Positions 1 through 64,000 of a stretch of 64,000 nt of DNA are shown here, one piece after another (the stretch's first letter is position 1; every line of letters starts with the position of its first letter). A program made the position numbers and the translations under genes. Origin of the DNA: Burkholderiales bacterium 67-32. Lineage in GTDB: Bacteria > Pseudomonadota > Gammaproteobacteria > Burkholderiales > Burkholderiaceae_B. The notes beneath the pieces were generated by a model. That model did no database searches. It had not been told where the DNA came from and saw nothing but the letters and a program-made list of their open reading frames with translations. The DNA is taken from NCBI GenBank assembly GCA_001898625.1, contig MKUP01000025.1, forward strand, positions 1 to 64,000, given 5' to 3'.

Positions 1-452
1 GAGACCATTGCGGTATGCCATGTTTCTAATGCCCGGCCACATAAGAAAACAGGGCACATAACGCCCATTATGTTCCGCGCCACATAATGCACCAGCATCA
101 CGGCCGCGGCGTTGTATCGAAGCACCAGCTTGAGCACTTCGCGTGGATAGGCCTGTGCCTGATTGAGCGTGCCACGGAACGGTTCCAGGTAAGTGATCAG
201 GTGCATGCGGGTATCGAGCAGAATCAGCCCGCACACTTCGTGCTCCAAGCCAGCCAGACGCAGTTGCAGGAAGTTCCTGACCATGTCCGGCTTGCTCAGA
301 TTCTTGCCGCGCAGTTTGTCGACGGTGACCAGTTCGCGCGCCACGGCCAGGATCTCCGTGCGCTGCGCGGGCCGCACCGCGCCGCCGGGTTCGCGTACCA
401 GCAGTGCGCCGGCCAGATTGGGGTCGCTATCGATGAAGAGGGAATATTGCAT
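1..452 (-). pseudogene. RadC-like JAB-domain protein, C-terminus lost at an insertion junction
   Basis: Not a complete gene. The frame from ATG at 452-450 begins MQYSLFIDSDPNLAGALLVR and reads as the RadC-like protein common in integrative elements (N-terminal part of a JAB/MPN domain, ending in VMLVH at about residue 122). A family member would continue with NHPSG and a downstream Asp, which complete the JAMM metal site. Here the codon after that His (89-87) leads into unrelated sequence (YVARNIMGVMCPVF) that stays open to the window edge. The metal site is therefore incomplete and the protein probably inactive. The foreign part begins at a cluster of CACATAA motifs. Whether the rest of the gene lies beyond the window edge cannot be seen. 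Upstream is the 286-bp repeat module. Confidence 0.7.
36..87. repeat. Cluster of CACATAA motifs at a mobile-element end
   Basis: GCCACATAA occurs at 36-44 and 79-87, and CACATAA also at 55-61. ACATAA (56-61) and TTATGT (68-73) form a 6-bp inverted repeat around a 6-bp spacer. The cluster sits exactly where the radC-like reading frame loses homology. Spaced direct and inverted short motifs are typical recombinase or transposase binding sites at an element end. The type of element is unknown because its coding part lies outside the window. Confidence 0.45.
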
Positions 453-473
453 GACGGCCTCCGATTCGGAATC

Positions 474-759
474 GGGCGGAATTGCCCGGAACCGAAGGGG
501 CACGGCGCAGCGCAAGCGGTCAGGGGTCGCAGACGGCCGCCAGGCCGCAAGCGCCTTGGCGCGCCGCCCTTGACGGCGAGAACGGCGTGACACACTAACC
601 GGATAGCAAGGCCTCCAACTCTTCAAAAGCAGATGACAGCGGTTGTTAAGCCAGCGCAGCGCGCAGGCGTCAGCGATGCGCAAGGCGGCGCAGCATGTCC
701 CGCAAGGGATGAGCGGATAGCGAACCTGGAGAACCGCGTCCCCGCTTTGGCCGGGAGAC
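474..759 (+). repeat. 286-bp intergenic module, copy 1
   Basis: This copy matches 5575-5860 along its whole length, from the shared GGGCGGAATTGCCCG to the shared CCGGGAGAC. A 34-bp identical block lies at 705-738 (copy 2: 5807-5840) and a 20-bp block at 669-688 (copy 2: 5770-5789). Both copies lie immediately upstream of a minus-strand island gene (radC-like here, the cysteine-rich protein in copy 2). The module probably holds a shared promoter or leader; a non-coding RNA or recombination segment is also possible. Confidence 0.7.
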
Positions 760-979
760 GCGAGCACACATCAGTAGGAAATAGCGCGAAGCAGCATCGT
801 CAACAGGATCTAGGTGGCAGTTGCACTAGGCCACACGATGACGCGACAATAGGTACGCGCCGGCAGCTAGCCTTTTCCGCCTCCGCCCATCCTGGGCATG
901 GAAGACCTGCCATTACCTCTCGACCCCCGATTTTTCCTGGGCTGCCGATAAGAACGGAGGCACTTATCCACGATGCAGC
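760..979. other. Non-coding stretch upstream of the Cys-rich island gene
   Basis: About 220 bp between the repeat module and the hairpin before the 999 gene. An open frame runs through it from 633, but that frame has no supporting ribosome site and reads as low-quality sequence. I see no conserved protein or RNA here. It probably carries the promoter of the 999 gene. Confidence 0.4.
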
Positions 980-998
980 CCGAATTGGAGAAATTCGG
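980..998 (+). promoter_or_regulatory. Hairpin presenting the ribosome binding site of the 999 gene
   Basis: CCGAATT (980-986) and AATTCGG (992-998) form a perfect 7-bp inverted repeat. The 5-nt loop is GGAGA, the ribosome binding site, and the ATG follows directly at 999. The fold could modulate translation or form an operator half-site pair. It also supports 999 as the start. Confidence 0.4.
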
Positions 999-1544
999 AT
1001 GGATACACTTACCCTGACAATCCCGTCGCGCACCGCGATGGCGCGCAAGCTCGCTGAAGCGTTTCGCTCCTATGGCGTAGAACTGCGTCACGCCGAAGCG
1101 ACCCGCGTGCTCGCCACCGTGCTAGGCGAAAACGAACACACGCTGGCCGCCAAACTGGATCAAACACGCACTTCCCCTGGAAATGCGTTCATGCGAGAGG
1201 GACGCGGCTTGGAACAGGCGAGATTGCTCCAAGCGCTCGTCAAGGCCAGACTCGAACTTGCGGTGCAAGTCCCTGCGTTGGGCGGGGTGCGTACATGTGT
1301 CGCCACCGCTGAGCAGGCATTGCGCCTGCTGGAAGACAAAGACGCGGTCTATGGGGAACTGGTGGGCCTGAGTAAGCCCGACTACATCGAGTGGCAGTCC
1401 AGCAACGGTAGTGTTTATTGCTGCGCCCGCACGAAGGTCGGGAAACAATGCCGCAACCCGGTCAGTGGAGGAACGTGGCTGGAGCCCCCTGCGTGGAAAG
1501 CCTTGCATGATGCTAAGGGCTACTGCGCCATACACGGCGGCTAA
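999..1544 (+). CDS. Island protein with C-terminal Cys-rich HGG tail
   Basis: 181 residues, function unknown. The start is chosen because GGAG at 987-990 is 8 nt upstream; an upstream extension to 633 has no such site. The N-terminal ~50 residues (ARKLAEAFRSYGVELRHAEA...) resemble the small helical domain often fused to glyoxalase-superfamily and mobile-element proteins. A related segment opens the next gene, at 3242. The C-terminus has a cysteine-rich pattern (YCCARTKVGKQCRNP ... GYCAIHGG) that looks like a compact zinc-binding knuckle seen in phage and ICE proteins. It sits convergent to the 1608-3242 gene. A DNA-binding or accessory role in the element is a guess. Confidence 0.6.
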   Translation: MDTLTLTIPSRTAMARKLAEAFRSYGVELRHAEATRVLATVLGENEHTLAAKLDQTRTSPGNAFMREGRGLEQARLLQALVKARLELAVQVPALGGVRTCVATAEQALRLLEDKDAVYGELVGLSKPDYIEWQSSNGSVYCCARTKVGKQCRNPVSGGTWLEPPAWKALHDAKGYCAIHGG

Positions 1545-1607
1545 CCTTCGAGCCGTCGCAGCGCCTCCATGCTGCGGTAGCCCACACGGGCTACCGCAAG
1601 TCTGCTA

Positions 1608-3242
1608 TTACGAATGCGCAGCCGCAGGTTTCCCGCCTGAACCTGCGGGTTGCCACAGCGCCAGCGTCGTCGCATCCCGATGATCCACACTCAGTATCAA
1701 GGTATTCAAGGGGACAAATTGCTGCTTACCCTCGGCGTCGTGGGAGAGATTGACAAAACGGATGTCGCGCCCGGCGATCAGGAATAGGCCTGCTTGTCGC
1801 ATATCGTTCAGGATGTCATCGAGCGATTGCACCAATGCGATCTCCGAGCGGCCCGTGTTTCCCCCTTCCATGTCGGCACGCATGGCCAGGATTTCCAGAA
1901 GGTCGATGCAGTTCTGCAATTGAACCCGAACGTCTGGGAGCAGTGCCGGTGACACAGAGTCGCCTATCACCGAACCGTAGCTCTGCGCCCCCGTCGCCAT
2001 GCGCAGCAGCCGCTCTCCGTTTTCCACCTCGAAAGCCAGCGTCTCTTGCGTTTCCTTCAATAAGCCCGCCGGCGTCAAGGCCAGAGCAGCAGCCATCTTC
2101 AACACTAGTTCCGCATCCGCCATTTCGTAGTCCCGCAGACGGAAGATGTCGCGGTACGACACGCCAACGGTGCGCGCCAGTTCCGCTATCGACATCTCGC
2201 GTTGCTGTAGCTGCGTGTTTAGTTTTTCGTAATCGACCTTCACCACCCAGTCCTTGGCATCGCTGCCTTGGGCGATCGACTGAAAAGCACTGGTGACGGA
2301 ACCTGGCAAGGCATGGCGCCAACGCAAGAAGCGTCGCAACTCCTGCCTTGCCTCTTCCAGCGTATAAACGTCCGCCTGGCTATCCGCACCGGCGCTGTCT
2401 ATCCATACCCGCTCCACATCGAAGCTGTCATTAGCACCCACAAACCGCGGCGCGCCATGTACCTGTTCGACAGAGGTGCAGGCAATCGAATCGAGCATCA
2501 GGAACAACTCGCGTTCATCGGTAATGATGCGCTGCAGCGACCCCGTCAAACTCGTCAATTTCCACACCGCATAGTTGCAAGGGCCAAGTCGTTCCGATAG
2601 GGCACCGTGTATGACCAGCGTCCCCGGTCGCGCCTGCTCGATGTTGTCCACAATCCGCGCCAAGGCCCGCCGCAGTTGGGTTTCGTCGAATGACGTGGCG
2701 ACGATCCATCCTGGCGTTCCGGCGTGGTGCTTGGTCATCGCCACGATGGCTATGGAGAACCAAGGTCCATTGGCCTGGCTGACTTCCAGAAGAACGGATT
2801 GAGGAGTGCGCTTGAGTGCGCAGAACGCGGGTTCCGCGCGCGTTGGGATGAGATCGATGGCCTTGCGAAGCATCGCCGAAGCGGCATCGGCAACGGAGTC
2901 CAGCAACTCACCGCCCTGGACCACACCTTCAATCGTAGTCTGGAGAAGATAGACACAATCAGTGTGCTGGATGGAGGCGACTTTAGCGCGCATCCAACTG
3001 GCATAGCCTTCGAGCTTAGCCACCAGCTCCAAGACATGCGTGTGCTTCAGTTCGATATGGGCGGTCGCCAAGGCGTCCTTGAGGCTCCGGGCTCGGCGCT
3101 TCATGTTGGTCGTGCGCTGCAAATCAGCGGCGTCGAGAATGCGCGCAGCCGTTCCGAGATCAAGCGTGACGACCCGATCGGCAAGGTAACGAACGAGGAT
3201 GGTTGCGGAGGACTCCGCGGATGAAGAGAATGGACGTGCCAT
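1608..3242 (-). CDS. Large island protein with internal XRE-type helix-turn-helix
   Basis: 544 residues from ATG 3242, preceded by GGAG with 9 nt spacing; a TTG at 3251 overlaps that site and is less likely. Residues ~35-90 repeat the helical domain of the neighbouring 999 gene (ARSLKDALATAHIELKHTHV...). A central alpha/beta region of ~230 residues is not recognised. Residues ~338-385 form an XRE-like helix-turn-helix (MSIAELARTVGVSYRDIFRL) with a following helix. The remaining ~160 residues are unassigned. It may be a regulator or a stress-related cargo protein. It is divergent from the SEFIR gene across a 334-bp gap. Confidence 0.6.
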   Translation of the reverse strand: MARPFSSSAESSATILVRYLADRVVTLDLGTAARILDAADLQRTTNMKRRARSLKDALATAHIELKHTHVLELVAKLEGYASWMRAKVASIQHTDCVYLLQTTIEGVVQGGELLDSVADAASAMLRKAIDLIPTRAEPAFCALKRTPQSVLLEVSQANGPWFSIAIVAMTKHHAGTPGWIVATSFDETQLRRALARIVDNIEQARPGTLVIHGALSERLGPCNYAVWKLTSLTGSLQRIITDERELFLMLDSIACTSVEQVHGAPRFVGANDSFDVERVWIDSAGADSQADVYTLEEARQELRRFLRWRHALPGSVTSAFQSIAQGSDAKDWVVKVDYEKLNTQLQQREMSIAELARTVGVSYRDIFRLRDYEMADAELVLKMAAALALTPAGLLKETQETLAFEVENGERLLRMATGAQSYGSVIGDSVSPALLPDVRVQLQNCIDLLEILAMRADMEGGNTGRSEIALVQSLDDILNDMRQAGLFLIAGRDIRFVNLSHDAEGKQQFVPLNTLILSVDHRDATTLALWQPAGSGGKPAAAHS

Positions 3243-3576
3243 AGTGGCCAACTCCGATGGTTAAGCTCACGTCAGGCTGGTTGATGGTGCCGCGCGTTAC
3301 CGGATCGCCTGATGTGGGCAAACACGGGGTTGGTCATGCTATGGCCGGGTGGCCTACGCCGGATTTGCCGTACCGCCGTGGCGGCTACGCGACTGACAGG
3401 CTCCGGGGTGCCTTGCTAATTATCTAAGCACATCCCTCCAAAGAAATCAAGATTGTAAGGACACGCCAATCAGTTGATGACTGGTGCCACTGGCGCGTGA
3501 GTCCGAAGTCCACCTATGTTTTGCTAGGTTAACCCTAGTGCACAATGTGGCATCTCGCATTCTTGGAGGAGGCATC
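3243..3576. other. 334-bp gap between divergent genes
   Basis: This gap separates the minus-strand HTH protein from the plus-strand SEFIR gene and must contain both promoters. Composition shifts from GC-rich to AT-richer near 3410, which may mark a join between cargo segments. I see no gene, tRNA or clear operator in it. Confidence 0.4.
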
Positions 3577-5007
3577 GTGTCGCAAACTGCCGAAGATTTT
3601 CGCCCCAAGGTTTTCATTTCCTATTCGTGGACCAGTCTCGACCACCAGCGGTGGGTGCTTGACGTAGCCAAGCGTTTGACTGAGGCGAACGTGCATGCGC
3701 TCTTGGATATCTGGGACCTGCAGCCTGGCGCTGACTCTATCCACTTCATGGAGCGCATGGTTAACGATCCGAGTGTCCAAAAAGTCTTGATTCTTGCCGA
3801 TGAAAAGTATGTCGCCAAAGCAAATGACCGTGAAGGTGGCGTTGGCACGGAAACGCAGATCATCTCGCCTGAGCTGTACAGCCAAACGGACGCAGGAAAG
3901 TTTGTTCTTGTTGTCTGCGAGCGAGATGAAAAGGGAAGGCCGTATTTACCAACGTACTACAAGTCCAAAATCTACATCGATCTGAGCGATGAGGGCCGCT
4001 ACGCCGAAGAATTCGAAAAGCTATTGCGGTGGATATACGACAAGCCGGCGGAGGTGAGGCCTGCCTTCGGCGCAACTCCTTCTTTCCTTCAGGAGAATTC
4101 GGCGACGGACCTGGGCACGGCGATGTACGCCCGACGAGCTATGGAGGCGATGCGCTCTGGTAAGCCACAAGCCTTAGGCTCATTCATCGAGTACTTAGAC
4201 GTGCTGGCGCGGCACCTTGAACGACTGCGTATCACTAGAGAGTCTGGCAAAGAGTTCGACGAACAGGTGGTCGAGTCCTTTGTGTCGTTCAAGCCATTTC
4301 GAGACGAGTTCTTGGAGGTGTTAAGGGTCGTTATGACGCATTCGCAGGATCTCGAAATGGGTAGGGTTCTTCATCGCTTTTTTGAGCAGATTTACAACTA
4401 CAACGAACGGCCGTACGACTACATAGGGTCCTACCGATCTACCGACTTTGACAACTTTCGACTTGTGTGTCGCGAACTATTCCTGCTGACGAACTCGCTT
4501 GCGCTCAAGCTTCAACGCCTAGATGTTGTGCATACGCTACTCGAGCAGGACTACTACATCACGGTCGCAGACGGAAGGCAGACCATGTATTCGTTTGGGG
4601 TGATGGCGAGGGAAGTAGAGTCGATGGACCACAGGAGGCGTCGTCTGTCCTCTGATCGAGCAAATCTAATTGCTGACATGCTACTAAATAGGGCAAATGG
4701 CTCTTTTGTCACCCGAGATGACGTTCTACAGGCAGACTTCGTTTTACATCTTCGCTCCCGCCTAACCGGGCAGCGTCATTGGCATCCGGCTACACACGTA
4801 TTTGCAGGTGGAATACACCGAGCCTTTGAGGTCTTTGCGCGTTCCTCGTCGCGGGCTTTTTTTGCGAAGCTCGCGCCAATACTTGGTGTCGACGACGTAG
4901 AGAGGCTTAAGGTTTTTGTGGAACAAATGGGGCAGTACGGCCAGGGTTTCAACTCAGGAGATGCCAAGTTACTGACTGGCTTCGATGAGCTTTGCACTCG
5001 AGCATAG
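3577..5007 (+). CDS. SEFIR/TIR-like domain protein
   Basis: 476 residues from GTG 3577, with GGAGGAGG at 3565-3572; an upstream GTG at 3484 lacks such a site. Residues ~10-160 form a SEFIR domain, a TIR relative: strand KVFISYSWTS, then DIWDLQPGAD, KVLILADEKY, a Glu-containing GVGTETQIIS loop near residue 90, and LPTYYKSKIYIDLSD. The remaining ~310 residues are mostly helical with no recognised domain. Bacterial TIR/SEFIR proteins are usually immune sensors or NAD-directed effectors that act by abortive infection. That role is inferred here from the family and from the island context. Codon use is AT-richer than in the core genes. It appears to stand alone. Confidence 0.75.
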   Translation: MSQTAEDFRPKVFISYSWTSLDHQRWVLDVAKRLTEANVHALLDIWDLQPGADSIHFMERMVNDPSVQKVLILADEKYVAKANDREGGVGTETQIISPELYSQTDAGKFVLVVCERDEKGRPYLPTYYKSKIYIDLSDEGRYAEEFEKLLRWIYDKPAEVRPAFGATPSFLQENSATDLGTAMYARRAMEAMRSGKPQALGSFIEYLDVLARHLERLRITRESGKEFDEQVVESFVSFKPFRDEFLEVLRVVMTHSQDLEMGRVLHRFFEQIYNYNERPYDYIGSYRSTDFDNFRLVCRELFLLTNSLALKLQRLDVVHTLLEQDYYITVADGRQTMYSFGVMAREVESMDHRRRRLSSDRANLIADMLLNRANGSFVTRDDVLQADFVLHLRSRLTGQRHWHPATHVFAGGIHRAFEVFARSSSRAFFAKLAPILGVDDVERLKVFVEQMGQYGQGFNSGDAKLLTGFDELCTRA

Positions 5008-5160
5008 AGAGACGAAAATGTAGTGAGTCGACTGGCTAGTTCGCGTTCCGGCACGGACATTCAAGGGCCGTTTATCATGGGCCGGCATCCACAAGTTTCA
5101 TCCAAAGCACAACAAAAGCGCCGAGCGCGATTGCGAGCGGCGCTGAATGCATCGGTCAGC

Positions 5161-5556
5161 TCAGTCCGAAGCCGGTTCGATCATCGCTTGCAACTGGTCA
5201 AGCACACCCGGCTCGACGAAGACGCAAGGCTGATCGGCCGCAATGGGAACGTTGAACACCTTGCCAAACGCTTCGCGCTTCAGGTGAGCCAGCCGTCCCG
5301 TCCGATAGGCCTGTTCGGGTTTCAGGTTCCCGGATGCAGACGGCGAACCGCTACGCTGCGGATCGCATTCGACCACGGCGACGAAACCGTCGTTGAACAA
5401 CCGCTGGTGTTCGGGGCACAGGTCCCAACCTGTCGTCGTATAGCGCTTCATGCTCGCGCGCAGGCGCTTGTCGAGCAGCAGGTTGCCCGTATCGAACGTG
5501 GTGCCGCATACCAGGCATACACGCTGTTCCAGCGAAACATGGGACTTGTCGTTCAT
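5161..5556 (-). CDS. Small Cys-containing integrative-element protein
   Basis: 131 residues from ATG 5556, with GGAG about 6-7 nt upstream. It begins MNDKSHVSLEQRVCLVCGTT and has a CLVCG pair near residue 14-17 and a later CPEH, so a zinc ribbon is plausible. Proteins of this type recur next to radC-like genes in ICEs of beta- and gamma-proteobacteria; their function is unknown. The gene follows copy 2 of the 286-bp module, as the radC-like gene follows copy 1, so the two may be co-regulated. Confidence is high that it is a real gene and low for any function. Confidence 0.75.
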   Translation of the reverse strand: MNDKSHVSLEQRVCLVCGTTFDTGNLLLDKRLRASMKRYTTTGWDLCPEHQRLFNDGFVAVVECDPQRSGSPSASGNLKPEQAYRTGRLAHLKREAFGKVFNVPIAADQPCVFVEPGVLDQLQAMIEPASD

Positions 5557-5574
5557 GACCTTCTCCGGTTGCTT

Positions 5575-5860
5575 GGGCGGAATTGCCCGAGACCGAAGAC
5601 GCACGGCGCAGCGCAGCAGTCAGGGGGAGAAGACGGCCGCCAGGCCGCAAGCGCGCAAGGCGCGTGCAGCCCTTGACGCGCGAGCACGCCGTGGCACGAT
5701 GGGAAAACAGCAAGGCCGCTTACTCTCCAACAGCAGATGACCCCGGGGTCGGCACGCCAACGCGCCCGTGTCAGCGATGCGCAAGGCGGGCATGGCCCGT
5801 CCCGTCAGGGATGAGCGGATAGCGAACCTGGAGAACCGCGGCCCGGCCTGGCCGGGAGAC
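5575..5860 (+). repeat. 286-bp intergenic module, copy 2
   Basis: Second copy of the module at 474-759, with the same ends and an equal span. Long identical blocks lie at 5770-5789 and 5807-5840. It lies between the minus-strand cysteine-rich gene (start 5556) and the plus-strand membrane protein gene (start 5940), so it could serve as a bidirectional promoter region. It accounts for most of this 383-bp gene gap. Confidence 0.7.
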
Positions 5861-5939
5861 ACCCTGGCTACAATCCTCCCCATGCCCAGACCGTCAGAGA
5901 AGACGCTGCTGCGGCGTCGAATAAAAGGACAATCAATCG

Positions 5940-6284
5940 ATGGCCACACGCTACGGCCGCCGTCGACGCGACGGCACCTATGAATATCACGACAGCGATG
6001 CCTCGCTGCAGGCGGCTAAACGACAAGAGGGCCGAGAAGCGCGGGCTGGTTTCTTCGGCTTTGTCGGCCTGGTGATCGGCGGCTGGCTGGCCTACCTGGG
6101 GCTGCAGTACATCGGCGCGGCCGATTGGCCGAAGTGGACGCGATTCGTCGGCGTGCTGGTGGGAGCCGGAGTCTGCGCCACGCTCTTTTTCAAGCTGGCC
6201 GAAGTTGTCTGGAAGCTCTTTGTCGCGCTGCTGGCCATCGTCTTGCTGCTGGCAATCGGCGTATTTCTCTGGAAATCCGTCTAG
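5940..6284 (+). CDS. Small integral membrane protein of the island
   Basis: 114 residues. A basic, soluble N-terminus (RYGRRRRDGTYEYHD) is followed by three hydrophobic segments at about residues 38-57, 68-88 and 90-110 that should span the inner membrane. No enzymatic motif is visible. Similar short proteins accompany ICE backbone genes. It is followed after about 110 bp by the AlpA-type regulator gene on the same strand. Function unknown. Confidence 0.65.
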   Translation: MATRYGRRRRDGTYEYHDSDASLQAAKRQEGREARAGFFGFVGLVIGGWLAYLGLQYIGAADWPKWTRFVGVLVGAGVCATLFFKLAEVVWKLFVALLAIVLLLAIGVFLWKSV

Positions 6285-6392
6285 TACACAGCGGTTCCTA
6301 CGCCGCACTAAGATCCAACGCGCCCTGTCCGGTTGAGCGCCTGACCCGAGCTGCGCACCATCAAAGCCATGCCGATACGCATGGAGACGGAC

Positions 6393-6641
6393 ATGGTGGT
6401 AACGAGACAGGACAGTGCCGCAACCAGCTTTCAGCCGGCCTTCTACCGCATGCGCGACATCATACGCATCACGTCGCTGAGCCGCCCAACCTTGTACCGC
6501 CGTATTGCGGCGCGCCGATTTCCGGCGCCCGTCAAACTCGGCGGGCGAGCCAGCGGCTGGCCCGCGGAATCGATCCAGGCGTGGATTGCCGATCCGGCAG
6601 GCTACGTAGCCACCGAGCCGCCCGCGCTGCCAGAACCCTAG
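6393..6641 (+). CDS. AlpA-family excision/transcription regulator
   Basis: 82 residues from ATG 6393, chosen because GGAG at 6383-6386 has 6 nt spacing; in-frame ATGs at 6369 and 6381 are less well placed. The core (MRDIIRITSLSRPTLYRRIA ... FPAPVKLGG ... GWPAESIQAWI) is the MerR-like winged helix of the AlpA/phage excisionase family. Such proteins bind DNA and activate integrase or promote excision of integrated elements. No integrase is visible in the window, so the gene it may control lies elsewhere. Its presence supports reading this region as an integrated element. Confidence 0.85.
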   Translation: MVVTRQDSAATSFQPAFYRMRDIIRITSLSRPTLYRRIAARRFPAPVKLGGRASGWPAESIQAWIADPAGYVATEPPALPEP

Positions 6642-6663
6642 TTGGCTGACAAAACACGACTTA

Positions 6664-6683
6664 TACTGTATATTTAACCAGTA
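6664..6683 (+). promoter_or_regulatory. LexA-like (SOS) operator before the DprA/PRTase pair
   Basis: TACTGTATATTTAACCAGTA has the form CTGT-N8-CCAG with an AT-rich centre and outer TA arms. It differs from the classical CTGT-N8-ACAG core at one position. It ends 62 bp before the ATG at 6746, a normal distance for repression of that promoter. DNA-damage control of the two-gene operon is the inference. Confidence 0.6.
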
Positions 6684-6745
6684 TTTGATCAATAACCGTC
6701 TTTCCGCCACAAGGGGATAAACTGGCGGCGGAAAGGGAGATTGTC

Positions 6746-7651
6746 ATGAACCCGTGGCCCGAGTTCCTAGCGAACAAACCCGTCGATACTCGTATCGAAA
6801 TGGGTGCCTACGAGTATCTGTGGCAGCAGCCCAACTCCAACACAAAGCGGCTGGCCGAACTGTTCGAGTTCCACCCCGGCAGCCTGCCGTCCGACCTGGT
6901 GGACGAGGACGCTGCCCAGCGGGCCGCCGAGGAAGTCGTCGGGCACCTCGCCAAGCGGGGCATCAAACGTTTCGGCGTGCGCATCAACGGCATGCACGAC
7001 TACCCGGCCCGGCTGCGCGACGCCACCGAGCCGGTGGAAATGCTGTACTTCCTCGGTTCCTGGGAACTGGCCGAGTCACCGCGACGTGTGGCCGTGGTCG
7101 GCACCCGCCAAGTCAGCAGCGAAGGCGCGGCACGCACGCGCAAGCTTGTGCGCGCCCTGGTCGAACACGACTTCACCATCGTGTCGGGTCTGGCACAAGG
7201 CGTCGATACGATCGCCCATCAGACTGCCATTGACTGCGGCGGACGCACCATCGCCGTCATCGGCACCCCCATCTCCGAGGTCTACCCGAAGGAAAACGCC
7301 GAGCTGCAGCGGCGCATCGCCAGCGGCTACCTGCTGGTCAGCCAAGTGCCCGTGCTGCGCTACAAGGCTCAAGGCGCGAACGTGAATCGCTTCTTCTTCC
7401 CTGAGCGCAACAAGACGATGTCGGCGCTCTCCGAGGCCACCATCATCATCGAGGCCGGCGAAACATCGGGCACGCTGACGCAGGCGCGCGCCGCGCTCGC
7501 CCAGGGCCGCAAGCTATTCATCCTGGAAAGCAACTTCCGGAATCCCGCAATCAGCTGGCCGGCGAAGTTCGAAAAGCAAGGCGCCATCCGAGTGCGGGAG
7601 GTCGAAGACATCCTGCGCGAATTCGAGGACGTGCCGCACGCCCACGCATGA
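6746..7651 (+). CDS. DprA/Smf-like Rossmann protein of a PRTase-linked pair
   Basis: 301 residues; GGGAG lies about 7 nt before ATG 6746. Residues ~113-262 form a DprA/Smf Rossmann domain: RVAVVGTRQVSSEG, IVSGLAQGVDTIAH (~145-158), YPKENAEL, FFPERNKTMSALSE (~217-230) and IIIEAGETSGTLTQARAA. The first ~110 residues are a helical pre-domain. The C-terminal winged helix of housekeeping DprA is missing. Housekeeping DprA loads RecA on single-stranded DNA. Here the gene is translationally coupled (ATGA overlap) to a PRTase in an island, behind a LexA-like site. A defence or DNA-damage role, sensing ssDNA or a nucleotide ligand, is more likely than transformation. That role is inferred. Confidence 0.85.
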   Translation: MNPWPEFLANKPVDTRIEMGAYEYLWQQPNSNTKRLAELFEFHPGSLPSDLVDEDAAQRAAEEVVGHLAKRGIKRFGVRINGMHDYPARLRDATEPVEMLYFLGSWELAESPRRVAVVGTRQVSSEGAARTRKLVRALVEHDFTIVSGLAQGVDTIAHQTAIDCGGRTIAVIGTPISEVYPKENAELQRRIASGYLLVSQVPVLRYKAQGANVNRFFFPERNKTMSALSEATIIIEAGETSGTLTQARAALAQGRKLFILESNFRNPAISWPAKFEKQGAIRVREVEDILREFEDVPHAHA

Positions 7652-8337
7652 ACATGCCGCCCCGCCTGACGGTGGTGGGCGAGCAGGAGCGGCCGGACCA
7701 CTGGTATCTCCCCGCTGATGCCCAGTGCTTCTTCTGGGGCGAGTACACGCCCTACGAACACACTCAGGGCAAGCGGTGGAATTTCTCGGCCACCAACCAG
7801 CTCATCGCCAACTTCAAGAAAGGCGTGGACCGGCGCGACCGGCCCGACTGGCACTACAAGCAGCAAGCGATCTGTCAGGTTGCCACGGCGTTTTCCCGGT
7901 TCTGGAAGTGGGCCGACACACACCAGAATCATCGCCTGGCCCTGATACCCATTCCCCCTTCGAAGCCACGCCACAACCCGCTATATGACACCCGCATGGT
8001 GGACATGCTCAATCAGCTCGCCCAACTGGTAGATCTACCGCTCGACATTCGCGACTGCTTGAGCTTCAGCGGGGCAAATGCTGCGAGCCACGAAACCGCC
8101 GAACGTCCATCACCCGATGAACTCCAAGCCGACCTTAGCTTCGACGAGGCCGCAGGACGGCGAGTGCAGCCCCCCACTGTGGTTTTCCTGTTCGACGACA
8201 TGCTGACCACGGGCGCGCACTATGTGGCAGCAGCCCGCAAACTGACCGACGCCTATCCCGGCACTCAGATCATCGGCAACTTCGTCGCTCGGCGACTGAT
8301 TCCCGATCCGTTTGATGATTCCCGTATCGGTTCATGA
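7648..8337 (+). CDS. Phosphoribosyltransferase-domain partner of DprA-like protein
   Basis: 229 residues, starting inside the stop of the DprA-like gene (ATGA at 7648-7651). It has a type I phosphoribosyltransferase core. LALIPIPPSK (~97-106) resembles the first PRPP-site loop. VVFLFDDMLTTGAHY (~178-192) is the PRPP-binding signature, with acidic pair D183-D184 and TTG. No base-specific hood identifies a substrate; ComF-like proteins share this look. The first ~80 residues (aromatic-rich, W and Y) are unassigned. The strict coupling suggests a complex or sequential action with the DprA-like protein, perhaps making or removing a nucleotide signal. That is inference. Confidence 0.8.
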   Translation: MNMPPRLTVVGEQERPDHWYLPADAQCFFWGEYTPYEHTQGKRWNFSATNQLIANFKKGVDRRDRPDWHYKQQAICQVATAFSRFWKWADTHQNHRLALIPIPPSKPRHNPLYDTRMVDMLNQLAQLVDLPLDIRDCLSFSGANAASHETAERPSPDELQADLSFDEAAGRRVQPPTVVFLFDDMLTTGAHYVAAARKLTDAYPGTQIIGNFVARRLIPDPFDDSRIGS

Positions 8338-8681
8338 AAAGAAGTGTTCGTAACACGATCAAGGTGATTATGATAGTCCATACACGGACCCGCCAGACAA
8401 GTAACATGCCAGCCCCAGGTTTCGCCATGCCCGCGGGGAAGACACCGGCGTAAGATTCGGCATCAGCTAACTCTTTGCCGAACGGGAACGTTTAAGGGCA
8501 AACCAAATGTTGCCTACTTGTAAGCGATAATGGCAATCATAGGTTGCCCAGTCCACACCAACGCCCGCGCTTTGGCGTTCGACGCGATTTTTAAGAGATA
8601 GGCAATAGTAATGCGCATAATGGTGATGAAGAGGCGAGCTAGCAGAATGGCCGCTGGAGTTCAGCCTCTGAAGGGACGCAT
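8338..8681. other. 344-bp gap upstream of the GHKL/PRTase operon
   Basis: No gene is visible. The stretch becomes AT-richer toward the GHKL gene and ends with AAGGGA as ribosome site. It should carry that operon's promoter. I find no LexA-like site here, so the two PRTase operons do not visibly share that signal. Confidence 0.4.
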
Positions 8682-9812
8682 ATGACTTCCATTCGGATTC
8701 AGGAGAGAACGTCTATCGACGAAGTCCTTGCTTGGCGAGTAGCTCAGTGCACCGTGATCTCTGTAGGCAGAAGAAGCGGCTTCGAACCGGGTGCGCAAGG
8801 ATTGGCTTTAGCCGCGCTCGCGTCGATGCGGCCAGGCCGAAACGCGCCCTGTCTTGAATGCGATTTTGATGAACCTAAAACTCTTGACGATCTCGAGTCG
8901 ACTTTTTTTGGGAACGCCGTTGGCTTTGCGTTACCTCGTTTAATATCCAACCTTCAATTTCAGAAGGTTCCGGCTTCGCGTGAATTCAAGCGACTACTGG
9001 GTGAACTCTACAAGGACAGACGCGGGATTCTGGGATCAGGCCGTAGCAAGACAATTGTGTGTGCTGATCCAGTCTTTCCCATCCCTCCTTGTCTCGCGCT
9101 GCAAGGGACTCCCACCACTACCTTCCCAACGCCGTCGGCGTTTTCGAGTCTCATTAATGCCGAAGTGGAAAAGATGGGATTTCGCCACATGCTAGCCTCG
9201 ACGGGTGAGTCGGATGTTATCTCGTTTGTTTATGAGTCACTTCGCAACAGTTGGGAGCACGGTATTTCGCTAGATCCGCCACGGCGCGCCCGCAGTACAC
9301 GGGCGTTAATCATTGAAAAGATCGTTTTGCAAAAAACAGACCTAGCGTCACGGCAGCTATCACCTGAGCTCAAGGATTATTTAGCCCGCATTGTCGAAGC
9401 AAACCATGACGATCTTGGGCTCGGTGTTATATGCTTTTCGGTCGCGGATCAAGGGGATGGCATTCAGGCAACACTTCCAGCCAAAACTGATTACCCGAAT
9501 GAGACCCGTGCCGAGCGTTTGGCGAGGGCCTTTGTTCCCGGGGAGAGCCGTAAACCGGCTGGCGTAGTCAAGCGCGGGCTCGGGTTGGCGAATATTATTT
9601 CAGCAGCGCATAGTCTTCAGGCGTTGCTACGCATCAGTTCGGGGGATCTCGTCGCGTCGCAGGACTTCTCGTACGGCGAGGATAAGTATCCCCAACTTAA
9701 ACTCGACTCGATCCGCCAACTTCCCGATATGGCACCGCGCGGTACATGTATATCGATTTTTATACCGGAATTCGCTTTTGATCTGGATCAGCATAGTCTC
9801 TTTCCCCGTTGA
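8682..9812 (+). CDS. GHKL-type ATPase paired with a large PRTase protein
   Basis: 376 residues. The C-terminal half has the ATP-binding boxes of the GHKL fold (Hsp90, MutL, histidine kinases, MORC). The N box is YESLRNSWEHG at ~184-194, with Glu185 and Asn189. The G1 box is VADQGDGI (~254-261), the G2 box RGLGLANI (~298-305), and the closing strand GTCISIFIP (~354-362). There is no phospho-acceptor His domain, so it is probably an ATP-gated switch rather than a kinase. The N-terminal ~165 residues are not recognised and may be the sensor. The gene is 14 bp upstream of the double-PRTase gene and shares its AT-rich composition. The pairing suggests a two-component effector/sensor system. Confidence 0.8.
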   Translation: MTSIRIQERTSIDEVLAWRVAQCTVISVGRRSGFEPGAQGLALAALASMRPGRNAPCLECDFDEPKTLDDLESTFFGNAVGFALPRLISNLQFQKVPASREFKRLLGELYKDRRGILGSGRSKTIVCADPVFPIPPCLALQGTPTTTFPTPSAFSSLINAEVEKMGFRHMLASTGESDVISFVYESLRNSWEHGISLDPPRRARSTRALIIEKIVLQKTDLASRQLSPELKDYLARIVEANHDDLGLGVICFSVADQGDGIQATLPAKTDYPNETRAERLARAFVPGESRKPAGVVKRGLGLANIISAAHSLQALLRISSGDLVASQDFSYGEDKYPQLKLDSIRQLPDMAPRGTCISIFIPEFAFDLDQHSLFPR

Positions 9813-9826
9813 TGACATAAAAAATC

Positions 9827-12034
9827 ATGATTCTCGCTTTCAGCGACATCATCGCCGAGACGTCCGCAGACTTTGATCATGCCGTAGCGCAAATTGAAAG
9901 TACAAACTTGCGCCAGGCGGAAGGTATCGTGCTCCGAGCTCATGCGTCGTTATGGCGTCGCATTAAGAAAAATGATTTCAACGTCGAATTGCTTAAACCA
10001 GATCTGGATGCTGTCGGGCGCCGAGCACCTGGATTGGATATTTATTTACTTCCCGATGCACATAGCCTCGCTGAGCACTGGGTTGTCGGATCAGGGGCAC
10101 AGCCGCCTATCCGACTTATTGACGGTGCGAGCGGGGCGATATCATTGGCAATGGTCAATGCCGAATGCCGAAACGATATCCGCATTGCCGAGTTAAGAGA
10201 ACTATTCGAGTCTTTTCAAGGGCGTTGCGTTATCTGTGCAAGTGAAAACCATCATTTTGCATTACCGTCTGGCGCGCATTCTACTCAGTTTGTTCGGCTT
10301 GGCGATGCGTTTGCCAGCATTGACGTCATAGATCGGATTGCATACTGGGTTGCGATGGAAATCCAGTCGAAGCCTGAGATTCTTGAGCGGAACGGGCGTC
10401 ATACCATATTTGTTGATCATCCCAGCATGCTCGTTCTGGCGGCACGAATCCAGCGATTGGTAGACGTACCTATAAACATAGTGGCATTTCCCACCTATCC
10501 GTCGGATATCCAATCACGAAACGCCTCGTTTGAAATGCTGCGAAAACAAGCAGCTGATTGTGCATCTGTGCTCGTCGTAATAGGAGTTGCATCAACTGGG
10601 CGCTTAGCTAACTTTATTCAGCGATGGGCTGAAACAGAATATCCCCATGCGTTAAGCGTCATCGTCCTCTATGCACTGCAAGAGCTTCAGGCCACATCCG
10701 TGCTCTGCAGGCTTGACTTAAAGGGCTACAGGCACTTTAGCAATGAGGATGGCTGTGAACTATGCGCCGCACATAGCTCCGCTGTACAGATCCATACGTC
10801 GAGCTATCTCGTCGGCCTCCAACCAGGTGAAGCAGTTCCTCTCATACCGAGACACTTTCATAGTCAGCGGGATTTTTTGCAGCGGTGGGGGGAAGTTCCA
10901 GGGGTACTTCGCGTCCATTACGACGATCCAAACGAAGCAACTGGCCGGCATCACGCTTTCTACATTGATGTAAGTTCCTTACTGGATGCCCCCGGATTTC
11001 AGGGGGAGCTTATCGCGGCCATTGGCCGCTTCGACCCCGAACCAGAGGTGATTGTCATTCCCGATCACCCGACAGCTCGCAAGCTTGGCGATATCCTGCA
11101 TGGATTTCTTGCAAAGCCGCTAGTAGTCCTCGACGAAAAACTTATTGCGAGAGGAGAAGGTCCGATTGACGAGAACCTTCGATTAGCGCAGTGTGCTTTG
11201 ATTATTGATGACATCTTCATTACAGGCTCAAGGCTCGAAAGCATAAATCGATTCCTGCGGGAACGATATGCCGAAAGGTGTCCCAGCCTAGCAACCATTC
11301 ACTACTGGACCGTGTTGGCGACGCCTTCATCTTCAGCCAATTATGAGCGTGTCGTGAGAGGGATAACGCAAAATCATGGCTGGTCCTCAACTGTGTCGCA
11401 TCTGCAAGAAATTCCTTTACCCGACTGGCATCGCACCGGCGATTGCCCATGGTGTATGGAGAGGAATGTTCTATCTGGTTTAGCTCAATCTGCGGTGGAA
11501 TTCGACGGAAAGATCGCTGATCGACTTGCGTCGTTGTCAGCAACGGATCAGGGGATAGTTTCGGCTCCATTCGTAGATAGTGGCGCTGCTATCCCGCTGC
11601 TTGGCGCACAGTCGGTAGCGCTCGCGCCGGGTTCTAGCGCCATGCAAGTTTTATTCGCCTGCGCAAGCGCTACTCAGCAACTACGAAATGCTCCTGAAAA
11701 TGCTCTAAATGCTGATCTGTTTCCTACACCGAGATATATAGCCAGACGTGTCTTTGAAACTAATTACACCGAGCGACTGATATGGCTGGCGCTTCTCAGG
11801 TCTTTGAAGGGCAAGGAATTAGATCCGGCGCTTAAGGCCTTTCTTGCAGCCACCGCGTTAAATTCGCAAGATGCACAACGTGGGATCGTCTTAGGTGAGC
11901 TTGCCGTCGCTTGGCTTACAGGAAAACTTGGATCTATACCCGTTTCGGAACCCTGTCGTGATTTTTTTTCCAGTGTCGGTATTTCATGGGAGGCGCTGTA
12001 CGCGAAAGCGTTCGTTGATCGTTACCCGCAATAG
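9827..12034 (+). CDS. 735-residue protein with two PRTase-like halves and CxxC knuckles
   Basis: A phosphoribosyltransferase core is clear at residues ~405-500: VIVIPDHPTARKL, then CALIIDDIFITGSRL with D461-D462 and TGS. An earlier segment repeats the same order: TIFVDHPSMLVLAA (~193-206), then VLVVIGVASTGRL (~248-260). There Ile-Gly replaces the acidic pair, so this copy is probably non-catalytic. Each half is followed by a CxxC (C310/C313 in GCELC; C540/C543 in DCPWC) preceded by His, possibly binding zinc. The protein thus looks like an internal duplication with one degenerate copy. The C-terminal ~180 residues are helical. The partner is the GHKL ATPase. The substrate is unknown; a nucleotide-signal or immune role is inferred from context. 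Confidence 0.8.
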   Translation: MILAFSDIIAETSADFDHAVAQIESTNLRQAEGIVLRAHASLWRRIKKNDFNVELLKPDLDAVGRRAPGLDIYLLPDAHSLAEHWVVGSGAQPPIRLIDGASGAISLAMVNAECRNDIRIAELRELFESFQGRCVICASENHHFALPSGAHSTQFVRLGDAFASIDVIDRIAYWVAMEIQSKPEILERNGRHTIFVDHPSMLVLAARIQRLVDVPINIVAFPTYPSDIQSRNASFEMLRKQAADCASVLVVIGVASTGRLANFIQRWAETEYPHALSVIVLYALQELQATSVLCRLDLKGYRHFSNEDGCELCAAHSSAVQIHTSSYLVGLQPGEAVPLIPRHFHSQRDFLQRWGEVPGVLRVHYDDPNEATGRHHAFYIDVSSLLDAPGFQGELIAAIGRFDPEPEVIVIPDHPTARKLGDILHGFLAKPLVVLDEKLIARGEGPIDENLRLAQCALIIDDIFITGSRLESINRFLRERYAERCPSLATIHYWTVLATPSSSANYERVVRGITQNHGWSSTVSHLQEIPLPDWHRTGDCPWCMERNVLSGLAQSAVEFDGKIADRLASLSATDQGIVSAPFVDSGAAIPLLGAQSVALAPGSSAMQVLFACASATQQLRNAPENALNADLFPTPRYIARRVFETNYTERLIWLALLRSLKGKELDPALKAFLAATALNSQDAQRGIVLGELAVAWLTGKLGSIPVSEPCRDFFSSVGISWEALYAKAFVDRYPQ

Positions 12035-12166
12035 GAATGGACGGCGAATCAGGGTCAGGCCATAGATGAGGCAGGCAGCTATTATTTCTGTGCACGGCGC
12101 TAGGTAGCCGTCATAGCGACGCTAAGCACAAAAGGACCATGCGCGGGCTTCCATGCTGTTTGCAGT

Positions 12167-12763
12167 TTAAGACTTGTCTATGCCATTGGTTACTCTTGTT
12201 TGACGAGTCATAGGCGCCGCAACAGCGGCGATGCGAAAGAAACGCCGATCCTCCTGCGTCAATGGGTCGCCATAAAAGAGCTTTTCCACCAAGTCAAGCA
12301 GGTCAGATGCTACGCCATGCTCGATACCTGCGTCTTGCATACGGCGAATGTCGTTGGCATCTTCATCTTCTATCCGGGTCGCACTACGTGGCACAGGAAC
12401 ATCGGCTACTGCTTCACGGATACCTTCCTGAACATCGACTAAGAATTGGGCGGCCTCTTCATCAAGCACAGTATTACGAACAGCCAACTCCATCAAAACG
12501 GCTAAGGTGCCCCGAAACCAGTCGATCTCCGTGCCTACAAGAGGTATCGCATGGACATGCGCGATGTAGCGCACTGCGTGAGCAATGACCATATCAGTCT
12601 CACGCTGTTTCCTAACGAAGTCCTGGTGCTCCTCTGCAACGACTAAGTATTTTCCAGCTAACGTTTCCACGACATCATTGGAGGCAGTCCCATTGCGCCA
12701 TAGAACTTGGCGGGCAACAGCCTTACAAGCACTAAACAACTCTGTTTCTAACGGTGCGGTCAT
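12167..12763 (-). CDS. Hypothetical cargo protein, mostly helical
   Basis: 198 residues if started at ATG 12763. The frame extends upstream to a GTG at 12928 and an ATG at 12901, none with a convincing ribosome site, so the start is uncertain. The predicted chain is helical and acidic toward the C-terminus, with no recognisable domain, signal peptide or membrane segment. It is convergent with the PRTase gene and is the last gene before the island edge. Its AT-rich composition matches the cargo rather than the pilus genes that follow. It could be a third component or an unrelated passenger. Confidence 0.5.
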   Translation of the reverse strand: MTAPLETELFSACKAVARQVLWRNGTASNDVVETLAGKYLVVAEEHQDFVRKQRETDMVIAHAVRYIAHVHAIPLVGTEIDWFRGTLAVLMELAVRNTVLDEEAAQFLVDVQEGIREAVADVPVPRSATRIEDEDANDIRRMQDAGIEHGVASDLLDLVEKLFYGDPLTQEDRRFFRIAAVAAPMTRQTRVTNGIDKS

Positions 12764-12978
12764 GGTGCGAAACCTATGGTCGAAGAGGGGCCAATACTGT
12801 TGATGTGAAGCACCAAGTCTAGCCGAGGCGGTCGACAAAAATCGGAGTGTTGCGACAAACGACAAAGCTAAAGTTCGCTGACGAATAGTCGTCGCAAACA
12901 TGTCCCTAAATCTGACCCTATAGATCACTTAGCCAAAAAAACTTCAATTGAATCAATAAGATAGATCATTGACAAATA

Positions 12979-13845
12979 CTAGCGGTAATAGCAGCCTATC
13001 CATCGATTGGACCGCAGCGCGTGGAAGGACAGCGTATCGACCGACCGCCAGGCATCCAGTCCCATGAGCGCGGTCGCCCCCCGGCGCCGCAGCTCGTGCC
13101 TCAGCCAGGGGCACCGCCATTCCGTTGGCAACAGGCTGCGGCGATCGTGATCGCGCGGCGCGAGGAAGCCGTAGTGCGCATTGGCCTCCTCCACCATGTC
13201 CTTGAGCCGGCCCCGGGACGCGCCGCCATGCCGGACCACGAACCCCGGAAGCGTATCGGCCAGCAGGGCCGTGTCCAGATGCGCCGCGTCATCGTCATAG
13301 TGGGCGGCCAGCACGGCCTGCATCGAGTGCAGACGGGTATCGGCCAGCGATTGCTGCACGGCCGCCTGTGCCCGCACCAGGACGTCATGCACGACACGAT
13401 CGTGTTCGGCGAAGGCCCGCGCCAGCGCGCCATCCCCCCAGCCTGCGGCGCCACCCGCTCCGGCCGCGCCCGCGGCGCCGCGGTAGGCCTGGCCATGCGC
13501 GGCGCCGAACAAACCGCCAATGAGGCTGGCGGGCGGATTGGAAGACGCCAGCCGGCGGGCCTGCGTATCGCCGAACCGGGCCCACGAGGCCAGCGTGATG
13601 GCATGCGCCATGCCCACCTGGTGGGCCACCAGTGCGCGATTGGCATAGGCAAGGAAATTCAGGCTCCGCGCCTGGACCAGCGCGCCGCTATAGGCCGCCG
13701 CGTCCAGCGCGCGGGCTAACCGGGCCTTTTCGCGCAGCAGTTGCCCGCCGTCGAACAACTGCACCAACCCTGCCGCCACGGCGGCGAGCAGCGCCACCGC
13801 CAGCACCAGCGCCTGTCCGGCCTGCGAGCGATCCGCGGTGCGCAT
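12979..13845 (-). pseudogene. TadG-like pilus assembly protein, truncated at the island edge
   Basis: The 288-residue frame begins MRTADRSQAGQALVLAVALL, a TadE/TadG-type N-terminal membrane helix. It continues with the DAAAYSGALVQARSLNFLAY region of TadG-like pilus assembly proteins, which anchor in the inner membrane and project into the periplasm. It ends abruptly after NRWIGCYYR at a TAG that coincides with the switch from GC-rich host DNA to AT-rich island DNA (12,930-12,980). Family members are usually longer, so I infer loss of the C-terminal part by island insertion or rearrangement. It abuts the upstream pilin-like gene directly. Confidence 0.6.
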
Positions 13846-14133
13846 CTAGTTCGCGCCCGCCTGGGCGGAATTGCCGGTAAAGGACTTGAGCGAACGGGCG
13901 GAGGTCTGGGACCGGGCGCCCTTGGCCGCGGTCTGCGCCGCGCGCGATTCGGCCGAACCGTCCTCGCCCGCGAGTTCGCGCGCCATCGCGGCCGTCTGGG
14001 AACGGACCACCTGGCCGAACAACTGGTAGACGGCAATCGCGGCCACCGCCACGAGCGCGACGATGACGATGTACTCGACTATGGCCTGACCGCGCTGCAG
14101 GCGCCGCCGGGTGACACAAAGGGGAAAAGACAT
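13846..14133 (-). CDS. Flp/TadE-type pilin-like protein
   Basis: 95 residues. A short basic leader (MSFPLCVTRRRLQRG) is followed by QAIVEYIVIVALVAVAAIAV, a hydrophobic helix with the Glu-Tyr pair typical of Flp pilins and TadE-like pseudopilins cut by a prepilin peptidase. The remaining ~55 residues are Ala/Ser-rich and probably extracytoplasmic. The gene ends one base before the tadG-like gene starts, so they were one operon. Other tad genes (ATPase, secretin) are not in this window. Confidence 0.65.
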   Translation of the reverse strand: MSFPLCVTRRRLQRGQAIVEYIVIVALVAVAAIAVYQLFGQVVRSQTAAMARELAGEDGSAESRAAQTAAKGARSQTSARSLKSFTGNSAQAGAN

Positions 14134-14279
14134 GGGCGGGACTCCACCCCCGCGCGCCGGGCGCCGTGCCCGGCCGTCCGCGAGGGTGCCGCCAGTTTCC
14201 GGGGGAGGCCTCGCACCGGCAATGCGAGGATCCCGCGACGGACAGGAAGGTCATCCCCGTCCGCCGGCACCCGGAACCG

Positions 14280-14858
14280 CTACAGATTGAGCTTGGAGAT
14301 CTTGGTGCCTTCCACCGTCAGGCCGGCCATCAGGCCCGCGTTGGTCAGCGCGAAGGCCACGACCGGCGCCCGGGCGGTATTGGTGTCGATGCCGGCGTTG
14401 ACGCCCGCCTTGACCACCGCCACCGATCCGTCCACGCCGGCGGTCCAGCCGTTGCTGGACTTGAAGCGGTCGAGTTCGGCCTGGTTCATGAACATGAACA
14501 CCAGCGCCTTGGACTGCGCGCCGGCCTGGAAGCCGAACGAGCCGCTGGCCGTGCTGTAGTAGCCGGTGGTGCGTCCGCTCTCGCGCAGCGCGCCTTCGCC
14601 GTACTCGCCGCCGACGATGAAGCCGGCGTTGATCACGCTGGGGAAGACCAGGATGCCGCGGGCCTTGTTGCCCAGTTCACGCGAGCCGTTGACCGTGGAA
14701 TACAGCCGGTTCAGCGTTTCGTTGACTCCGGAATCGATCCGGCTGCGCTTGGCGGCTGGCGAGCTGTCGCCGCTCTTGTTGGGGTCGGTCGTGGTGCAAC
14801 CCGCGGCGACCAGCAGGCCAGCGGTGGCGGTGGCGTAGAGGAACTGACGACGTTTCAT
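14280..14858 (-). CDS. YSC84/Ysc84-domain lipoprotein
   Basis: 192 residues from ATG 14858, with AAGGAG 7 nt upstream. The N-terminus is a lipoprotein signal with lipobox VAAGC (Cys ~21). The mature part matches the YSC84-type actin-binding/lipid-binding domain: GILVFPSVINAGFIVGGEYGEG, then YYSTASGSFGFQAGAQSKA. Bacterial members are small envelope proteins of unclear role, probably lipid associated. It is monocistronic and divergent from the alpha/beta hydrolase gene. Confidence 0.85.
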   Translation of the reverse strand: MKRRQFLYATATAGLLVAAGCTTTDPNKSGDSSPAAKRSRIDSGVNETLNRLYSTVNGSRELGNKARGILVFPSVINAGFIVGGEYGEGALRESGRTTGYYSTASGSFGFQAGAQSKALVFMFMNQAELDRFKSSNGWTAGVDGSVAVVKAGVNAGIDTNTARAPVVAFALTNAGLMAGLTVEGTKISKLNL

Positions 14859-15101
14859 GCTCTCTCTCCTTGAGTGGGCTTGCCGGCAGGCAGCTTCCGA
14901 GGAAGGGTCGTGGCCCGCCGCGGCAAGCACAGCCATTCTGCCGGATATACGTCAAAACCGCGAATGCAAACGTAAACCGGTTGTTGCATCCGGCCGTCGC
15001 CCCGGGGCGTTTCCCCGGGAAGGACAGAAAACCGCCAAGTATGCGAAGATCCGGGCGTAACGATCAAACAGGACGTCCGCCCTCCCAGGCGAGCCCCGCC
15101 C

Positions 15102-15914
15102 ATGTCCGGATTCGACGTTCAAGACCTGGAGTTCCCCGCCTTCGACGGCCAGGCGCTGCCGGGGCGCCTGTACCGGCCCCGCTGCCACGCCCCCGTCCCC
15201 CTGCTGGTCGATGTGCACGGCGGCGCCTGGATCCGGGGCAACCGCCTGAACAACGCCTCCATGCACGAAGCGCTGGCCGACGAGGGCATCGCCACCTTCG
15301 CGCTGGATTTCCGCATGCCGCCGCAGGCCGGAGCCGAAACCACCTTCGCCGACGTCCACGCCGGCCTGGCCTGGGCCCGCCGGCACGCGGGCGAACTGGG
15401 CAGCCGCCCGGGGTGGGTGGGCGGCCTGGGCACGTCCAGTGGCGGCCACCTGCTGATGCTGAACGCGCTGCGGGGGGGCGCCCCCGGCGCGGCGCCGGAT
15501 CCCGCACCGCTGGTCCGCTACGCGGTGGCCTGCTGGCCCATCCTGGATCCTCTGGCGCGCTACCGGATGGCCCACGAACGCCGCCTGGCCCCTTTGCTGG
15601 ACGCGCACCATGCCTTCTGGCAGGACGAAGCCGCCATGGAACGGGACAACCCCCAGCTCATCATGGAACGCGGCGATGCCCGCCACCTGCCGCCCGTGCT
15701 GCTGATACAGGGCACGGCCGACGCCAACGTCGATCACTTCCGCGCCGACGCCTTCGGCGAACAGTACCGGCGGGCCGGCGGCGCGATCGACGTCCTGAAA
15801 TACGACGACGAACCCCACATGTTCATCACCGTCGAACCAGACTCCCCCGCTTCGCTGCACGCCATGGACCGCATCCGGCACTTCGTGCGCAACCAGTGCC
15901 GCGCCGCGGGCTGA
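15102..15914 (+). CDS. Alpha/beta hydrolase, HSL/esterase type
   Basis: 270 residues. Features of hormone-sensitive-lipase-like carboxylesterases are present: oxyanion motif DVHGGAW (~38-44), nucleophile elbow GTSSGG (~109-114), Asp in QGTADANVDH and His in EPHMF near the C-terminus. It has no signal peptide, so it is cytoplasmic. The substrate cannot be told from sequence; small acyl esters or carbamates are usual. It stands between two lipoprotein genes without obvious functional linkage. Confidence 0.85.
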   Translation: MSGFDVQDLEFPAFDGQALPGRLYRPRCHAPVPLLVDVHGGAWIRGNRLNNASMHEALADEGIATFALDFRMPPQAGAETTFADVHAGLAWARRHAGELGSRPGWVGGLGTSSGGHLLMLNALRGGAPGAAPDPAPLVRYAVACWPILDPLARYRMAHERRLAPLLDAHHAFWQDEAAMERDNPQLIMERGDARHLPPVLLIQGTADANVDHFRADAFGEQYRRAGGAIDVLKYDDEPHMFITVEPDSPASLHAMDRIRHFVRNQCRAAG

Positions 15915-16060
15915 ACGCCGCGGCGGGAATGTAAACCATCCTCAAAACGTACAAAATGTTGCGTTTCCCGGTCACATGGAAGGGCTAACATCAGCCAGGC
16001 TAAAGCGTCGTGAATACATAACGACCGGCGCCCTTGCCCAGTCCATCCCAGGAGGTCAAC

Positions 16061-16705
16061 ATGAAAACCAACACTCTCTCCAAAATTGCCCTGGTCGCGG
16101 CGCTCGGCGTCTTCGTCGCCGGCTGCGCCAACCAGCAGCAGACCAACACGGCCATCGGCGCCGGCGGCGGCGCCGCCCTGGGAGCCGGGCTGGGGGCGCT
16201 GCTGGGCAACTCCAAGGGCGCGGCCATCGGCGCCGGCCTGGGTGCCGTGGCGGGCGGGCTGGTCGGCTACAACTGGAAGACCGTCAAGCAGGACGTCGAG
16301 AAGTCCGGTTCCAAGGACCTGGGCATCGACATGACCGAGCAGAACGACGGTTCGCTGAAGGTCAACGTGCCCAGCAGCGTCTCGTTCGACACCGGCAGCT
16401 ACGCGCTCAAGCCGGCCCTGCTGCCCGTGCTGGACAGCGTTGCCAAGACCCTGAACGAGCATCCCGAGCTACGCGCCAAGGCCGTCGGCCATACCGACAA
16501 CACCGGCCAGATGTCGCTCAACCAGACCCTGTCGCAGAACCGCGCGCAGGCAGTGGCCAACTACCTGACGAACAAGGGCGTCTCGCCCGCGCGCCTGACC
16601 ACCGAAGGCCGCGGCCCCAACGACCCGATCGCCAGCAACGACACGGTGGAAGGCCGCGCCGCCAACCGCCGCACCGAAATCTACCTGTACGCCACCAAGA
16701 ACTGA
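16061..16705 (+). CDS. OmpA-family lipoprotein with glycine-zipper domain (YiaD-like)
   Basis: 214 residues from ATG 16061, with AGGAGG upstream. The lipobox FVAGC gives a lipidated Cys at ~22. Residues ~30-75 form a glycine-zipper segment (AIGAGGGAALGAGLGALLG). Residues ~110-210 form the OmpA C-terminal peptidoglycan-binding domain (VGHTDNTG, then NQTLSQNRAQAVANYL). It should tether the outer membrane to the cell wall. A strong terminator follows, so it is transcribed alone. Confidence 0.9.
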   Translation: MKTNTLSKIALVAALGVFVAGCANQQQTNTAIGAGGGAALGAGLGALLGNSKGAAIGAGLGAVAGGLVGYNWKTVKQDVEKSGSKDLGIDMTEQNDGSLKVNVPSSVSFDTGSYALKPALLPVLDSVAKTLNEHPELRAKAVGHTDNTGQMSLNQTLSQNRAQAVANYLTNKGVSPARLTTEGRGPNDPIASNDTVEGRAANRRTEIYLYATKN

Positions 16706-16715
16706 CCGGCGATCG

Positions 16716-16738
16716 CGCCGCCCCCATGCGGGGCGGCG
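16716..16738 (+). terminator. Terminator of the OmpA-family gene
   Basis: A 9-bp perfect GC stem (16716-16724 with 16730-16738) closes a CATGC loop, starting 11 nt after the stop codon. A short, weak T-containing tail follows. It fits an intrinsic terminator. Confidence 0.7.
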
Positions 16739-16802
16739 GCGTTCTTGGGTAAAGTAACGGCTTGCTCCCGGCAGCAGCCGGCCCCCAGGAACGTCCATCG
16801 CC

Positions 16803-17360
16803 ATGTCCAGCCCCGCCCCCCTTCCTTCGTCCACGCTCGTCGTCCGCGACGCCTGTGACGCCGACCTGGCCGCCATCCAGGCCATCTACGCCTTCCATGT
16901 CCTGAACGGCGTCGCCAGTTTCGAGGAAGTCCCGCCCACGGTGGAAGACATGCGCGTCCGCCGCGCCGCCGTGCTCGGGCAAGGCCTGCCCTACCTGGTG
17001 GCCGAACAGGACGGCGTGATCGTCGGCTACAGCTATGCCGGCAGCTACCGCCCGCGTCCGGCCTACCGCCACACCATAGAGAACTCCGTCTACGTCGCCG
17101 ACGGCACGGGCGGGCGCGGCATAGGCATCGCCCTGATGCGGGAACTGATCGCGCGCTGCCAGAACGGGCCGTGGCGCCAGATGGTGGCCGTCATCGGCAA
17201 CAGCGGCAACGCCGCCTCCATCGCCCTGCACCGCAAGGTCGGGTTCGAACACGCCGGCGTGCTGCGCAGCGTCGGCTTCAAGCACGGCCGCTGGGTCGAT
17301 ACCGTCATGATGCAGTTGCCGCTGGGCCCGGGCGATCTCACCCTGCCCGGCAGTCCATGA
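16803..17360 (+). CDS. GNAT acetyltransferase, phosphinothricin acetyltransferase-like
   Basis: 185 residues. VRDACDADLAAIQAIYAFHV opens the fold. Acetyl-CoA is bound by the pyrophosphate loop GGRGIGIALM (~102-111), and NSGNAASIALHRKVGFEHAG closes it. The pattern, with a FEEVPPT loop, matches the Pat/Bar and methionine-sulfoximine acetyltransferase group, which N-acetylates glutamate analogues or amino acids. It is a single gene before a LysR gene. Confidence 0.88.
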   Translation: MSSPAPLPSSTLVVRDACDADLAAIQAIYAFHVLNGVASFEEVPPTVEDMRVRRAAVLGQGLPYLVAEQDGVIVGYSYAGSYRPRPAYRHTIENSVYVADGTGGRGIGIALMRELIARCQNGPWRQMVAVIGNSGNAASIALHRKVGFEHAGVLRSVGFKHGRWVDTVMMQLPLGPGDLTLPGSP

Positions 17361-17396
17361 CGCCATGGGCCGGCTCGGGCTCCCCATGGCGGCGTC
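17359..17396 (+). terminator. Possible terminator after the GNAT gene
   Basis: GACGCCATGGG and CCCATGGCGGCGTC can pair with a 3-nt bulge around a GC-rich loop, followed by CTGATATTTT. The stem begins at the stop codon. It is plausible but imperfect. Confidence 0.4.
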
Positions 17397-17421
17397 CTGA
17401 TATTTTCCACGAGACTCCACC

Positions 17422-18378
17422 GTGAACACCGACAGTCGACGCCACCGCAGCGACCAGCTACGCATCAAGCACCTGCGCCTGCTGGAGCTGGTGGCCGAGC
17501 ACCATTCGCTGGCCGCGGCGGCGCAGGCCCTGCACCTGAGCCAGCCCACCGTGACGAGCATGGTGCAGGCGCTGGAGGAAGTCTTCGGCACCACGCTGAT
17601 CGAGCGCAGCGCGCGCGGGGGCAGCCTGACCGACGCCGGCAATCTGGCGCTGCGGCAACTCCGCGTCGCGCTGGCATCGTTCGACACGGCGCTGGAAAGC
17701 GTGGTCCGGGGCAGCACGCCGCTGGTGCGCGTGGGCGTGCTGCCGCTGCTCGACGCCTGGCTGCTGCCGCAGGCCATGGCGCGGATGGAAGCCACCGGCA
17801 CCCTGCCCCGCATCGCCATCACGCACGGCGGCATCAACGTGCTGTACGGCGGCCTGGACCGCAGCGAGATCGATTGCGCGATCTGCCATCTGGACGAGCT
17901 GCCCGTGCAGGGCGGCCACCTGACCGACCTGCACATCGAACCCCTGCACGAGGAAAGCCGGCTGTTCGCCTGCGCGACGGACCATCCGCTCGCGCAACAT
18001 GCCTCGCTGCGGCTGGGCGACCTGGCGAACGAGGAATGGATCGTCCCGCCCAAGGCCTCCCAGGCCCGCCGGGTGCTGGAGCGCGTGTTCCTGGGAGCAG
18101 GCCTGATGCCGCCGGAACCCCGCGTCGAGTCCTTCCCGTACCACACGAACCTGGAAGTCGTGGCGGCCACCCGCATGCTGACTTTCGCGCCATCGTCACC
18201 GGTCCGCCATTATGCGGAGATGGGCCGCGTGCACATCCTGCCCATCGCCGACGACATCCCCATCAGCCGGCTGGCCTTCCTGGCTCGCCGGCCCGTGATG
18301 CAGTTGCCCGGGGTCGAACCGCTGCGGCAGGCCGTCGTCTGGGCCGCCCGGCAGATGGCCGCCGCGCGGGCGGCCTGA
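17422..18378 (+). CDS. LysR-type transcriptional regulator
   Basis: 318 residues. The N-terminal winged helix (RIKHLRLLELVAEHHSLAAA, then LHLSQPTVTSMVQALE) is followed by a periplasmic-binding-like effector domain. The basic start (NTDSRRHRSDQ) precedes the helix-turn-helix. It is convergent with the CoA transferase/Bug operon, with 6 bp between the genes, so the regulated target is not obvious. A role in carboxylic-acid catabolism would be usual. Confidence 0.92.
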   Translation: MNTDSRRHRSDQLRIKHLRLLELVAEHHSLAAAAQALHLSQPTVTSMVQALEEVFGTTLIERSARGGSLTDAGNLALRQLRVALASFDTALESVVRGSTPLVRVGVLPLLDAWLLPQAMARMEATGTLPRIAITHGGINVLYGGLDRSEIDCAICHLDELPVQGGHLTDLHIEPLHEESRLFACATDHPLAQHASLRLGDLANEEWIVPPKASQARRVLERVFLGAGLMPPEPRVESFPYHTNLEVVAATRMLTFAPSSPVRHYAEMGRVHILPIADDIPISRLAFLARRPVMQLPGVEPLRQAVVWAARQMAAARAA

Positions 18379-18384
18379 CCCGGC

Positions 18385-19476
18385 TCAGGCCCAGGCGCGA
18401 AAGCCCAGTCCCGGCACCGTCGCACTGTCCTCGCCATCCTTGAGCACCACCGGCTCCAGCGCGCCGCTGGCGACGGCGTCGGCGGCGAACTCCGCCACCG
18501 ACCGGACCTTGGACGCCGGCACGCCGGCCTGGGCCAGCCGCTGTTCGAGCCGCGCCGCCTCCCACCCCGCGATCCGTTCCCGCAGGCGCGACTTGAGCAG
18601 CACGGGATCCTTCGCCCGGAGGAAGGACACCTGTTCCCCCGGCTCGGCCGCCCCATCGAACAAGGCCGGATCGGCGGCCAGTTCGCCCAGCTCCAGCACC
18701 TCCAGCAGGCGGGCGAACTGCGCGGGCGTATTGGCGCCCAGCGCGATCCAGCCATCGCGGGTCCGGAAGAAATCGGCGGCGGGGCTGCCCGAATAGCCCT
18801 GGTTGCCGACCCGGCGCGGCGACACGCCCTTGGTCAGGGCCTCGACGGCATAGCTGTACATCAGTTGCATGGACGCCGCCGCCATGGACACGTCGAGCAG
18901 GATGCTGCGGCCGTCGCGGTTGCGCTGGTGCAGGGCACTGACGATGGCCAACGCGCCCAGCATGCCCGTGGCCGCATCCACCACCGGGAAGCCGGTCTTG
19001 ATGGGGTCGTCGCCTTCGACGCCGCCCATCATCGCCATCCCCGTCATCGCCTGCACGACGTGGTCGTAGGCCGGCCGGTCGGCCCAGGGCCCGGTCCGGC
19101 CGAAGCCCGAGATCGAGCAATAGACGATGCGCGGATTGACCGCGCGGATGGCTTCATAGCCCAGCCCGTGCCGCTCCAGCGATCCGGGGCGGAAGTTGTC
19201 GACGAACACATCGGCGTCGCGCGCCATCGCCAGGATCTCGGCGCGTCCTTCTTCGGTGCGGAAGTCCAGCGCCACGCAGCGCTTGCCGCCATTGAGCGAC
19301 AGGAAGGCCGACGGCCCCCGCTCGGACCGGCGCAGCACGTCGCCGCCGGCGGGTTTCTCGATCTTGGCGACGTCGGCGCCCATCTGGGCAAGGTAGAAGG
19401 TCGCCAGGGGGCCGGCGATGACGTGCGAGAAGTCCAGCACGCGCACGCCCGCCAGCGGCAGGAAAGCTTGATTCAT
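18385..19476 (-). CDS. Class III CoA transferase (CaiB/BaiF family)
   Basis: 363 residues. It begins with the typical GVRVLDFSHVIAGPLATFYL and GADVAKIEKP, followed by FVDNFRPGSLERHGLG and an Asp in FPVVDAATGM at the position of the family's acyl-linked catalytic aspartate. It transfers CoA between carboxylic acids. It lies 15 bp downstream of a Bug receptor gene in one operon, so it probably activates the acid that the Bug protein binds. The acid itself is unknown. Confidence 0.92.
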   Translation of the reverse strand: MNQAFLPLAGVRVLDFSHVIAGPLATFYLAQMGADVAKIEKPAGGDVLRRSERGPSAFLSLNGGKRCVALDFRTEEGRAEILAMARDADVFVDNFRPGSLERHGLGYEAIRAVNPRIVYCSISGFGRTGPWADRPAYDHVVQAMTGMAMMGGVEGDDPIKTGFPVVDAATGMLGALAIVSALHQRNRDGRSILLDVSMAAASMQLMYSYAVEALTKGVSPRRVGNQGYSGSPAADFFRTRDGWIALGANTPAQFARLLEVLELGELAADPALFDGAAEPGEQVSFLRAKDPVLLKSRLRERIAGWEAARLEQRLAQAGVPASKVRSVAEFAADAVASGALEPVVLKDGEDSATVPGLGFRAWA

Positions 19477-19491
19477 AGGAGGGCCATGCGC

Positions 19492-20469
19492 CTAGAATTG
19501 AACGATCTTGGAAGCGCGCACGATGCGCGAGAACTTGGCGGTTTCCTTCGTGAGGAAGTCGGCGAAATCATCCGCCGTGGGCGACAGCTCGACCGGCGAT
19601 CCGTTCTTGTCGAAGAACGCGTTCAGGTCGCCGCGCTTGAAGGTCTCGTGGATCGAGCGGTTCAACTTGGCCACGATGTCCGCGGGCATGCCCGTCGGCC
19701 CCCAGACTCCGTTCCACGATTCGATCACCGTGTCGTCGTTGCCCAGCGCCTCTTTCAGCGTCGGCACGCCGGGCAGAATGGGCAGGCGCTTGGCCGAGGT
19801 CACGCCCAGCACGCGCACGGCGCCCGACTCGACCTGCGGCAGCGCCGCCGTCACGACGGGAAAGCAGAACTGCGTCTGCCCGCCCAGCAGCGAGGGCACA
19901 AGGTCCACCGAGCCGCGATAGGGTACGTGGACCACGTCGATGCCGGTGGCCGTGGCCAGCGCGGCGCCCGCCAGATGCGAGCCCGTGCCCACGCCGCCCG
20001 AGGCGAAGTTCAGCTTGCCCGGGGACTGGCGGGCGGCCGCGAGGATGTCCTGGATCGACCGGTAAGGCGAGGTCCCCGCCACGGCCAGCACGAACGGGTT
20101 CATATTGATCAGCGACACGGGCGCCAGGTTCTTCAGCACGTCCACGCCCACGGCGGGATTGATCAGCTTGTTCGTGATCATGGGCGAGCCGCCGAACAGC
20201 AGCGTGTAGCCGTCCGCCTTGGCCTGCGAGACCGACACCGCGCCCAGCGTGCCGCCCGCGCCCACCTTGTTCTCGACGAACACGCTCTGCCCCACCTGGC
20301 TGCCCAGCGCCTCGGCGAATTTCCTGGCCAGCAGGTCGACGCCGCCGCCGGCGGCATAGGGCACCACGAGCCGGATCGGACGGTCGGGATAGGTATCGGC
20401 CGGGGCGGCCTGGCTTGCTGCCGGAACGAGGCAGCAAGCCAGGGCCGCGGCAAGAATGCGTGCGCGCAT
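19492..20469 (-). CDS. Bug/TctC-type periplasmic solute receptor
   Basis: 325 residues. A signal peptide ends near ASQA, followed by the hallmark YPDRPIRLVVPYAAGGGVDLLAR, in which the PxGGxxD loop binds the carboxylate. The later SGGVGTGSHLAGA and VPYRGSVDLVPSL segments are also family signatures. These receptors feed a TctAB-type transporter, but no tctAB genes occur in the window. The first gene of the operon with the CoA transferase. Confidence 0.92.
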   Translation of the reverse strand: MRARILAAALACCLVPAASQAAPADTYPDRPIRLVVPYAAGGGVDLLARKFAEALGSQVGQSVFVENKVGAGGTLGAVSVSQAKADGYTLLFGGSPMITNKLINPAVGVDVLKNLAPVSLINMNPFVLAVAGTSPYRSIQDILAAARQSPGKLNFASGGVGTGSHLAGAALATATGIDVVHVPYRGSVDLVPSLLGGQTQFCFPVVTAALPQVESGAVRVLGVTSAKRLPILPGVPTLKEALGNDDTVIESWNGVWGPTGMPADIVAKLNRSIHETFKRGDLNAFFDKNGSPVELSPTADDFADFLTKETAKFSRIVRASKIVQF

Positions 20470-20600
20470 GGCGGGTCTCCTGTTATGGGTATGGGCATGG
20501 ATGCCGGATGACCGCGATTGTGGCCGCGCTCGCCCCCCGCAACAATTCGAAAATCGGGAACCCGCCTTCGGCTTTTTCTATGGGCCGCGGCGCGCGGCGC

Positions 20601-21170
20601 TCAGCGCCGGGGAAACGGCTTGCTCAGAAAGCGCGAGCCGGCCATCCCGAAGCGCCACGGCACGTCCAGCGCCTTCGAGATGCCGATGCGCGAACCGATG
20701 GCGACCTCCGGCTCGCCCTCGCGCGCCACCAGTTCGAACGGCGGGCGATCGAGCCGCATGCCGTCGAAGCCGCGGTCGATGCCCAGGGCCTGTCCCACGC
20801 GCCCCGGCCCCGAGCACAGCAGCCTCGGATCGTCCACGCCGCGCCGCGCGCGCATGGCGTCCAGGCCATGGGTCGGTTCCAACGCGCGTATCAGCACCCC
20901 CGCACCGTGGCCGGATTCGCGGCAGACCAGGTTCAGGCACCAGTGGATGCCATACGACCGGTAGACATAGGCCCGGCCCGGTTCGCCGAACATCGAGGCG
21001 TTGCGCGGCGTCGGTCCCGAGAAGCTGTGCGAGGCGGGGTCCTCCCTGTCATAGGCCTCGGCTTCCACGATGCGTCCGCCCACGCCGTCCACCAGCAGGG
21101 TCACGCCGATCAGCAGCGGACCGACCTCGGCCGACGGCGCATGGAAATCGATGTGGGCAAGGTGAGGCAT
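20601..21170 (-). CDS. 3-methyladenine DNA glycosylase (AAG/MPG type)
   Basis: 189 residues from ATG 21170. The family core is visible: GGRIVEAEAYDREDPASHSF with the catalytic Glu in VEAEAY, TPRNASMFGEPGRAYVYRSYG, and LLCSGPGRVGQALGI. The enzyme excises alkylated purines in base-excision repair. Length fits the bacterial family. It stands alone between two Bug genes. Confidence 0.93.
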   Translation of the reverse strand: MPHLAHIDFHAPSAEVGPLLIGVTLLVDGVGGRIVEAEAYDREDPASHSFSGPTPRNASMFGEPGRAYVYRSYGIHWCLNLVCRESGHGAGVLIRALEPTHGLDAMRARRGVDDPRLLCSGPGRVGQALGIDRGFDGMRLDRPPFELVAREGEPEVAIGSRIGISKALDVPWRFGMAGSRFLSKPFPRR

Positions 21171-21318
21171 GGGGACATCCGTTCTCGCGGCGAGAACAGA
21201 GTGTATCCGCTGGGACGATTGCCGCCCGGTGCCGATGTCCCGATACTTTTGCCAACACCCGCGAGCCCCTCGGCACGAAGCGGGGCCCATCCTCCCTTGC
21301 TCGAAAGGAACCGCACTC

Positions 21319-22296
21319 ATGGATAGACGCCAGGCCCTACAGACGATGGCCGGCGCGGCCGCTTGCGCGCTGCTGCCCGCGATGCCCGCCCACGCTCAGT
21401 CCTACCCCGCCCGCCCCGTGCGCTGGCTCGTGCCTTTCCCGCCCGGCGGCACCATGGACCAGGTCGTACGAGCCGTCGCCCAAGGCATGCAGGGCCGGTT
21501 CGGCCAGACGCTGGTCATCGAGAACAAGCCCGGCGCGGGCACGGTCATCGCCGTCGACCAGGTGGCGAAGTCCGCGCCCGACGGCTACACGCTGGTCACG
21601 GTGGCCAACAGCTTCACCATCAATCCCTCGCTTTACGCCAAGCTGCCCTACGACACCGAGCACGGCTTCACGCCGGTCGCCCTGCTGGGCGCCACCGCGA
21701 ACATCCTGGTGGGCCGGCCCGGACTCGAGGCGAAGACGCTGCCGCAGTTGATCGCCTATGCCAAGCAGCACCCGGGCAAGCTGACCTATGCCTCGTTCGG
21801 CACGGGCACCTCCGCCCACCTGGCGGGCGAGATGCTCAAGCAGATGGCGGGCGTGGACATTCTGCACGTGCCCTACAAGGGCGGCGTGCCGGCGTTGACC
21901 GACATCCTGGGCGGACAGGTGGACCTGATGATCAACAACCTGCCCGACATGCTGCCCTACCTGGCCAACGGCAAGCTGCGCGGCTACGGCGTCACGTCCA
22001 AGACCCGCTCCGCGCTGGCGCCCGATCTGCCCACTCTCGCCGAACAGGGCTATCCGGATTTCGAGACCAACTCCTGGTACGGCGTGCTGGCCCCCGCCGG
22101 CACGCCGGCCGCGGTGGTCGCGTACCTGAACCAGGCGATCAATGGGTCGCTGGAGACCTCCGCCACGCGGACCACGCTGGGCGGCATGGGCTTTGACGTC
22201 GCCCCCGGCGCCCCGTCGCAACTGGGCGCGCTGATCGCGAAAGACCTGAAGCTCAACGCGAAACTGGTCCGCGACGCGAACATCAAGCTCGACTAG
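21319..22296 (+). CDS. Bug/TctC-type periplasmic solute receptor
   Basis: 325 residues from ATG 21319. A twin-residue signal (MDRRQALQTMAGAAACALL, cut near AHA) is followed by YPARPVRWLVPFPPGGTMDQ. Later signatures are FGTGTSAHLAGEM and VPYKGGVPALTDILGGQ. It is a lone receptor gene, divergent from the glycosylase and ending 8 bp from the convergent LysR gene. The ligand is unknown. Confidence 0.92.
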   Translation: MDRRQALQTMAGAAACALLPAMPAHAQSYPARPVRWLVPFPPGGTMDQVVRAVAQGMQGRFGQTLVIENKPGAGTVIAVDQVAKSAPDGYTLVTVANSFTINPSLYAKLPYDTEHGFTPVALLGATANILVGRPGLEAKTLPQLIAYAKQHPGKLTYASFGTGTSAHLAGEMLKQMAGVDILHVPYKGGVPALTDILGGQVDLMINNLPDMLPYLANGKLRGYGVTSKTRSALAPDLPTLAEQGYPDFETNSWYGVLAPAGTPAAVVAYLNQAINGSLETSATRTTLGGMGFDVAPGAPSQLGALIAKDLKLNAKLVRDANIKLD

Positions 22297-22304
22297 GCGC
22301 CGCC

Positions 22305-23204
22305 CTACAGCAGCCGGTTCCGCGCCGAGAAATCGATGGCCTGGCGGGCGATGGCCAGCATGCCGGGCACCACCGGCCGCGTATCGTCCCGCCGCCAGCG
22401 GAACGAATAAGGCAAGGGCCCCAGCGCGGGCGAACTCTTGAGCACGCGTATGCGGCCGCGCCTGGCCAGCTCGGCGGCCCAGGCGGCGGGCAGCATCCCC
22501 ACGCCCACGCCTTCGCTGACCAAGCCGGCGATCGCGCCCCAGTTGTTGCAGATCAGGCGCTGGCGGACATCCAGTCCGCTGTCGTTCAGCCAGTCGTCCA
22601 GCAGCCGCGTGGTGCCGGCGCCCAGCGCCAGCGTGATCAGGGGATAGGCGTCCAGCAGGCGGTCGCTCATCGCATTCGCCCCGGGTTCGGAATCCGAGGC
22701 GATCACCCACGAGAAGCGGGCCTCGCCTATCCGTTCGGAACAGATGTCCGGCCGGGGCGAGCGGCCCGCGATGACGGCGCAATCGAGCTGGCCGCTTTCC
22801 AGCCCGTGCTCCAGCGTCGCGCCCACTTCCACCATGGGCTCGACCACCAGGTCGGGATGCTCGTGCCGGGCGAGCTTCAGCAGCCGGGGCAACCAGATCA
22901 GCGCCGTCAGTTCGCCCACGCCTATCCGGCAGCGGCCGGACAAGCCGGTGTCCACCGCCACGCAGCACCGCACGGCTTCGGCTTCCTGCAACAGATTCCA
23001 CGCCCGGGGGACCAGCCTGCGCCCGGCCTCGCTCAGTTCCGCCTTGTGGCCGGAACGGTCGAACAGGCCGACGCCCAGCGACTGTTCGAGTTCGTTGATG
23101 CGCTTGGACAGCGAGGAAATGGACAGGTGCAGCCGCTCCGCCGCGATGGCGAAGCTGGCGCAGGTGGCCGCCCAATAGAAGGCCTCGAGTTGCTTGAGCG
23201 TCAT
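22305..23204 (-). CDS. LysR-type regulator of the hydroxyacid oxidase operon
   Basis: 299 residues. The helix-turn-helix lies in MTLKQLEAFYWAATCASFAI and ERLHLSISSLSKRINELEQS, and the effector domain covers ~90-295. It is divergent from the 23327-29273 catabolic operon across a 122-bp gap with inverted repeats, the usual LysR arrangement. It therefore probably activates that operon with a pathway intermediate as inducer. Confidence 0.9.
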   Translation of the reverse strand: MTLKQLEAFYWAATCASFAIAAERLHLSISSLSKRINELEQSLGVGLFDRSGHKAELSEAGRRLVPRAWNLLQEAEAVRCCVAVDTGLSGRCRIGVGELTALIWLPRLLKLARHEHPDLVVEPMVEVGATLEHGLESGQLDCAVIAGRSPRPDICSERIGEARFSWVIASDSEPGANAMSDRLLDAYPLITLALGAGTTRLLDDWLNDSGLDVRQRLICNNWGAIAGLVSEGVGVGMLPAAWAAELARRGRIRVLKSSPALGPLPYSFRWRRDDTRPVVPGMLAIARQAIDFSARNRLL

Positions 23205-23224
23205 GGCGTGAAGGGCGGATCTAG

Positions 23225-23265
23225 TTTCGAAAAAGCGAAATAGCTTATTGGAATTTTATCGCTTT
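23225..23265. promoter_or_regulatory. Candidate LysR operator in divergent promoter
   Basis: TTTCG (23225-23229) and CGAAA (23236-23240) form a short inverted repeat. AAAGCGA (23232-23238) and TCGCTTT (23259-23265) form a perfect 7-bp inverted repeat with a 20-bp AT-rich spacer. Their place between the LysR gene and the operon it faces suggests regulator binding. Confidence 0.5.
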
Positions 23266-23326
23266 CTTCATATAACCGGGATCCGTAGAGTGGCGTCGAC
23301 TGGAACTACCGCACGCCGCGATCCCG

Positions 23327-24589
23327 ATGAGCGCCAACGCCGACCCCACGCCTACGCCCCTGCCCCTGGACGCCACCCCGGACCGACCGTCCTCGCGGCC
23401 GGCCGGCCTGGACGAGCCGCGCATCCTGCGCGAGGCCCTGTGCCTGGACGACTTCGAGGAACTGGCCCGGCGGCGCCTGCCCCGCCCCATCTTCGGCTAC
23501 GTCGCCGGTGCCGCCGAGCGCAACAGCTCGCTGCGCGACAACACCTCGGCCTTCGCCGAATACGGATTCGTTCCCCGCACCCTGGTCGACGTGTCCCGGC
23601 GCAGCCAGTCCATCACGCTGTTCGGCACGCGCTACGCGCACCCCTTCGGCATCGCCCCCATGGGCATCAACGCGCTGTCGGCCTACCGGGGCGACATCGT
23701 GCTGGCCGCCGGCGCCGCCGAGGCGGGCATGCCGTCGATCATGAGCGGCAGTTCGCTGATCCCGCTCGAAGACGTCGCCCGGCACGCCCCCGACACCTGG
23801 TTCCAGGCCTACCTGCCCGGCGACACCACGCGCATCGATCCACTGATCGACCGCGTGGCGCAGGCCGGCTACCGCACCCTGGTGCTGACCGTGGACATCC
23901 CGGTCATGGCCAATCGCGAGAACAACCTGCGCACGGGTTTCTCGACGCCGTTGCGCCCCAGCCTGCGGCTGGCCTGGGACGGCGTGAGCCATCCGCGCTG
24001 GCTGTGCGGCACCTTCCTGCGCACGCTGGCCCGGCACGGCATGCCGCATTTCGAGAACTCGTTCGCCACCCGCGGCGCCCCCATCCTGTCCGCCCGCGTC
24101 ATGCGCGACTTCACCGCGCGCGACCACCTGAACTGGGAACACGTGACCAGCATCCGCCGGCGCTGGCAGGGTCATCTGGTGCTCAAGGGCATCCTGCATC
24201 CCGCCGATGCCGCGCGCGCCCGCGAACAGGGCGTGGACGGCATCATCGTGTCCAACCACGGCGGCCGGCAACTGGACGGCGCGGTGTCGCCGCTGCGCGT
24301 CCTGCCCGCCATCGTCGAGGCGGCGGGCGGCCTGGCCGTCATGATGGACGGCGGCGTGCGCCGCGGCACCGACGTGCTCAAGGCGCTGGCGCTGGGCGCC
24401 CGCTGCGTGTTCGTGGGCCGGCCCTTCAATTACGCGATGGCGGCAGCGGGTGGCGCGGGCGTGCGCCATGCCGTCCGGCTGCTGGGCGACGAAGTGGACC
24501 GCGGCATGGCCATGCTGGGCATCAACACGCTGGACGAACTGGATGCCGGCTGCCTTGCGCCCGTAGGCGCGGGCAACCGCGCCGCCTGA
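23327..24589 (+). CDS. FMN-dependent alpha-hydroxyacid oxidase/dehydrogenase
   Basis: 420 residues. The TIM-barrel FMN enzyme family (lactate dehydrogenase LldD, glycolate/mandelate oxidases) is clear: FEELARRRLPRPIFGYVAGAA at the start, IAPMGINALS, KGIL (Lys ~287), and the active-site SNHGGRQLDG with His ~311 and Arg ~314. DGGVRRGTDV then binds the FMN phosphate. It oxidises a 2-hydroxy acid to a 2-oxo acid. It is the first gene of a seven-gene operon with two RidA proteins, which suggests that an enamine or imine forms along the route. Confidence 0.9.
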   Translation: MSANADPTPTPLPLDATPDRPSSRPAGLDEPRILREALCLDDFEELARRRLPRPIFGYVAGAAERNSSLRDNTSAFAEYGFVPRTLVDVSRRSQSITLFGTRYAHPFGIAPMGINALSAYRGDIVLAAGAAEAGMPSIMSGSSLIPLEDVARHAPDTWFQAYLPGDTTRIDPLIDRVAQAGYRTLVLTVDIPVMANRENNLRTGFSTPLRPSLRLAWDGVSHPRWLCGTFLRTLARHGMPHFENSFATRGAPILSARVMRDFTARDHLNWEHVTSIRRRWQGHLVLKGILHPADAARAREQGVDGIIVSNHGGRQLDGAVSPLRVLPAIVEAAGGLAVMMDGGVRRGTDVLKALALGARCVFVGRPFNYAMAAAGGAGVRHAVRLLGDEVDRGMAMLGINTLDELDAGCLAPVGAGNRAA

Positions 24590-24672
24590 AGGACAACGAC
24601 CACCTTTTCGCGGCGGGCCCCGAGCCCGCCGACTCCTCAACCCCTGAACCATCGAACACGGAGATTTCCGCC

Positions 24673-25059
24673 ATGGCCAAGACCGTCATCTACAGCCCCA
24701 ACGTCACCCGCACCAAGGCCCCCCACGCCCATGCCGTCAAGACCGGCAACCTCGTCTTCGTGTCGGGCTGCCCCGCCTACTTCGGCGAGATGCAATTGGC
24801 CAAGGGTGACTTTCCGGCCCAGATGCGCCAGTGCCTGACCAACCTGAAGAACATCCTGGAAGAGGCCGGCTCCAGCCTGGAGAAAGTGGTCAAGGTCAAC
24901 ATCTTCCTGGACCGCCGGGCCGACTTCGACGAGATGAACGAGGTCTATCGCGAGTTCTTCGGCAACGACCCCATGCAATGGCCCGCCCGCACCACCGTCG
25001 AGGCCCGCCTGCCGCGCAAGGACTTCCTGCTCGAAATCGAATGCGTGGCGGAAGTCTGA
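24673..25059 (+). CDS. RidA/YjgF-family enamine/imine deaminase
   Basis: 128 residues from ATG 24673. The RidA fold is shown by VKTGNLVFVSGCPAYFG, LTNLKNILEEAGSSLEKVVK and FGNDPMQWPARTTVEARLP. The Arg in PARTTVEA matches the conserved substrate-binding Arg of active RidA proteins. It hydrolyses reactive enamines or imines to ketones and ammonia. It is the second gene of the operon. Confidence 0.88.
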   Translation: MAKTVIYSPNVTRTKAPHAHAVKTGNLVFVSGCPAYFGEMQLAKGDFPAQMRQCLTNLKNILEEAGSSLEKVVKVNIFLDRRADFDEMNEVYREFFGNDPMQWPARTTVEARLPRKDFLLEIECVAEV

Positions 25060-25100
25060 CCCGCTTCCCCGCCTCCCTTCCCATCGCAAGGACCACCCCC

Positions 25101-25985
25101 ATGCCCGCACCCACCCTAGACGTCCACGCCGGAGGCCAGGAATACCTCCTGCCTCCCGATTTCCTCTGGCCCGGCGGCAAGCGCATCGCCGTGTTCTTCC
25201 GCGTCGCCTGCGAAGGGTGGTCGGACGGCGCCTGGCCGTCGCTGGGGCCGATGGGCAATCCGCTCAAGCCCGGCGTGCCGGACCTGAACGCGCTGGGATG
25301 GGTGGAATACGGCATGCGGCGCGGCATCCATCGCATCCTGGACATCCTGGAACAGCACGGCATCCGCAGCACGATGATCATCTGCGGCGTGCTGGCCGAG
25401 CGCTATCCCGAAGTGGTGCGCCGCATCGCCGATGCCGGGCATGAAATCGTCGCCCATTCGTATGGCATGGACGTGATCCCCGCCTACCTGGACGAGGAAC
25501 AGGAACGCGCCAACCTGGCGCGCACCACCGCGCTGTTCGAACAGGCCACCGGCCGCCGGCCGCAGGGCTGGATCAGCCCGCGCGCCACGCCCAGTCCGCG
25601 CACCGCGCGCATGCTGGCCGAAGCCGGCTACGCATGGCACGGCGACACCATGAACGACGACCTGCCCTACCTGGTCCGGTTCGGCGACCGCGAGATCGCC
25701 GCGTTCCCCGGCGGCATGGAGTTGAACGACACGCCCATGTACATCCGCTACGGCAATTCGCCGCGGATGATGGTCGAGATGTTCGACGATTGGCTGGACT
25801 ACGTGCGCACCCGGGAAAAAGGCGCCGTGCGCATCGACCCGTCCATCCACGCCCACGTGTTCGGCCGCATTACCGGCATCCATGTGTTCGAGCAGTTGAT
25901 CGAGAAGGCCAAGGCCGCGGACGACATCTGGATAGGCACGCGCCAGGAAGCCATCGCCCACGTGCGCGCCGCCATCCGGCGCTGA
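25101..25985 (+). CDS. NodB-fold polysaccharide deacetylase / PuuE-like amidase
   Basis: 294 residues from ATG 25101. The NodB homology fold appears as HGIRSTMIICGVLAERYPEV, EIVAHSYGMDVIP with the metal His, and GWISPRATPSPRTARMLAEA. The overall pattern (no signal peptide, WISPR segment) resembles PuuE allantoinase and related cytoplasmic cyclic-amide hydrolases more than cell-wall deacetylases. In this operon it probably opens or deacylates a nitrogen-containing substrate. The actual substrate is unknown. Confidence 0.8.
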   Translation: MPAPTLDVHAGGQEYLLPPDFLWPGGKRIAVFFRVACEGWSDGAWPSLGPMGNPLKPGVPDLNALGWVEYGMRRGIHRILDILEQHGIRSTMIICGVLAERYPEVVRRIADAGHEIVAHSYGMDVIPAYLDEEQERANLARTTALFEQATGRRPQGWISPRATPSPRTARMLAEAGYAWHGDTMNDDLPYLVRFGDREIAAFPGGMELNDTPMYIRYGNSPRMMVEMFDDWLDYVRTREKGAVRIDPSIHAHVFGRITGIHVFEQLIEKAKAADDIWIGTRQEAIAHVRAAIRR

Positions 25986-26010
25986 TCCCCTTCCCACCCC
26001 GGAGGTTTCC

Positions 26011-27003
26011 ATGAGCACCCGCCACCCCCGCACCCGGCGCGCCCTGCTGGCCGCCGCGCTATCGACGCTGGCCTGCGCCGGCACGCCCGCCCTGGCGCAA
26101 GCGCCTTTTCCCGACCGACCGCTGAAGCTGGTCATCGGCTTCGCGCCCGGCGGCTCGACCGACATCGTGGGCCGGATGATCGCGCAGAAGATGTCCGTCG
26201 AACTCGGCAAGCCCGTGGTCGTCATCAACCGGCCCGGCGCCTCGGGCGCCATCGGCACCACCGAGGTGGCGCGCGCCGAACCCGACGGCTACACGGTACT
26301 GGTGAACATCGTGACCACCGCGGTCATCAATCCGCTGACGCAGAAAAACCTGCAATACGACCCCATCAAGGACCTGCAGCCGGTCGCCATGGTGGGCAAG
26401 CTGCCCAACGTGATCATCCTGAACAAGAACGTTCCCGCGCACAACCTGCGGGAATTCATCGCCTGGGCCAAGGCCAACCCCGGCAAGGTGACCTTCGGCA
26501 CCGGCGGCGCCGGCGGCGTGCAGCACCTGTCGGGCGAACTGCTGGCCAAGATGGCCGGCATCCAGATGACGCACGTACCCTACAAAGGCGCCGCGCCGGC
26601 CATCCAGGACTTGCTGGCCGGCAACATCACCGCCGTGTTCGACAACGTCACCGGGCCGATCAGCCTGATCAAGGCCGGACAGGTCACGGCCCTGGGCGTG
26701 ACCACGGAAGAACGCATCGCCGTGCTGCCCGAGGTGCCGACCATCGCCGAGTCCGGCCTGCCCGCGTTCAAGAACTCGAGCTGGATCTCCGTCTTCACCC
26801 GCGCGGGCGTTCCGCCCGCCGTGCTCGCCCGCCTGGAATCGGCCGTGCTGGCCGCCGCCCGGGATCCGGAGACGGTGGCCAAGCTCAAGGAGCTCGGCGC
26901 CGTTCCCGCGCCCATGAACACCGCCGAACTCGACCGGTTCTGGCGTTCCGAATTCACGTACTGGCGCGACGCCATCAAGGCCGCCAACCTCTCTCTCGAA
27001 TGA
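26011..27003 (+). CDS. Bug/TctC-type periplasmic solute receptor
   Basis: 330 residues. The signal peptide ends near PALAQA, then FPDRPLKLVIGFAPGGSTDI. GTGGAGGVQHLSGEL and VPYKGAAPAIQDLLAGN complete the family pattern. It is the fourth gene of the catabolic operon, 25 bp after the deacetylase gene, and probably the uptake receptor for the pathway's substrate. A second Bug gene follows in the same operon. Confidence 0.92.
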   Translation: MSTRHPRTRRALLAAALSTLACAGTPALAQAPFPDRPLKLVIGFAPGGSTDIVGRMIAQKMSVELGKPVVVINRPGASGAIGTTEVARAEPDGYTVLVNIVTTAVINPLTQKNLQYDPIKDLQPVAMVGKLPNVIILNKNVPAHNLREFIAWAKANPGKVTFGTGGAGGVQHLSGELLAKMAGIQMTHVPYKGAAPAIQDLLAGNITAVFDNVTGPISLIKAGQVTALGVTTEERIAVLPEVPTIAESGLPAFKNSSWISVFTRAGVPPAVLARLESAVLAAARDPETVAKLKELGAVPAPMNTAELDRFWRSEFTYWRDAIKAANLSLE

Positions 27004-27019
27004 CAAGGAAGCAACGACC

Positions 27020-27496
27020 ATGTCCGCGATCGAAACCCGCCTGAAGGAACTGGGCATCACCCTGCCCGACGCCCCGGTCATCAAGGCCAACCCGGCCCTG
27101 GTCCCCGGCGTGGCCGCTGGCGGCCTGTTCTTCTGCCAGGGCACCCTGGGCCACACCAACGGCGACTTCCCCTACCTGGGCAAGGTCGGCGACAAGGTCA
27201 CGGTGGAAGAGGCCTACCAGTCGGCCCGGCTGTGCGCGATCAATCACCTGGCCCAGGCCAAGGCGGTATTGAAGGATCTCGACCGCATCGTGCGGGTCGT
27301 GCAACTGGTGGTCTACGTGAACGGCGCGCCGGGCTTCGAACGCGCGCCCTATGTGTCCAACGGCGCCTCCGACCTGTTCGTCGAGGTCTTCGGCCCGGAA
27401 CGCGCCGCCATGGCCCGCGCCAGCCTGAGCGTGCCGGACCTGATCTACACCGCGCCGGTCGAAACGCTGTGCACCTTCGAAATCACGCCGGCGTGA
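27020..27496 (+). CDS. RidA/YjgF-family protein, second copy in operon
   Basis: 158 residues, longer than classical RidA. The N-terminus (AIETRLKELGITLPDAPVIKA) and FFCQGTLGHTNGDFPYLGKV match the larger RidA subgroup, with LAQAKAVLKDLDRIVRVVQL and a C-terminal ARASLSVPDLI. It belongs to a different RidA subclass from the 24673 gene, so the two probably act on different intermediates. It lies 16 bp after the Bug gene. Confidence 0.85.
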   Translation: MSAIETRLKELGITLPDAPVIKANPALVPGVAAGGLFFCQGTLGHTNGDFPYLGKVGDKVTVEEAYQSARLCAINHLAQAKAVLKDLDRIVRVVQLVVYVNGAPGFERAPYVSNGASDLFVEVFGPERAAMARASLSVPDLIYTAPVETLCTFEITPA

Positions 27497-27521
27497 CCGC
27501 CCCCACGCGACAGGACTCCCC

Positions 27522-28490
27522 ATGAAAGCCACCCTACGCATCGCGGCCGCCGCAGCCCTCATGGCGGCCGCGGCCTGCGCCGCCGCCCAGGACTACCCGA
27601 CCAAGCCCATCCGCCTGATCAGCGCGTGGACGCCCGGCGGCGCCAACGACATCCTGGCCCGCGCGCTGGGCCAGGTCATCTCCCAGCGCTTCGGCCAGCC
27701 GGTGGTGATCGAGAACCGCCCCGGCGCCTCCGGCACGATAGGCACCGCCCACGTCGCCCAGTCGCCTGCGGACGGCTACACGATCACGCTGGGCAGCATG
27801 CCTTCGTACTCCACGGCGCCCAGCATGTTCCCGGACCTGCGCTACGACCCCATCAAGGACCTGGTGCCCATCGCCTTCGTGGCCATCGTCCCCAACGTAC
27901 TCGTCGTCAATCCCTCGCTGCCGGTCAAGTCGGTGCCCGAGCTGCTGGCCTACGCCAAAGCCAATCCGGGCAAGCTGGCGTTCTCGTCCGTCGGCAACGG
28001 CTCGTCGTCCCACCTGGGCGGCGAACTGTTCAAGCTGATGGGCCACGTGGACATGACACACGTGCCGTACAAGGGCACGGCGCCGGCGCTGGTCGATCTG
28101 GTGGGCGGCCGCGTCCAGCTCGCCTTCGAGAACATGCCCGCGCTGCTGCCCCTGATCAACGGCGGCCAGTTGCGCGCCCTCGCGGTCACTTCCCGCGCGC
28201 GCTCGGCCCTGCTGCCCCAGGTCCCGACCGTGGACGAGGCGGGATTGAAGGGCTACGAGATCGGCGCCTGGTACATGATGTTCGCGCCCGCCGGCACCCC
28301 GCGCAAGGTCATCGACAAGCTGAACGAGGCGGTCAACGCCGGACTCCAGCAGCCGGACATCCGCCAGCGCCTGAAGGACCTCGGCGCCGAGATCGTCGGC
28401 GGCACGCCCGAACAGGCCGCGGACTTCCTGAAGCGCGACCTGGCGCGCTGGACCGACGTCATCAAGCAGGCCCACATCGTCTTCAACTAG
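27522..28490 (+). CDS. Bug/TctC-type periplasmic solute receptor
   Basis: 322 residues. The signal peptide ends near CAAAQ, followed by YPTKPIRLISAWTPGGANDI. VGNGSSSHLGGELF and VPYKGTAPALVDLVGG are family signatures. It is the second receptor gene in the operon, 25 bp after the RidA gene. Two receptors in one operon could mean two related substrates, or one sensing and one transport receptor. Confidence 0.92.
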   Translation: MKATLRIAAAAALMAAAACAAAQDYPTKPIRLISAWTPGGANDILARALGQVISQRFGQPVVIENRPGASGTIGTAHVAQSPADGYTITLGSMPSYSTAPSMFPDLRYDPIKDLVPIAFVAIVPNVLVVNPSLPVKSVPELLAYAKANPGKLAFSSVGNGSSSHLGGELFKLMGHVDMTHVPYKGTAPALVDLVGGRVQLAFENMPALLPLINGGQLRALAVTSRARSALLPQVPTVDEAGLKGYEIGAWYMMFAPAGTPRKVIDKLNEAVNAGLQQPDIRQRLKDLGAEIVGGTPEQAADFLKRDLARWTDVIKQAHIVFN

Positions 28491-28499
28491 GACCCGCCC

Positions 28500-29273
28500 A
28501 TGAACGCTTCCCTGTGGAACACCATGCGGCTGGACGGCCGCACCGCGCTGGTCACGGGCGCCGGCAAGGGCCTGGGCCGGGCCATCGCGATGGGGCTGGC
28601 GCAGGCCGGCGCCAACGTGGCACTGCTGGCGCGCACGGCGCGGGACGTCGAAGCGGCCTGCGAGGAAATCCGCGCGACCGGCGCCCGCGCGCTGCCACTG
28701 GCCGCCGACGCGACCGACTCCGCCCAGGTCGATCGCGCCGTCTCGGCCGTGCTCGACGAATTCGGCACGCTGGACATCCTGGTGCATTCGGCCGGGGGCA
28801 GCCAGCGCAAGCCCGTGCTGGAACTGGCCGACGACGAATGGAAGCGCCTGATCGGCGCCAACCTGGACTCGACCTTCTATGTCTGCCGCGCGGCGGGACG
28901 GGCCATGCACGCGCAAGGCCGCGGCTCCATCATCAACATCGCCTCGGCCGCCGGGCTGCGCGGCCGGCCCAACAATTCCCCCTACAGCGCGGCCAAGGCG
29001 GCCATGATCAACTTCTCGCGCGCGCTGGCCATGGAGTGGGCACCGCAGGGCATCCGCGTCAACACCCTGGCGCCGGGACGCTTCCTGACGCCGCTGACCG
29101 AGGTGGAGATGAGCGACCCCGCCAAGCACGCCGCCTTCGTCAGGAACGTGCCGCTGGGCCGGATCGGGCGTCCCGAGGAATTGAAGGAGATCGTGGTCTG
29201 GCTGGCCTCCGACGCCTCGGCTTTCGTGACCGGTTCGAACATCGTGATCGATGGCGGGCAGACGCTGCTTTAG
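28500..29273 (+). CDS. Short-chain dehydrogenase/reductase
   Basis: 257 residues. The cofactor site is TGAGKGLGRAIA (~20-31) and the structural motif is HSAGG. The catalytic residues are Ser in NIASAAG and Tyr/Lys in YSAAKAA. The classical SDR pattern ends with SNIVIDGGQTLL. It oxidises or reduces a hydroxyl or keto group with NAD(P). It is the last gene of the operon, 9 bp after the Bug gene. Confidence 0.92.
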   Translation: MNASLWNTMRLDGRTALVTGAGKGLGRAIAMGLAQAGANVALLARTARDVEAACEEIRATGARALPLAADATDSAQVDRAVSAVLDEFGTLDILVHSAGGSQRKPVLELADDEWKRLIGANLDSTFYVCRAAGRAMHAQGRGSIINIASAAGLRGRPNNSPYSAAKAAMINFSRALAMEWAPQGIRVNTLAPGRFLTPLTEVEMSDPAKHAAFVRNVPLGRIGRPEELKEIVVWLASDASAFVTGSNIVIDGGQTLL

Positions 29274-29323
29274 GCTGAATCGACATTCATCTCGACCTGC
29301 GATCGTCACTCATCACCGCTGTA

Positions 29324-29570
29324 GTCCTTGGTCGGTGGGGCGGGGCGGCCCGCTCGGGGGGCGCATTCGGAGCCGCCGGTGAGGGCAGGCTTGGCGGGGA
29401 AGCAAGGGCGCAGCTGTTTGAGGGCGGCAGTAGGCACAGTCCGGGGGACTGTGCCCGCCCGAGTTCTGCGCCCGCCCCGCCAAGCCTGCCCTCACCGGGA
29501 AGTCCCGCGCCAGCGGGACCGGCTTCGCTGCGCCCCCCGAGCGGGCCGCCCCGCCCCACCGACCAAGGAC
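29324..29570. repeat. 247-bp nested palindromic element
   Basis: Three nested inverted repeats: perfect 42-bp outer arms at 29324-29365 and 29529-29570, perfect 24-bp arms at 29376-29399 and 29475-29498, and a central GGCACAGTCC/GGACTGTGCC pair around GGG. The whole element could form a large cruciform or RNA hairpin. It lies between convergent genes (SDR and autotransporter) and holds no credible gene, though short frames exist. It may be a dispersed non-autonomous element and may also terminate transcription from both sides. It fills most of this 361-bp gap. Confidence 0.8.
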
Positions 29571-29634
29571 GGTTCAAGAACCCCATCCCTGCCATCGAGG
29601 ACTCCCACTAGCATCCTCAGATTCAGCCCAACCC

Positions 29635-32600
29635 CTAGAACCGCACACCCAACTTCAGACTGGCCGTCTGCGCCACCAGATGCTCGCCCGCCTGGATCCC
29701 GTACTCCGCCCGCAGCGACCACGCATCGGCCGACATCACCTCGATACCGGCCGTCGCGCTGCCGAATACCCCCGGCACGCGGGTCGACAACGTGAACGCA
29801 TCCTGCGGCGCCACCGCCAGCCGGACATCGGTCGAGACCTTGCGGCCCGCCACCAACCCCACCCCCAACGCCAGATAAGGACGCGCGACCGCCTTGCCCA
29901 TCCGGACCTTGCCGCCGAACTCGATACTGGGCGTCAGCACCGCGCTCCACCGGTCGCTGGCGTCGTGGACCAGATCGAAGGGCCCCGCGCCCGACTCCCT
30001 GTAGCCCGGCGTGCGATCGTAGATGAGGTCCAGGTCCGCATAGGGCTTGGCGTACCAGTCTCCATACGAAAACTGATAGGCGGCCCGGGCACGCGCCGCC
30101 ACCTGGTAGGAATCGGGCTTGCTGGTCGCCCGCGCCGCCATGCCGGGCAGCACGATATTGCGCGCCTGGTCCGATTCCTCGTAGCCGCCCATCAGCGCGC
30201 CCGCGAACTGCCAGGCCCCCATCTGCCGCTTCAGCGTCAAGCCGGCGTGGAAGCTGTCGCTGGCGATGCGCACGGTGTTGTCCGCGGAATAGGTGTTGGT
30301 GCGGCTGTAGCTGGCCGAGGCCCCCAGGAACCAGTCCGGCGCCAACCGGCGCTGCACGCCGAACTGCACCGTGGTCTGCCGGTTGTCGTAGCCCGCGCCG
30401 TCGGCGGACGCCGAGCGGTCGAAGCGGCCGCCTATCACGCGCGCCCACGCGCATTCGCCCTCGGCCAACTGGATGCTTTGATCGCTGAAGTAGGGGCAGC
30501 TCATCATCCGATCCAGTGCCGAGTGCAGCTCGTAGGTGCGATTGCTTGCGCGGCTCAGCGCCGCGTCGGAGGCCACCGCGCCCAGCGCCTTCACATAGGC
30601 ATCCGCGCCTTCCAGCCGCGCGAAGGGGTCGAACAGCGTCGTCAGGCCGCGGTCGCCCCGGTCCCACAGGGTTTGCAGATAGCCGGCGATGCTGGCCTGA
30701 TTGGCGCTCAGGCCCAGGTTCTGCGGACGGAAGTTCGCCTTGGGCGTGACCCATAGCTGGCCGTCGCCGGTCAGCGACACATCGTAGTTGACGACCGGCG
30801 ATTGCCCGGCAAGATTGAACGAACCCGTCGGCGTGACGTCGAACTGGGCGATCAGCATGGGCTGGCCGCCGGCCAGGTTGTGGCCCAGCACGAGCAGGCT
30901 GCCGCCAAGCTGTGCCGGCCCGCTCACGCCGATCACGTCGGCCAGTCCGCCCGCGCTGAAATCGACGTCGGCCTGGAAGACGCCTCCCGGACCTTGCGTG
31001 AAGCCCTGCATGAACGTCGTCTGGTACGCCCCATGCTGGTCGACCGGACCGCCCGGGTTGAACACGCCCTGGTTGACCAGGGAGGCATCCAGCCGCTGGC
31101 CGCTGGCCAGTACCGCGCCCGCGTGATTGATGAAGCTGCCGTGGGCCGCGTCGCCGCTCGTGACGTTGCCGATGAACAGGCCATAGTTGTCCACGGCCAC
31201 CCGGCCGGACGCCTCGATCGCGGTCGCGCCGGCAATCAGGCCCTGGTTGGAGACCGAGGTAGCGTTGTCGGTGATCGTGCGGATGGCGGTACCGCTGGCG
31301 GTGTCCGCGTACACGGCCGACGACGTCCCCACGCCTATCGTGACGGCGCCGCCGCTGTTCTGCGCCGCGCTGCCGGCGCTTACCGCCAGGATGGCCGGCG
31401 CGCCGCCGCCCTGCGCGGTGACCAGGGCCCCCGTGCCCAGCCCGATGTTGATCGCCCCGCCCGCGCTACCCGTTCCGCCGCCGCTGCCGCGAACCTGGAT
31501 GCCGGCCTCCGAGAAGACGGCGCCGCCGCCCAGGCTGAGCGCGGCGATGGCGGGCGCATTCCGGCCCTGCGTGGCGACCATGAAGCCCACCTGCACGTCC
31601 ACCGCGCCACCGTTGCCGCTGCCTCCCGCCACGTCGACGGTCTTGACCAGGTCGTCGCCGTAGCTGACCGAGGACAGGTCCCCGGCCAGGCCTCCGCCGC
31701 CGCCCACGCTCTGGGCCAGCACACCGATGGCGCCGGCGCCCTCGGTCAGCACCGAGCCTTCGACGTTCACGTTGACCGCGCCGCCCGCGCCCGAGCCCTG
31801 CGACGCGGGCGCTGCCAGCGTCGTCCTGCCCGCGGCCGTAGACAGGCCGGCGATGCCGCCCCCGCCGCCCACGCTCTGCGCCAACACGCCCACGGCATTC
31901 CTGCCCCGGGTATTGACGGAATTGTCGGCCACCACGTGCGCATCGACCTGGCCGCCGTCACCCGTCGCGCCGCCCAACGCTCCCAGCGCGACGCTGGCGG
32001 AGGCCTGCGCCTGCCCGCCATTCAACAAGCCCACGTAACCGCCTCCCGCGCCCACGCTTTGCGCCAGCACGCCGAAGGCCAGGTCGCCCGAGGTCTGAAC
32101 CATCGTATGGGCGATCGTGCTCGATCCTTCGTCATATTTGCCGGTGGTCACGGAAACGTGCCCGCCGTCGGTCCGCATGGCCTCCTGGTTCGACGCATCC
32201 ATTCCCAGCGTCACCTGCGCCGGCGCCAGCATCGGCGCAGCCGCGGCGCTGGTGGCCAGCGTCGCCGCACCGCCCCCGCCGCCCACGCTCTGGGCCATCA
32301 CGCCGTGGGACAACACGCCGGACGTGACGATGTTGCCACCGGTCGTGGTGACCGTCGCGTCGCCGGCATCGATGGGGGGGATCGAGAACCCGCCCACCAC
32401 ACTGATCTTTCCTCCCAACGAAATGACCGGCGCCTGTGCCGCGTTCCCGGCCCCCAGCCCCGCCGCGTCCAGGCCGTCGATGCTGATCGAGGCCAGTCCG
32501 CCTCCTCCGCTCACGCTCTGCGCGATCACCGCCGGCGCGTCGTTGCCCTGGGTGCGGACCTGCCCCGTCGTGACCGTGGCACCGCCGCCGCTCATCACCG

Positions 32601-35600
32601 CCGCTTCCGAAACGAAGCCCGACAGGGTCCGGGTGCCTCCCATCGTGATCGTCAGCGGTGCGTCCGTATGCCCCGCCGGCGTGGCCAGGCCGCCGGCCCC
32701 GACCAGGAAGCTCGACACCTCGGCCTTGCCGCCGCCCCCACCCACGCTTTGCGCCACGATGCCCGGCGCATGGTCGCCCATCGTCGTCACGACGCTGCCC
32801 GCCGCGCTGGCGTCGACGGCGGCCAGGCCGCCATTGCCGCCACCCCCACCGCCGCCGCCCACGGTCACGTTGATGTTGCGGGTCAGGGACAAGCCCTTGG
32901 ACGCGAGGAATTCGGCGATCTTGTCGATCTTCTCCAGGATCTCGGCAGCCTGGTCCCCACCATGCTCCTTCACCAGCTCGGCCAGGTCCTGCTCGGACAC
33001 CGTACCCACGCCCCCGCCGCCGCCCACGCTCTGCGCCAGGATGGCGGGCGCGGCCTTGCCGGCGGTCGAGACCGTGCCGGTGTTGGTCACCTGCACCGTG
33101 CCGCCCTGCCCGCCGTCGCCGGCATTCCCGCCCACCGACAGGTTGGTGCCTATCGAAGGCGCCAGCGAGACCACGTTGCTGACGCCTTCGTTGGCGGCCT
33201 TCAGCAGGGTGTCGATCGCGGACAGCAGGCTGGACGCCCCCGCCGAGCCAATGGCCCCGGACCGTCCGCCGCTGCCGGCGATGCTTTGCGCGATGATGCC
33301 CGCCGACGCCAGGCCCTGCGTCGCGATGGCGCCGTCGTTGGCGACCGTGACATTGCCGCCGTTGCCGCCGCTCCCGCCGTTGCCGCCGACCCGGGCGTCG
33401 AGCGCGTAGCTCAGCCCTCCGAACGAGATCGAGTTCGGCGCTTCCTCCAGCCATTCGGAAACCTTGGTCAGCGTCTCCAGGAATGCCGTGGGCGAGCTGA
33501 CCACGGGTTCGAACGAACGCTCGGTCTCCTGCTGGACGAGGCCGCCGTTGCCGCCTCCGCCGCCCACGCTCTGCGCCAGCACGCCGATGGCATGGTCACC
33601 CGTGGTGCGGATCGCGCCTCCGCCCTGGTTGTGCACCGAGATCGCTCCGCCATGCCCTCCGCTTTCCCCCTCGCCGCCGGTCGTAACGCCATAGCTGATG
33701 GTGAAGCTGGACGCGCCTATCGTCGTCGGCCGCAGCGGCGCGGCCGCCACGCCGCCGTTGCCACCCCCGCCGCCGCTGCTCTGCGCGAAGATGCCGTGGC
33801 TCTCGTGTCCCGAGGTGGCCACCGTGCCGGCATTGGAGACGTCGACCTCGCCGGCGTTGCCCGCCGAGCCGCCGCGGCCGCCCACGGTGACCTGGATGCT
33901 GCCCGTGCCCGATGGAATGTCCGGTCCGAGTTCCGGCGCGATGGTCGCCTGTACGGACTCCGCGAAGGCGCCGTTGCCGCCCCCGCCTCCGACCGACCGG
34001 CCGACCACCGCGCTGCTGACGGCGCCGGCGGTCGTGACCGAACTGCCTGGATCGAGTTCAATGGCGACATGCCCACCCGCGCCGCCCGCGCCGCCGTCGC
34101 CGCCGGTGGCAAGCGCGACCCCTGCCAGCACGCCCACCGAGGCCGCCTTGGCCGATCCGCCGTGCCCGCCGCCCCCGCCTATGCTTTGCAGCATCACGCC
34201 CGTGGAGCCGGCACCCTGCGTGGCAATCCGGCCGGACGACATCAGCGACAGGTCGCCGCCATCGCCCGCGACGCCCCCGCGGCCGCCCACCGCCATCGAC
34301 ACGATCAGACCGGTGCTGTCGGCGTCGCCGCCCACGCCGCCGCCACCGCCTGCACTCTGCATGATCACGGCACCGCTCTGGTCGCGCGTGGTGGAAATGC
34401 TGCCGGTATTGGTCACGCGGCCGGCGCCGCCATCGCCTCCGCCGCCGCCATTGCCACCCACGACGAACCACCCCGCCGCCTCGGCGCCCGCGCCGCCCTG
34501 GCCGCCGGAGGCCTGGGCGACGATGCCGAAGGATCCCGTGCCCGTGGTCCCGTCGTCGTCCTCGGCACCCGCGCCGGCGATCGCGATGGAACCGCTGTTG
34601 GTGATGTCGTAGGCCAGCGAGCCCACGCCGCCGCCGGAACCGCCGCTGCCGCTGTGGCCCGACAGGCCGCCGTCTCCGCCCTTGCCGCCGTCTCCGCCGG
34701 AGACCCGGACCTGGATGCCGTTGGAATAATCGCCGTAGGTGGCGATCCGGCCCGAATTGGTGATCGATACGCCGCTGGCCGAGCCGCCGTCGCCACCGGC
34801 GTGCCCCGACGACCAGGATCCGGCCCCGCCATCGCCGCCCCTTCCACCCAGGCTGCTGGCCAGGATGGCGGCGGACGACGTGCCACGCGTCGTGATGGCG
34901 CCCGCGTTCGAGACGGTGACGTGCCCGGCGTTTCCGCCGCGATTGGCGCGAACGTCCTGCGCGGGTTCGCCCTCCTCACCGCCTTCCGCGCCTCCGCCCT
35001 GGCCGCCCTGGGTACGCGCGATCACACCGGCCGTTCCCGTGCCGTTGGTGGTGACGGAACTGCTGTCGTCGATGCTGACGCTGACATCGCCGGTGTCGCC
35101 GCCCTGCCCCGCCGTGCTGTGCCCGCCGCCGACGCCGCCGTGATAGCCGTCCCCGCCCTGGCCCCCCACGGACTGGGCCAGCACGCCCGCGGTCTCCGAC
35201 TGCCCCGTGCTGCCGGAGACGGACACGGACGATCCGTAGCTCAGGTTCACGCTGGCCGCGCCCGCATTGCCGCCGCGTCCGGAATCCCCGGACGGCAGCA
35301 CGTCCCGGATCGAGGGCTCCTGGCCCACGCCGCCCAGGGAATCGACCCATACGCCATAGATCCCGGCGGTGATCCCGGTGCCCGAGACCACGACGCCCGC
35401 GTCATGGCCGTCTCCGCCATCGCCGTAGCGCCGCCCCCCGCTCTGGATCGCCCACCTGCCGCCATCGCCGCCGTGCGAGGCGGCGCGCAGCCCTACTCCG
35501 CCGCTGCGCAGGGTGCTGTTCAGCAGGTTGTAGCCCAGCGTCGCGCCTTCCGCGCCGTTGCCGCCCCAGTGGTTGTAGTCCGGATCGTCCGGGTCGGTGG

Positions 35601-35910
35601 ATCCTTCGCTGTTGCCGCCATGGCCGCCGCTCACGTCCACGAAGACCGCGGTGCCGGTGCCGATCGAGACGTTCAGCGACGAATCGGACGCGCCGACGAA
35701 ATCAGTGCCATTGCTGCCGTCCGAACCGTTGTGGTCATGACAGCAGGAGCCGTCGGTGCCCCGGTAGTCGTGGACGACCTGGGCCTGCACGGTCCCGGCC
35801 AGCGACGACAGGGCGGCAAACACGGCTGCCGCCACGAGGTTAGGCCGGAACGACGGCCGGGTGAAACCGCCGGCGGCGGCCGGGGTCGGGAGATGCGGAG
35901 ACGTCGTCAT
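29635..35910 (-). CDS. Giant glycine-rich autotransporter adhesin
   Basis: 2091 residues. An extended signal peptide has its hydrophobic part NLVAAAVFAALSSLAGTVQA, cut near QAQ at ~45. The passenger (~45-1800) is built from repeats of the type (A/M)QSVGGGGGxxG, at least a dozen, alternating with V/T/N-rich beta-strand segments (VTVSNAGAITTRG), as in a beta-helix. Residues ~1810-2091 form the autotransporter beta-barrel (CAWARVIGGRFDRSASADG onward), ending in KLGVRF with the terminal Phe needed for assembly. It is exported by Sec, inserted in the outer membrane and displays the passenger, a probable adhesin or biofilm protein. The repeated GC-rich DNA may undergo repeat-number changes. Confidence 0.92.
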   Translation of the reverse strand: MTTSPHLPTPAAAGGFTRPSFRPNLVAAAVFAALSSLAGTVQAQVVHDYRGTDGSCCHDHNGSDGSNGTDFVGASDSSLNVSIGTGTAVFVDVSGGHGGNSEGSTDPDDPDYNHWGGNGAEGATLGYNLLNSTLRSGGVGLRAASHGGDGGRWAIQSGGRRYGDGGDGHDAGVVVSGTGITAGIYGVWVDSLGGVGQEPSIRDVLPSGDSGRGGNAGAASVNLSYGSSVSVSGSTGQSETAGVLAQSVGGQGGDGYHGGVGGGHSTAGQGGDTGDVSVSIDDSSSVTTNGTGTAGVIARTQGGQGGGAEGGEEGEPAQDVRANRGGNAGHVTVSNAGAITTRGTSSAAILASSLGGRGGDGGAGSWSSGHAGGDGGSASGVSITNSGRIATYGDYSNGIQVRVSGGDGGKGGDGGLSGHSGSGGSGGGVGSLAYDITNSGSIAIAGAGAEDDDGTTGTGSFGIVAQASGGQGGAGAEAAGWFVVGGNGGGGGDGGAGRVTNTGSISTTRDQSGAVIMQSAGGGGGVGGDADSTGLIVSMAVGGRGGVAGDGGDLSLMSSGRIATQGAGSTGVMLQSIGGGGGHGGSAKAASVGVLAGVALATGGDGGAGGAGGHVAIELDPGSSVTTAGAVSSAVVGRSVGGGGGNGAFAESVQATIAPELGPDIPSGTGSIQVTVGGRGGSAGNAGEVDVSNAGTVATSGHESHGIFAQSSGGGGGNGGVAAAPLRPTTIGASSFTISYGVTTGGEGESGGHGGAISVHNQGGGAIRTTGDHAIGVLAQSVGGGGGNGGLVQQETERSFEPVVSSPTAFLETLTKVSEWLEEAPNSISFGGLSYALDARVGGNGGSGGNGGNVTVANDGAIATQGLASAGIIAQSIAGSGGRSGAIGSAGASSLLSAIDTLLKAANEGVSNVVSLAPSIGTNLSVGGNAGDGGQGGTVQVTNTGTVSTAGKAAPAILAQSVGGGGGVGTVSEQDLAELVKEHGGDQAAEILEKIDKIAEFLASKGLSLTRNINVTVGGGGGGGGNGGLAAVDASAAGSVVTTMGDHAPGIVAQSVGGGGGKAEVSSFLVGAGGLATPAGHTDAPLTITMGGTRTLSGFVSEAAVMSGGGATVTTGQVRTQGNDAPAVIAQSVSGGGGLASISIDGLDAAGLGAGNAAQAPVISLGGKISVVGGFSIPPIDAGDATVTTTGGNIVTSGVLSHGVMAQSVGGGGGAATLATSAAAAPMLAPAQVTLGMDASNQEAMRTDGGHVSVTTGKYDEGSSTIAHTMVQTSGDLAFGVLAQSVGAGGGYVGLLNGGQAQASASVALGALGGATGDGGQVDAHVVADNSVNTRGRNAVGVLAQSVGGGGGIAGLSTAAGRTTLAAPASQGSGAGGAVNVNVEGSVLTEGAGAIGVLAQSVGGGGGLAGDLSSVSYGDDLVKTVDVAGGSGNGGAVDVQVGFMVATQGRNAPAIAALSLGGGAVFSEAGIQVRGSGGGTGSAGGAINIGLGTGALVTAQGGGAPAILAVSAGSAAQNSGGAVTIGVGTSSAVYADTASGTAIRTITDNATSVSNQGLIAGATAIEASGRVAVDNYGLFIGNVTSGDAAHGSFINHAGAVLASGQRLDASLVNQGVFNPGGPVDQHGAYQTTFMQGFTQGPGGVFQADVDFSAGGLADVIGVSGPAQLGGSLLVLGHNLAGGQPMLIAQFDVTPTGSFNLAGQSPVVNYDVSLTGDGQLWVTPKANFRPQNLGLSANQASIAGYLQTLWDRGDRGLTTLFDPFARLEGADAYVKALGAVASDAALSRASNRTYELHSALDRMMSCPYFSDQSIQLAEGECAWARVIGGRFDRSASADGAGYDNRQTTVQFGVQRRLAPDWFLGASASYSRTNTYSADNTVRIASDSFHAGLTLKRQMGAWQFAGALMGGYEESDQARNIVLPGMAARATSKPDSYQVAARARAAYQFSYGDWYAKPYADLDLIYDRTPGYRESGAGPFDLVHDASDRWSAVLTPSIEFGGKVRMGKAVARPYLALGVGLVAGRKVSTDVRLAVAPQDAFTLSTRVPGVFGSATAGIEVMSADAWSLRAEYGIQAGEHLVAQTASLKLGVRF

Positions 35911-36056
35911 ATGCGTACAGGTCCCATGCGCGAGAACTCGGCAAACGACCGAAACCGTGCGTTTGTCGTACGCGAACGATCTTATTTGTCAGGATCCGGA
36001 CACCGCAACCCCGGCGGACGAATCGACATTTCCAGCCGACGAATGACATCCGGCCA

Positions 36057-38486
36057 TCAGCCGGGCACCGTCTCCCCCTGCTTGTCCACCGGCGTCACCG
36101 CGCGGATCGCATCCTCGACCGTCTCCAGGAAAACGAACTGGAGCTGCTTGCGCGACTCCTCGGGAATGTCGTCGACGTCCTTGCGGTTGCGCGCCGGCAA
36201 CAGCACCGTCTTGATGCCGGCCCGCAACGCGGCCAACACCTTTTCCTTGATGCCCCCGACCGGCAGGACCAGCCCGCGCAGGCTGATCTCGCCCGTCATC
36301 GCCCGGTCCGAGGGAACCGGCTTGTCGGTCATCAGCGAAGTCAGCGCGACGAACATCGCCACCCCGGCGCTGGGACCGTCCTTGGGAATCGCACCCGCCG
36401 GCACGTGGACATGGATGTCGTTGTGCTCGAACAGCGCGGGATCGACGTTCATCGACGCCGCCCGGCCCTTGAGCAGCGTCAGGGCCGCCTGCACGCTTTC
36501 GCGCATCACCTCGCCCAACTGCCCGGTCAGGATCAGCCTGCCGTTGCCCGGCGTGCGGCTGGCCTCGATGAACAGGATGTCGCCTCCGACCGGCGTCCAG
36601 GCCAGGCCCGTGGCCACGCCCGGCATGCCGGTGCGCATGGCGATCTCGCTTTCGAAGCGCGGCGCGCCCAGGATCGCGTGCACATCGTCCACGTCGATGC
36701 GCACGTGCTGCGCGGTCCCTTCGGCCACGCTCATGGCGGCATGGCGAAAGGTGCTGCCGATTTCCCGCTCGAGATTGCGCACGCCGGCTTCGCGGGTATA
36801 GCCATTGATCACCTCGTGGATGGCCGCGTCGGTGATCTCGCCCTGCGCGGGCGTCAGGCCATTGGCCTCGAGCTGGCGCGGCACCAGGTAGCGCCGCGCG
36901 ATCTGGGCCTTCTCTTCCTCGGTGTAGCCCGGCAGCGTGATGATCTCCATGCGGTCGCGCAGCGGGCCGGGGATGCCGTCGAGCACGTTGGCCGTGGCGA
37001 TGAACAGCACCTTGGACAGATCGAACGGCACGCCCAGGTAGTTGTCGCGGAAGGTGTCGTGCTGCTCGGGATCGAGCACCTCCAGCAGCGCGGCGGCGGG
37101 ATCGCCCTGCGCGCTGGCGCCCAGCTTGTCGACCTCGTCCAGCATCATCACGCAGTTGTTCGAACCGGCCTTGTGGATGGCCTGGATCACGTTGCCCGGC
37201 AGCGCGCCGATATAGGTGCGTCGATGGCCGCGTATCTCGGCCTCGTCGTGCACGCCGCCCAGGCTCAGCCGCACGAACTTGCGGCCCGTGGCCTTGGCGA
37301 TGCTCTGGCCCAGCGAGGTCTTGCCCACCCCCGGCGGACCCGAGAAGCACAGCACCGGGCTCTTGCCGGTGGGATTGAGCTTGCGCACGGCCAGGTATTC
37401 CAGGATGCGGCGCTTGATCTTGTCGAGCCCGTAGTGGTCCTCGTCCAGGATCCGGCGGGCCTCGGCGATGTCGATGCGGTCCTCGGTGGACACCGACCAG
37501 GGCAACTCGATCAGCCAGTCCAGGTAGGTGCGGATCATCGAGTACTCGCCCGATGCCTCGGGTATGCCCTCGAGCCGCTTGAGTTCCTTGCGCGCCTGCT
37601 TCTCGGCCTCTTCCGGCATCCCCGCCTTGGCGATGCGCTCGCCCAGTTCCGCCAGTTCGGCGCCGTTGCCCTCGGTCTCGCCCAGTTCCTGCTGGATGGT
37701 CTTGAGTTGCTCGCGCAGCATGACCTCGCGCTGGCGGTCCTCGAAGCGCGCCTTGGTCTGCTGGTCGATGTCGCGGCTGATGCGCAGCACCTCGATCTGA
37801 TGCATCATCAGGGCCAGCACCTTGTCGGCCCGGGCCACGACGTCCACGGTCTCGAGCACGTCCTGCTTTTCCTCGGGCTTGATCTCCATCAACCCCGCAA
37901 TGAAATCCGCCAGCAGCGGCGCCGAGGTCATGTTCTGGATCGAGCCCGCCAGTTCAGCCGGCGCCTGCGGCAACAGTTGCAGGATGTCCAGCGCGCGCGC
38001 CTTGAGCTGGATCAGGCGCGCCTCGATGTCCGAGGTCATGATCTCGGGATCCTCGAAGCGCTGGACCCGCGCCACCATGAACGGATAGCCCTGCAGCAGC
38101 TCGATGATGCGGAAACGCTGCACGCCCTGGCAGATGACGTGATGCGTGCCGTCGGGCGTGGTCACGTAGCGCATCACGTTGGCCACCGTCCCCATGGGAT
38201 GGAGGTCGCCGTCGCCCAGCTCCTCGGCCTCCGGATCGCGTTGCAGCACCACGCCCACCTGGCGGCTGGCCCGCGCGGCTTCCTGCGCGCCGCGCACTGT
38301 GCTCTCGCGGCCGATGGAAATGGGCGCCACCAATCCTGGAAAAAGCACGAGATTGCGCACCGGGATCAGCGTCAGTGCGTCCGACGGCAGCGCGATCGAC
38401 GGCGCGTGCCCCTGGCTCGCGGGCTGCGCGCCCGGCGCCTCCTGCCGTTCCTGCCCCGATTGTTGGTCTCGAAATTCGTTTGCCAT
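36057..38486 (-). CDS. lon: ATP-dependent Lon protease
   Basis: 809 residues, full Lon length. The LonN substrate-binding region covers ~37-240. The AAA+ module has Walker A GPPGVGKTS (~383-391), Walker B MMLDEVDK (~447-453) and DRMEI. The protease domain has catalytic Ser ~706 in DGPSAGVAM and Lys ~749 in GGIKEKV. It degrades misfolded and regulatory proteins in the cytoplasm. The N-terminus is slightly extended by a Q/A-rich tail. It is the last gene of the exporter operon, 44 bp after the Hsp20 gene, so it is probably an additional or stress-linked Lon rather than the housekeeping copy. That distinction is inference. Confidence 0.95.
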   Translation of the reverse strand: MANEFRDQQSGQERQEAPGAQPASQGHAPSIALPSDALTLIPVRNLVLFPGLVAPISIGRESTVRGAQEAARASRQVGVVLQRDPEAEELGDGDLHPMGTVANVMRYVTTPDGTHHVICQGVQRFRIIELLQGYPFMVARVQRFEDPEIMTSDIEARLIQLKARALDILQLLPQAPAELAGSIQNMTSAPLLADFIAGLMEIKPEEKQDVLETVDVVARADKVLALMMHQIEVLRISRDIDQQTKARFEDRQREVMLREQLKTIQQELGETEGNGAELAELGERIAKAGMPEEAEKQARKELKRLEGIPEASGEYSMIRTYLDWLIELPWSVSTEDRIDIAEARRILDEDHYGLDKIKRRILEYLAVRKLNPTGKSPVLCFSGPPGVGKTSLGQSIAKATGRKFVRLSLGGVHDEAEIRGHRRTYIGALPGNVIQAIHKAGSNNCVMMLDEVDKLGASAQGDPAAALLEVLDPEQHDTFRDNYLGVPFDLSKVLFIATANVLDGIPGPLRDRMEIITLPGYTEEEKAQIARRYLVPRQLEANGLTPAQGEITDAAIHEVINGYTREAGVRNLEREIGSTFRHAAMSVAEGTAQHVRIDVDDVHAILGAPRFESEIAMRTGMPGVATGLAWTPVGGDILFIEASRTPGNGRLILTGQLGEVMRESVQAALTLLKGRAASMNVDPALFEHNDIHVHVPAGAIPKDGPSAGVAMFVALTSLMTDKPVPSDRAMTGEISLRGLVLPVGGIKEKVLAALRAGIKTVLLPARNRKDVDDIPEESRKQLQFVFLETVEDAIRAVTPVDKQGETVPG

Positions 38487-38530
38487 GGCTTCTTACCTGT
38501 CCCCGGTTCGAGTTGCGGCGTACCGCCGGT

Positions 38531-38935
38531 CTATCCCAGCTTGAGCAGGGTCAGCAGGAGGCAGCCGTCCACCATCCTGTGCTCCCGGATTTCGAAGGCG
38601 CCCGGCGGCAGCGCGATGCGCCGCTCGAAGCGGCCGTAGGGAATTTCTATGCGGCGGATGTGGGCCTCGGCCGGTGCCGGCAAGGGGCGTTCGCCCACCA
38701 CGGTAAGCGTCGCCCCATCGATCAGCACCTGGACCTGGTCGGGTGCGACACCGGGCAGCGCGACCAGCACGGACAAAGCGCGGCCGGTCTCGAAGATGTC
38801 GATGGGGGGCTCCCAGGTGGGCCCCTGAGGTCCGGCCGGGCCCGGACGGAAGAACTGGCGATGCAGGTTGTCCGCCTGCTCCAGCAGCCTGACCGCGTCG
38901 ATCCACATGGCATTGGACGGTTTGCGATAGATCAT
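38531..38935 (-). CDS. Hsp20/alpha-crystallin small heat shock protein
   Basis: 134 residues. A short N-terminal arm (VRLLEQADNLHRQFF) is followed by an alpha-crystallin domain: PPIDIFETGRALSVLVALPG, LTVVGERPLPAPAEAHIRRI and PYGRFERRIALPPG. The C-terminus (LLLTLLKLG) lacks a clear IxI anchor. Small Hsps hold unfolded proteins for refolding or proteolysis. The start overlaps the stop of the NodT-type channel gene by 4 bp, so it is translated with the exporter. Lon follows, giving a chaperone/protease pair. Confidence 0.88.
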   Translation of the reverse strand: MIYRKPSNAMWIDAVRLLEQADNLHRQFFRPGPAGPQGPTWEPPIDIFETGRALSVLVALPGVAPDQVQVLIDGATLTVVGERPLPAPAEAHIRRIEIPYGRFERRIALPPGAFEIREHRMVDGCLLLTLLKLG

Positions 38936-40506
38936 GGTCCTTGTCCTTGCTCGGGGCGCCCCGATGGCTCCAAATTAAGGCGCCGCGCCGCATCTGGCAA
39001 TAGGGGATGGAAAAACTGCTGCCCGCCCCCGCCTATGGCCTTGTAGACCGCGACCAGCCCGATCCGCAGTTGGCTGTCGCTTTGCGCGAGGTCGCGCCTG
39101 GCCTGCAGCAGGGTACGCCGGGCATCCAGCTCCGGCAGGAAGTCCGTCATCCCGCCGGCGTGGCGCGCCCGGGCCAGGTCGAGGGCATCGCCGCTGGCGC
39201 GCAGCTTGCGCTGCAATTCCTGATTGCGCCGGCGTTCGGCGCCATAGCCGGTCAGGGCATCGTCGATCTCCTGCCACGCGCGCAGCACCGTCTGCTGGTA
39301 GGACACCGCCGCCTCCTGCTGCGCCAGTTCGCGCAGCGCCACGGTGGTGCGTCGCCGCCCCTGGTCGAACAGCGGCAGCGACAGGCTGGGGCCCACCGAC
39401 CAGCGCCGGCTGCCCCATTCGCCGAACTTGCCATCCTTGAACGATTCGTAGCCGAAGCTCGCGCCCAGCACGATGCGCGGATACAGGTCAGCCGTGGCGA
39501 TGCCGATGTCGGCCGTAGCCGCATGCAGCCGGGCCTCGGCCGCTCGGATGTCGGGCCGGCGCAGCGCCACCTGGGACGGCAGACCCAGCGCCAGGTCGGG
39601 CATGGCGGCATCCGCGCCCCGCGTTTCGCTCAACACCTCCCGCAGCGCGCCGGGTGGCTGGCCGACCAGGAGGCCGATGCGGTTGGCCGCTGCGGCCTCC
39701 TGCGCGCGCAGGGGTGCCAGCCGCCCGTTCAGGTCGGCCAGCAGCGCCTGCTGCCGTGACACGTCCAGCGCGTCGATCTGCCCGCCGCGCTGCCGCGCCC
39801 GCAGGATATCCAGGGACGCCTGGGCCGCGGTGATGTCCTCTTGCAGCCACCGCAGTTGCGACTGAGTGCCGCGCAGTTCGAAGTAGTTGCGGGCAATCTC
39901 GCTCGCCACGGCCAGCCGCGCCTGCGCCAGCGCCGCCGCCGAAGCGGCCACGTCCGCATCGGCCGCCTCGATCGAGCGCGCGACCCGGCCCCACAGGTCG
40001 ATTTCCCAGGATGCATCGAACCCCGCCTGGTACAGCGTGAACGGGTCGCTAAGCACCGACACGAGCTGGTCGCGATTGTTGGGCGCGATGGCATCCAGCA
40101 ACCGGGTGCCGGCGCCGTACTCGCTCTGGCGCTGGCGCGACACCCCCGCCGACAAACCCACGTCCGGCCCGCGCTGCGCGGCCACCGTCTGCCGCATGAG
40201 CCGGCTCTGGGCGAATCGCAGCGCCGCGGTGCGCAGGTCGGGGCTCGCCTCGCGCGCCTGGGCCAGCAGCGCGTCCAGCCGCGCATCCTGGAAGGTCTCC
40301 CACCATCGCTCCGGCGGCGCCGCCGTGGAGACCGGATCGCGCAGGGTCTCGGGGCCGCCGCGCCAACTGTTCCAGTCCGCCGGCTGTGCGGGCGTGGGCG
40401 CCGTGAACTCCGGCCCCACGGCCGCGCAGCCGCCCAGCAACAACGCGAGCACGGCCGCTTGCAGAAGGGGACGGGCCCCGGGCCGGCGGATGGGATCGCA
40501 TGCCAT
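38932..40506 (-). CDS. NodT/OprM-type outer-membrane efflux channel lipoprotein
   Basis: 524 residues. Lipoprotein signal with lipobox LLGGCAAVG. Two repeated TolC-like segments follow (LLAQAREASPDLRTAALRFA; LRRPDIRAAEARLHAATADI). The GPEFTAP start and TDFLPELDARRTLLQARRDL region are typical of the NodT family. It forms the trimeric channel of a tripartite pump. Here the partners encoded upstream are an HlyD adaptor and ABC permeases rather than an RND pump. It lies 12 bp after the second permease gene. Confidence 0.93.
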   Translation of the reverse strand: MACDPIRRPGARPLLQAAVLALLLGGCAAVGPEFTAPTPAQPADWNSWRGGPETLRDPVSTAAPPERWWETFQDARLDALLAQAREASPDLRTAALRFAQSRLMRQTVAAQRGPDVGLSAGVSRQRQSEYGAGTRLLDAIAPNNRDQLVSVLSDPFTLYQAGFDASWEIDLWGRVARSIEAADADVAASAAALAQARLAVASEIARNYFELRGTQSQLRWLQEDITAAQASLDILRARQRGGQIDALDVSRQQALLADLNGRLAPLRAQEAAAANRIGLLVGQPPGALREVLSETRGADAAMPDLALGLPSQVALRRPDIRAAEARLHAATADIGIATADLYPRIVLGASFGYESFKDGKFGEWGSRRWSVGPSLSLPLFDQGRRRTTVALRELAQQEAAVSYQQTVLRAWQEIDDALTGYGAERRRNQELQRKLRASGDALDLARARHAGGMTDFLPELDARRTLLQARRDLAQSDSQLRIGLVAVYKAIGGGGQQFFHPLLPDAARRLNLEPSGRPEQGQGP

Positions 40507-40518
40507 GCTTGTCTCCAG

Positions 40519-41634
40519 TCAAACCAGACGATGGCGGAACAGCCACGCCGCCAGCGGCAGCGTCACCGCGCCCAGGACGAACATGGGCACGAGATTGCGC
40601 CACAGCGACAGCAGGCCGGCGCCTTCCAGATACACCCGCTGCACGAGGTCGATGGCGAAGCGCAGCGGGTTCGCCAGGGTCGCGACCTGCAGGGGATCGG
40701 GCATGTTGCGCACCGGCGTGGCCAGGCCCGACAGCAGCATCAGCGGCATGATCAGCACGAAGGTATAGAGCATGGCCTGCTGCATGTTGACCGAGACCGC
40801 CGAGATGGACAGCCCGATTCCCACGCAGGCCACGGTGAAGATCGCCAGGCCCGCGTAAAGCGTCGCCAGCGATCCGGCCATGGGGATGCGGAACCAGAAC
40901 AGCGCGACGCACAGGATGATGGACGATTGCACGAGGCCGATCAGGACCGGCGGAACGGCCTTCCCCAGCATGATTTCCATGGGCGTGTAGGGCGTCACCA
41001 GCAACTGGTCGAAGGTGCCCTGCTCGCGCTCGCGCGCGACCGAGAGCGCGGTCAGCATCAGGGTCTGCATCATGCTGAGCGCGGCGATCAGCGCCGGCAT
41101 GATGTTCCAGCGCGTCTCGAGATTGGGGTTGTACCAGACGCGCGGCACGGCGGTGACCGGCATCCCGCCGCCGCGCAGCTCGGCGTTGTAGGCCGCCACG
41201 ATCTCGGCGACGTGGGCGGATGCCTGGCCGGCGGTGGTCGAGTTGCGGCCATCCAGGATGACCTGCAAGGGGGCCTCCTGCCCCTGCGCCAGCCGCGCCT
41301 CGAAGTCCGGCCCGAATTGCAGGACCAGTAGCGCGTCGCCGGCATCCACCACGCGCGCGATGTCCCGGGGCGCCGTCAGCGTGGCCACGCGGTGGAAGAC
41401 CCCGGTGCCGTCCAGGCGCGCCAGCAGCCGGGCCGACGCCGCGCCCTGGCTCTGGTCCAGCACCGCGTACGGCACGTTCGTCAGGTTGTAGGTCGCGGCA
41501 TAGCCGAACACGAAACTCTGGAGCAAAGCGGGCACGACCAGGATGGCCCGGTTGGCGGGGTCCTTCAGGATGGCCAGTAATTCCTTGCGGCACAGCTGGG
41601 CCAGGCGTCGCCAGAAGTCGATGAAGTCATCCAT
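40519..41634 (-). CDS. ABC-2 type permease (YbhR-like)
   Basis: 371 residues. One N-terminal membrane helix (~28-48) is followed by a ~140-residue periplasmic domain and a C-terminal group of five helices, the ABC-2/YbhR-YbhS topology. The motif EREQGTFDQLLVTPYTPMEI is a family signature. It forms an inner-membrane pore with the adjacent permease. It lies 3 bp after that gene. Confidence 0.92.
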   Translation of the reverse strand: MDDFIDFWRRLAQLCRKELLAILKDPANRAILVVPALLQSFVFGYAATYNLTNVPYAVLDQSQGAASARLLARLDGTGVFHRVATLTAPRDIARVVDAGDALLVLQFGPDFEARLAQGQEAPLQVILDGRNSTTAGQASAHVAEIVAAYNAELRGGGMPVTAVPRVWYNPNLETRWNIMPALIAALSMMQTLMLTALSVAREREQGTFDQLLVTPYTPMEIMLGKAVPPVLIGLVQSSIILCVALFWFRIPMAGSLATLYAGLAIFTVACVGIGLSISAVSVNMQQAMLYTFVLIMPLMLLSGLATPVRNMPDPLQVATLANPLRFAIDLVQRVYLEGAGLLSLWRNLVPMFVLGAVTLPLAAWLFRHRLV

Positions 41635-41637
41635 GCG

Positions 41638-42777
41638 TCAGTCCAGCCTCTTGCGCGTGACCAGCCGCGCCACGCCCAGCAGCACGACGGCGTAGGCCGC
41701 CAGGATGGCGCAGTTCCTGGCGATCAGCGGCCAGTTGTTGCCGGCCAGGAACAGCGACTTGATCAGTTCCATGAAATAGGTGGCCGGCAGGATCTGCCCA
41801 ATGACCCGGATGGCCGTCGGCACGTTGCGCAGGTCGAACATGAATCCGGACAGCATCAGGGCCGGCAGGAAACTCGCGATCAGGGCCACCTGGCTGGCCA
41901 GGAACTGATTGCGGGTCACCGACGAGATCACCAGGCCGATGCCCAGCGCGACGAGCAGATAAAGCATGGCGCTGAACAGCAGGACCAGCAGCGATCCGTA
42001 CATGGGTACATGGAACAGGAAGGCCGCCGCGGCCAGGCACAGCGCCAGCCCGATCAGCCCCACGCAGAAATAGGGAATGATCTTGGCCAGCAGCACTTCC
42101 ACCGGCCGCACCGGCGTGACGAACAGCGACTCCAGCGTGCCCCGCTCCCACTCGCGCGCCATGACGAGCGCCGTCAGGAAGGCGCCCACCAGCGTCATGA
42201 TCAGCACGATCAGCCCGGGTACGAGATACCACGTGCTGTTGTTGGCGGCGTTGAACCACATGCGGTCGACCACCTGGACCTGGCCCGCGGCCGGCCGCGG
42301 GGCCTCGCCGCGGTCGGCCCGTTTCTGGCTCCACGACGCCAGCGCGCCGGCGACGTAGCCGCGTATCATCGTCGCGCGGCTGGCGTCCGCGCCTTGCAGC
42401 AGGACCTGCACCTGCGCGTCGCCGGCGGCCAGCCGCCGCGAGAAGTCCGCCGGCACCAGCACGGCGGCGTCCACTTCCCGCGCGCGCATCAGCGCGTAGG
42501 CCTCGTGCGCCGAGCCGACCACGCGGGGCGCCAGATAACCCGGCGTGGACAATCCGGCCACCACGTCGCGCGCGACCGGCGAGGCATCGTCCAGCACCAC
42601 CGCCACGGGCGCGTTCTTCACGTCCAGCGACAACCCATAGCCGAAGATCAGGATCAGGACGATGGGCAGCGCGATGCCCATCATCAGGTTGGCGCGGTCG
42701 CGCAGCAACTGGCGCACCTCCTTGCGGGTCAAGGAGACCAGGCGCCGCCAGAAGCCGCCGGACCCAGGCGCGCTCAT
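41638..42777 (-). CDS. ABC-2 type permease (YbhS-like)
   Basis: 379 residues from ATG 42777, overlapping the ATPase gene's stop by 4 bp. WRRLVSLTRKEVRQLLRDRA and ALPIVLILIFGYGLSLD open the first helix. EWERGTLESLFVTPVRPVEV is the family signature, and five to six helices fill the C-terminal half. It pairs with the YbhR-like permease as a heterodimer. The energy source is the fused ATPase encoded just upstream. Confidence 0.92.
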   Translation of the reverse strand: MSAPGSGGFWRRLVSLTRKEVRQLLRDRANLMMGIALPIVLILIFGYGLSLDVKNAPVAVVLDDASPVARDVVAGLSTPGYLAPRVVGSAHEAYALMRAREVDAAVLVPADFSRRLAAGDAQVQVLLQGADASRATMIRGYVAGALASWSQKRADRGEAPRPAAGQVQVVDRMWFNAANNSTWYLVPGLIVLIMTLVGAFLTALVMAREWERGTLESLFVTPVRPVEVLLAKIIPYFCVGLIGLALCLAAAAFLFHVPMYGSLLVLLFSAMLYLLVALGIGLVISSVTRNQFLASQVALIASFLPALMLSGFMFDLRNVPTAIRVIGQILPATYFMELIKSLFLAGNNWPLIARNCAILAAYAVVLLGVARLVTRKRLD

Positions 42778-44537
42778 GCCACGGCCTCTGCAGTCTCGCG
42801 CTTGCGGCCACGCTCGACGATGCCGATGAACGCCTCTTCCATGTTCATGCGGCGCGCGTCCGTCTCGCCCGCCTGCTTGCGCACCTGCTGCGGCGTGCCC
42901 AACGCCAGCAGCCGCCCGGCATCCTGGATGACGATGCGGTCGCAGTACTCGGCCTCTTCCATGAAGTGCGTCGTCACGACGACGGTGGTACCGTCGGCGG
43001 CCAGCGTCGTGATCCGGCGCCAGAACTCGCGCCGCGCCAGCGCGTCGGCACCGCTGGTGGGTTCGTCCAGGAACAGGATGTCGGGTTGGTGCAGCAGGGC
43101 GACCGCCATCGCCAGCCGCTGCCTGTAACCGCCGGGCAGGCGCCCGCTGGCCGCGTTTGCCTGGGCTTCCAGTCCGAACTGCGCCAGCACCTCCCCAATG
43201 CGCGCGCGCAGGCGCTCGCCATGCAGGCCATAGGCGCTGCCGAAGAACGTCAGGTTTTCCATCACGCTCAAGTTGCCGTACAGCGCGAACCGCTGCGACA
43301 CGTAGCCCACGCTGCGCCGCGCCCGCGCCGGCGCGGTCCGCAGGTCCACCCCCGCCACCTGCAGGACGCCGCTGCTGGCGGGCAGCAGGCCGCACAGCAT
43401 GCGAAAGGTCGTCGTCTTGCCCGCGCCATTGGGGCCGAGCAGGCCGAATATCTCGCCCTTCTTCACCGTGAAGCTGGTGCGGTCCACGGCGACGAAATCG
43501 CCGAACTTGCGCACCAGGTCGCGGACCTCGATGATGGCTTCGCCGCTGGCGGCTTGCGCGCGCAGCGCGGGCAACGGCGCCGCCGCACCGGCCTCCGACT
43601 GGCTTTCCCGCAGCAGCACCATGAAGCCGTCTTCCAGCCTGGCCTCGACCGGCCGCCAGGCCAGGGCGTCCCCCGGCTGCTGCGCAGTCTCCCCCCGCTC
43701 CGCCTGGCGGCGGATCACCCGCACCTCGCCGCCCTGGGGCACGGCATCGATGATGCGGGCCGTATCGTCCAGCAGGCGCGCCTGCAGCAGCCGGGCCGGC
43801 TCGCCCGGCGGCGGCGGCGCCACGAAGCACAGCCCGCGCGCGGGGCGGCGGATGTCCTCGGGCCGGCCCTGCGCCAGCAGCCTGCCCTCGTGCAGCACGA
43901 ACACCCGGGCACAGCGTTCGGCTTCGTCCAGATAAGTGGTGCTGACGATCACGGACAGGCGCTCGTCGTCGACCAGTTGCCGGACGATCTGCCACAGCTC
44001 CCGGCGCGACAAGGGGTCCACGCCCACCGTCGGTTCGTCCAGCAGCAGGAGTTCCGGCGACCGGACCAGCGTGCAGGCCAGCCCCAGCTTCTGCTTCATG
44101 CCACCCGACAGCTTGCCCGCGGGGCGGGCGGTGAAGCGGCCGAGATCGGTCATCTCCAGCAGACGGGCGTAGCGCCCGCGCCGCTGTTCCCGGGACACGC
44201 CATGCAGGTCGGCGTACAGGTCCAGGTTCTCCTGCACGCTCAGGTCCTCGTACAGGCCGAAACGCTGGGGCATGTAGCTGATGCGGTTCTGCACCGACTG
44301 CGGATCCGCGGCAACGTCCACGTCCAGCACCCGCAGCGATCCCTCGGGCTTCATCAGGCCGGCGACCAGGCGCAGCAGGGTCGTCTTGCCCGCGCCGTCC
44401 GGTCCGACCAGCGCGGTCAGCGCGCCGGCGGGCGCATCCAGCGAGATGCCGTCCAGCGCCACGGTCTCGCGCTCCCCGCGCTCGGCGGGAAAACGCTTGC
44501 GCACGTCGCGCGCCACGACGACGGCCGCTTCGCTCAT
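42774..44537 (-). CDS. Fused double ABC ATPase (YbhF-like)
   Basis: 587 residues from ATG 44537. It has two nucleotide-binding domains in one chain. The first has Walker A GPDGAGKTT, signature LSGGMKQKL and Walker B LLLLDEPTVGVD. The second has GPNGAGKTT, LPGGYRQRL and ILFLDEPTSGAD. The signature Ser is replaced by Pro in the second domain, so the two sites may differ in activity. It powers export by the two permeases. It overlaps both neighbouring genes by 4 bp. Confidence 0.94.
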   Translation of the reverse strand: MSEAAVVVARDVRKRFPAERGERETVALDGISLDAPAGALTALVGPDGAGKTTLLRLVAGLMKPEGSLRVLDVDVAADPQSVQNRISYMPQRFGLYEDLSVQENLDLYADLHGVSREQRRGRYARLLEMTDLGRFTARPAGKLSGGMKQKLGLACTLVRSPELLLLDEPTVGVDPLSRRELWQIVRQLVDDERLSVIVSTTYLDEAERCARVFVLHEGRLLAQGRPEDIRRPARGLCFVAPPPPGEPARLLQARLLDDTARIIDAVPQGGEVRVIRRQAERGETAQQPGDALAWRPVEARLEDGFMVLLRESQSEAGAAAPLPALRAQAASGEAIIEVRDLVRKFGDFVAVDRTSFTVKKGEIFGLLGPNGAGKTTTFRMLCGLLPASSGVLQVAGVDLRTAPARARRSVGYVSQRFALYGNLSVMENLTFFGSAYGLHGERLRARIGEVLAQFGLEAQANAASGRLPGGYRQRLAMAVALLHQPDILFLDEPTSGADALARREFWRRITTLAADGTTVVVTTHFMEEAEYCDRIVIQDAGRLLALGTPQQVRKQAGETDARRMNMEEAFIGIVERGRKRETAEAVA

Positions 44538-45550
44538 CGCCCGGGCGCTCCTTCGCCCTGCCGGTCCCGCGCGATGCGAACGGTGGCCGGCATGCCCAGC
44601 CGCAGCCGGTCCTGCGGGTCGTCCACCCGCACGCGCATCTCGTAGACCAGGCTGGTCCGCAACTCCTCGGTCTGTACGTTTCTGGGCGTGAACTCGGCCA
44701 CCGACGAGATGTAGCCGATGCGGCCGGCAATGGGCCGGTCGGGCCGGCTGTCGGTCACGACCTCGGCCGCCATGCCGGGCCTGACGTGCCCCAGTTGCGG
44801 CTCCGATACATAGACGCGCACCCATTTGGGATCGGTGATCGCCAATGTGTAGGCGGGACGCTGGGGCGAGGCCATGTCGCCGGGCTCGAGCAGCCGGGCG
44901 CGCACGACGGCGTCGGTCGGCGCCTTCAGTTCGGTCTGCTCCAGACGATAGGCGATCAGCGCCAGTTCGGCCCGCGAGACTTCCAGTTGGGCCTCGGCCT
45001 GCGCGATGTCTTCCTTGCGCGGTCCGACGCGCGCCAGTTGCAGCCCCTTGCTGCGGTTGTCCCATTGCGCCCGCGCCACCCGCAGGCGCGACGCGGCATT
45101 GTCCAGGTCCTGCTGGCTGACCCCGCGTCCGCCGGTGTTCGCGGCGATGCCTCGAAGCCGCGCGAGCTGCTGCTCCGCCAGTTCGGCTTCCGCCTGGGCC
45201 GACGCCACCTGGGCCTGCGCCTGGGCCACTTCCTCGGGCCGGGTGCCGTTGCGCAGCCGCAGCAGCGCTTGCTCCTGCACGGCGATACGGGCGCGCGCCT
45301 GGACCTCCTGCAAGCGCAGCGAACGGTCGTCCAGCACCGCCAGGACGTCGCCGGCCTTGACGCGGTCGCCTTCCTCGACCTGCATCCGGGCCACCCTGTC
45401 GCTGCCGTCGAACGCCAGCACCACCTGCCGGATATCGACGTTGCCGTAAAGCGTCAGGCCATCCTGGGCGGGCGCCGGACGCAGGACATACCATGCCGCC
45501 CCCGCCAGCACTACCGCCACCAGTACGCCTCCTGCCAGCACCTTCTTCAT
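44534..45550 (-). CDS. HlyD-family membrane fusion protein (YbhG-like)
   Basis: 338 residues. An N-terminal signal anchor (VLAGGVLVAVVLAGAAWYVL) is followed by a biotinyl-lipoyl half (LTLYGNVDIRQVVLAFDGSD), a long coiled-coil hairpin (~90-190, Gln/Ala/Glu-rich) and beta-barrel segments. It spans the periplasm between the permeases and the NodT-type channel. First gene of the operon, opposite the TetR gene. Confidence 0.93.
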   Translation of the reverse strand: MKKVLAGGVLVAVVLAGAAWYVLRPAPAQDGLTLYGNVDIRQVVLAFDGSDRVARMQVEEGDRVKAGDVLAVLDDRSLRLQEVQARARIAVQEQALLRLRNGTRPEEVAQAQAQVASAQAEAELAEQQLARLRGIAANTGGRGVSQQDLDNAASRLRVARAQWDNRSKGLQLARVGPRKEDIAQAEAQLEVSRAELALIAYRLEQTELKAPTDAVVRARLLEPGDMASPQRPAYTLAITDPKWVRVYVSEPQLGHVRPGMAAEVVTDSRPDRPIAGRIGYISSVAEFTPRNVQTEELRTSLVYEMRVRVDDPQDRLRLGMPATVRIARDRQGEGAPGR

Positions 45551-45592
45551 CGCCGCCGCCCTTGGAAACCGTCGGTCGGCAAATTATATAAC

Positions 45593-45608
45593 TCAAATTT
45601 CAATTTGA
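45593..45608. promoter_or_regulatory. TetR operator in the exporter/regulator promoter
   Basis: TCAAATTTCAATTTGA is a 16-bp sequence with perfect 7-bp arms around TC. It lies in an AT-rich patch between the divergent HlyD and TetR genes, a typical operator for autoregulation and exporter repression. Its right end touches the upstream-most ATG of the TetR gene. Confidence 0.65.
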
Positions 45609-46345
45609 TGTATGATTTTTACGTGCCCACTTCCGCGTCCCCGGCGCCTTCCCGCATGGCCGTCACGTCCCGACCATCGATACCCGTCCGCTCTCCCCGC
45701 ATGGATGGCGAGGCCACCCGCGCCCGCATCCTGGAGACGGCCGGACAACTGTTCGCCGAGCGGGGCTACGCGGACACCACCAGCAAGGCCATCTGCGAAC
45801 GGGCGCAATGCAACATGGCCGCGGTCAACTACCACTTCGGCAGCCGCGACGGCCTCTATCTGGCGTTATTGAAGGAAGTCCACAGGCATCTGGTCAGCCT
45901 GGACTATCTGACGCGCCTGGCGCACAGCGTCCAGCCCCCGCGGCACAAGCTGGAAATATTCCTGGATGGCCTGACCGCCAGCCTGCTCAATGCCGACAGC
46001 TGGCACATCCGCCTGTGGGCCCGCGAGGTGCTGGCGCCCTCGCCCCACCTGGCCGGCATCATCGAGGCCGAGGCTCTGCCGAAGTTCGGGCTCATCAGCG
46101 CCATCATCGGCGAGATCACCGGCATCCCCGCCGGGGATCCGGCGCTGACCCGCTGCGTGCTGAGCGTCATGGCGCCGTGCATGGTGCTGCTGATCATCCA
46201 CCGCGACATGAACAGCCCCATCCAGGCGCTGTTCCAGCAGCCGGCCGCGGACCTGGCCGCGCACCTGAAGACCTACGCGCTGGCGGGGCTGGACGCCATC
46301 GTCGCCGCACGCCCCCCGCGCCGGCCCGCGCGCAAGGCGCGCTAG
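45608..46345 (+). CDS. TetR-family repressor of the ABC exporter operon
   Basis: 245 residues from ATG 45608. In-frame ATGs at 45656 and 45701 are alternatives; none has a clear ribosome site, and the first overlaps the palindrome, so a later start is likely. The helix-turn-helix is RARILETAGQLFAERGYADT and KAICERAQCNMAAVNYHFGS. The ligand domain (~90-220) resembles the CecR/YbiH group, which controls ybhGFSR-type exporters. It probably represses the divergent operon until a toxic compound binds. Confidence 0.88.
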   Translation: MYDFYVPTSASPAPSRMAVTSRPSIPVRSPRMDGEATRARILETAGQLFAERGYADTTSKAICERAQCNMAAVNYHFGSRDGLYLALLKEVHRHLVSLDYLTRLAHSVQPPRHKLEIFLDGLTASLLNADSWHIRLWAREVLAPSPHLAGIIEAEALPKFGLISAIIGEITGIPAGDPALTRCVLSVMAPCMVLLIIHRDMNSPIQALFQQPAADLAAHLKTYALAGLDAIVAARPPRRPARKAR

Positions 46346-46349
46346 GACC

Positions 46350-47342
46350 CTATTCCCCCTGCAGGCCGTGGCGCGCGACCACGTCCTTCCAGCGCGCGAA
46401 TTCCTTGCGGTTCAGCTCGGCAAATTCCTCGGGCGAAGTCAGCACGACGTCGTATCCCTTTTCGAGCAACTCCTTGCGCATCTGCGGCGCCCCCATGATG
46501 GCGCCGATCTCGTCATGCAGGCGCTGGACAATGGCTTTGGGCGTGCCCGCCGGGGCGTACATCCCCACCCAGATCGACAGGTCGTAGTCGGGGTATCCCG
46601 ACTCGGCCACCGTGGGCAGGTCGGGCACCAGTTGCGAACGCAGCTTGCCCGTCTGCGCCATGGGCTTGAGCTTGCCCGAGGCCATGTTCGCGCGCGACGC
46701 CTCGACCGTGCTGATCAGCATGGTCGAGCTGTTCTGCATGACGTCCATGGCCGCCACGCCCATGCCATTGGCCGGGATGTGGCGCATCTTCGTGCCCAAC
46801 ATGTCCTGCAGCACCAGGGAATACAGATGGGTGGTCGAGCCCGGGCCGGGCGAACTGTAGCTGGCGTTGTCGCCCATTTTCTTCAGGTAGGCGACGAACT
46901 CCGGAAAGGTCTTGGCCGGAACGGACGGATGCGTCAGCACCAGCATCTGGCCCGAGGCGATCTGCCCGATGGGCGCGAAATCCCTGACCGGATCGTAGGG
47001 CGTCTTGCGCGAGGCCGGCGTGATGACGTGCGTGTTCAGGGACATCATCAGCGTGTAGCCGTCGGGCGCGGCCTTGGCCACGTAGGCGGTGCCGATGGCG
47101 GCCGCAGCGCCGGGCTTGTTCTCGACCACCACACTCTGGCCCAGCCGCGCCGCCAGCTTCTCGGACAGCAGGCGGGACAGGGTGTCGGCGCTCGTGCCCG
47201 GCGTGTACGGCACGACGATTCTGACGAGCCGGGACGGATATCCGCCCTCCGCTTTGTCCGCCGCCTGTCCGTGGGCCGCCGCGGCTCCCAGCGCCAGCGT
47301 CAAGGCGAGCGCGAGCCGCGAGGGGAAAAGGACGCCTTTCAT
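46350..47342 (-). CDS. Bug/TctC-type periplasmic solute receptor
   Basis: 330 residues. The signal peptide ends near AAAHGQA, then YPSRLVRIVVPYTPGTSADT. The usual PxGG loop is altered (PYTPGTSAD), so ligand contacts may differ from the other copies. SPGPGSTTHLYSLVL corresponds to the second binding loop. Convergent with the TetR gene with 4 bp between them. It stands alone. Confidence 0.9.
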   Translation of the reverse strand: MKGVLFPSRLALALTLALGAAAAHGQAADKAEGGYPSRLVRIVVPYTPGTSADTLSRLLSEKLAARLGQSVVVENKPGAAAAIGTAYVAKAAPDGYTLMMSLNTHVITPASRKTPYDPVRDFAPIGQIASGQMLVLTHPSVPAKTFPEFVAYLKKMGDNASYSSPGPGSTTHLYSLVLQDMLGTKMRHIPANGMGVAAMDVMQNSSTMLISTVEASRANMASGKLKPMAQTGKLRSQLVPDLPTVAESGYPDYDLSIWVGMYAPAGTPKAIVQRLHDEIGAIMGAPQMRKELLEKGYDVVLTSPEEFAELNRKEFARWKDVVARHGLQGE

Positions 47343-47424
47343 GCTTGTGTCTCCTGACGATGTTCTGGGTCGCCCGCCGCGGCCGGTTCATGCCGACTCA
47401 CGACTCCTGCACGCACTCTAACAC

Positions 47425-47437
47425 ACATACAGTATGT
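47425..47437. promoter_or_regulatory. 13-bp palindrome upstream of the Bug gene
   Basis: ACATACAGTATGT has perfect 6-bp arms around one base and sits about 83 bp upstream of the Bug gene start (minus strand), in its probable promoter. It resembles a GntR- or TetR-type operator, but no such regulator gene is adjacent. Confidence 0.35.
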
Positions 47438-47546
47438 TTTTATGAACAGTTAGGGTTTTCTAGAAAGCCTCCGGCCCGGAAGATGTCCATGCGTCACGCC
47501 ATGGTCCATGGTTGCGATGCGCGGCGCCGCCCCCATATAGTCGGGC

Positions 47547-50500
47547 ATGACCATCGCCCGCCATCCCGTCGACGCGCTGCACGGATTCCATCCGGCCGTG
47601 GCCGCCTGGTTCCGCCAGGCATTCGGCTCGGCAACCGAGGCCCAGCGCCGCGCCTGGCCGCATATCCGCGCCGGCCGCTCGACGCTCGTGGCCGCCCCCA
47701 CCGGTTCGGGCAAGACCCTGACCGCCTTCCTGGCCGCCATCGACGAACTGGTACGGATGGGCGTGGACGCCGGCGGTGTGCTGCCGGACGCCACCATGGT
47801 GGTGTACGTCTCGCCGCTGAAGGCGCTGTCCAACGACATCCGCATCAACCTGCAGGCGCCGCTCGAAGGCATCGCCGCGGAACTGGAACGCCTGGGCCTG
47901 CCCGGCCCCGGCATCCGCACCGCCGTGCGCACCGGCGACACCGAGGCCCAGGCCAGGCAGGCGATGCGCAAGCGGCCGCCCCACATCCTGGTGACGACGC
48001 CCGAGTCGCTGTACGTGCTGCTGGGCTCGGACAGCGGGCGCCGCATGCTGGCCGGCGTGCGCAGCGTGATCGTGGACGAGATCCACGCCCTCGCGGGGAA
48101 CAAGCGCGGCAGCCACCTGGCTCTCACCCTGGAACGGCTGGATGCACTGTGCGGCGGGCGGCCGGTCCGCATCGGACTCTCGGCCACGCAGAAGCCGCTG
48201 TCGGCCGTGGCGCGCTTCCTGGCCAGCCCCGCCCACGCGGACGCCTGCGAAATCGTCGACATCGGCCACTCGCGGCGCCGCGACCTGGACCTGGAACTGC
48301 CTCCCGTGCCGCTGGAGGCCGTCATGGCCACCGACGTCTGGGACCGGGTGTACGACCGCATGGCCGAGCTGGTATCGCAGCACCGCACCACGCTGGTCTT
48401 CGTCAACACCCGCCGCATGGCCGAGCGGGCCGCCCGCCACCTGGCCGAACGCTTGGGCGAGGAAGCGGTGGCCGCCCACCACGGCAGCCTAGCCAAGGAA
48501 CACCGGCTCGATGCCGAGCAGCGGCTCAAGCGCGGCGAACTGCGGGTGCTGATCGCCACCGCCTCGCTCGAACTGGGCATAGACATCGGCGACGTGGACC
48601 TGGTCTGCCAGGTCGGCTCGCCGCGCACGATCTCCGCCTTCCTGCAACGGGTGGGCCGCTCGGGCCACCACGTGGGCGGGATCCCCAAGGGCCGACTGTT
48701 CCCCACCTCGCGCGACGAGCTGATCGAATGCGCGGCCCTGCTGGACTGCGTGCGGCGCGACGAACTGGACGCCCTGCGCGTACCGGTCGCGCCGCTGGAC
48801 GTGCTGGCCCAGCAGTTGGTGGCCGAGGTGGCATGCCAGGAATGGAGCGAAGAGGCGCTGTACGCGCTGGTACGGCGCGCGGCGCCCTATGCGGACCTGG
48901 AACGTCCGGTGTTCGACGCCGTGCTGCGCATGCTGGCCGAGGGCTATACCGGCCGCCAGGGCGTGCGCGCGGCCTACCTGCACCGCGACCTGGTCGCCGG
49001 CGCCTTGCGCGGACGGCGCGGCAGCAAGCTGACCGCGGTCACCTCGGGCGGCACCATTCCCGACAACGCCGACTACACCGTGCTGCTGGAGCCGCAGGGA
49101 TTGATGGTCGGCACGGTCAACGAGGACTTCGCGATCGAAAGCCTGGCCGGCGACGTCTTCCAGTTGGGCAACACGTCCTATCGCATCCTGCGGGTGGAAG
49201 CCGGTCGCGTCCGCGTGGAGGACGCGCACGGCGCCGCCCCTAGCATTCCGTTCTGGCTGGGCGAGGCGCCCGGCCGCAGCGACGAATTGTCGGCCGGCGT
49301 CTCGCGCCTGCGCGCCCGGGTCGAGCAGTTGCTGGCGCGACCGGGACAAACGGCGCCCGACATCGAAGGCGCGATCCAGGCGCTGATGGACGAGATCGGC
49401 CTGAACGCGTCGGCGGCGCGCCAGATCGTCGAATACCTGGCACGCGCGAAGGCGGCGCTGGGCCGGCTGCCCAGCCACGACACCCTGGTCATGGAACGCT
49501 TCTTCGACGAATCGGGCGGCATGCAACTGGTGGTGCACTCCCCCTTCGGCAGCCGGCTCAACCGCGCCTGGGGCCTGGCCCTGCGCAAGCGCTTCTGCCG
49601 CAGCTTCAACTTCGAGTTGCAGGCAGCGGCCACCGAGGACGCCATCGTGCTGTCGCTGTCCACCAGCCACAGCTTCCCGCTGGACGAAGTCTGGCGCTAC
49701 CTGCGTTCCAACACCGCCGAGCATCTGCTGGTACAGGCCTTGCTGGACGCGCCGCTGTTCAACGTGCGCTGGCGCTGGAACGCCACCACCGCGCTGGCGC
49801 TGCCGCGCTACGTCGGCGGCCGCAAGGTCGCGCCGCAGTTGCAGCGCATGAAAAGCGACGACCTGCTGGCCTCGGTCTTCCCCGACCAGGCCGCCTGCCT
49901 CGAGAACGTGGTCGGGGAACGCGAGATCCCCGACCACCCGCTGGTCGCGCAGACCATCGGCGACTGCCTGCACGAGGCGATGGACGCCGAAGGCTGGCTC
50001 GCGCTGCTGCGCCGGATCGAGAAGCAGGAGGTCGAACTGGTGGCGCGCGACCTGCCCACCCCGTCGCCGCTGGCCATGGAAATCCTGAGCGCGCGCCCCT
50101 ACGCCTTCCTGGACGACGCGCCGCTGGAGGAACGCCGCACCCAGGCCGTGATGGCGCGCCGCTGGACCGATCCGGAATCGGCCGACGACATGGGCGCCCT
50201 GGACGCCGGCGCCATCGACGCGGTGGCCGCCGAGGCCTGGCCCGACGTGCACGGCACCGACGAAATGCAGGAAGCCCTGGCGAGCCTGGCCTGCGTGACC
50301 GAGGCCGAAGCGGCGGCCAACGATGGCTGGCGCGACTGGCTGGGCACGCTGACCCGGGAAGGCCGGGCGACACGGCTGCGCGTGCAGGCGGACGCCGCCC
50401 TGTGGGTACCGGTCGAGCGCCTGGCCTGCGTGCGCGCCCTTTACCCCGGCGCCCGCGCCGAACCGGACATCGCCCTGCCCGCCGGCTGCGACGAACCCTG

Positions 50501-51884
50501 GGAGGCCGACGCCGCCCTGGTCGAAGTCGTGCGCGCGCGGCTGACCGGATTCGGCCCGCTCGCCCTGCCGCGCATCGCCGCGGACCTCCTGCTGCCCGAG
50601 GCCGACGTGGCCGTGGCGCTGGCCCGGCTGGAAGCCGAAGGCTATGTCATGCGCGGCCGCTTCCATCCGCAGGCGCGGCAGGAAGAATGGTGCGAACGGC
50701 ACCTGCTGGCCCGCATCCACCGCTACACCATCAAGCGCCTGCGGCGCGAGATCGAACCGGTCGAACGGCAGGACTTCATGCGCTTCCTGCTGGAATGGCA
50801 GCACGTCGCGCCGGATGCCCGGCTGCACGGGCCCGGCTCGCTGCCGCAAGTCATCGACCAACTGGAAGGCTACGAGGCCGCCGCCGGCGCCTGGGAAGCG
50901 GACATCCTGCCGGCGCGGCTGGACGCCTATTCGCCCGGCTGGCTGGACGAGCTGAGCCAGGCCGGCAAGGCTGTCTGGATGCGCCTGGCGGGCCAGGGCA
51001 AATCCGCGGCCGGCCCGGTGCGCGCCACGCCCATGGTGCTGCTGCCGCGGCGCCATCTGGGCCCCTGGCAAGCACTCGTGCCGCCGGACCACCAGGCCGA
51101 CCTGTCGCCGCGCGCACAGCGAGTGCGCGACGCGCTGGCCAGCCATGGCGCGATGTTCTTCGACGAACTGCTGGGCGACACCCGCCTGCTGCCCAACGAA
51201 CTGGAAACGGCGCTGGGCGAGCTGGTCGCGGCGGGCGCCGCGAACGCCGACAGCTACGCCGGCCTGCGCGCACTGCTCGTTCCCGCGTCCCAGCGCACCG
51301 CCCACCCGCGGCGGCGCTCGCGCCACGGCACGGCCCTGGGCCAGATGGACCAGGCCGGCCGCTGGGCGCTGCTGCGCCGGCCCGCCGCCGCTGAACCCGT
51401 GGCGTCCGGCAAGCGTCCGCGCACGGATCCACAAGTCCTGGAACACATCGCCCAGGTCCTGCTGCGCCGCTACGGCGTCGTGTTCTGGCGCCTGCTGGAA
51501 CGCGAGGCGCGGTGGCTGCCGCCCTGGCGCGAGCTGCTACCCGTACTCCACCGCCTGGAGGCCCGCGGCGACGTGCGGGGCGGCCGCTTCGTGGCGGGTC
51601 TGGCCGGCGAACAATTCACGCTGCCCGAGGCCATCCCCCTGCTGCGCGGCATCCGTCGCCGCGACGCGGGCGGCGAACTGGCCTGCGTCTGCGCCGCCGA
51701 TCCGCTCAACCTGGCCGGCACTCTGCTGCCCGGTGAAAAAGTCCCCGCGCTGGCGGGCAACCGCGTGCTCTACCGCGACGGACTGCCCGTGGCCGCCGCC
51801 GTCGCGGGCGACATCCGCTACCTGGTCGAGGCCGCGCCCGACGAACGCGAGCGGCTGCGCGCGGCGCTGGTGGCGCGGCGCTGA
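47547..51884 (+). CDS. lhr: Lhr-family DEAD/DEAH-box helicase
   Basis: 1445 residues, the full length of bacterial Lhr. The helicase core has Walker A APTGSGKT (~50-57), DEIH (~177-180), GLSATQKP and motif [11 protein letters not shown]. It is followed by the winged-helix and Lhr-core regions and the long C-terminal half found in 'large helicase-related' proteins. Lhr is a 3'-5' helicase linked to DNA repair, active on RNA-DNA hybrids. No partner enzyme (MPE phosphoesterase or ligase) is adjacent. Confidence 0.94.
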
Positions 51885-52077
51885 AACCTCGTCGCCGGCA
51901 GCCCCTTATCGCGCAAACACGAAAAGCAGAAATGCGGAAAACAGCGGGTATCGCGCCAGGGTAAGCGGCTACAATCGTGCGTTGCGTAGGCGGCCCCCGG
52001 GCCGCCCGGATTCGCCCCCATCGATGGCCCCGCGGCCGCGGCCGACGCCATCCTTCGTCACACAGGAATTGCGCAGC

Positions 52078-53100
52078 ATGATCATCGATTGCCACGGTCA
52101 CTACACGACCTCGCCCGCCGCCCACAACCAATGGCGCGACCAGCAGAAGGCCAACTTCAAGACCGGCGGCGACATCGACCCGGCCTATCCCGATATCTCC
52201 GACGACCAGATCCGCGAGACCATCGAGCAGAACCAGTTGCGCCTCTTGCGCGAGCGCGGCGCCGACATGACCATCTTCTCGCCCCGCGCCTCCGCCATGG
52301 AGCCACACGTCGGCAACGAGAACGTCAGCCAGGTCTGGGCCCGCCGTTCGAACGACCTGATCAAGCGCGTCATCGACCTGTACCCCGAGACCTTCATCGG
52401 CGTCTGCCAGCTTCCGCAGTCTCCCGGCGTGTCCATCGCCAGCTCCATCACCGAGCTCGAGCGCTGCGTCACCGAACTGGGCTTCGTCGGCTGCAACCTC
52501 AACCCCGACCCCTCGGGCGGCAGCTTCAGCGCCCCGCCGCTGACCGACCGCTCGTGGTACCCGTTCTTCGAAAAAATGGTCGAGCTGGACGTGCCGGCCA
52601 TGATCCACGTCTCGGGCTCGTGCAACTGCGCGATGCACGCCACCGGCGCCTACTACCTGGCCGCCGACACCATCGCCTTCATGCAGTTCATCGAAGGCGA
52701 CCTGTTCCGCGACTTCCCGACGCTGCGCTTCATCATCCCCCATGGCGGCGGCGCCGTGCCCTACCACTGGGGCCGCTACCGCGGGCTGGCCGACATGCTC
52801 AAGCGCCCGCCGCTGGCCGAGCACGTGATGAAGAACGTCTACTTCGACACCTGCGTGTACCACCAGCCCGGCATCGACCTGATGTTCGAAGTCATCGACG
52901 TCGACAACATCCTGTTCGGCTCGGAAATGGTGGGCGCGGTGCGCGGCATCGATCCCCAGACCGGGCACTATTTCGACGACACCAAGCGCTACATCGACGC
53001 GCTGGACATCCCGGCGGAAGACAAGCGCAAGGTGTTCGAACTGAACGCGCGCCGGGTCTATCCGCGCCTGGATGCTCAGTTGAAGGCACGGGGACTCTAA
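52078..53100 (+). CDS. LigJ-like amidohydrolase-fold hydratase (4-oxalomesaconate type)
   Basis: 340 residues from ATG 52078. The amidohydrolase fold is shown by IIDCHGHYTT (metal His6/His8), MIHVSGSC, IPHGGGAVPYHWGR and LFGSEMVGAV. The pattern matches LigJ, the 4-oxalomesaconate hydratase of the protocatechuate 4,5-cleavage and gallate pathways, more closely than decarboxylases of the same fold. The enzyme hydrates 4-oxalomesaconate to 4-carboxy-4-hydroxy-2-oxoadipate. An extradiol dioxygenase and a FAH-family gene follow on the same strand. Exact substrate is inferred. Confidence 0.82.
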   Translation: MIIDCHGHYTTSPAAHNQWRDQQKANFKTGGDIDPAYPDISDDQIRETIEQNQLRLLRERGADMTIFSPRASAMEPHVGNENVSQVWARRSNDLIKRVIDLYPETFIGVCQLPQSPGVSIASSITELERCVTELGFVGCNLNPDPSGGSFSAPPLTDRSWYPFFEKMVELDVPAMIHVSGSCNCAMHATGAYYLAADTIAFMQFIEGDLFRDFPTLRFIIPHGGGAVPYHWGRYRGLADMLKRPPLAEHVMKNVYFDTCVYHQPGIDLMFEVIDVDNILFGSEMVGAVRGIDPQTGHYFDDTKRYIDALDIPAEDKRKVFELNARRVYPRLDAQLKARGL

Positions 53101-53122
53101 GCCGCAGTTTTCCCCTTGCCTG

Positions 53123-53163
53123 ACGGGGCCTGCCGGCGTCATCGACGCGCCGGCAGGCCCCGT
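53123..53163 (+). terminator. Strong stem-loop after the LigJ-like gene
   Basis: A perfect 16-bp GC-rich stem (53123-53138 with 53148-53163) closes a 9-nt loop, 22 nt after the stop codon. There is no long T run behind it, but the stability suggests transcription termination or 3'-end protection. Confidence 0.65.
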
Positions 53164-53185
53164 GTGCATTCCGGCCTCCAAAGGC

Positions 53186-53216
53186 CTCCACCGATACCTG
53201 CCAGGCATCGGTGGAG
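53186..53216. promoter_or_regulatory. 31-nt hairpin upstream of the FAH gene
   Basis: CTCCACCGAT (53186-53195) pairs with ATCGGTGGAG (53207-53216), and CCTG/CAGG extends the stem after one mismatch, leaving a 1-nt centre. It lies 107 bp before the FAH gene start. It could be a second terminator or a palindromic operator. Confidence 0.4.
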
Positions 53217-53323
53217 AAAACCCGCCATCTTTTCCCAATCGCTCCCCCGCTTTACTCTTGCCTCGGGCACAAGGGCGCGCTCATTCTTCCCGCGCGCCCC
53301 CACAACAGAGACAGGAATCCCCG

Positions 53324-54160
53324 ATGCGCTACGTCCGCTTCCTCCACGACGGCACCCCCTACCTCGGCAGCCGCGAGGGCAACAAGATCCGGATCCTGGG
53401 CGAGGAATCGATCGAATCCCTGCTGGCCGCCGGCACCGACCTCGAAACCCACGCCGGCACCCGCAGCGGCGGCAAGCTGGTGGACGAAGCCGACGTTTCC
53501 TACCTGCCCGTCGTCGAGCATCCCGCCAAGATCTTCTGCATCGGCCTGAACTACGCCGACCACACCAAGGAAAGCAAGTACGAGCAGCCCGCCTACCCCA
53601 CCATCTTCCCGCGCTACGACACCAGCCTGGTCGGCCACGGCCAGCCCATCGTCCGCCCCCGCGTGTCCGACTCGCTGGACTTCGAGGGCGAATTGGCGGT
53701 GGTGCTCAGGCGCGGCGGCCGGCACATCCGCAAGGAAGACGCGCTCGACTGCATCGCCGGCTATGCCTTGTTCAACGACGGCTCGGTGCGCGAATACCAG
53801 TTCCTGTCCCCGCAATGGACAGTGGGCAAGAACTTCGACGCCACCGGCGCCTTCGGCCCGGAACTGGTCACCGCCAGCGAAGTGCCGCCCGCGGCGCGCG
53901 GCCTGCGCCTGGAAACCCGATTGAACGGCGAGGTGGTCCAGTCGGCCAGTACCGATGACATGATCTTCGACATTCCCACGCTGATCAGCGTCATCAGCGA
54001 AGCGATCACGCTGGAGCCCAGCGACGTCATCGTCACCGGCACGCCCGCCGGCATAGGCTGGGCCCGTAGCCCCAAGCTGCTGATGCGCGCCGGCGATGTC
54101 TGCGAGATATCGGTGACCGGCTTCGCCACGCTGCGCAACCCGATCGCCGACGAAGCCTGA
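53324..54160 (+). CDS. Fumarylacetoacetate hydrolase family protein
   Basis: 278 residues from ATG 53324. The FAH core is KIFCIGLNYADHTKES, DFEGELAVVL with metal-binding Glu, WTVGKNFDATGAFGPELV and VIVTGTPAGIGW. Members hydrolyse or decarboxylate 2-oxo acids from aromatic ring-cleavage pathways. It is followed after 34 bp by the extradiol dioxygenase gene, so it probably acts on that enzyme's product or a later one. The precise reaction is not decidable from sequence. Confidence 0.9.
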   Translation: MRYVRFLHDGTPYLGSREGNKIRILGEESIESLLAAGTDLETHAGTRSGGKLVDEADVSYLPVVEHPAKIFCIGLNYADHTKESKYEQPAYPTIFPRYDTSLVGHGQPIVRPRVSDSLDFEGELAVVLRRGGRHIRKEDALDCIAGYALFNDGSVREYQFLSPQWTVGKNFDATGAFGPELVTASEVPPAARGLRLETRLNGEVVQSASTDDMIFDIPTLISVISEAITLEPSDVIVTGTPAGIGWARSPKLLMRAGDVCEISVTGFATLRNPIADEA

Positions 54161-54194
54161 ACGCGCGGCCGCGGCCGCACGACGGAGGAGACTC

Positions 54195-55136
54195 ATGACG
54201 ACACAGACCCAGCATGGCGCGGGCGCCCGGCAAGCCGCGGTGCACTCCATCGACCATTACGCACTGACGGTACCGGACCTGGCCGTGGCCCGCCATTTCC
54301 ACGAAGCCTTCGGCCTCGCGGTAGAAAGCGAAGGCGACGGCCTGGCGCTGCGGGCGCGGGACGGACACGTCTCGGCGCGCATCCACACAGGCCCGCGCAA
54401 GGCGCTGGCCTACCTCAGCTTCAATTGCTATGCCGACGACCTGGCGGCCATACGCGCCCGCCTGGAGCAGGCCGGCGTCGCGATGGCCGCCGACGCGCCA
54501 CGCGCCACCGCCGAGGGCCTCTGGTTCCACGACATGGACGGCAACCTGATCCAGGTCAAGGCCGGCCCCAAGATCACGCCCGACGCCAAGAGTCCGCTCG
54601 ACAACATCCACGTGGACGCCGACGCGCGCGGCGCGCGCTTCCGCAGCCAGGTCGCGCAGGTCCGCCCGCGCCGCCTGTCCCACGTGCTGCTGTTCACGCC
54701 CGACGTCTCGCGCGCGCTGGCATTCTATGAAGACACGCTGGGCCTGAGGCTGTCGGACCGGTCCGGCGAAGGCATCGCCTTCACCCACGCCCCGCACGGC
54801 TGCGACCATCACCTGGTCGCCTTCGCCCGCAGCTCGGCGCGCGGCTGGCATCACGCGGCCTGGGACGTGGCCAGCATCGACCAGGTCGGCCAGGGGGCGG
54901 CGCAGATGGCCGCCGCCGGCTACACGCGCGGGTGGGGAACGGGCCGGCACGTGCTGGGCTCGAACTTCTTCCATTACGTGCGCGACCCGTGGGGCTCGTA
55001 CTGCGAGTTCTCGGCCGACATCGACTACATCTCGGCCGAGCACGAATGGCCCTCGGGGGATTTCCCGCCCGAGGACAGCCTGTATCAGTGGGGGCCGGAC
55101 GTGCCGCCGGATTTCATTCACAACACCGAGGCCTGA
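54195..55136 (+). CDS. Type I extradiol ring-cleavage dioxygenase (VOC fold)
   Basis: 313 residues with two VOC modules. The metal ligands of type I extradiol enzymes are in place: His163 in RRLSHVLLFTP, His220 in GWHHAAWDV, and Glu271 in YCEFSAD. LRLSDRSGEGIAFTHAPHGC and FFHYVRDPWGSY are usual around them. It cleaves a catechol next to the hydroxyls using Fe(II) or Mn(II). With the FAH-family and LigJ-like genes it suggests breakdown of an aromatic acid. Confidence 0.9.
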   Translation: MTTQTQHGAGARQAAVHSIDHYALTVPDLAVARHFHEAFGLAVESEGDGLALRARDGHVSARIHTGPRKALAYLSFNCYADDLAAIRARLEQAGVAMAADAPRATAEGLWFHDMDGNLIQVKAGPKITPDAKSPLDNIHVDADARGARFRSQVAQVRPRRLSHVLLFTPDVSRALAFYEDTLGLRLSDRSGEGIAFTHAPHGCDHHLVAFARSSARGWHHAAWDVASIDQVGQGAAQMAAAGYTRGWGTGRHVLGSNFFHYVRDPWGSYCEFSADIDYISAEHEWPSGDFPPEDSLYQWGPDVPPDFIHNTEA

Positions 55137-55179
55137 TGCGGCATGCGTGCCGATCGATCCGATCGGCACGCAACCGCCG

Positions 55180-57264
55180 TCAGGCCAGGACGGCGACCCC
55201 GTCGGCGGCGCGCACGCCCTGCCCGCGCGGCAGCACGAACACGGGATTGATCTCGGCTTCGACCAGCCTGTCTCCCAGTTGCGCGGCCATCTCCGAAAAC
55301 GCCACGATCGCATCCACCAGAGCCTCGACGTCGGCCCGCGGCCGGCCCCGGTATCCATCCAGCAGCGGCCAGCTTTTCAGTTCGCGCACCATCGCGGCGG
55401 CCGCCTGCCGGTCCAGGCCCTGGCCTGGGCTCAGCATGCACAGGCTCGTGTCGTTGAAAAGCTCGGCGGCGATGCCTCCCATCCCCAGGAGAATGGCGCA
55501 TCCCAACGCATCCCGCCGCATGCCCAGGATAAGCTCCACGCCCGGCCCCACCATCTCCTGGACCAGATAGCGCTCGGGCCGGACCCCGGCGCGGGACTCG
55601 ACTTCCCGCGCCATGGATTCGAGGCGCGCCCCCACGGCCTCCGGCTCCAGATCGACCGCGACGCCGCCGACATCGCTCTTGTGCGTGATGGCGGCGGAGA
55701 GCATCTTGAGCACCACGCGTCCGCCCAGTTCGCGCGCCGCGTGTTCCGCTTGCGCGGGACCGGCGACGACCGCCTCCCGGACGCACGGCACGCCGAACCG
55801 CGCGAACAGGCGCTTGGCTTCGTGTTCGTCCAGGGATCCGGACGGCAGGCCATCGATCGCGCCAGCCGCCGGGCCGGCGACGCCCGGTTCGCCGGCCTCC
55901 CGCGCGCTGGCCTCCAGCATGCCGCGAAACGCCGCGGCACAGCCTTCCGCCGCGGCGAACGCGGGCACGCCATGCCGGGTCAGCGCGCGCACCACCTCGG
56001 GCGCATGCGGGCTGACATAGGCGATCACGGGCTTGGGCGAATCCGGCAGGCAATCCTGGATCACGCCCGCCACCAGTTCCGGCATGGCCAGGCTGGACGA
56101 CCCGGCGATGACGACCAGGGCGTCGTAGCTCGGACTGGCCTGCAAGGCCCGGATCGCGCCCTTCATGAGATCCGGCTTCAAGCCCGCCAGCGTGACGTCG
56201 ATGGGGTTGCGGTCCAGGACCGCGTGGTCGCCCGTCTGCAATGCCCGCAGGGCCTCGGCCGTCGGGCCGTCGGGCGCGGGCGCATCGAAGCCCGCCATGC
56301 CCAGTTCGTCGGACACGAGCGTGCCCGCGCCACCGGTCGACGTCAGGATGGCCACGCGCCGGCCGGCCAGCCGCCGCCCCGTGGCCAGCGCCGAGGGGAT
56401 GTCCAGCAGTTCGTCGAAGGTCCGGGCCCGGATCACGCCCACCTGCCTGAAGAAGGCGTCGTACATCCGGTCGGCCCCCGCCATCGCGCCCGTATGCGAA
56501 ACGGCGGCCCGCGCGCCCGCCTCGGAACGGCCGATCTTGAACGCCACGACCGGCTTGCCGGCCCGCGCGGCCTTCAGCGCGGCCGCGCGGAATGTTTCCG
56601 GGTTCCGGATCGTCTCGACATACAGCGCGATCACGCGCGTCGCGTCGTCGTCGGCAAGATGGTCGACGAAATCGGCCAGGTCCAGATCCACCTCGTTGCT
56701 GGTCGACACCAGCTTCGACAGGCCGATGCCCCGCGCGTTGGCCCGCGACAGCAGCGCGCCGAGGATACCTCCGCTCTGCGAGACCACGCCGACCGGCCCC
56801 ACCTCGAAGTCCTCCATTTCCAGCGCCCCCGTGGCCGACAGCACGATGCGGTCGGTCAGGTTGACCAGCCCGATGGTGTTCGGGCCGAGCAGGCGCATGC
56901 CGCCCGCCGCCTCCAGCAACTGCGCCTGCCTGCGCGCGCCCTCGCCGCCGGTCTCGGTGTAGCCGCTGGCCAGGACGATGGCCGCGGCGGCGCCGCGGGC
57001 CGCCAGGTCGCGCACGGCCAGGTGCGCCCGCTCCGCGCCCAGCAGGACGATGCCCACGTCGGGCACTTCGGGCAGGGCCGCCACGTCGGCGTAGCAGGCC
57101 AGTTCACCGATGTGGCCGACCTTGGGGTTCACCGGCAGGATGCGGCCACGGTATCCGTGCTTGAGCAGGTAGGAAACGGGACGGCCCGCGGTCTTGCCCG
57201 CGTCGGCCGACGCCCCGACCACCGCGACGCTGCGTGGATTGAACAGGCGGAAAATCGCATCCAT
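55180..57264 (-). CDS. NDP-forming acyl-CoA synthetase
   Basis: 694 residues from ATG 57264. The CoA-binding domain (FNPRSVAVVGASADAGKTAG), two succinyl-CoA-ligase-like domains with the phospho-His in AAVSHTGAMAG, and a C-terminal ATP-grasp domain (LFARFGVPCVREAVVAGPAQ to EINPVFVLPRG) are all present in one chain. It converts a carboxylic acid, CoA and ATP to acyl-CoA, ADP and Pi. Its start overlaps the stop of the enoyl-CoA hydratase gene by 1 bp (TGATG), so translation is coupled. With that hydratase and a Bug receptor it forms a carboxylic-acid uptake and activation operon. Confidence 0.93.
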   Translation of the reverse strand: MDAIFRLFNPRSVAVVGASADAGKTAGRPVSYLLKHGYRGRILPVNPKVGHIGELACYADVAALPEVPDVGIVLLGAERAHLAVRDLAARGAAAAIVLASGYTETGGEGARRQAQLLEAAGGMRLLGPNTIGLVNLTDRIVLSATGALEMEDFEVGPVGVVSQSGGILGALLSRANARGIGLSKLVSTSNEVDLDLADFVDHLADDDATRVIALYVETIRNPETFRAAALKAARAGKPVVAFKIGRSEAGARAAVSHTGAMAGADRMYDAFFRQVGVIRARTFDELLDIPSALATGRRLAGRRVAILTSTGGAGTLVSDELGMAGFDAPAPDGPTAEALRALQTGDHAVLDRNPIDVTLAGLKPDLMKGAIRALQASPSYDALVVIAGSSSLAMPELVAGVIQDCLPDSPKPVIAYVSPHAPEVVRALTRHGVPAFAAAEGCAAAFRGMLEASAREAGEPGVAGPAAGAIDGLPSGSLDEHEAKRLFARFGVPCVREAVVAGPAQAEHAARELGGRVVLKMLSAAITHKSDVGGVAVDLEPEAVGARLESMAREVESRAGVRPERYLVQEMVGPGVELILGMRRDALGCAILLGMGGIAAELFNDTSLCMLSPGQGLDRQAAAAMVRELKSWPLLDGYRGRPRADVEALVDAIVAFSEMAAQLGDRLVEAEINPVFVLPRGQGVRAADGVAVLA

Positions 57265-58067
57265 CACGCCTGCCCCCGGGACGCGCCCGCCGCCTTGTCC
57301 AGGAAGGCCATGACGGCCTCGCGGTGCTCGCTGCTGGTGTAGCAGATGCCTTGGGCCTGGCTGCCCTGGGCGAAGACCTGCGCGGCCGGCAGCTCGAAAG
57401 CCTGGTTCAGGATGGTCTTGCTCAGCGCCAGCGCCGTCGCCGACCCCCGGCTCAGCTCCAGCGCCCAGGCCTGGGCCTCGGCCACCAGCATCTCGGCCGC
57501 AACCTGCCGATCGACGATGCCGAGCTTCGCTGCTTCCTCCACGTCGACCTTGCGCCCGCTGAAGATCAGCGCCTTGGCCATCGGCAGGCCGACGCGGCGG
57601 GGCAGGAAATACATGCCGCCGCCATCGGGCACGATGCCGCGATGGATATAGGACCACGAGAAGCTGGCCCATTCGCTGGCGACGATGAAGTCGCAGGCCA
57701 GGGCGGTATCGGCCCCCAGCCCGGACGCGGCGCCGTTGACGGCGGCGATGGTCGGCTTGGGCATGGTGTGCAGCAAGGCCTGGGCATGGTGCACGAGCTG
57801 CTGGCGATGCCAGCCGTTGAAGGCGATCTCGCCCGTGGGGGCGTTCATGCGCCGCTCCATGCCGGCGATGTCGCCACCCGCGCAGAAGCCCTTGCCGGCG
57901 CCGGTCAGCACCAGCGCGCGAATGCCGCGGTCGGCGGCCACGTGCTCCAGCGCATCGATCAGTTCGGCGCGCATGCCGTCGCTGATGGCATTGCGCTTCT
58001 CGGGCCGGTTCAGCGTCAGGGTCGCGATCGAGTCCTCGACCCGCAGCGATATCAATGAATAAGTCAT
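57264..58067 (-). CDS. Enoyl-CoA hydratase/isomerase family protein
   Basis: 267 residues from ATG 58067. Crotonase-fold signatures are IATLTLNRPEKRNAISDGM, GAGKGFCAGGDIAG and AVNGAASGLGADTALACDF (oxyanion hole Gly). VPDGGGMYFLPRRVGLPMAK follows. It hydrates or isomerises an enoyl-CoA. Second gene of the operon with Bug (37 bp upstream) and acyl-CoA synthetase. Confidence 0.92.
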   Translation of the reverse strand: MTYSLISLRVEDSIATLTLNRPEKRNAISDGMRAELIDALEHVAADRGIRALVLTGAGKGFCAGGDIAGMERRMNAPTGEIAFNGWHRQQLVHHAQALLHTMPKPTIAAVNGAASGLGADTALACDFIVASEWASFSWSYIHRGIVPDGGGMYFLPRRVGLPMAKALIFSGRKVDVEEAAKLGIVDRQVAAEMLVAEAQAWALELSRGSATALALSKTILNQAFELPAAQVFAQGSQAQGICYTSSEHREAVMAFLDKAAGASRGQA

Positions 58068-58104
58068 GGTGATTCCCGCATCCTTGCATGCAGCGCGCGG
58101 CTGC

Positions 58105-59088
58105 TCAGTTGGGCTTGAGGTGGTTTTCCCGGACAACCTTGCGCCAGCGCTTTTCTTCCGCGGCCACATAGGCCTCGAGTTCGGCCGGATCGCCCGCGCG
58201 GATACCCAGGCCTTCCTTCTCGACCTTGTCCCGGAACTCGGCGCTTCTTGCCGCGATCCGGGCCGCCTTGTTCAGGCGATCGACGATCTCGGGCGGCGTC
58301 CCGGCCGCCACGTACAGCCCGTACCAGCTCTCGACCACGTAGCCGGGCACCGTGTCCCCGATCGGCGCCACGCCCTCGAAGGAAGGAGAAGGCTTGGCGC
58401 TGGTCACGCCCAGGGCGCGGAACCGTCCGCTTTCCACATAGCCCGAGGTGGCGGCCGCCGTGCCGAACATCATGTCCACCTGCCCGCCCAGCACATCCGT
58501 GATCGCCGGACCCGCCCCCTTGTAGGGCACGTGGGTCAGCTCCACCTTGGCCAGGTTGCTGAACATCTCGCCGGCCAGGTGGGCGGAGGTTCCGATGCCC
58601 TGCGACGCGTAAGTCAGCTTGCCCGGATTGGCCTTAGCGGCCGCCAGCAGTTCCGCCATCGTCTTGTAGGGGCTCTCGGCCCGGACCACCAGCACGTTCG
58701 GTCCCGCGCCGATCAGGATGACCGGCGCGAACGCCGTTTCGTGCGAGTACGGCAGCTTGGGCTGGAGACTGGGATTGACCGCATGGGCGAACGAGGCGAT
58801 CAGGATGGTGTAGCCATCGGCCGGGCTCTTGGCCACGGCATCGGTGCCTATCATCGTGCCGGCCCCGGGCTTGTTCTCCACGACGATGGGCTTGCCCAGG
58901 TCCTTGCCCATTTCCGCGCCCAGCGTGCGCGCGATCAAGTCCGTTCCGCCTCCCGGCGAAAAGGGAACGATCAAGCGGATGGGGCGTTCGGGATAGGCCG
59001 CCCATGCGGTATTGGCGGCCAGCAGCATGCCGGCCAGCACGCCCAGCACATGGCGGCGCACCGCCATGCTTCGGGTTGAATCGGACAT
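58105..59088 (-). CDS. Bug/TctC-type periplasmic solute receptor
   Basis: 327 residues from ATG 59088; M8 (AVRRHV) is an alternative. The signal peptide ends near AWAA, followed by YPERPIRLIVPFSPGGGTDL. YASQGIGTSAHLAGEMF and VPYKGAGPAITDVLGGQ are clear. First gene of the carboxylic-acid operon and opposite the IclR gene, whose regulator probably controls it. Confidence 0.92.
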   Translation of the reverse strand: MSDSTRSMAVRRHVLGVLAGMLLAANTAWAAYPERPIRLIVPFSPGGGTDLIARTLGAEMGKDLGKPIVVENKPGAGTMIGTDAVAKSPADGYTILIASFAHAVNPSLQPKLPYSHETAFAPVILIGAGPNVLVVRAESPYKTMAELLAAAKANPGKLTYASQGIGTSAHLAGEMFSNLAKVELTHVPYKGAGPAITDVLGGQVDMMFGTAAATSGYVESGRFRALGVTSAKPSPSFEGVAPIGDTVPGYVVESWYGLYVAAGTPPEIVDRLNKAARIAARSAEFRDKVEKEGLGIRAGDPAELEAYVAAEEKRWRKVVRENHLKPN

Positions 59089-59261
59089 CGTCGTCTCCTG
59101 TAGGACCCCGGTGTTCGCACCGGGTGAATCGCTCGTTGTTCTCGGCAGACCGGTCTGCCAAGGCGAAAGATTAGGCGCGATCCTTTTGAAACGCAGTTGC
59201 CGAATTCCAAGGAGTGGAACAAAATTTCCATCGACGCCGAGCGCGAAAACGGAGACTTCAC

Positions 59262-60044
59262 GTGGAAGGTCCACGCAAACCAGGACGATCACCCACCAAC
59301 CGCTCCCTCGAACGGGGCGCCGAGCTCCTGCGGGCATTCCGGCCGGGGTCGGCCACCTTGGGCAACACGGAACTGGCCGAACGCAGCGGTCTGTCGAAAT
59401 CCACCGTCAGCCGGCTCACGCAGACGCTGGTCCGCAGCGGACTGCTGCAGTTCGACGGCAACAGCCGGGCCTACCGGCTCGCCCCCGCCGTGCTCAGCCT
59501 GGCGCATGCGATGCGCACCGGGTCGCGCGTGCTGCAACTGGCCGCGCCCCGGATGCGGGCCCTGGCCGAGGCGAAGCGGATCAACGTGGGACTGGCGGCG
59601 CCGGACCGCGACGAGATGGTCTACCTGGAATCGATACGCTACGCGCGCCGCGCGGCCTTGCGGCACGTCGTCTCGGGACAGCGCGTGCCGATGGAACTGA
59701 CCTCGCTGGGACGCGCCTACCTGGCGACACTGACGGAGGCTGAACTCAAGCCCCTGCTGGAAACGTTCAAGCAACGGCGCGGCCGGAACTGGCCGGCCCT
59801 GGCCCGGGAAATCGGCGAAGCGGGGAACAGCGTGCGCGCGCGGGGCTATTGCGCCGCGGCGTGGCAACCCGAGGTGGTGGCCGTGGCGACGCCGCTGCGG
59901 ATCGGCCACGACATCTACGCGCTCAATGTCAGCACGTCGACCAGCGACCCTCTGGCCGCCACCGCGAAGACCCTGGCGGGCCCGCTGCTGGCCCTGGCCG
60001 CGGAAATACGCGAAGCCGTCGAGGACGATGCGTTCGCGCCTTGA
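59262..60044 (+). CDS. IclR-family transcriptional regulator
   Basis: 260 residues from GTG 59262, with GGAG at 59251-59254; an upstream ATG at 59214 has no such site. The winged helix is SLERGAELLRAF, TELAERSGLSKSTVSRLTQT and GLLQFDGNSRAYRLAPAVLS. The GAF-like effector domain follows (~80-250). It faces the Bug/hydratase/synthetase operon across a 173-bp gap and is its likely regulator. Confidence 0.9.
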   Translation: MEGPRKPGRSPTNRSLERGAELLRAFRPGSATLGNTELAERSGLSKSTVSRLTQTLVRSGLLQFDGNSRAYRLAPAVLSLAHAMRTGSRVLQLAAPRMRALAEAKRINVGLAAPDRDEMVYLESIRYARRAALRHVVSGQRVPMELTSLGRAYLATLTEAELKPLLETFKQRRGRNWPALAREIGEAGNSVRARGYCAAAWQPEVVAVATPLRIGHDIYALNVSTSTSDPLAATAKTLAGPLLALAAEIREAVEDDAFAP

Positions 60045-60059
60045 TGCACTGGCCCGGCC

Positions 60060-60947
60060 TCAGCCGTGAGACGGCAGGCCGAAGCGCTCTTCCAGATACC
60101 CGAGGATCGCCTGCAACACCGCCCGAGGCTGCTCGGGCAGAAGCGCATGGCCGGCATCGCGAATGGTGCAGTTGGTGACCCGCTCGCCCAACTCGTCCCG
60201 CAGCACGTTCGCATACCTTGGGGGCGCCACCACATCGAATTCGGCCTGCACGTTCAGTATGGGCGCGTTGCCGCCCGCGAAGAACTCCTCCACGGGCGTT
60301 CGCCGCTGCGCGAGCGTCTGCATGGCCATCAGTTGCCGGTTAAAGCCGGTCAACCACGGCGCGGGATCGTTGCCCGGCGCGAAGAAGACTCGTCGCAGAT
60401 GTTCCAGCCGCTGCGCATCGGGCAAGTCCGGATCCGCGCTGCCCTCGATCGATGCGCGCACGTCCGGCGGAATCGGCACCGCGTCGATTCCACGCGGCAC
60501 CTTGCCGGCGGAACCGGCAAGCAGAATCAGCCCCCTGGCCAGATGGGGAAAATCACTCGCCACGGTCCGGGCGATCCAGTTGCCATGGGCATGTCCGATC
60601 AGGATGGCCGGGCCCGCGGACTCGTGCTCGATCACCGCGGCGATGTCGCCGGCCCAGTCGTGCAAGGTCTTGCCTTCCAGGGGGCCGGTGCTGCCGCCGT
60701 TTCCCCTCGGCTCGGGGCACAAGGTTCGCAAGCCGCGCTCCGCCAGCGGCTCGGCCAGCTCGGCCATGTCCTCGGCGCCGCGCCCCAGCGAAGGCAGCAA
60801 CACCACGAGCGGCCCCTGTCCTCTCGCGAACACTTCTATCGCGATATCCTCGTCCCGCGCCACGACGTGGCGGGTGGTTTCGCTCCGGGCCGATCCGATG
60901 GACGACGGACGGAGTTCTTCAATACGGATCTGCTCTTGTGTGATCAT
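60060..60947 (-). CDS. Alpha/beta hydrolase-fold protein lacking the nucleophilic Ser
   Basis: 295 residues. The fold is clear: VVLLPSLGRGAEDMAELAEP, RTLCPEPRGNGGSTGPL, an Asp in QAEFDVVAPP and His in DAGHALLPEQP. The nucleophile elbow reads IGHAHGNWI, with Ala120 where Ser, Cys or Asp is normal. The other triad residues remain. Similar GHAxGN variants occur in some alpha/beta hydrolase groups. It could be a non-hydrolytic member (for example cofactor-independent dioxygenase- or lyase-like) or an inactive one. It is divergent from the LysR gene, which may control it. Confidence 0.85.
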   Translation of the reverse strand: MITQEQIRIEELRPSSIGSARSETTRHVVARDEDIAIEVFARGQGPLVVLLPSLGRGAEDMAELAEPLAERGLRTLCPEPRGNGGSTGPLEGKTLHDWAGDIAAVIEHESAGPAILIGHAHGNWIARTVASDFPHLARGLILLAGSAGKVPRGIDAVPIPPDVRASIEGSADPDLPDAQRLEHLRRVFFAPGNDPAPWLTGFNRQLMAMQTLAQRRTPVEEFFAGGNAPILNVQAEFDVVAPPRYANVLRDELGERVTNCTIRDAGHALLPEQPRAVLQAILGYLEERFGLPSHG

Positions 60948-61035
60948 GTCGCTCTACGAAGAAAAGTGAACCAAACAGCCGACGGCAACTGGCGCCATCT
61001 CCACACCTGCCTCGAACGGCTGAAGGAGGCCACGC

Positions 61036-61983
61036 ATGGACATACGACAAATCCGCTACTTCGTCACGGTGGCCGAAGAACTGAGCTTCACCCGCGCCGC
61101 CGAAAAACTGCACATCTCCCAGCCTCCGCTGTCCCAGCACATCAAGTCGCTGGAAGAGGAACTGGGCATCGAGTTGTTGTTCAGGAACCGGCGCGAGGTC
61201 AAGCTCACCGACGCGGGCCGGGTCTTCCTGCTGGAGGCCCGCAAGGTCCTGGAACACCTGAACGTCGCGGTCAACAGCACCTTGCGCACCGCCCGGGGCG
61301 ACACGGGCGTCCTGCGGTTAGGCATGGCGACATCCGCCGCCTTCAATGTCATGCCCGATGTCATCGACCGGATACGCACCCGCTTTCCCCAGGTCGAGAT
61401 CCTGGTCTCCGACGTGGAGTCCAAGGAACAGATACGCATGATCGCCGAGGAGCGGCTGGACATCGGTTTCGTCCATGCGGCTCCTCTCGTACGGGGAATG
61501 TGCAGCACGCCGCTGTTCTCCGAACCCTATGCCGCCGTCGTGCGCGAGGACGACGCCCTGGCGGGGCTCGCCACGCTCACGATGGCCGACCTGGCCGGAC
61601 GTCCGCTCATCGCGTTCTCGCCGGCCCATGCGCCCAGCCTGGCGGACTCGCTGGTCACGGCATGCCTGGCGGCGGGCTTCAATCCGCAGATCGCCCACAC
61701 CGCGCGGCATCCTTTCACGATGCTGCAAATGGTCGGAATGGGGCTGGGCATCGCCCTGGTCCCCGCTTCTTTCGCCCGCACCCACTTTCCCGGCGTGCGC
61801 TTCGTGCATGTGGACGACACGTCCAGGCAGGTCACGATCAACGCGGTCTGGCTGGAGCGGACGGCATCGACGCTGGTGCGTCGGATCGTCGCCGAAGTGC
61901 TCGACCATGATGGCGTCAGTGCGCAGCGGCAGACAACATCTCGTCAATCGGAACGTCGCCCCACTCGACGAACCCCCGCGTAA
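61036..61983 (+). CDS. LysR-type transcriptional regulator
   Basis: 315 residues. The helix-turn-helix is MDIRQIRYFVTVAEELSFTR and LHISQPPLSQHIKSLEEELG, as in the CatR/BenM-like group. The effector domain spans ~90-300. Divergent from the alpha/beta hydrolase gene (88-bp gap). Its 3' end overlaps the convergent MmgE/PrpD gene by 68 bp. Confidence 0.92.
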   Translation: MDIRQIRYFVTVAEELSFTRAAEKLHISQPPLSQHIKSLEEELGIELLFRNRREVKLTDAGRVFLLEARKVLEHLNVAVNSTLRTARGDTGVLRLGMATSAAFNVMPDVIDRIRTRFPQVEILVSDVESKEQIRMIAEERLDIGFVHAAPLVRGMCSTPLFSEPYAAVVREDDALAGLATLTMADLAGRPLIAFSPAHAPSLADSLVTACLAAGFNPQIAHTARHPFTMLQMVGMGLGIALVPASFARTHFPGVRFVHVDDTSRQVTINAVWLERTASTLVRRIVAEVLDHDGVSAQRQTTSRQSERRPTRRTPA

Positions 61984-63262
61984 TGCACGTCGCTCGCTCC
62001 GGTCCCAGGCGCGGATGCGTCAGCGCTTCGAACTTGCTTCTTATGCCATCGGCCCTGCCGGGATTGCCCGCCCCGCCGGACGGATTGTCCACGTCCACGC
62101 GCACCGGCCCCGTCTCGGTGTCCACCTCGACCCAACCGCAGAACTCCCGGGGATAACGCGCGTCCAGATCCGGGTCTCTGACGATTTCGATGCGGTTCGC
62201 CAGATCGACGACCAGGGGATCGTCCAGGCGCCCGGGCGAGAACTGGTCCGGCAGCACCGCGCCGTCCAGCAGCGCGACGGCCAGCGCATAGCGGGCGCTC
62301 ATCTGCGCATTCAAGGCGGTGCCGGGAACATAGCGGTATCCGCATTGAACATCCACGACCGACGCCATGCCGGCGCGGACACGACCCGCCTGCCGCCATC
62401 GCTCCCGCAGCGCCAGCGCGGCATCGACATGGGGATGGACGCTGCCGCAGCAGCCGTAGGGCTTGAAGTTGGTCTCCCGCGCATGCCAGTGCGCTCCCAG
62501 CGCCTGCGTCAACTGCTCCGGTTCCGGACGGTCGCTGAATGCGCGCAGCCAGCCGCCGTCCTCGGCTTCATACAGCGAAGCGGGGCCCGTCAGGCCAAGC
62601 TCGGCCATCTCGGCGGACATGATGCCCGCATGGGCCGCCCGCCCCGGATGGAACCGCTTGCTATCGGTTCCGTCGACCGAGAACGCATACAACCCGCCCG
62701 ACTGCGTGCCGGCCAGTCCCAGCGCCCAGGCCGTGCGCTCGGCGTCCAGGCCCAGGATCACGGACGCCGCCGCGGCCGCCCCCAGGGGGCCGCACACGGC
62801 GGTCAGGTGCCAACCCCGCAGGCGGGCATGGGCCGGGACCAGCGCCAGCGAAGACCGGATGGCCACCTCGTAGCCGGCGGCAAGCGCGGCCTCCATGCGC
62901 GGCATGCCGGTCCCCCGGGCTTCTCCCAGCGCGAACACGGTGGGCAGCATGACGGCGCCCAGGTGCAGCTTCGCGTTGTGGAAATCGTCGAGTTCATAGG
63001 CATGGGCCGCGGCGCCATTGACCAGCGCGGCATCGGCGGCACGCAGGCGCGTCCGCGCGCCCCAGACAGTAGCCCCGCCCGCGCCGGCGGCGCCCCCGGC
63101 GGCGGCCCAGTCCCGGATCGCGCGCGTCCAGGGCAGGTCCGTGCCGGCCAAGGCCGCGCCGAATGTGTCCAGCCCCAATAGCCGCAAGCTCGCGCGGACA
63201 TCCTCGGGCACCCTCGAAGGTTCCAGGCCGGCAACCCATGATGCAACGGTTCGAGTAATCAT
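61916..63262 (-). CDS. MmgE/PrpD family protein
   Basis: 448 residues from ATG 63262, with GGAG 6 nt upstream. The family pattern is present: LGLDTFGAALAGTDLPWTRA, WGARTRLRAADAALVNGAAA with HAYELDDFHNAKLHLGAVML, and FKPYGCCGSVHPHVDAALAL. PrpD members are 2-methylcitrate dehydratases; related MmgE/cis-aconitate decarboxylase-type enzymes act on other tricarboxylic or dicarboxylic acids. No other methylcitrate genes are near, so the substrate is uncertain. It lies next to a Bug gene encoded 25 bp upstream. Confidence 0.9.
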   Translation of the reverse strand: MITRTVASWVAGLEPSRVPEDVRASLRLLGLDTFGAALAGTDLPWTRAIRDWAAAGGAAGAGGATVWGARTRLRAADAALVNGAAAHAYELDDFHNAKLHLGAVMLPTVFALGEARGTGMPRMEAALAAGYEVAIRSSLALVPAHARLRGWHLTAVCGPLGAAAAASVILGLDAERTAWALGLAGTQSGGLYAFSVDGTDSKRFHPGRAAHAGIMSAEMAELGLTGPASLYEAEDGGWLRAFSDRPEPEQLTQALGAHWHARETNFKPYGCCGSVHPHVDAALALRERWRQAGRVRAGMASVVDVQCGYRYVPGTALNAQMSARYALAVALLDGAVLPDQFSPGRLDDPLVVDLANRIEIVRDPDLDARYPREFCGWVEVDTETGPVRVDVDNPSGGAGNPGRADGIRSKFEALTHPRLGPERATCITRGFVEWGDVPIDEMLSAAAH

Positions 63263-63287
63263 GACGGTCTCCTGCAAGGCGTGCCGT

Positions 63288-64000
63288 TCAGAAGGAAATC
63301 CTGATGTTGGCTTCCTTCACCGCCTTGCCGATGGACACGATGTCCTGGCGGATCATGGCGCGAAATTCCTCGGGCGAGGATTGCGTGGGAACGAAGGACA
63401 GGTCGTTGAAGCGAGCCTTCAACCCGGCCGTCCCGACCGCCCGCGCCACTTCCCGGTTCAGCGTCGCGACCACGTCCGCGGGCATGCCGGCCGGTCCCCA
63501 GATCCCGTACCAGGACAGCACCTCGAAATCGGGAATGCCGCTTTCGGCCACCGTCGGCACGTCGGGCATCTGGGCCACCCGCTTCTTGCTCGTCACCGCG
63601 ATGGCGCGCAGGCGCCCGCCGGCGACGAAGGGATGCACACCCGGCATGGGCGATATCGCCGCCGAGACGTGCCCGCCCACCACGTCGGTCAATTGCGGGA
63701 CCGCACCCTTGTAGGCCACGATCTCCATGTCCAGCTTCAGCGCGCGATTGACCATTTCCTCGCTCAGATGGCTGGTGGTGCCCAGGCCCGAGGTCGCCCA
63801 GGTGTACTTTCCCGGCGACGTTTTAGCCAGTTGCGCAAGCTCGCCCAGCGTCTTGGCGGGCACGTCGTTGCCCACCGCCACGACGAGCGGGACATAGCCG
63901 ATCTGCGCCACCGGCGTGAAATCCTTCTCCGCGTCGTAGGTGGGTTTGGACACCACCAGCGGCATGTAGATCTGGCTGGAAGCATTGAACAGCAGCGTAT
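63288..64000 (-). CDS. Bug/TctC-type receptor, start beyond the window edge
   Basis: Partial: the N-terminal ~90 residues lie outside. The visible 237 residues include TLLFNASSQIYMPLVVSKPT, ATSGLGTTSHLSEEMVNRAL and VAYKGAVPQLTDVVGGHVSA, all family signatures. It precedes the MmgE/PrpD gene on the same strand by 25 bp, so it probably binds the di- or tricarboxylate that the enzyme uses. Confidence 0.9.
   Translation of the reverse strand, partial: TLLFNASSQIYMPLVVSKPTYDAEKDFTPVAQIGYVPLVVAVGNDVPAKTLGELAQLAKTSPGKYTWATSGLGTTSHLSEEMVNRALKLDMEIVAYKGAVPQLTDVVGGHVSAAISPMPGVHPFVAGGRLRAIAVTSKKRVAQMPDVPTVAESGIPDFEVLSWYGIWGPAGMPADVVATLNREVARAVGTAGLKARFNDLSFVPTQSSPEEFRAMIRQDIVSIGKAVKEANIRISF

Follow-up and report, generated by a model that had tools for sequence, protein, structure and literature searches.

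Two adjacent two-gene operons on the plus strand, at positions 6746–12034 of the 64,000-nucleotide stretch analysed here (the window), raise the question of whether their four genes form one locus built around a nucleotide-like signal, as an earlier note on this DNA proposed, or whether distinct systems lie side by side. We consider the chances about even that the island carrying them holds three separate anti-phage units, namely bSEFIR, ShosTA and a GHKL/phosphoribosyltransferase (PRTase)-like operon, the last being an ATP-switched abortive-infection pair that would work independently of ShosTA.

The first operon is a separate ShosTA pair

The first operon starts with a DprA-like gene (6746–7651, plus strand) that matches PADLOC ShosA at 4.2e-108 over residues 16–293 and Pfam DNA_processg_A at 8e-58, followed by a phosphoribosyltransferase gene (7648–8337, plus strand) matching PADLOC ShosT at 8.5e-40. 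The two genes overlap by the ATGA at 7648–7651, and the earlier description of a plus-strand DprA-like gene coupled to a PRTase gene through ATGA agrees with these coordinates and with the Pfam match. Both subunits are found in the order and with the overlap of ShosTA, with no notable difference, and on these matches the segment 6746–8337 is ShosTA, a known DprA/PRTase system of its own to which the adjoining GHKL operon is unrelated. As stated in an excerpt of one report, a DprA and PRTase pair likened to shosTA protects against T7 and lambda (PMC9122126).

The idea that the four genes together make up one nucleotide-signal system draws on their adjacency on a single strand within an island. 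It has next to no chance of being right, since ShosTA is a known stand-alone pair, 344 nt separate it from the GHKL/735-residue pair, and among 22 loci searched (L006 and L026–L046, a set that excludes the later-found L080–L084) ShosA/ShosT lay beside a GHKL/PRTase pair only in L032, which is the same island in Pigmentiphaga humi. We therefore rejected a single four-gene system.

A recently transferred island

The island segment common to P. humi spans 91–12987 with one mismatch (at 12867), and the aligned sequences diverge from 12988 onwards. Because the contig begins at window base 1, the island runs off it on the left, and that part is missing. The chromosome flanking the island is only about 75–84% identical between the two genomes (about 75–78% in the same alignment and 81–84% in further pieces), and because the island itself is near-identical, the alignment indicates that it was transferred recently. 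Among the 10 other Pigmentiphaga genomes, one carries the full-length island and others have short repeats. The island stretch has a GC content of 50–64% against about 69%. This GC-poor stretch contains an AlpA-like regulator (6369–6641, plus strand; Pfam Phage_AlpA, 1.2e-11) and defence genes, and no conjugation gene was seen among 13 island ORFs scanned with Pfam, on an island truncated at its left, so that the earlier placement of the operons among ICE-type genes was not confirmed. The bSEFIR-like gene (3484–5007, plus strand; scanned from the ATG at 3574) encodes a TIR/SEFIR-domain protein matching PADLOC bSEFIR at 2.2e-102 as well as Pfam TIR_2 and SEFIR; it is a known defence gene, separate from the other island units. 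The island is small and mobile, and its carrier is a soil bacterium.

The second operon is a divergent relative of PDC-M65

In the second operon, a GHKL gene (8682–9812) and a gene for a 735-residue protein (9827–12034) lie 14 nt apart, both on the plus strand. We collected 24 loci with such a pair, from Pseudomonadota and one Bacteroidota, and the GHKL gene precedes the PRTase-like gene in all of them (19/19 aligned and 5/5 later-found loci), with a gap of at most 14 nt in 17 of the 19 aligned loci. The fixed pairing anticipated earlier was thus borne out by the gene neighbourhoods. Fragments (L046, L031, H44, H45 and H46), duplicates of L034 (L008 and L030) and the P. humi copy of the window's island (L032) had been dropped before counting.

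At a threshold of 0.01, the PADLOC model PDC-M65A matches 17/19 GHKL members and PDC-M65B matches 18/19 PRTase-like members, the best at 5.5e-261. Like PDC-M65, the window's operon has two adjacent genes, and its 735-residue protein is matched by PDC-M65B at 5.6e-15 over residues 126–479; it differs in that its GHKL protein has no match to PDC-M65A at E 0.1 (PADLOC-DB 2.0.0). Because that profile does not reach it, we file the window's pair as a sister clade and not as a member: judged by profile matches, the operon is related to PDC-M65, a PADLOC candidate, but has diverged from it. The tree resolved two clades with support of 100/100 on both sides; its branches are long, and the placement of L034 carried a warning. 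The earlier statement that the pairing is not a named system stands insofar as no paper naming PDC-M65 was found in the literature searched and none describing the GHKL/PRTase-like pairing among the literature matches listed, but most members match the two PDC-M65 models. These results suggest that the PDC-M65 family extends beyond the reach of the PADLOC models.

An invariant ATP site and a tandem, half-decayed orotate PRTase

The 376-residue GHKL protein has an alpha/beta N-terminal domain of about 130 residues followed by a Bergerat fold. Its N box, ESLRNSWEHG (residues 185–194; 9234–9263, plus strand), retains E185 in 18/19 and N189 in 19/19 members, and the ATP-site residues N189, D256, G258, G260, G299 and G301 are identical in all 19 aligned relatives, so that the N box asparagine, DxGxG and GxG marks of a GHKL ATPase are all present and invariant. 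The window's protein has no Pfam match, and HATPase_c weakly matched 5/19 members (best 0.0011). Structure models were built from four sequences; that of the GHKL protein (pLDDT 72) returned no Foldseek match at E ≤0.001, the best being MprB, topoisomerase VI-B and GyrB at 0.019–0.035.

The partner protein carries two PRTase-like modules, both encoded on the plus strand. Module 1 (residues 110–330; 10154–10816) has the hood motif FALPSGAH..F.R, a degenerate PRPP loop VIGVASTG and CELC, while module 2 (residues 350–560; 10874–11506) has GRHHAFYID, an intact PRPP loop LIIDDIFITG and CPWC. The predicted PRPP-binding loop of module 2 lies at 11195–11230, within a Pfam Pribosyltran match (residues 457–520; E 0.0039) that falls short of the curated cut-off. 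The PRPP acidic pair is absent from module 1 in 19/19 aligned members, and we accordingly rejected two canonical PRTase sites in this protein. In module 2, the acidic pair and CPWC are kept in 5/5 members of clade I, which includes the window, and in 0/14 members of clade II, setting the window's operon apart from the other clade and suggesting that the PDC-M65 family includes a clade whose PRPP site is intact. In C. necator, the glycine of the module 2 PRPP loop is shifted. The earlier reading of a GHKL ATPase paired with a protein bearing PRTase signatures is therefore upheld for the invariant GHKL residues and the canonical second signature, while the first signature proved degenerate.

In each module the hood motif, PRPP loop and C-terminal CxxC follow in the order of PyrE, the orotate phosphoribosyltransferase. 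Against the PDB, a module 2 profile from 19 members gave 14 sequences at E ≤1, 12 of them PRTase-fold enzymes (best 4fym, 0.0012). Positions 137–138 to 302–306 of the family profile match stand-alone ORFs of 193–212 residues in 13 genomes, and the only such ORF checked (L085) matches Pfam Pribosyltran at 1.7e-10 with the motif order of module 1. Foldseek with the model of the whole protein, which is poor (pLDDT 55, with a low-confidence C-terminal domain), returned 40 matches at E ≤0.001, in which orotate PRTases rank above PurR; four of the 40 were acyl-CoA/AMP ligase structures, surely spurious and set aside. Despite these profile and fold matches, direct hhalign comparison with PyrE of 10 genomes was weak (E 0.12 for module 1; E 0.001 with a probability of 22% for module 2), and the modules match each other at E 0.0014 with a probability of 17%. 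Motifs and profiles together show an orotate-PRTase ancestry, strong for module 2 and weaker for module 1. The window's protein differs from PyrE in its tandem arrangement, the missing acidic pair of module 1, the extra N-terminal and helical C-terminal domains and the GHKL partner. The helical C-terminal domain (11507–12031, plus strand) is the best conserved region across the whole family, with a mean pairwise identity of 26.5% against 15.6–24.6% elsewhere, tying with module 2 within clade I; at E 1 it matched no sequence in the PDB. These features suggest a tandem, half-decayed orotate PRTase with a conserved helical C-terminus.

Patchy distribution and defence neighbours

The PDC-M65B model gave 16 matches in 299 genomes, two clear members and 14 short matches, and the family profile gave 24 in 398 genomes of the phylum: seven clear members, counting the window's own genome, with E-values of 1e-86 or lower, and 17 weak matches, all but one of them to ORFs of 193–226 residues. 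We regard the weak matches, of which one (L085) was checked, as probable ordinary orotate PRTases, and the weak match G877 was set aside in the same way. Within the genus Pigmentiphaga the pair is present in 2/11 genomes. The family is rare, patchy and fast diverging, and partial copies are present. No relatives were found in phage records by protein queries, in viral contigs by pattern scans that reach close relatives only, or in E. coli genomes by a DNA query from Pantoea.

Several loci have defence genes nearby: Avs1b and AbiJ_NTD3 at L006, QatA at L043, ThsB-like TIRs at L041, E1-E2, PDC-S02 and LmuA (7.6e-17) at L039, a weak partial E1-E2 at L038, the candidate PDC-S39 at L037, AbiEi/ii with type I MTase/specificity genes at L026, and HmaB/HmaC with a ThsA fragment at L029. 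No defence neighbour was attributed at L036, L040, L042 and L044 (4/10 plasmid loci), and the complementary 6/10 has no matched control. A single neighbour was scanned at L033, with no match, and at L027 (G068), where it matched helicase models only (MkoC, 1e-40). At a cut-off of 1e-10, the 127 ORFs near the pairs on 10 plasmids hit 157 PADLOC families, and 126 ORFs on the opposite side of these plasmids hit 38, a tally of families and not of proteins in which redundant E1-E2 and ThsB models inflate the neighbour side. Among the matches listed (25 families per side), much of the control side came from GajB helicase models hitting one ORF and from mad8, mad3 and AriA. The B. ambifaria locus (L045) lies on a plasmid too small to provide a control and was left out here. 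The defence context and mobility claimed earlier thus gain support from the neighbours at several loci and from the recent transfer of the island. From this genomic context we infer a defence role for the GHKL/PRTase-like operon; no phage assay of any family member was found in the literature searched.

In three rhizobial loci thyX lies directly upstream, with dgt near one. With 74% identity among the PRTase-like proteins of these loci, the linkage reflects one lineage, and we rejected thyX as a general third gene; 23 plasmid records carry thyX at ≥60% identity, the three rhizobial ones included.

A possible ATP-switched mechanism and its alternatives

In the reading that we prefer, the GHKL and PRTase-like proteins would form a complex held inactive, on which an infection cue, a phage DNA intermediate or an altered nucleotide pool, may act through the GHKL subunit. 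ATP-dependent clamp or kinase action of that subunit would release the PRTase-like protein, which would then arrest the cell as abortive infection. The intact module 2 of the window's clade may target PRPP or a nucleotide. Members of the other clade have this fold but not the usual PRPP site, and because of this the step common to both clades may be the binding of a ligand or a change of conformation relayed to the conserved helical C-terminus. A nucleotide-like signal, as suggested earlier for a double PRTase, is doubtful since the acidic pair is absent from module 1 in 19/19 and from module 2 in 14/19 members, but it is possible for the window's clade. For that clade a bolder version is unlikely, though not far-fetched: an unrecorded type of defence in which the GHKL switch frees the tandem orotate-PRTase, a nucleotide derived from the phage or the infection binds to the catalytically dead module 1, and the live module 2 then uses up PRPP or produces an unusual nucleotide, halting nucleotide synthesis in the infected cell, with the sister clade having kept the switch and lost the chemistry. 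In a GHKL Shedu protein, ATPase and nuclease variants lose defence, according to an excerpt of the report (PMC12137116).

The same missing acidic pairs would also suit modules that act as sensors like PurR, in which a PRTase fold has become a regulator that binds PRPP or a nucleotide; they would read the nucleotide pool during infection, and the toxic step would fall to the GHKL protein or to the helical C-terminus. PurR structures do occur among the 40 Foldseek matches, and thyX and dgt lie near rhizobial loci; retention of the acidic pair in 5/5 clade I members, the higher rank of orotate PRTases (in a poor model) and the confinement of thyX linkage to one lineage speak against such a role, which we regard as possible but on the unlikely side. 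Orotate-PRTase ancestry and thyX neighbours could likewise mark a metabolic or regulatory pyrimidine module, an accessory one with no part in defence, but its rarity and patchiness (7 clear members in 398 genomes; 2/11 in the genus), fast divergence, partial copies and recurrent defence neighbours make this very unlikely.

A further alternative concerns the GHKL protein, which might be a STAS-GHKL kinase like CapK or VapK that senses single-stranded DNA and phosphorylates its PRTase-like partner to release it. Compared with the topology of STAS domains, the predicted strand/helix order of residues 1–130 is similar, and the N box ExxxNxxxHG resembles that of SpoIIAB-type kinases; the ExxxN spacing also fits GyrB/MutL-type ATPases. 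Neither Pfam at E 1 (19 members) nor the PDB profile gave a STAS match in the GHKL protein, and the PRTase-like partner has none at E 1 in 19 members, leaving no cognate STAS substrate. We judge such a kinase quite improbable. Defence loci do contain STAS-GHKL proteins, CapK and VapK being examples (PMC13373217). Like CapK/CapS and VapKSC, the window's second operon is linked to defence genes and encodes a GHKL protein whose N-terminal domain is alpha/beta; it differs in lacking a STAS match, a STAS partner or VapC, and in its PRTase-like partner.

Type III retrons use a PRTase-like protein as a defence effector, as an excerpt of the report states (PMC12548924), but none of the PADLOC retron models matches the 735-residue protein at 0.1. 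Should the operon prove to be defensive, the metabolism of pyrimidine nucleotides or PRPP would be a candidate for the target or the signal of an anti-phage system. The contrast between the clades permits a direct test of whether PRTase chemistry is needed or a metabolic fold has been turned into a ligand-gated switch.

Conservation of the GHKL/PRTase-like gene pair

The second operon of the island encodes a GHKL protein (8682–9812, plus strand), followed by a 735-residue PRTase-like protein (9827–12034, plus strand) that matches PDC-M65B, the PRTase-like subunit of the PADLOC phage defence candidate PDC-M65 (5.6e-15). We compiled 19 distinct loci from plasmids and genomes, window included, in which the gene is full-length or nearly so. 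They come from Alpha-, Beta- and Gammaproteobacteria, from MAGs titled Mariprofundaceae and Lambdaproteobacteria and, in one case, from a Bacteroidota plasmid (Spirosoma). The earlier note named constant pairing of the two genes as support for its reading, and the collected loci show it: in 19/19 the GHKL gene precedes its partner in the same orientation, and it is also present in all five loci added by a later search. Spacing is at most 14 nt, or the genes overlap, in 17 of the 19, the exceptions being B. ambifaria (90 nt) and Spirosoma (405 nt, with a 139-aa ORF between).

That the pairing belongs to no recognised system, as first supposed, holds only in part. Searches of Pfam, PADLOC and NCBIfam at 0.1 gave no match for the window GHKL protein, which thus escapes the GHKL-subunit model PDC-M65A, but its relatives do match the candidate (at 0.01, 17/19 GHKL members match PDC-M65A and 18/19 PRTase-like members PDC-M65B). 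Judged by sequence similarity, the window operon is part of the wider PDC-M65 family, although the A-subunit model fails on its GHKL protein. In the tree, the window groups with an Alcanivoracaceae MAG, genome G068, C. necator pHG1 and a Mariprofundaceae MAG (clade I), split at 100/100 from the other 14 members (clade II), with long branches and a warning on the Mariprofundaceae row. The GHKL/tandem-PRTase operon is a sister clade of PDC-M65, a candidate for which we found no published study.

Own genome counted, the family occurs in 4 of 399 genomes searched within the order, with 7 clear members among 398 genomes of the phylum. Partial copies were found in Caballeronia, in genome G914 (with an internal stop) and as pieces in R. 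leguminosarum and Mesorhizobium. The family is patchy, often on plasmids or islands, and fast evolving, which are habits of defence genes. In one further locus (L084, genome G1120, 554–2727), the PRTase-like gene is split into ORFs of 420 and 292 aa, the break falling in module 2 just before the PRPP-like loop.

Anatomy of the two proteins

Two PRTase signatures had been read in the large protein. Both halves (module 1, residues 110–330; module 2, residues 350–560) indeed follow the motif order of orotate PRTase, with hood motif, PRPP loop and then CxxC, but the acidic pair is missing from module 1 in 19/19 members. Module 2 retains both the acidic pair and CxxC in 5/5 clade I members and neither in any of the 14 clade II members, one of which has a single Asp left. 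Module 1 carries CxxC in 14/19 members, D197 is present in 19/19, and the five later loci have no acidic pair in either loop. Against PDB sequences, 12 of the 14 matches of the second half at E ≤ 1 are PRTase-fold enzymes (best 4fym, 0.0012), and the first half gave one weak match, an orotate PRTase (0.091). Foldseek, queried with a low-confidence model, ranked orotate PRTases top. Family profile positions ~137–306 align with stand-alone ORFs of 193–212 aa in 13 genomes of the taxonomic family of the Mariprofundaceae MAG; L085, the one checked, is classed as a PRTase by Pfam and bears CPMCKQG near its end, resembling the CxxC found in the modules. Across the family, conservation is highest in the helical C-terminus, for which no known relative was found in PDB sequences.

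ATP binding is very likely retained in the GHKL protein, because N189, D256, G258, G260, G299 and G301 are invariant in 19/19 members and E185 is kept in 18/19. Residues 1–130 form a predicted alpha/beta domain with a STAS-like order of elements, similar to CapK and VapK, which carry a STAS domain (PMC13373217); profile searches of GHKL members (Pfam, PDB) did not confirm STAS.

Defence neighbourhood

Neighbours were scored within about 9 kb of the pair. They include Avs1b and AbiJ_NTD3 (C. necator pHG1), QatA (P. aeruginosa pBJ86), ThsB-like TIRs (Rhizobium NZLR1), E1-E2, LmuA and PDC-S02 (Spirosoma), weak E1-E2 (A. tumefaciens), candidate PDC-S39 (Polymorphobacter), HmaB/HmaC with a ThsA fragment (G274) and, in G996, a type I MTase gene and a specificity gene immediately before the pair, preceded by AbiEi/AbiEii. 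The expectation that relatives sit beside known defence genes is thus borne out in G996, G274 and six of the ten plasmid loci compared (at least one attributed match each), but no match was attributed in P. dispersa, R. brockwellii, C. oxalaticus and P. agglomerans, where part of the ORFs were scanned singly. At 1e-10, 127 case ORFs gave 157 PADLOC families versus 38 for 126 control ORFs on the opposite side of those ten plasmids. This comparison is only indicative because it counts families rather than proteins, redundant models affect both tallies and attribution to single genes was made on the case side only. In three close rhizobial plasmids representing one lineage (L038, L040, L041), thyX sits immediately upstream of the pair in the same orientation; on this bears the report of a thymidylate synthase domain among those validated in defence (PMC13092281).

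The window itself contributes ShosTA (ShosA, 6746–7651; ShosT, 7648–8337; both plus strand, PADLOC), a known system, and a third defence gene encoding a bSEFIR-type TIR/SEFIR protein (3484–5007, plus strand; Pfam, PADLOC). Work on P2 and P4 hotspots found that a DprA/PRTase pair, which it likens to shosTA, protects against T7 and lambda (PMC9122126). The proposal that all four genes form one locus was not supported: apart from L032, the same island in P. humi, ShosA and ShosT were found in none of the other 21 loci searched.

Proposed mechanism

Sequence shows the gene pairing and the ATP site, the tandem PRTase ancestry and the loss of the PRPP site by clade, as well as the genomic context and the transfer. 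Beyond these, we infer that the GHKL protein would serve as an ATP-dependent switch of the PRTase-like effector, which would act in abortive infection independently of ShosTA. Precedents are a Shedu protein whose GHKL ATPase domain is required for defence and is proposed to regulate the nuclease (PMC12137116), and type III retrons, which have PRTase-like effectors (PMC12548924); the latter source also describes a further PADLOC candidate, PDC-M66, as resembling a validated system. Ordinary PRTase chemistry seems unlikely as the act common to the family, because most members lack the PRPP acidic pair. The shared act is instead likely to be ligand binding or conformational change, and members of the window's clade may carry out chemistry in addition.

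Transfer of the island

The window corresponds to C25:1–64000 in its source genome (6.66 Mb), which belongs to the same genus as Pigmentiphaga humi. Window 91–12987 differs from P. humi at a single position (12867), and rightward of 12988 the two chromosomes are only ~75–83% identical. The stretch is GC-poor and, short repeats aside, present in 1/10 other genomes of the genus, and the PRTase-like family occurs in 2/11 (the window genome and P. humi). Near-identity, divergent flank, low GC and this distribution therefore argue that the island moved recently between species; its identity as an ICE is unproven. A 547-aa ORF (1608–3251, minus strand; weak Glyoxalase_8 and HTH matches in Pfam) lies within the identical stretch, and a 253-aa ORF at the right end (12167–12928, minus strand) is without meaningful Pfam, PADLOC or NCBIfam match.

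Direct repeats of ~286 bp (474–759 and 5575–5860, ~80% alike, detected via L032) bracket 4.8 kb and are possibly cargo boundaries; fragments of these repeats also occur at other sites in Pigmentiphaga genomes. The left end of the island is out of sight because the contig begins at window base 1. Another contig of the same genome (G000:C31:1–3396) carries, likewise at its start, a second copy of window 13–3451 at 78% identity. A 35-bp stretch (33–67) recurs close to where contigs C8 and C9 begin (91%), and this repeat may be the reason for the assembly break.
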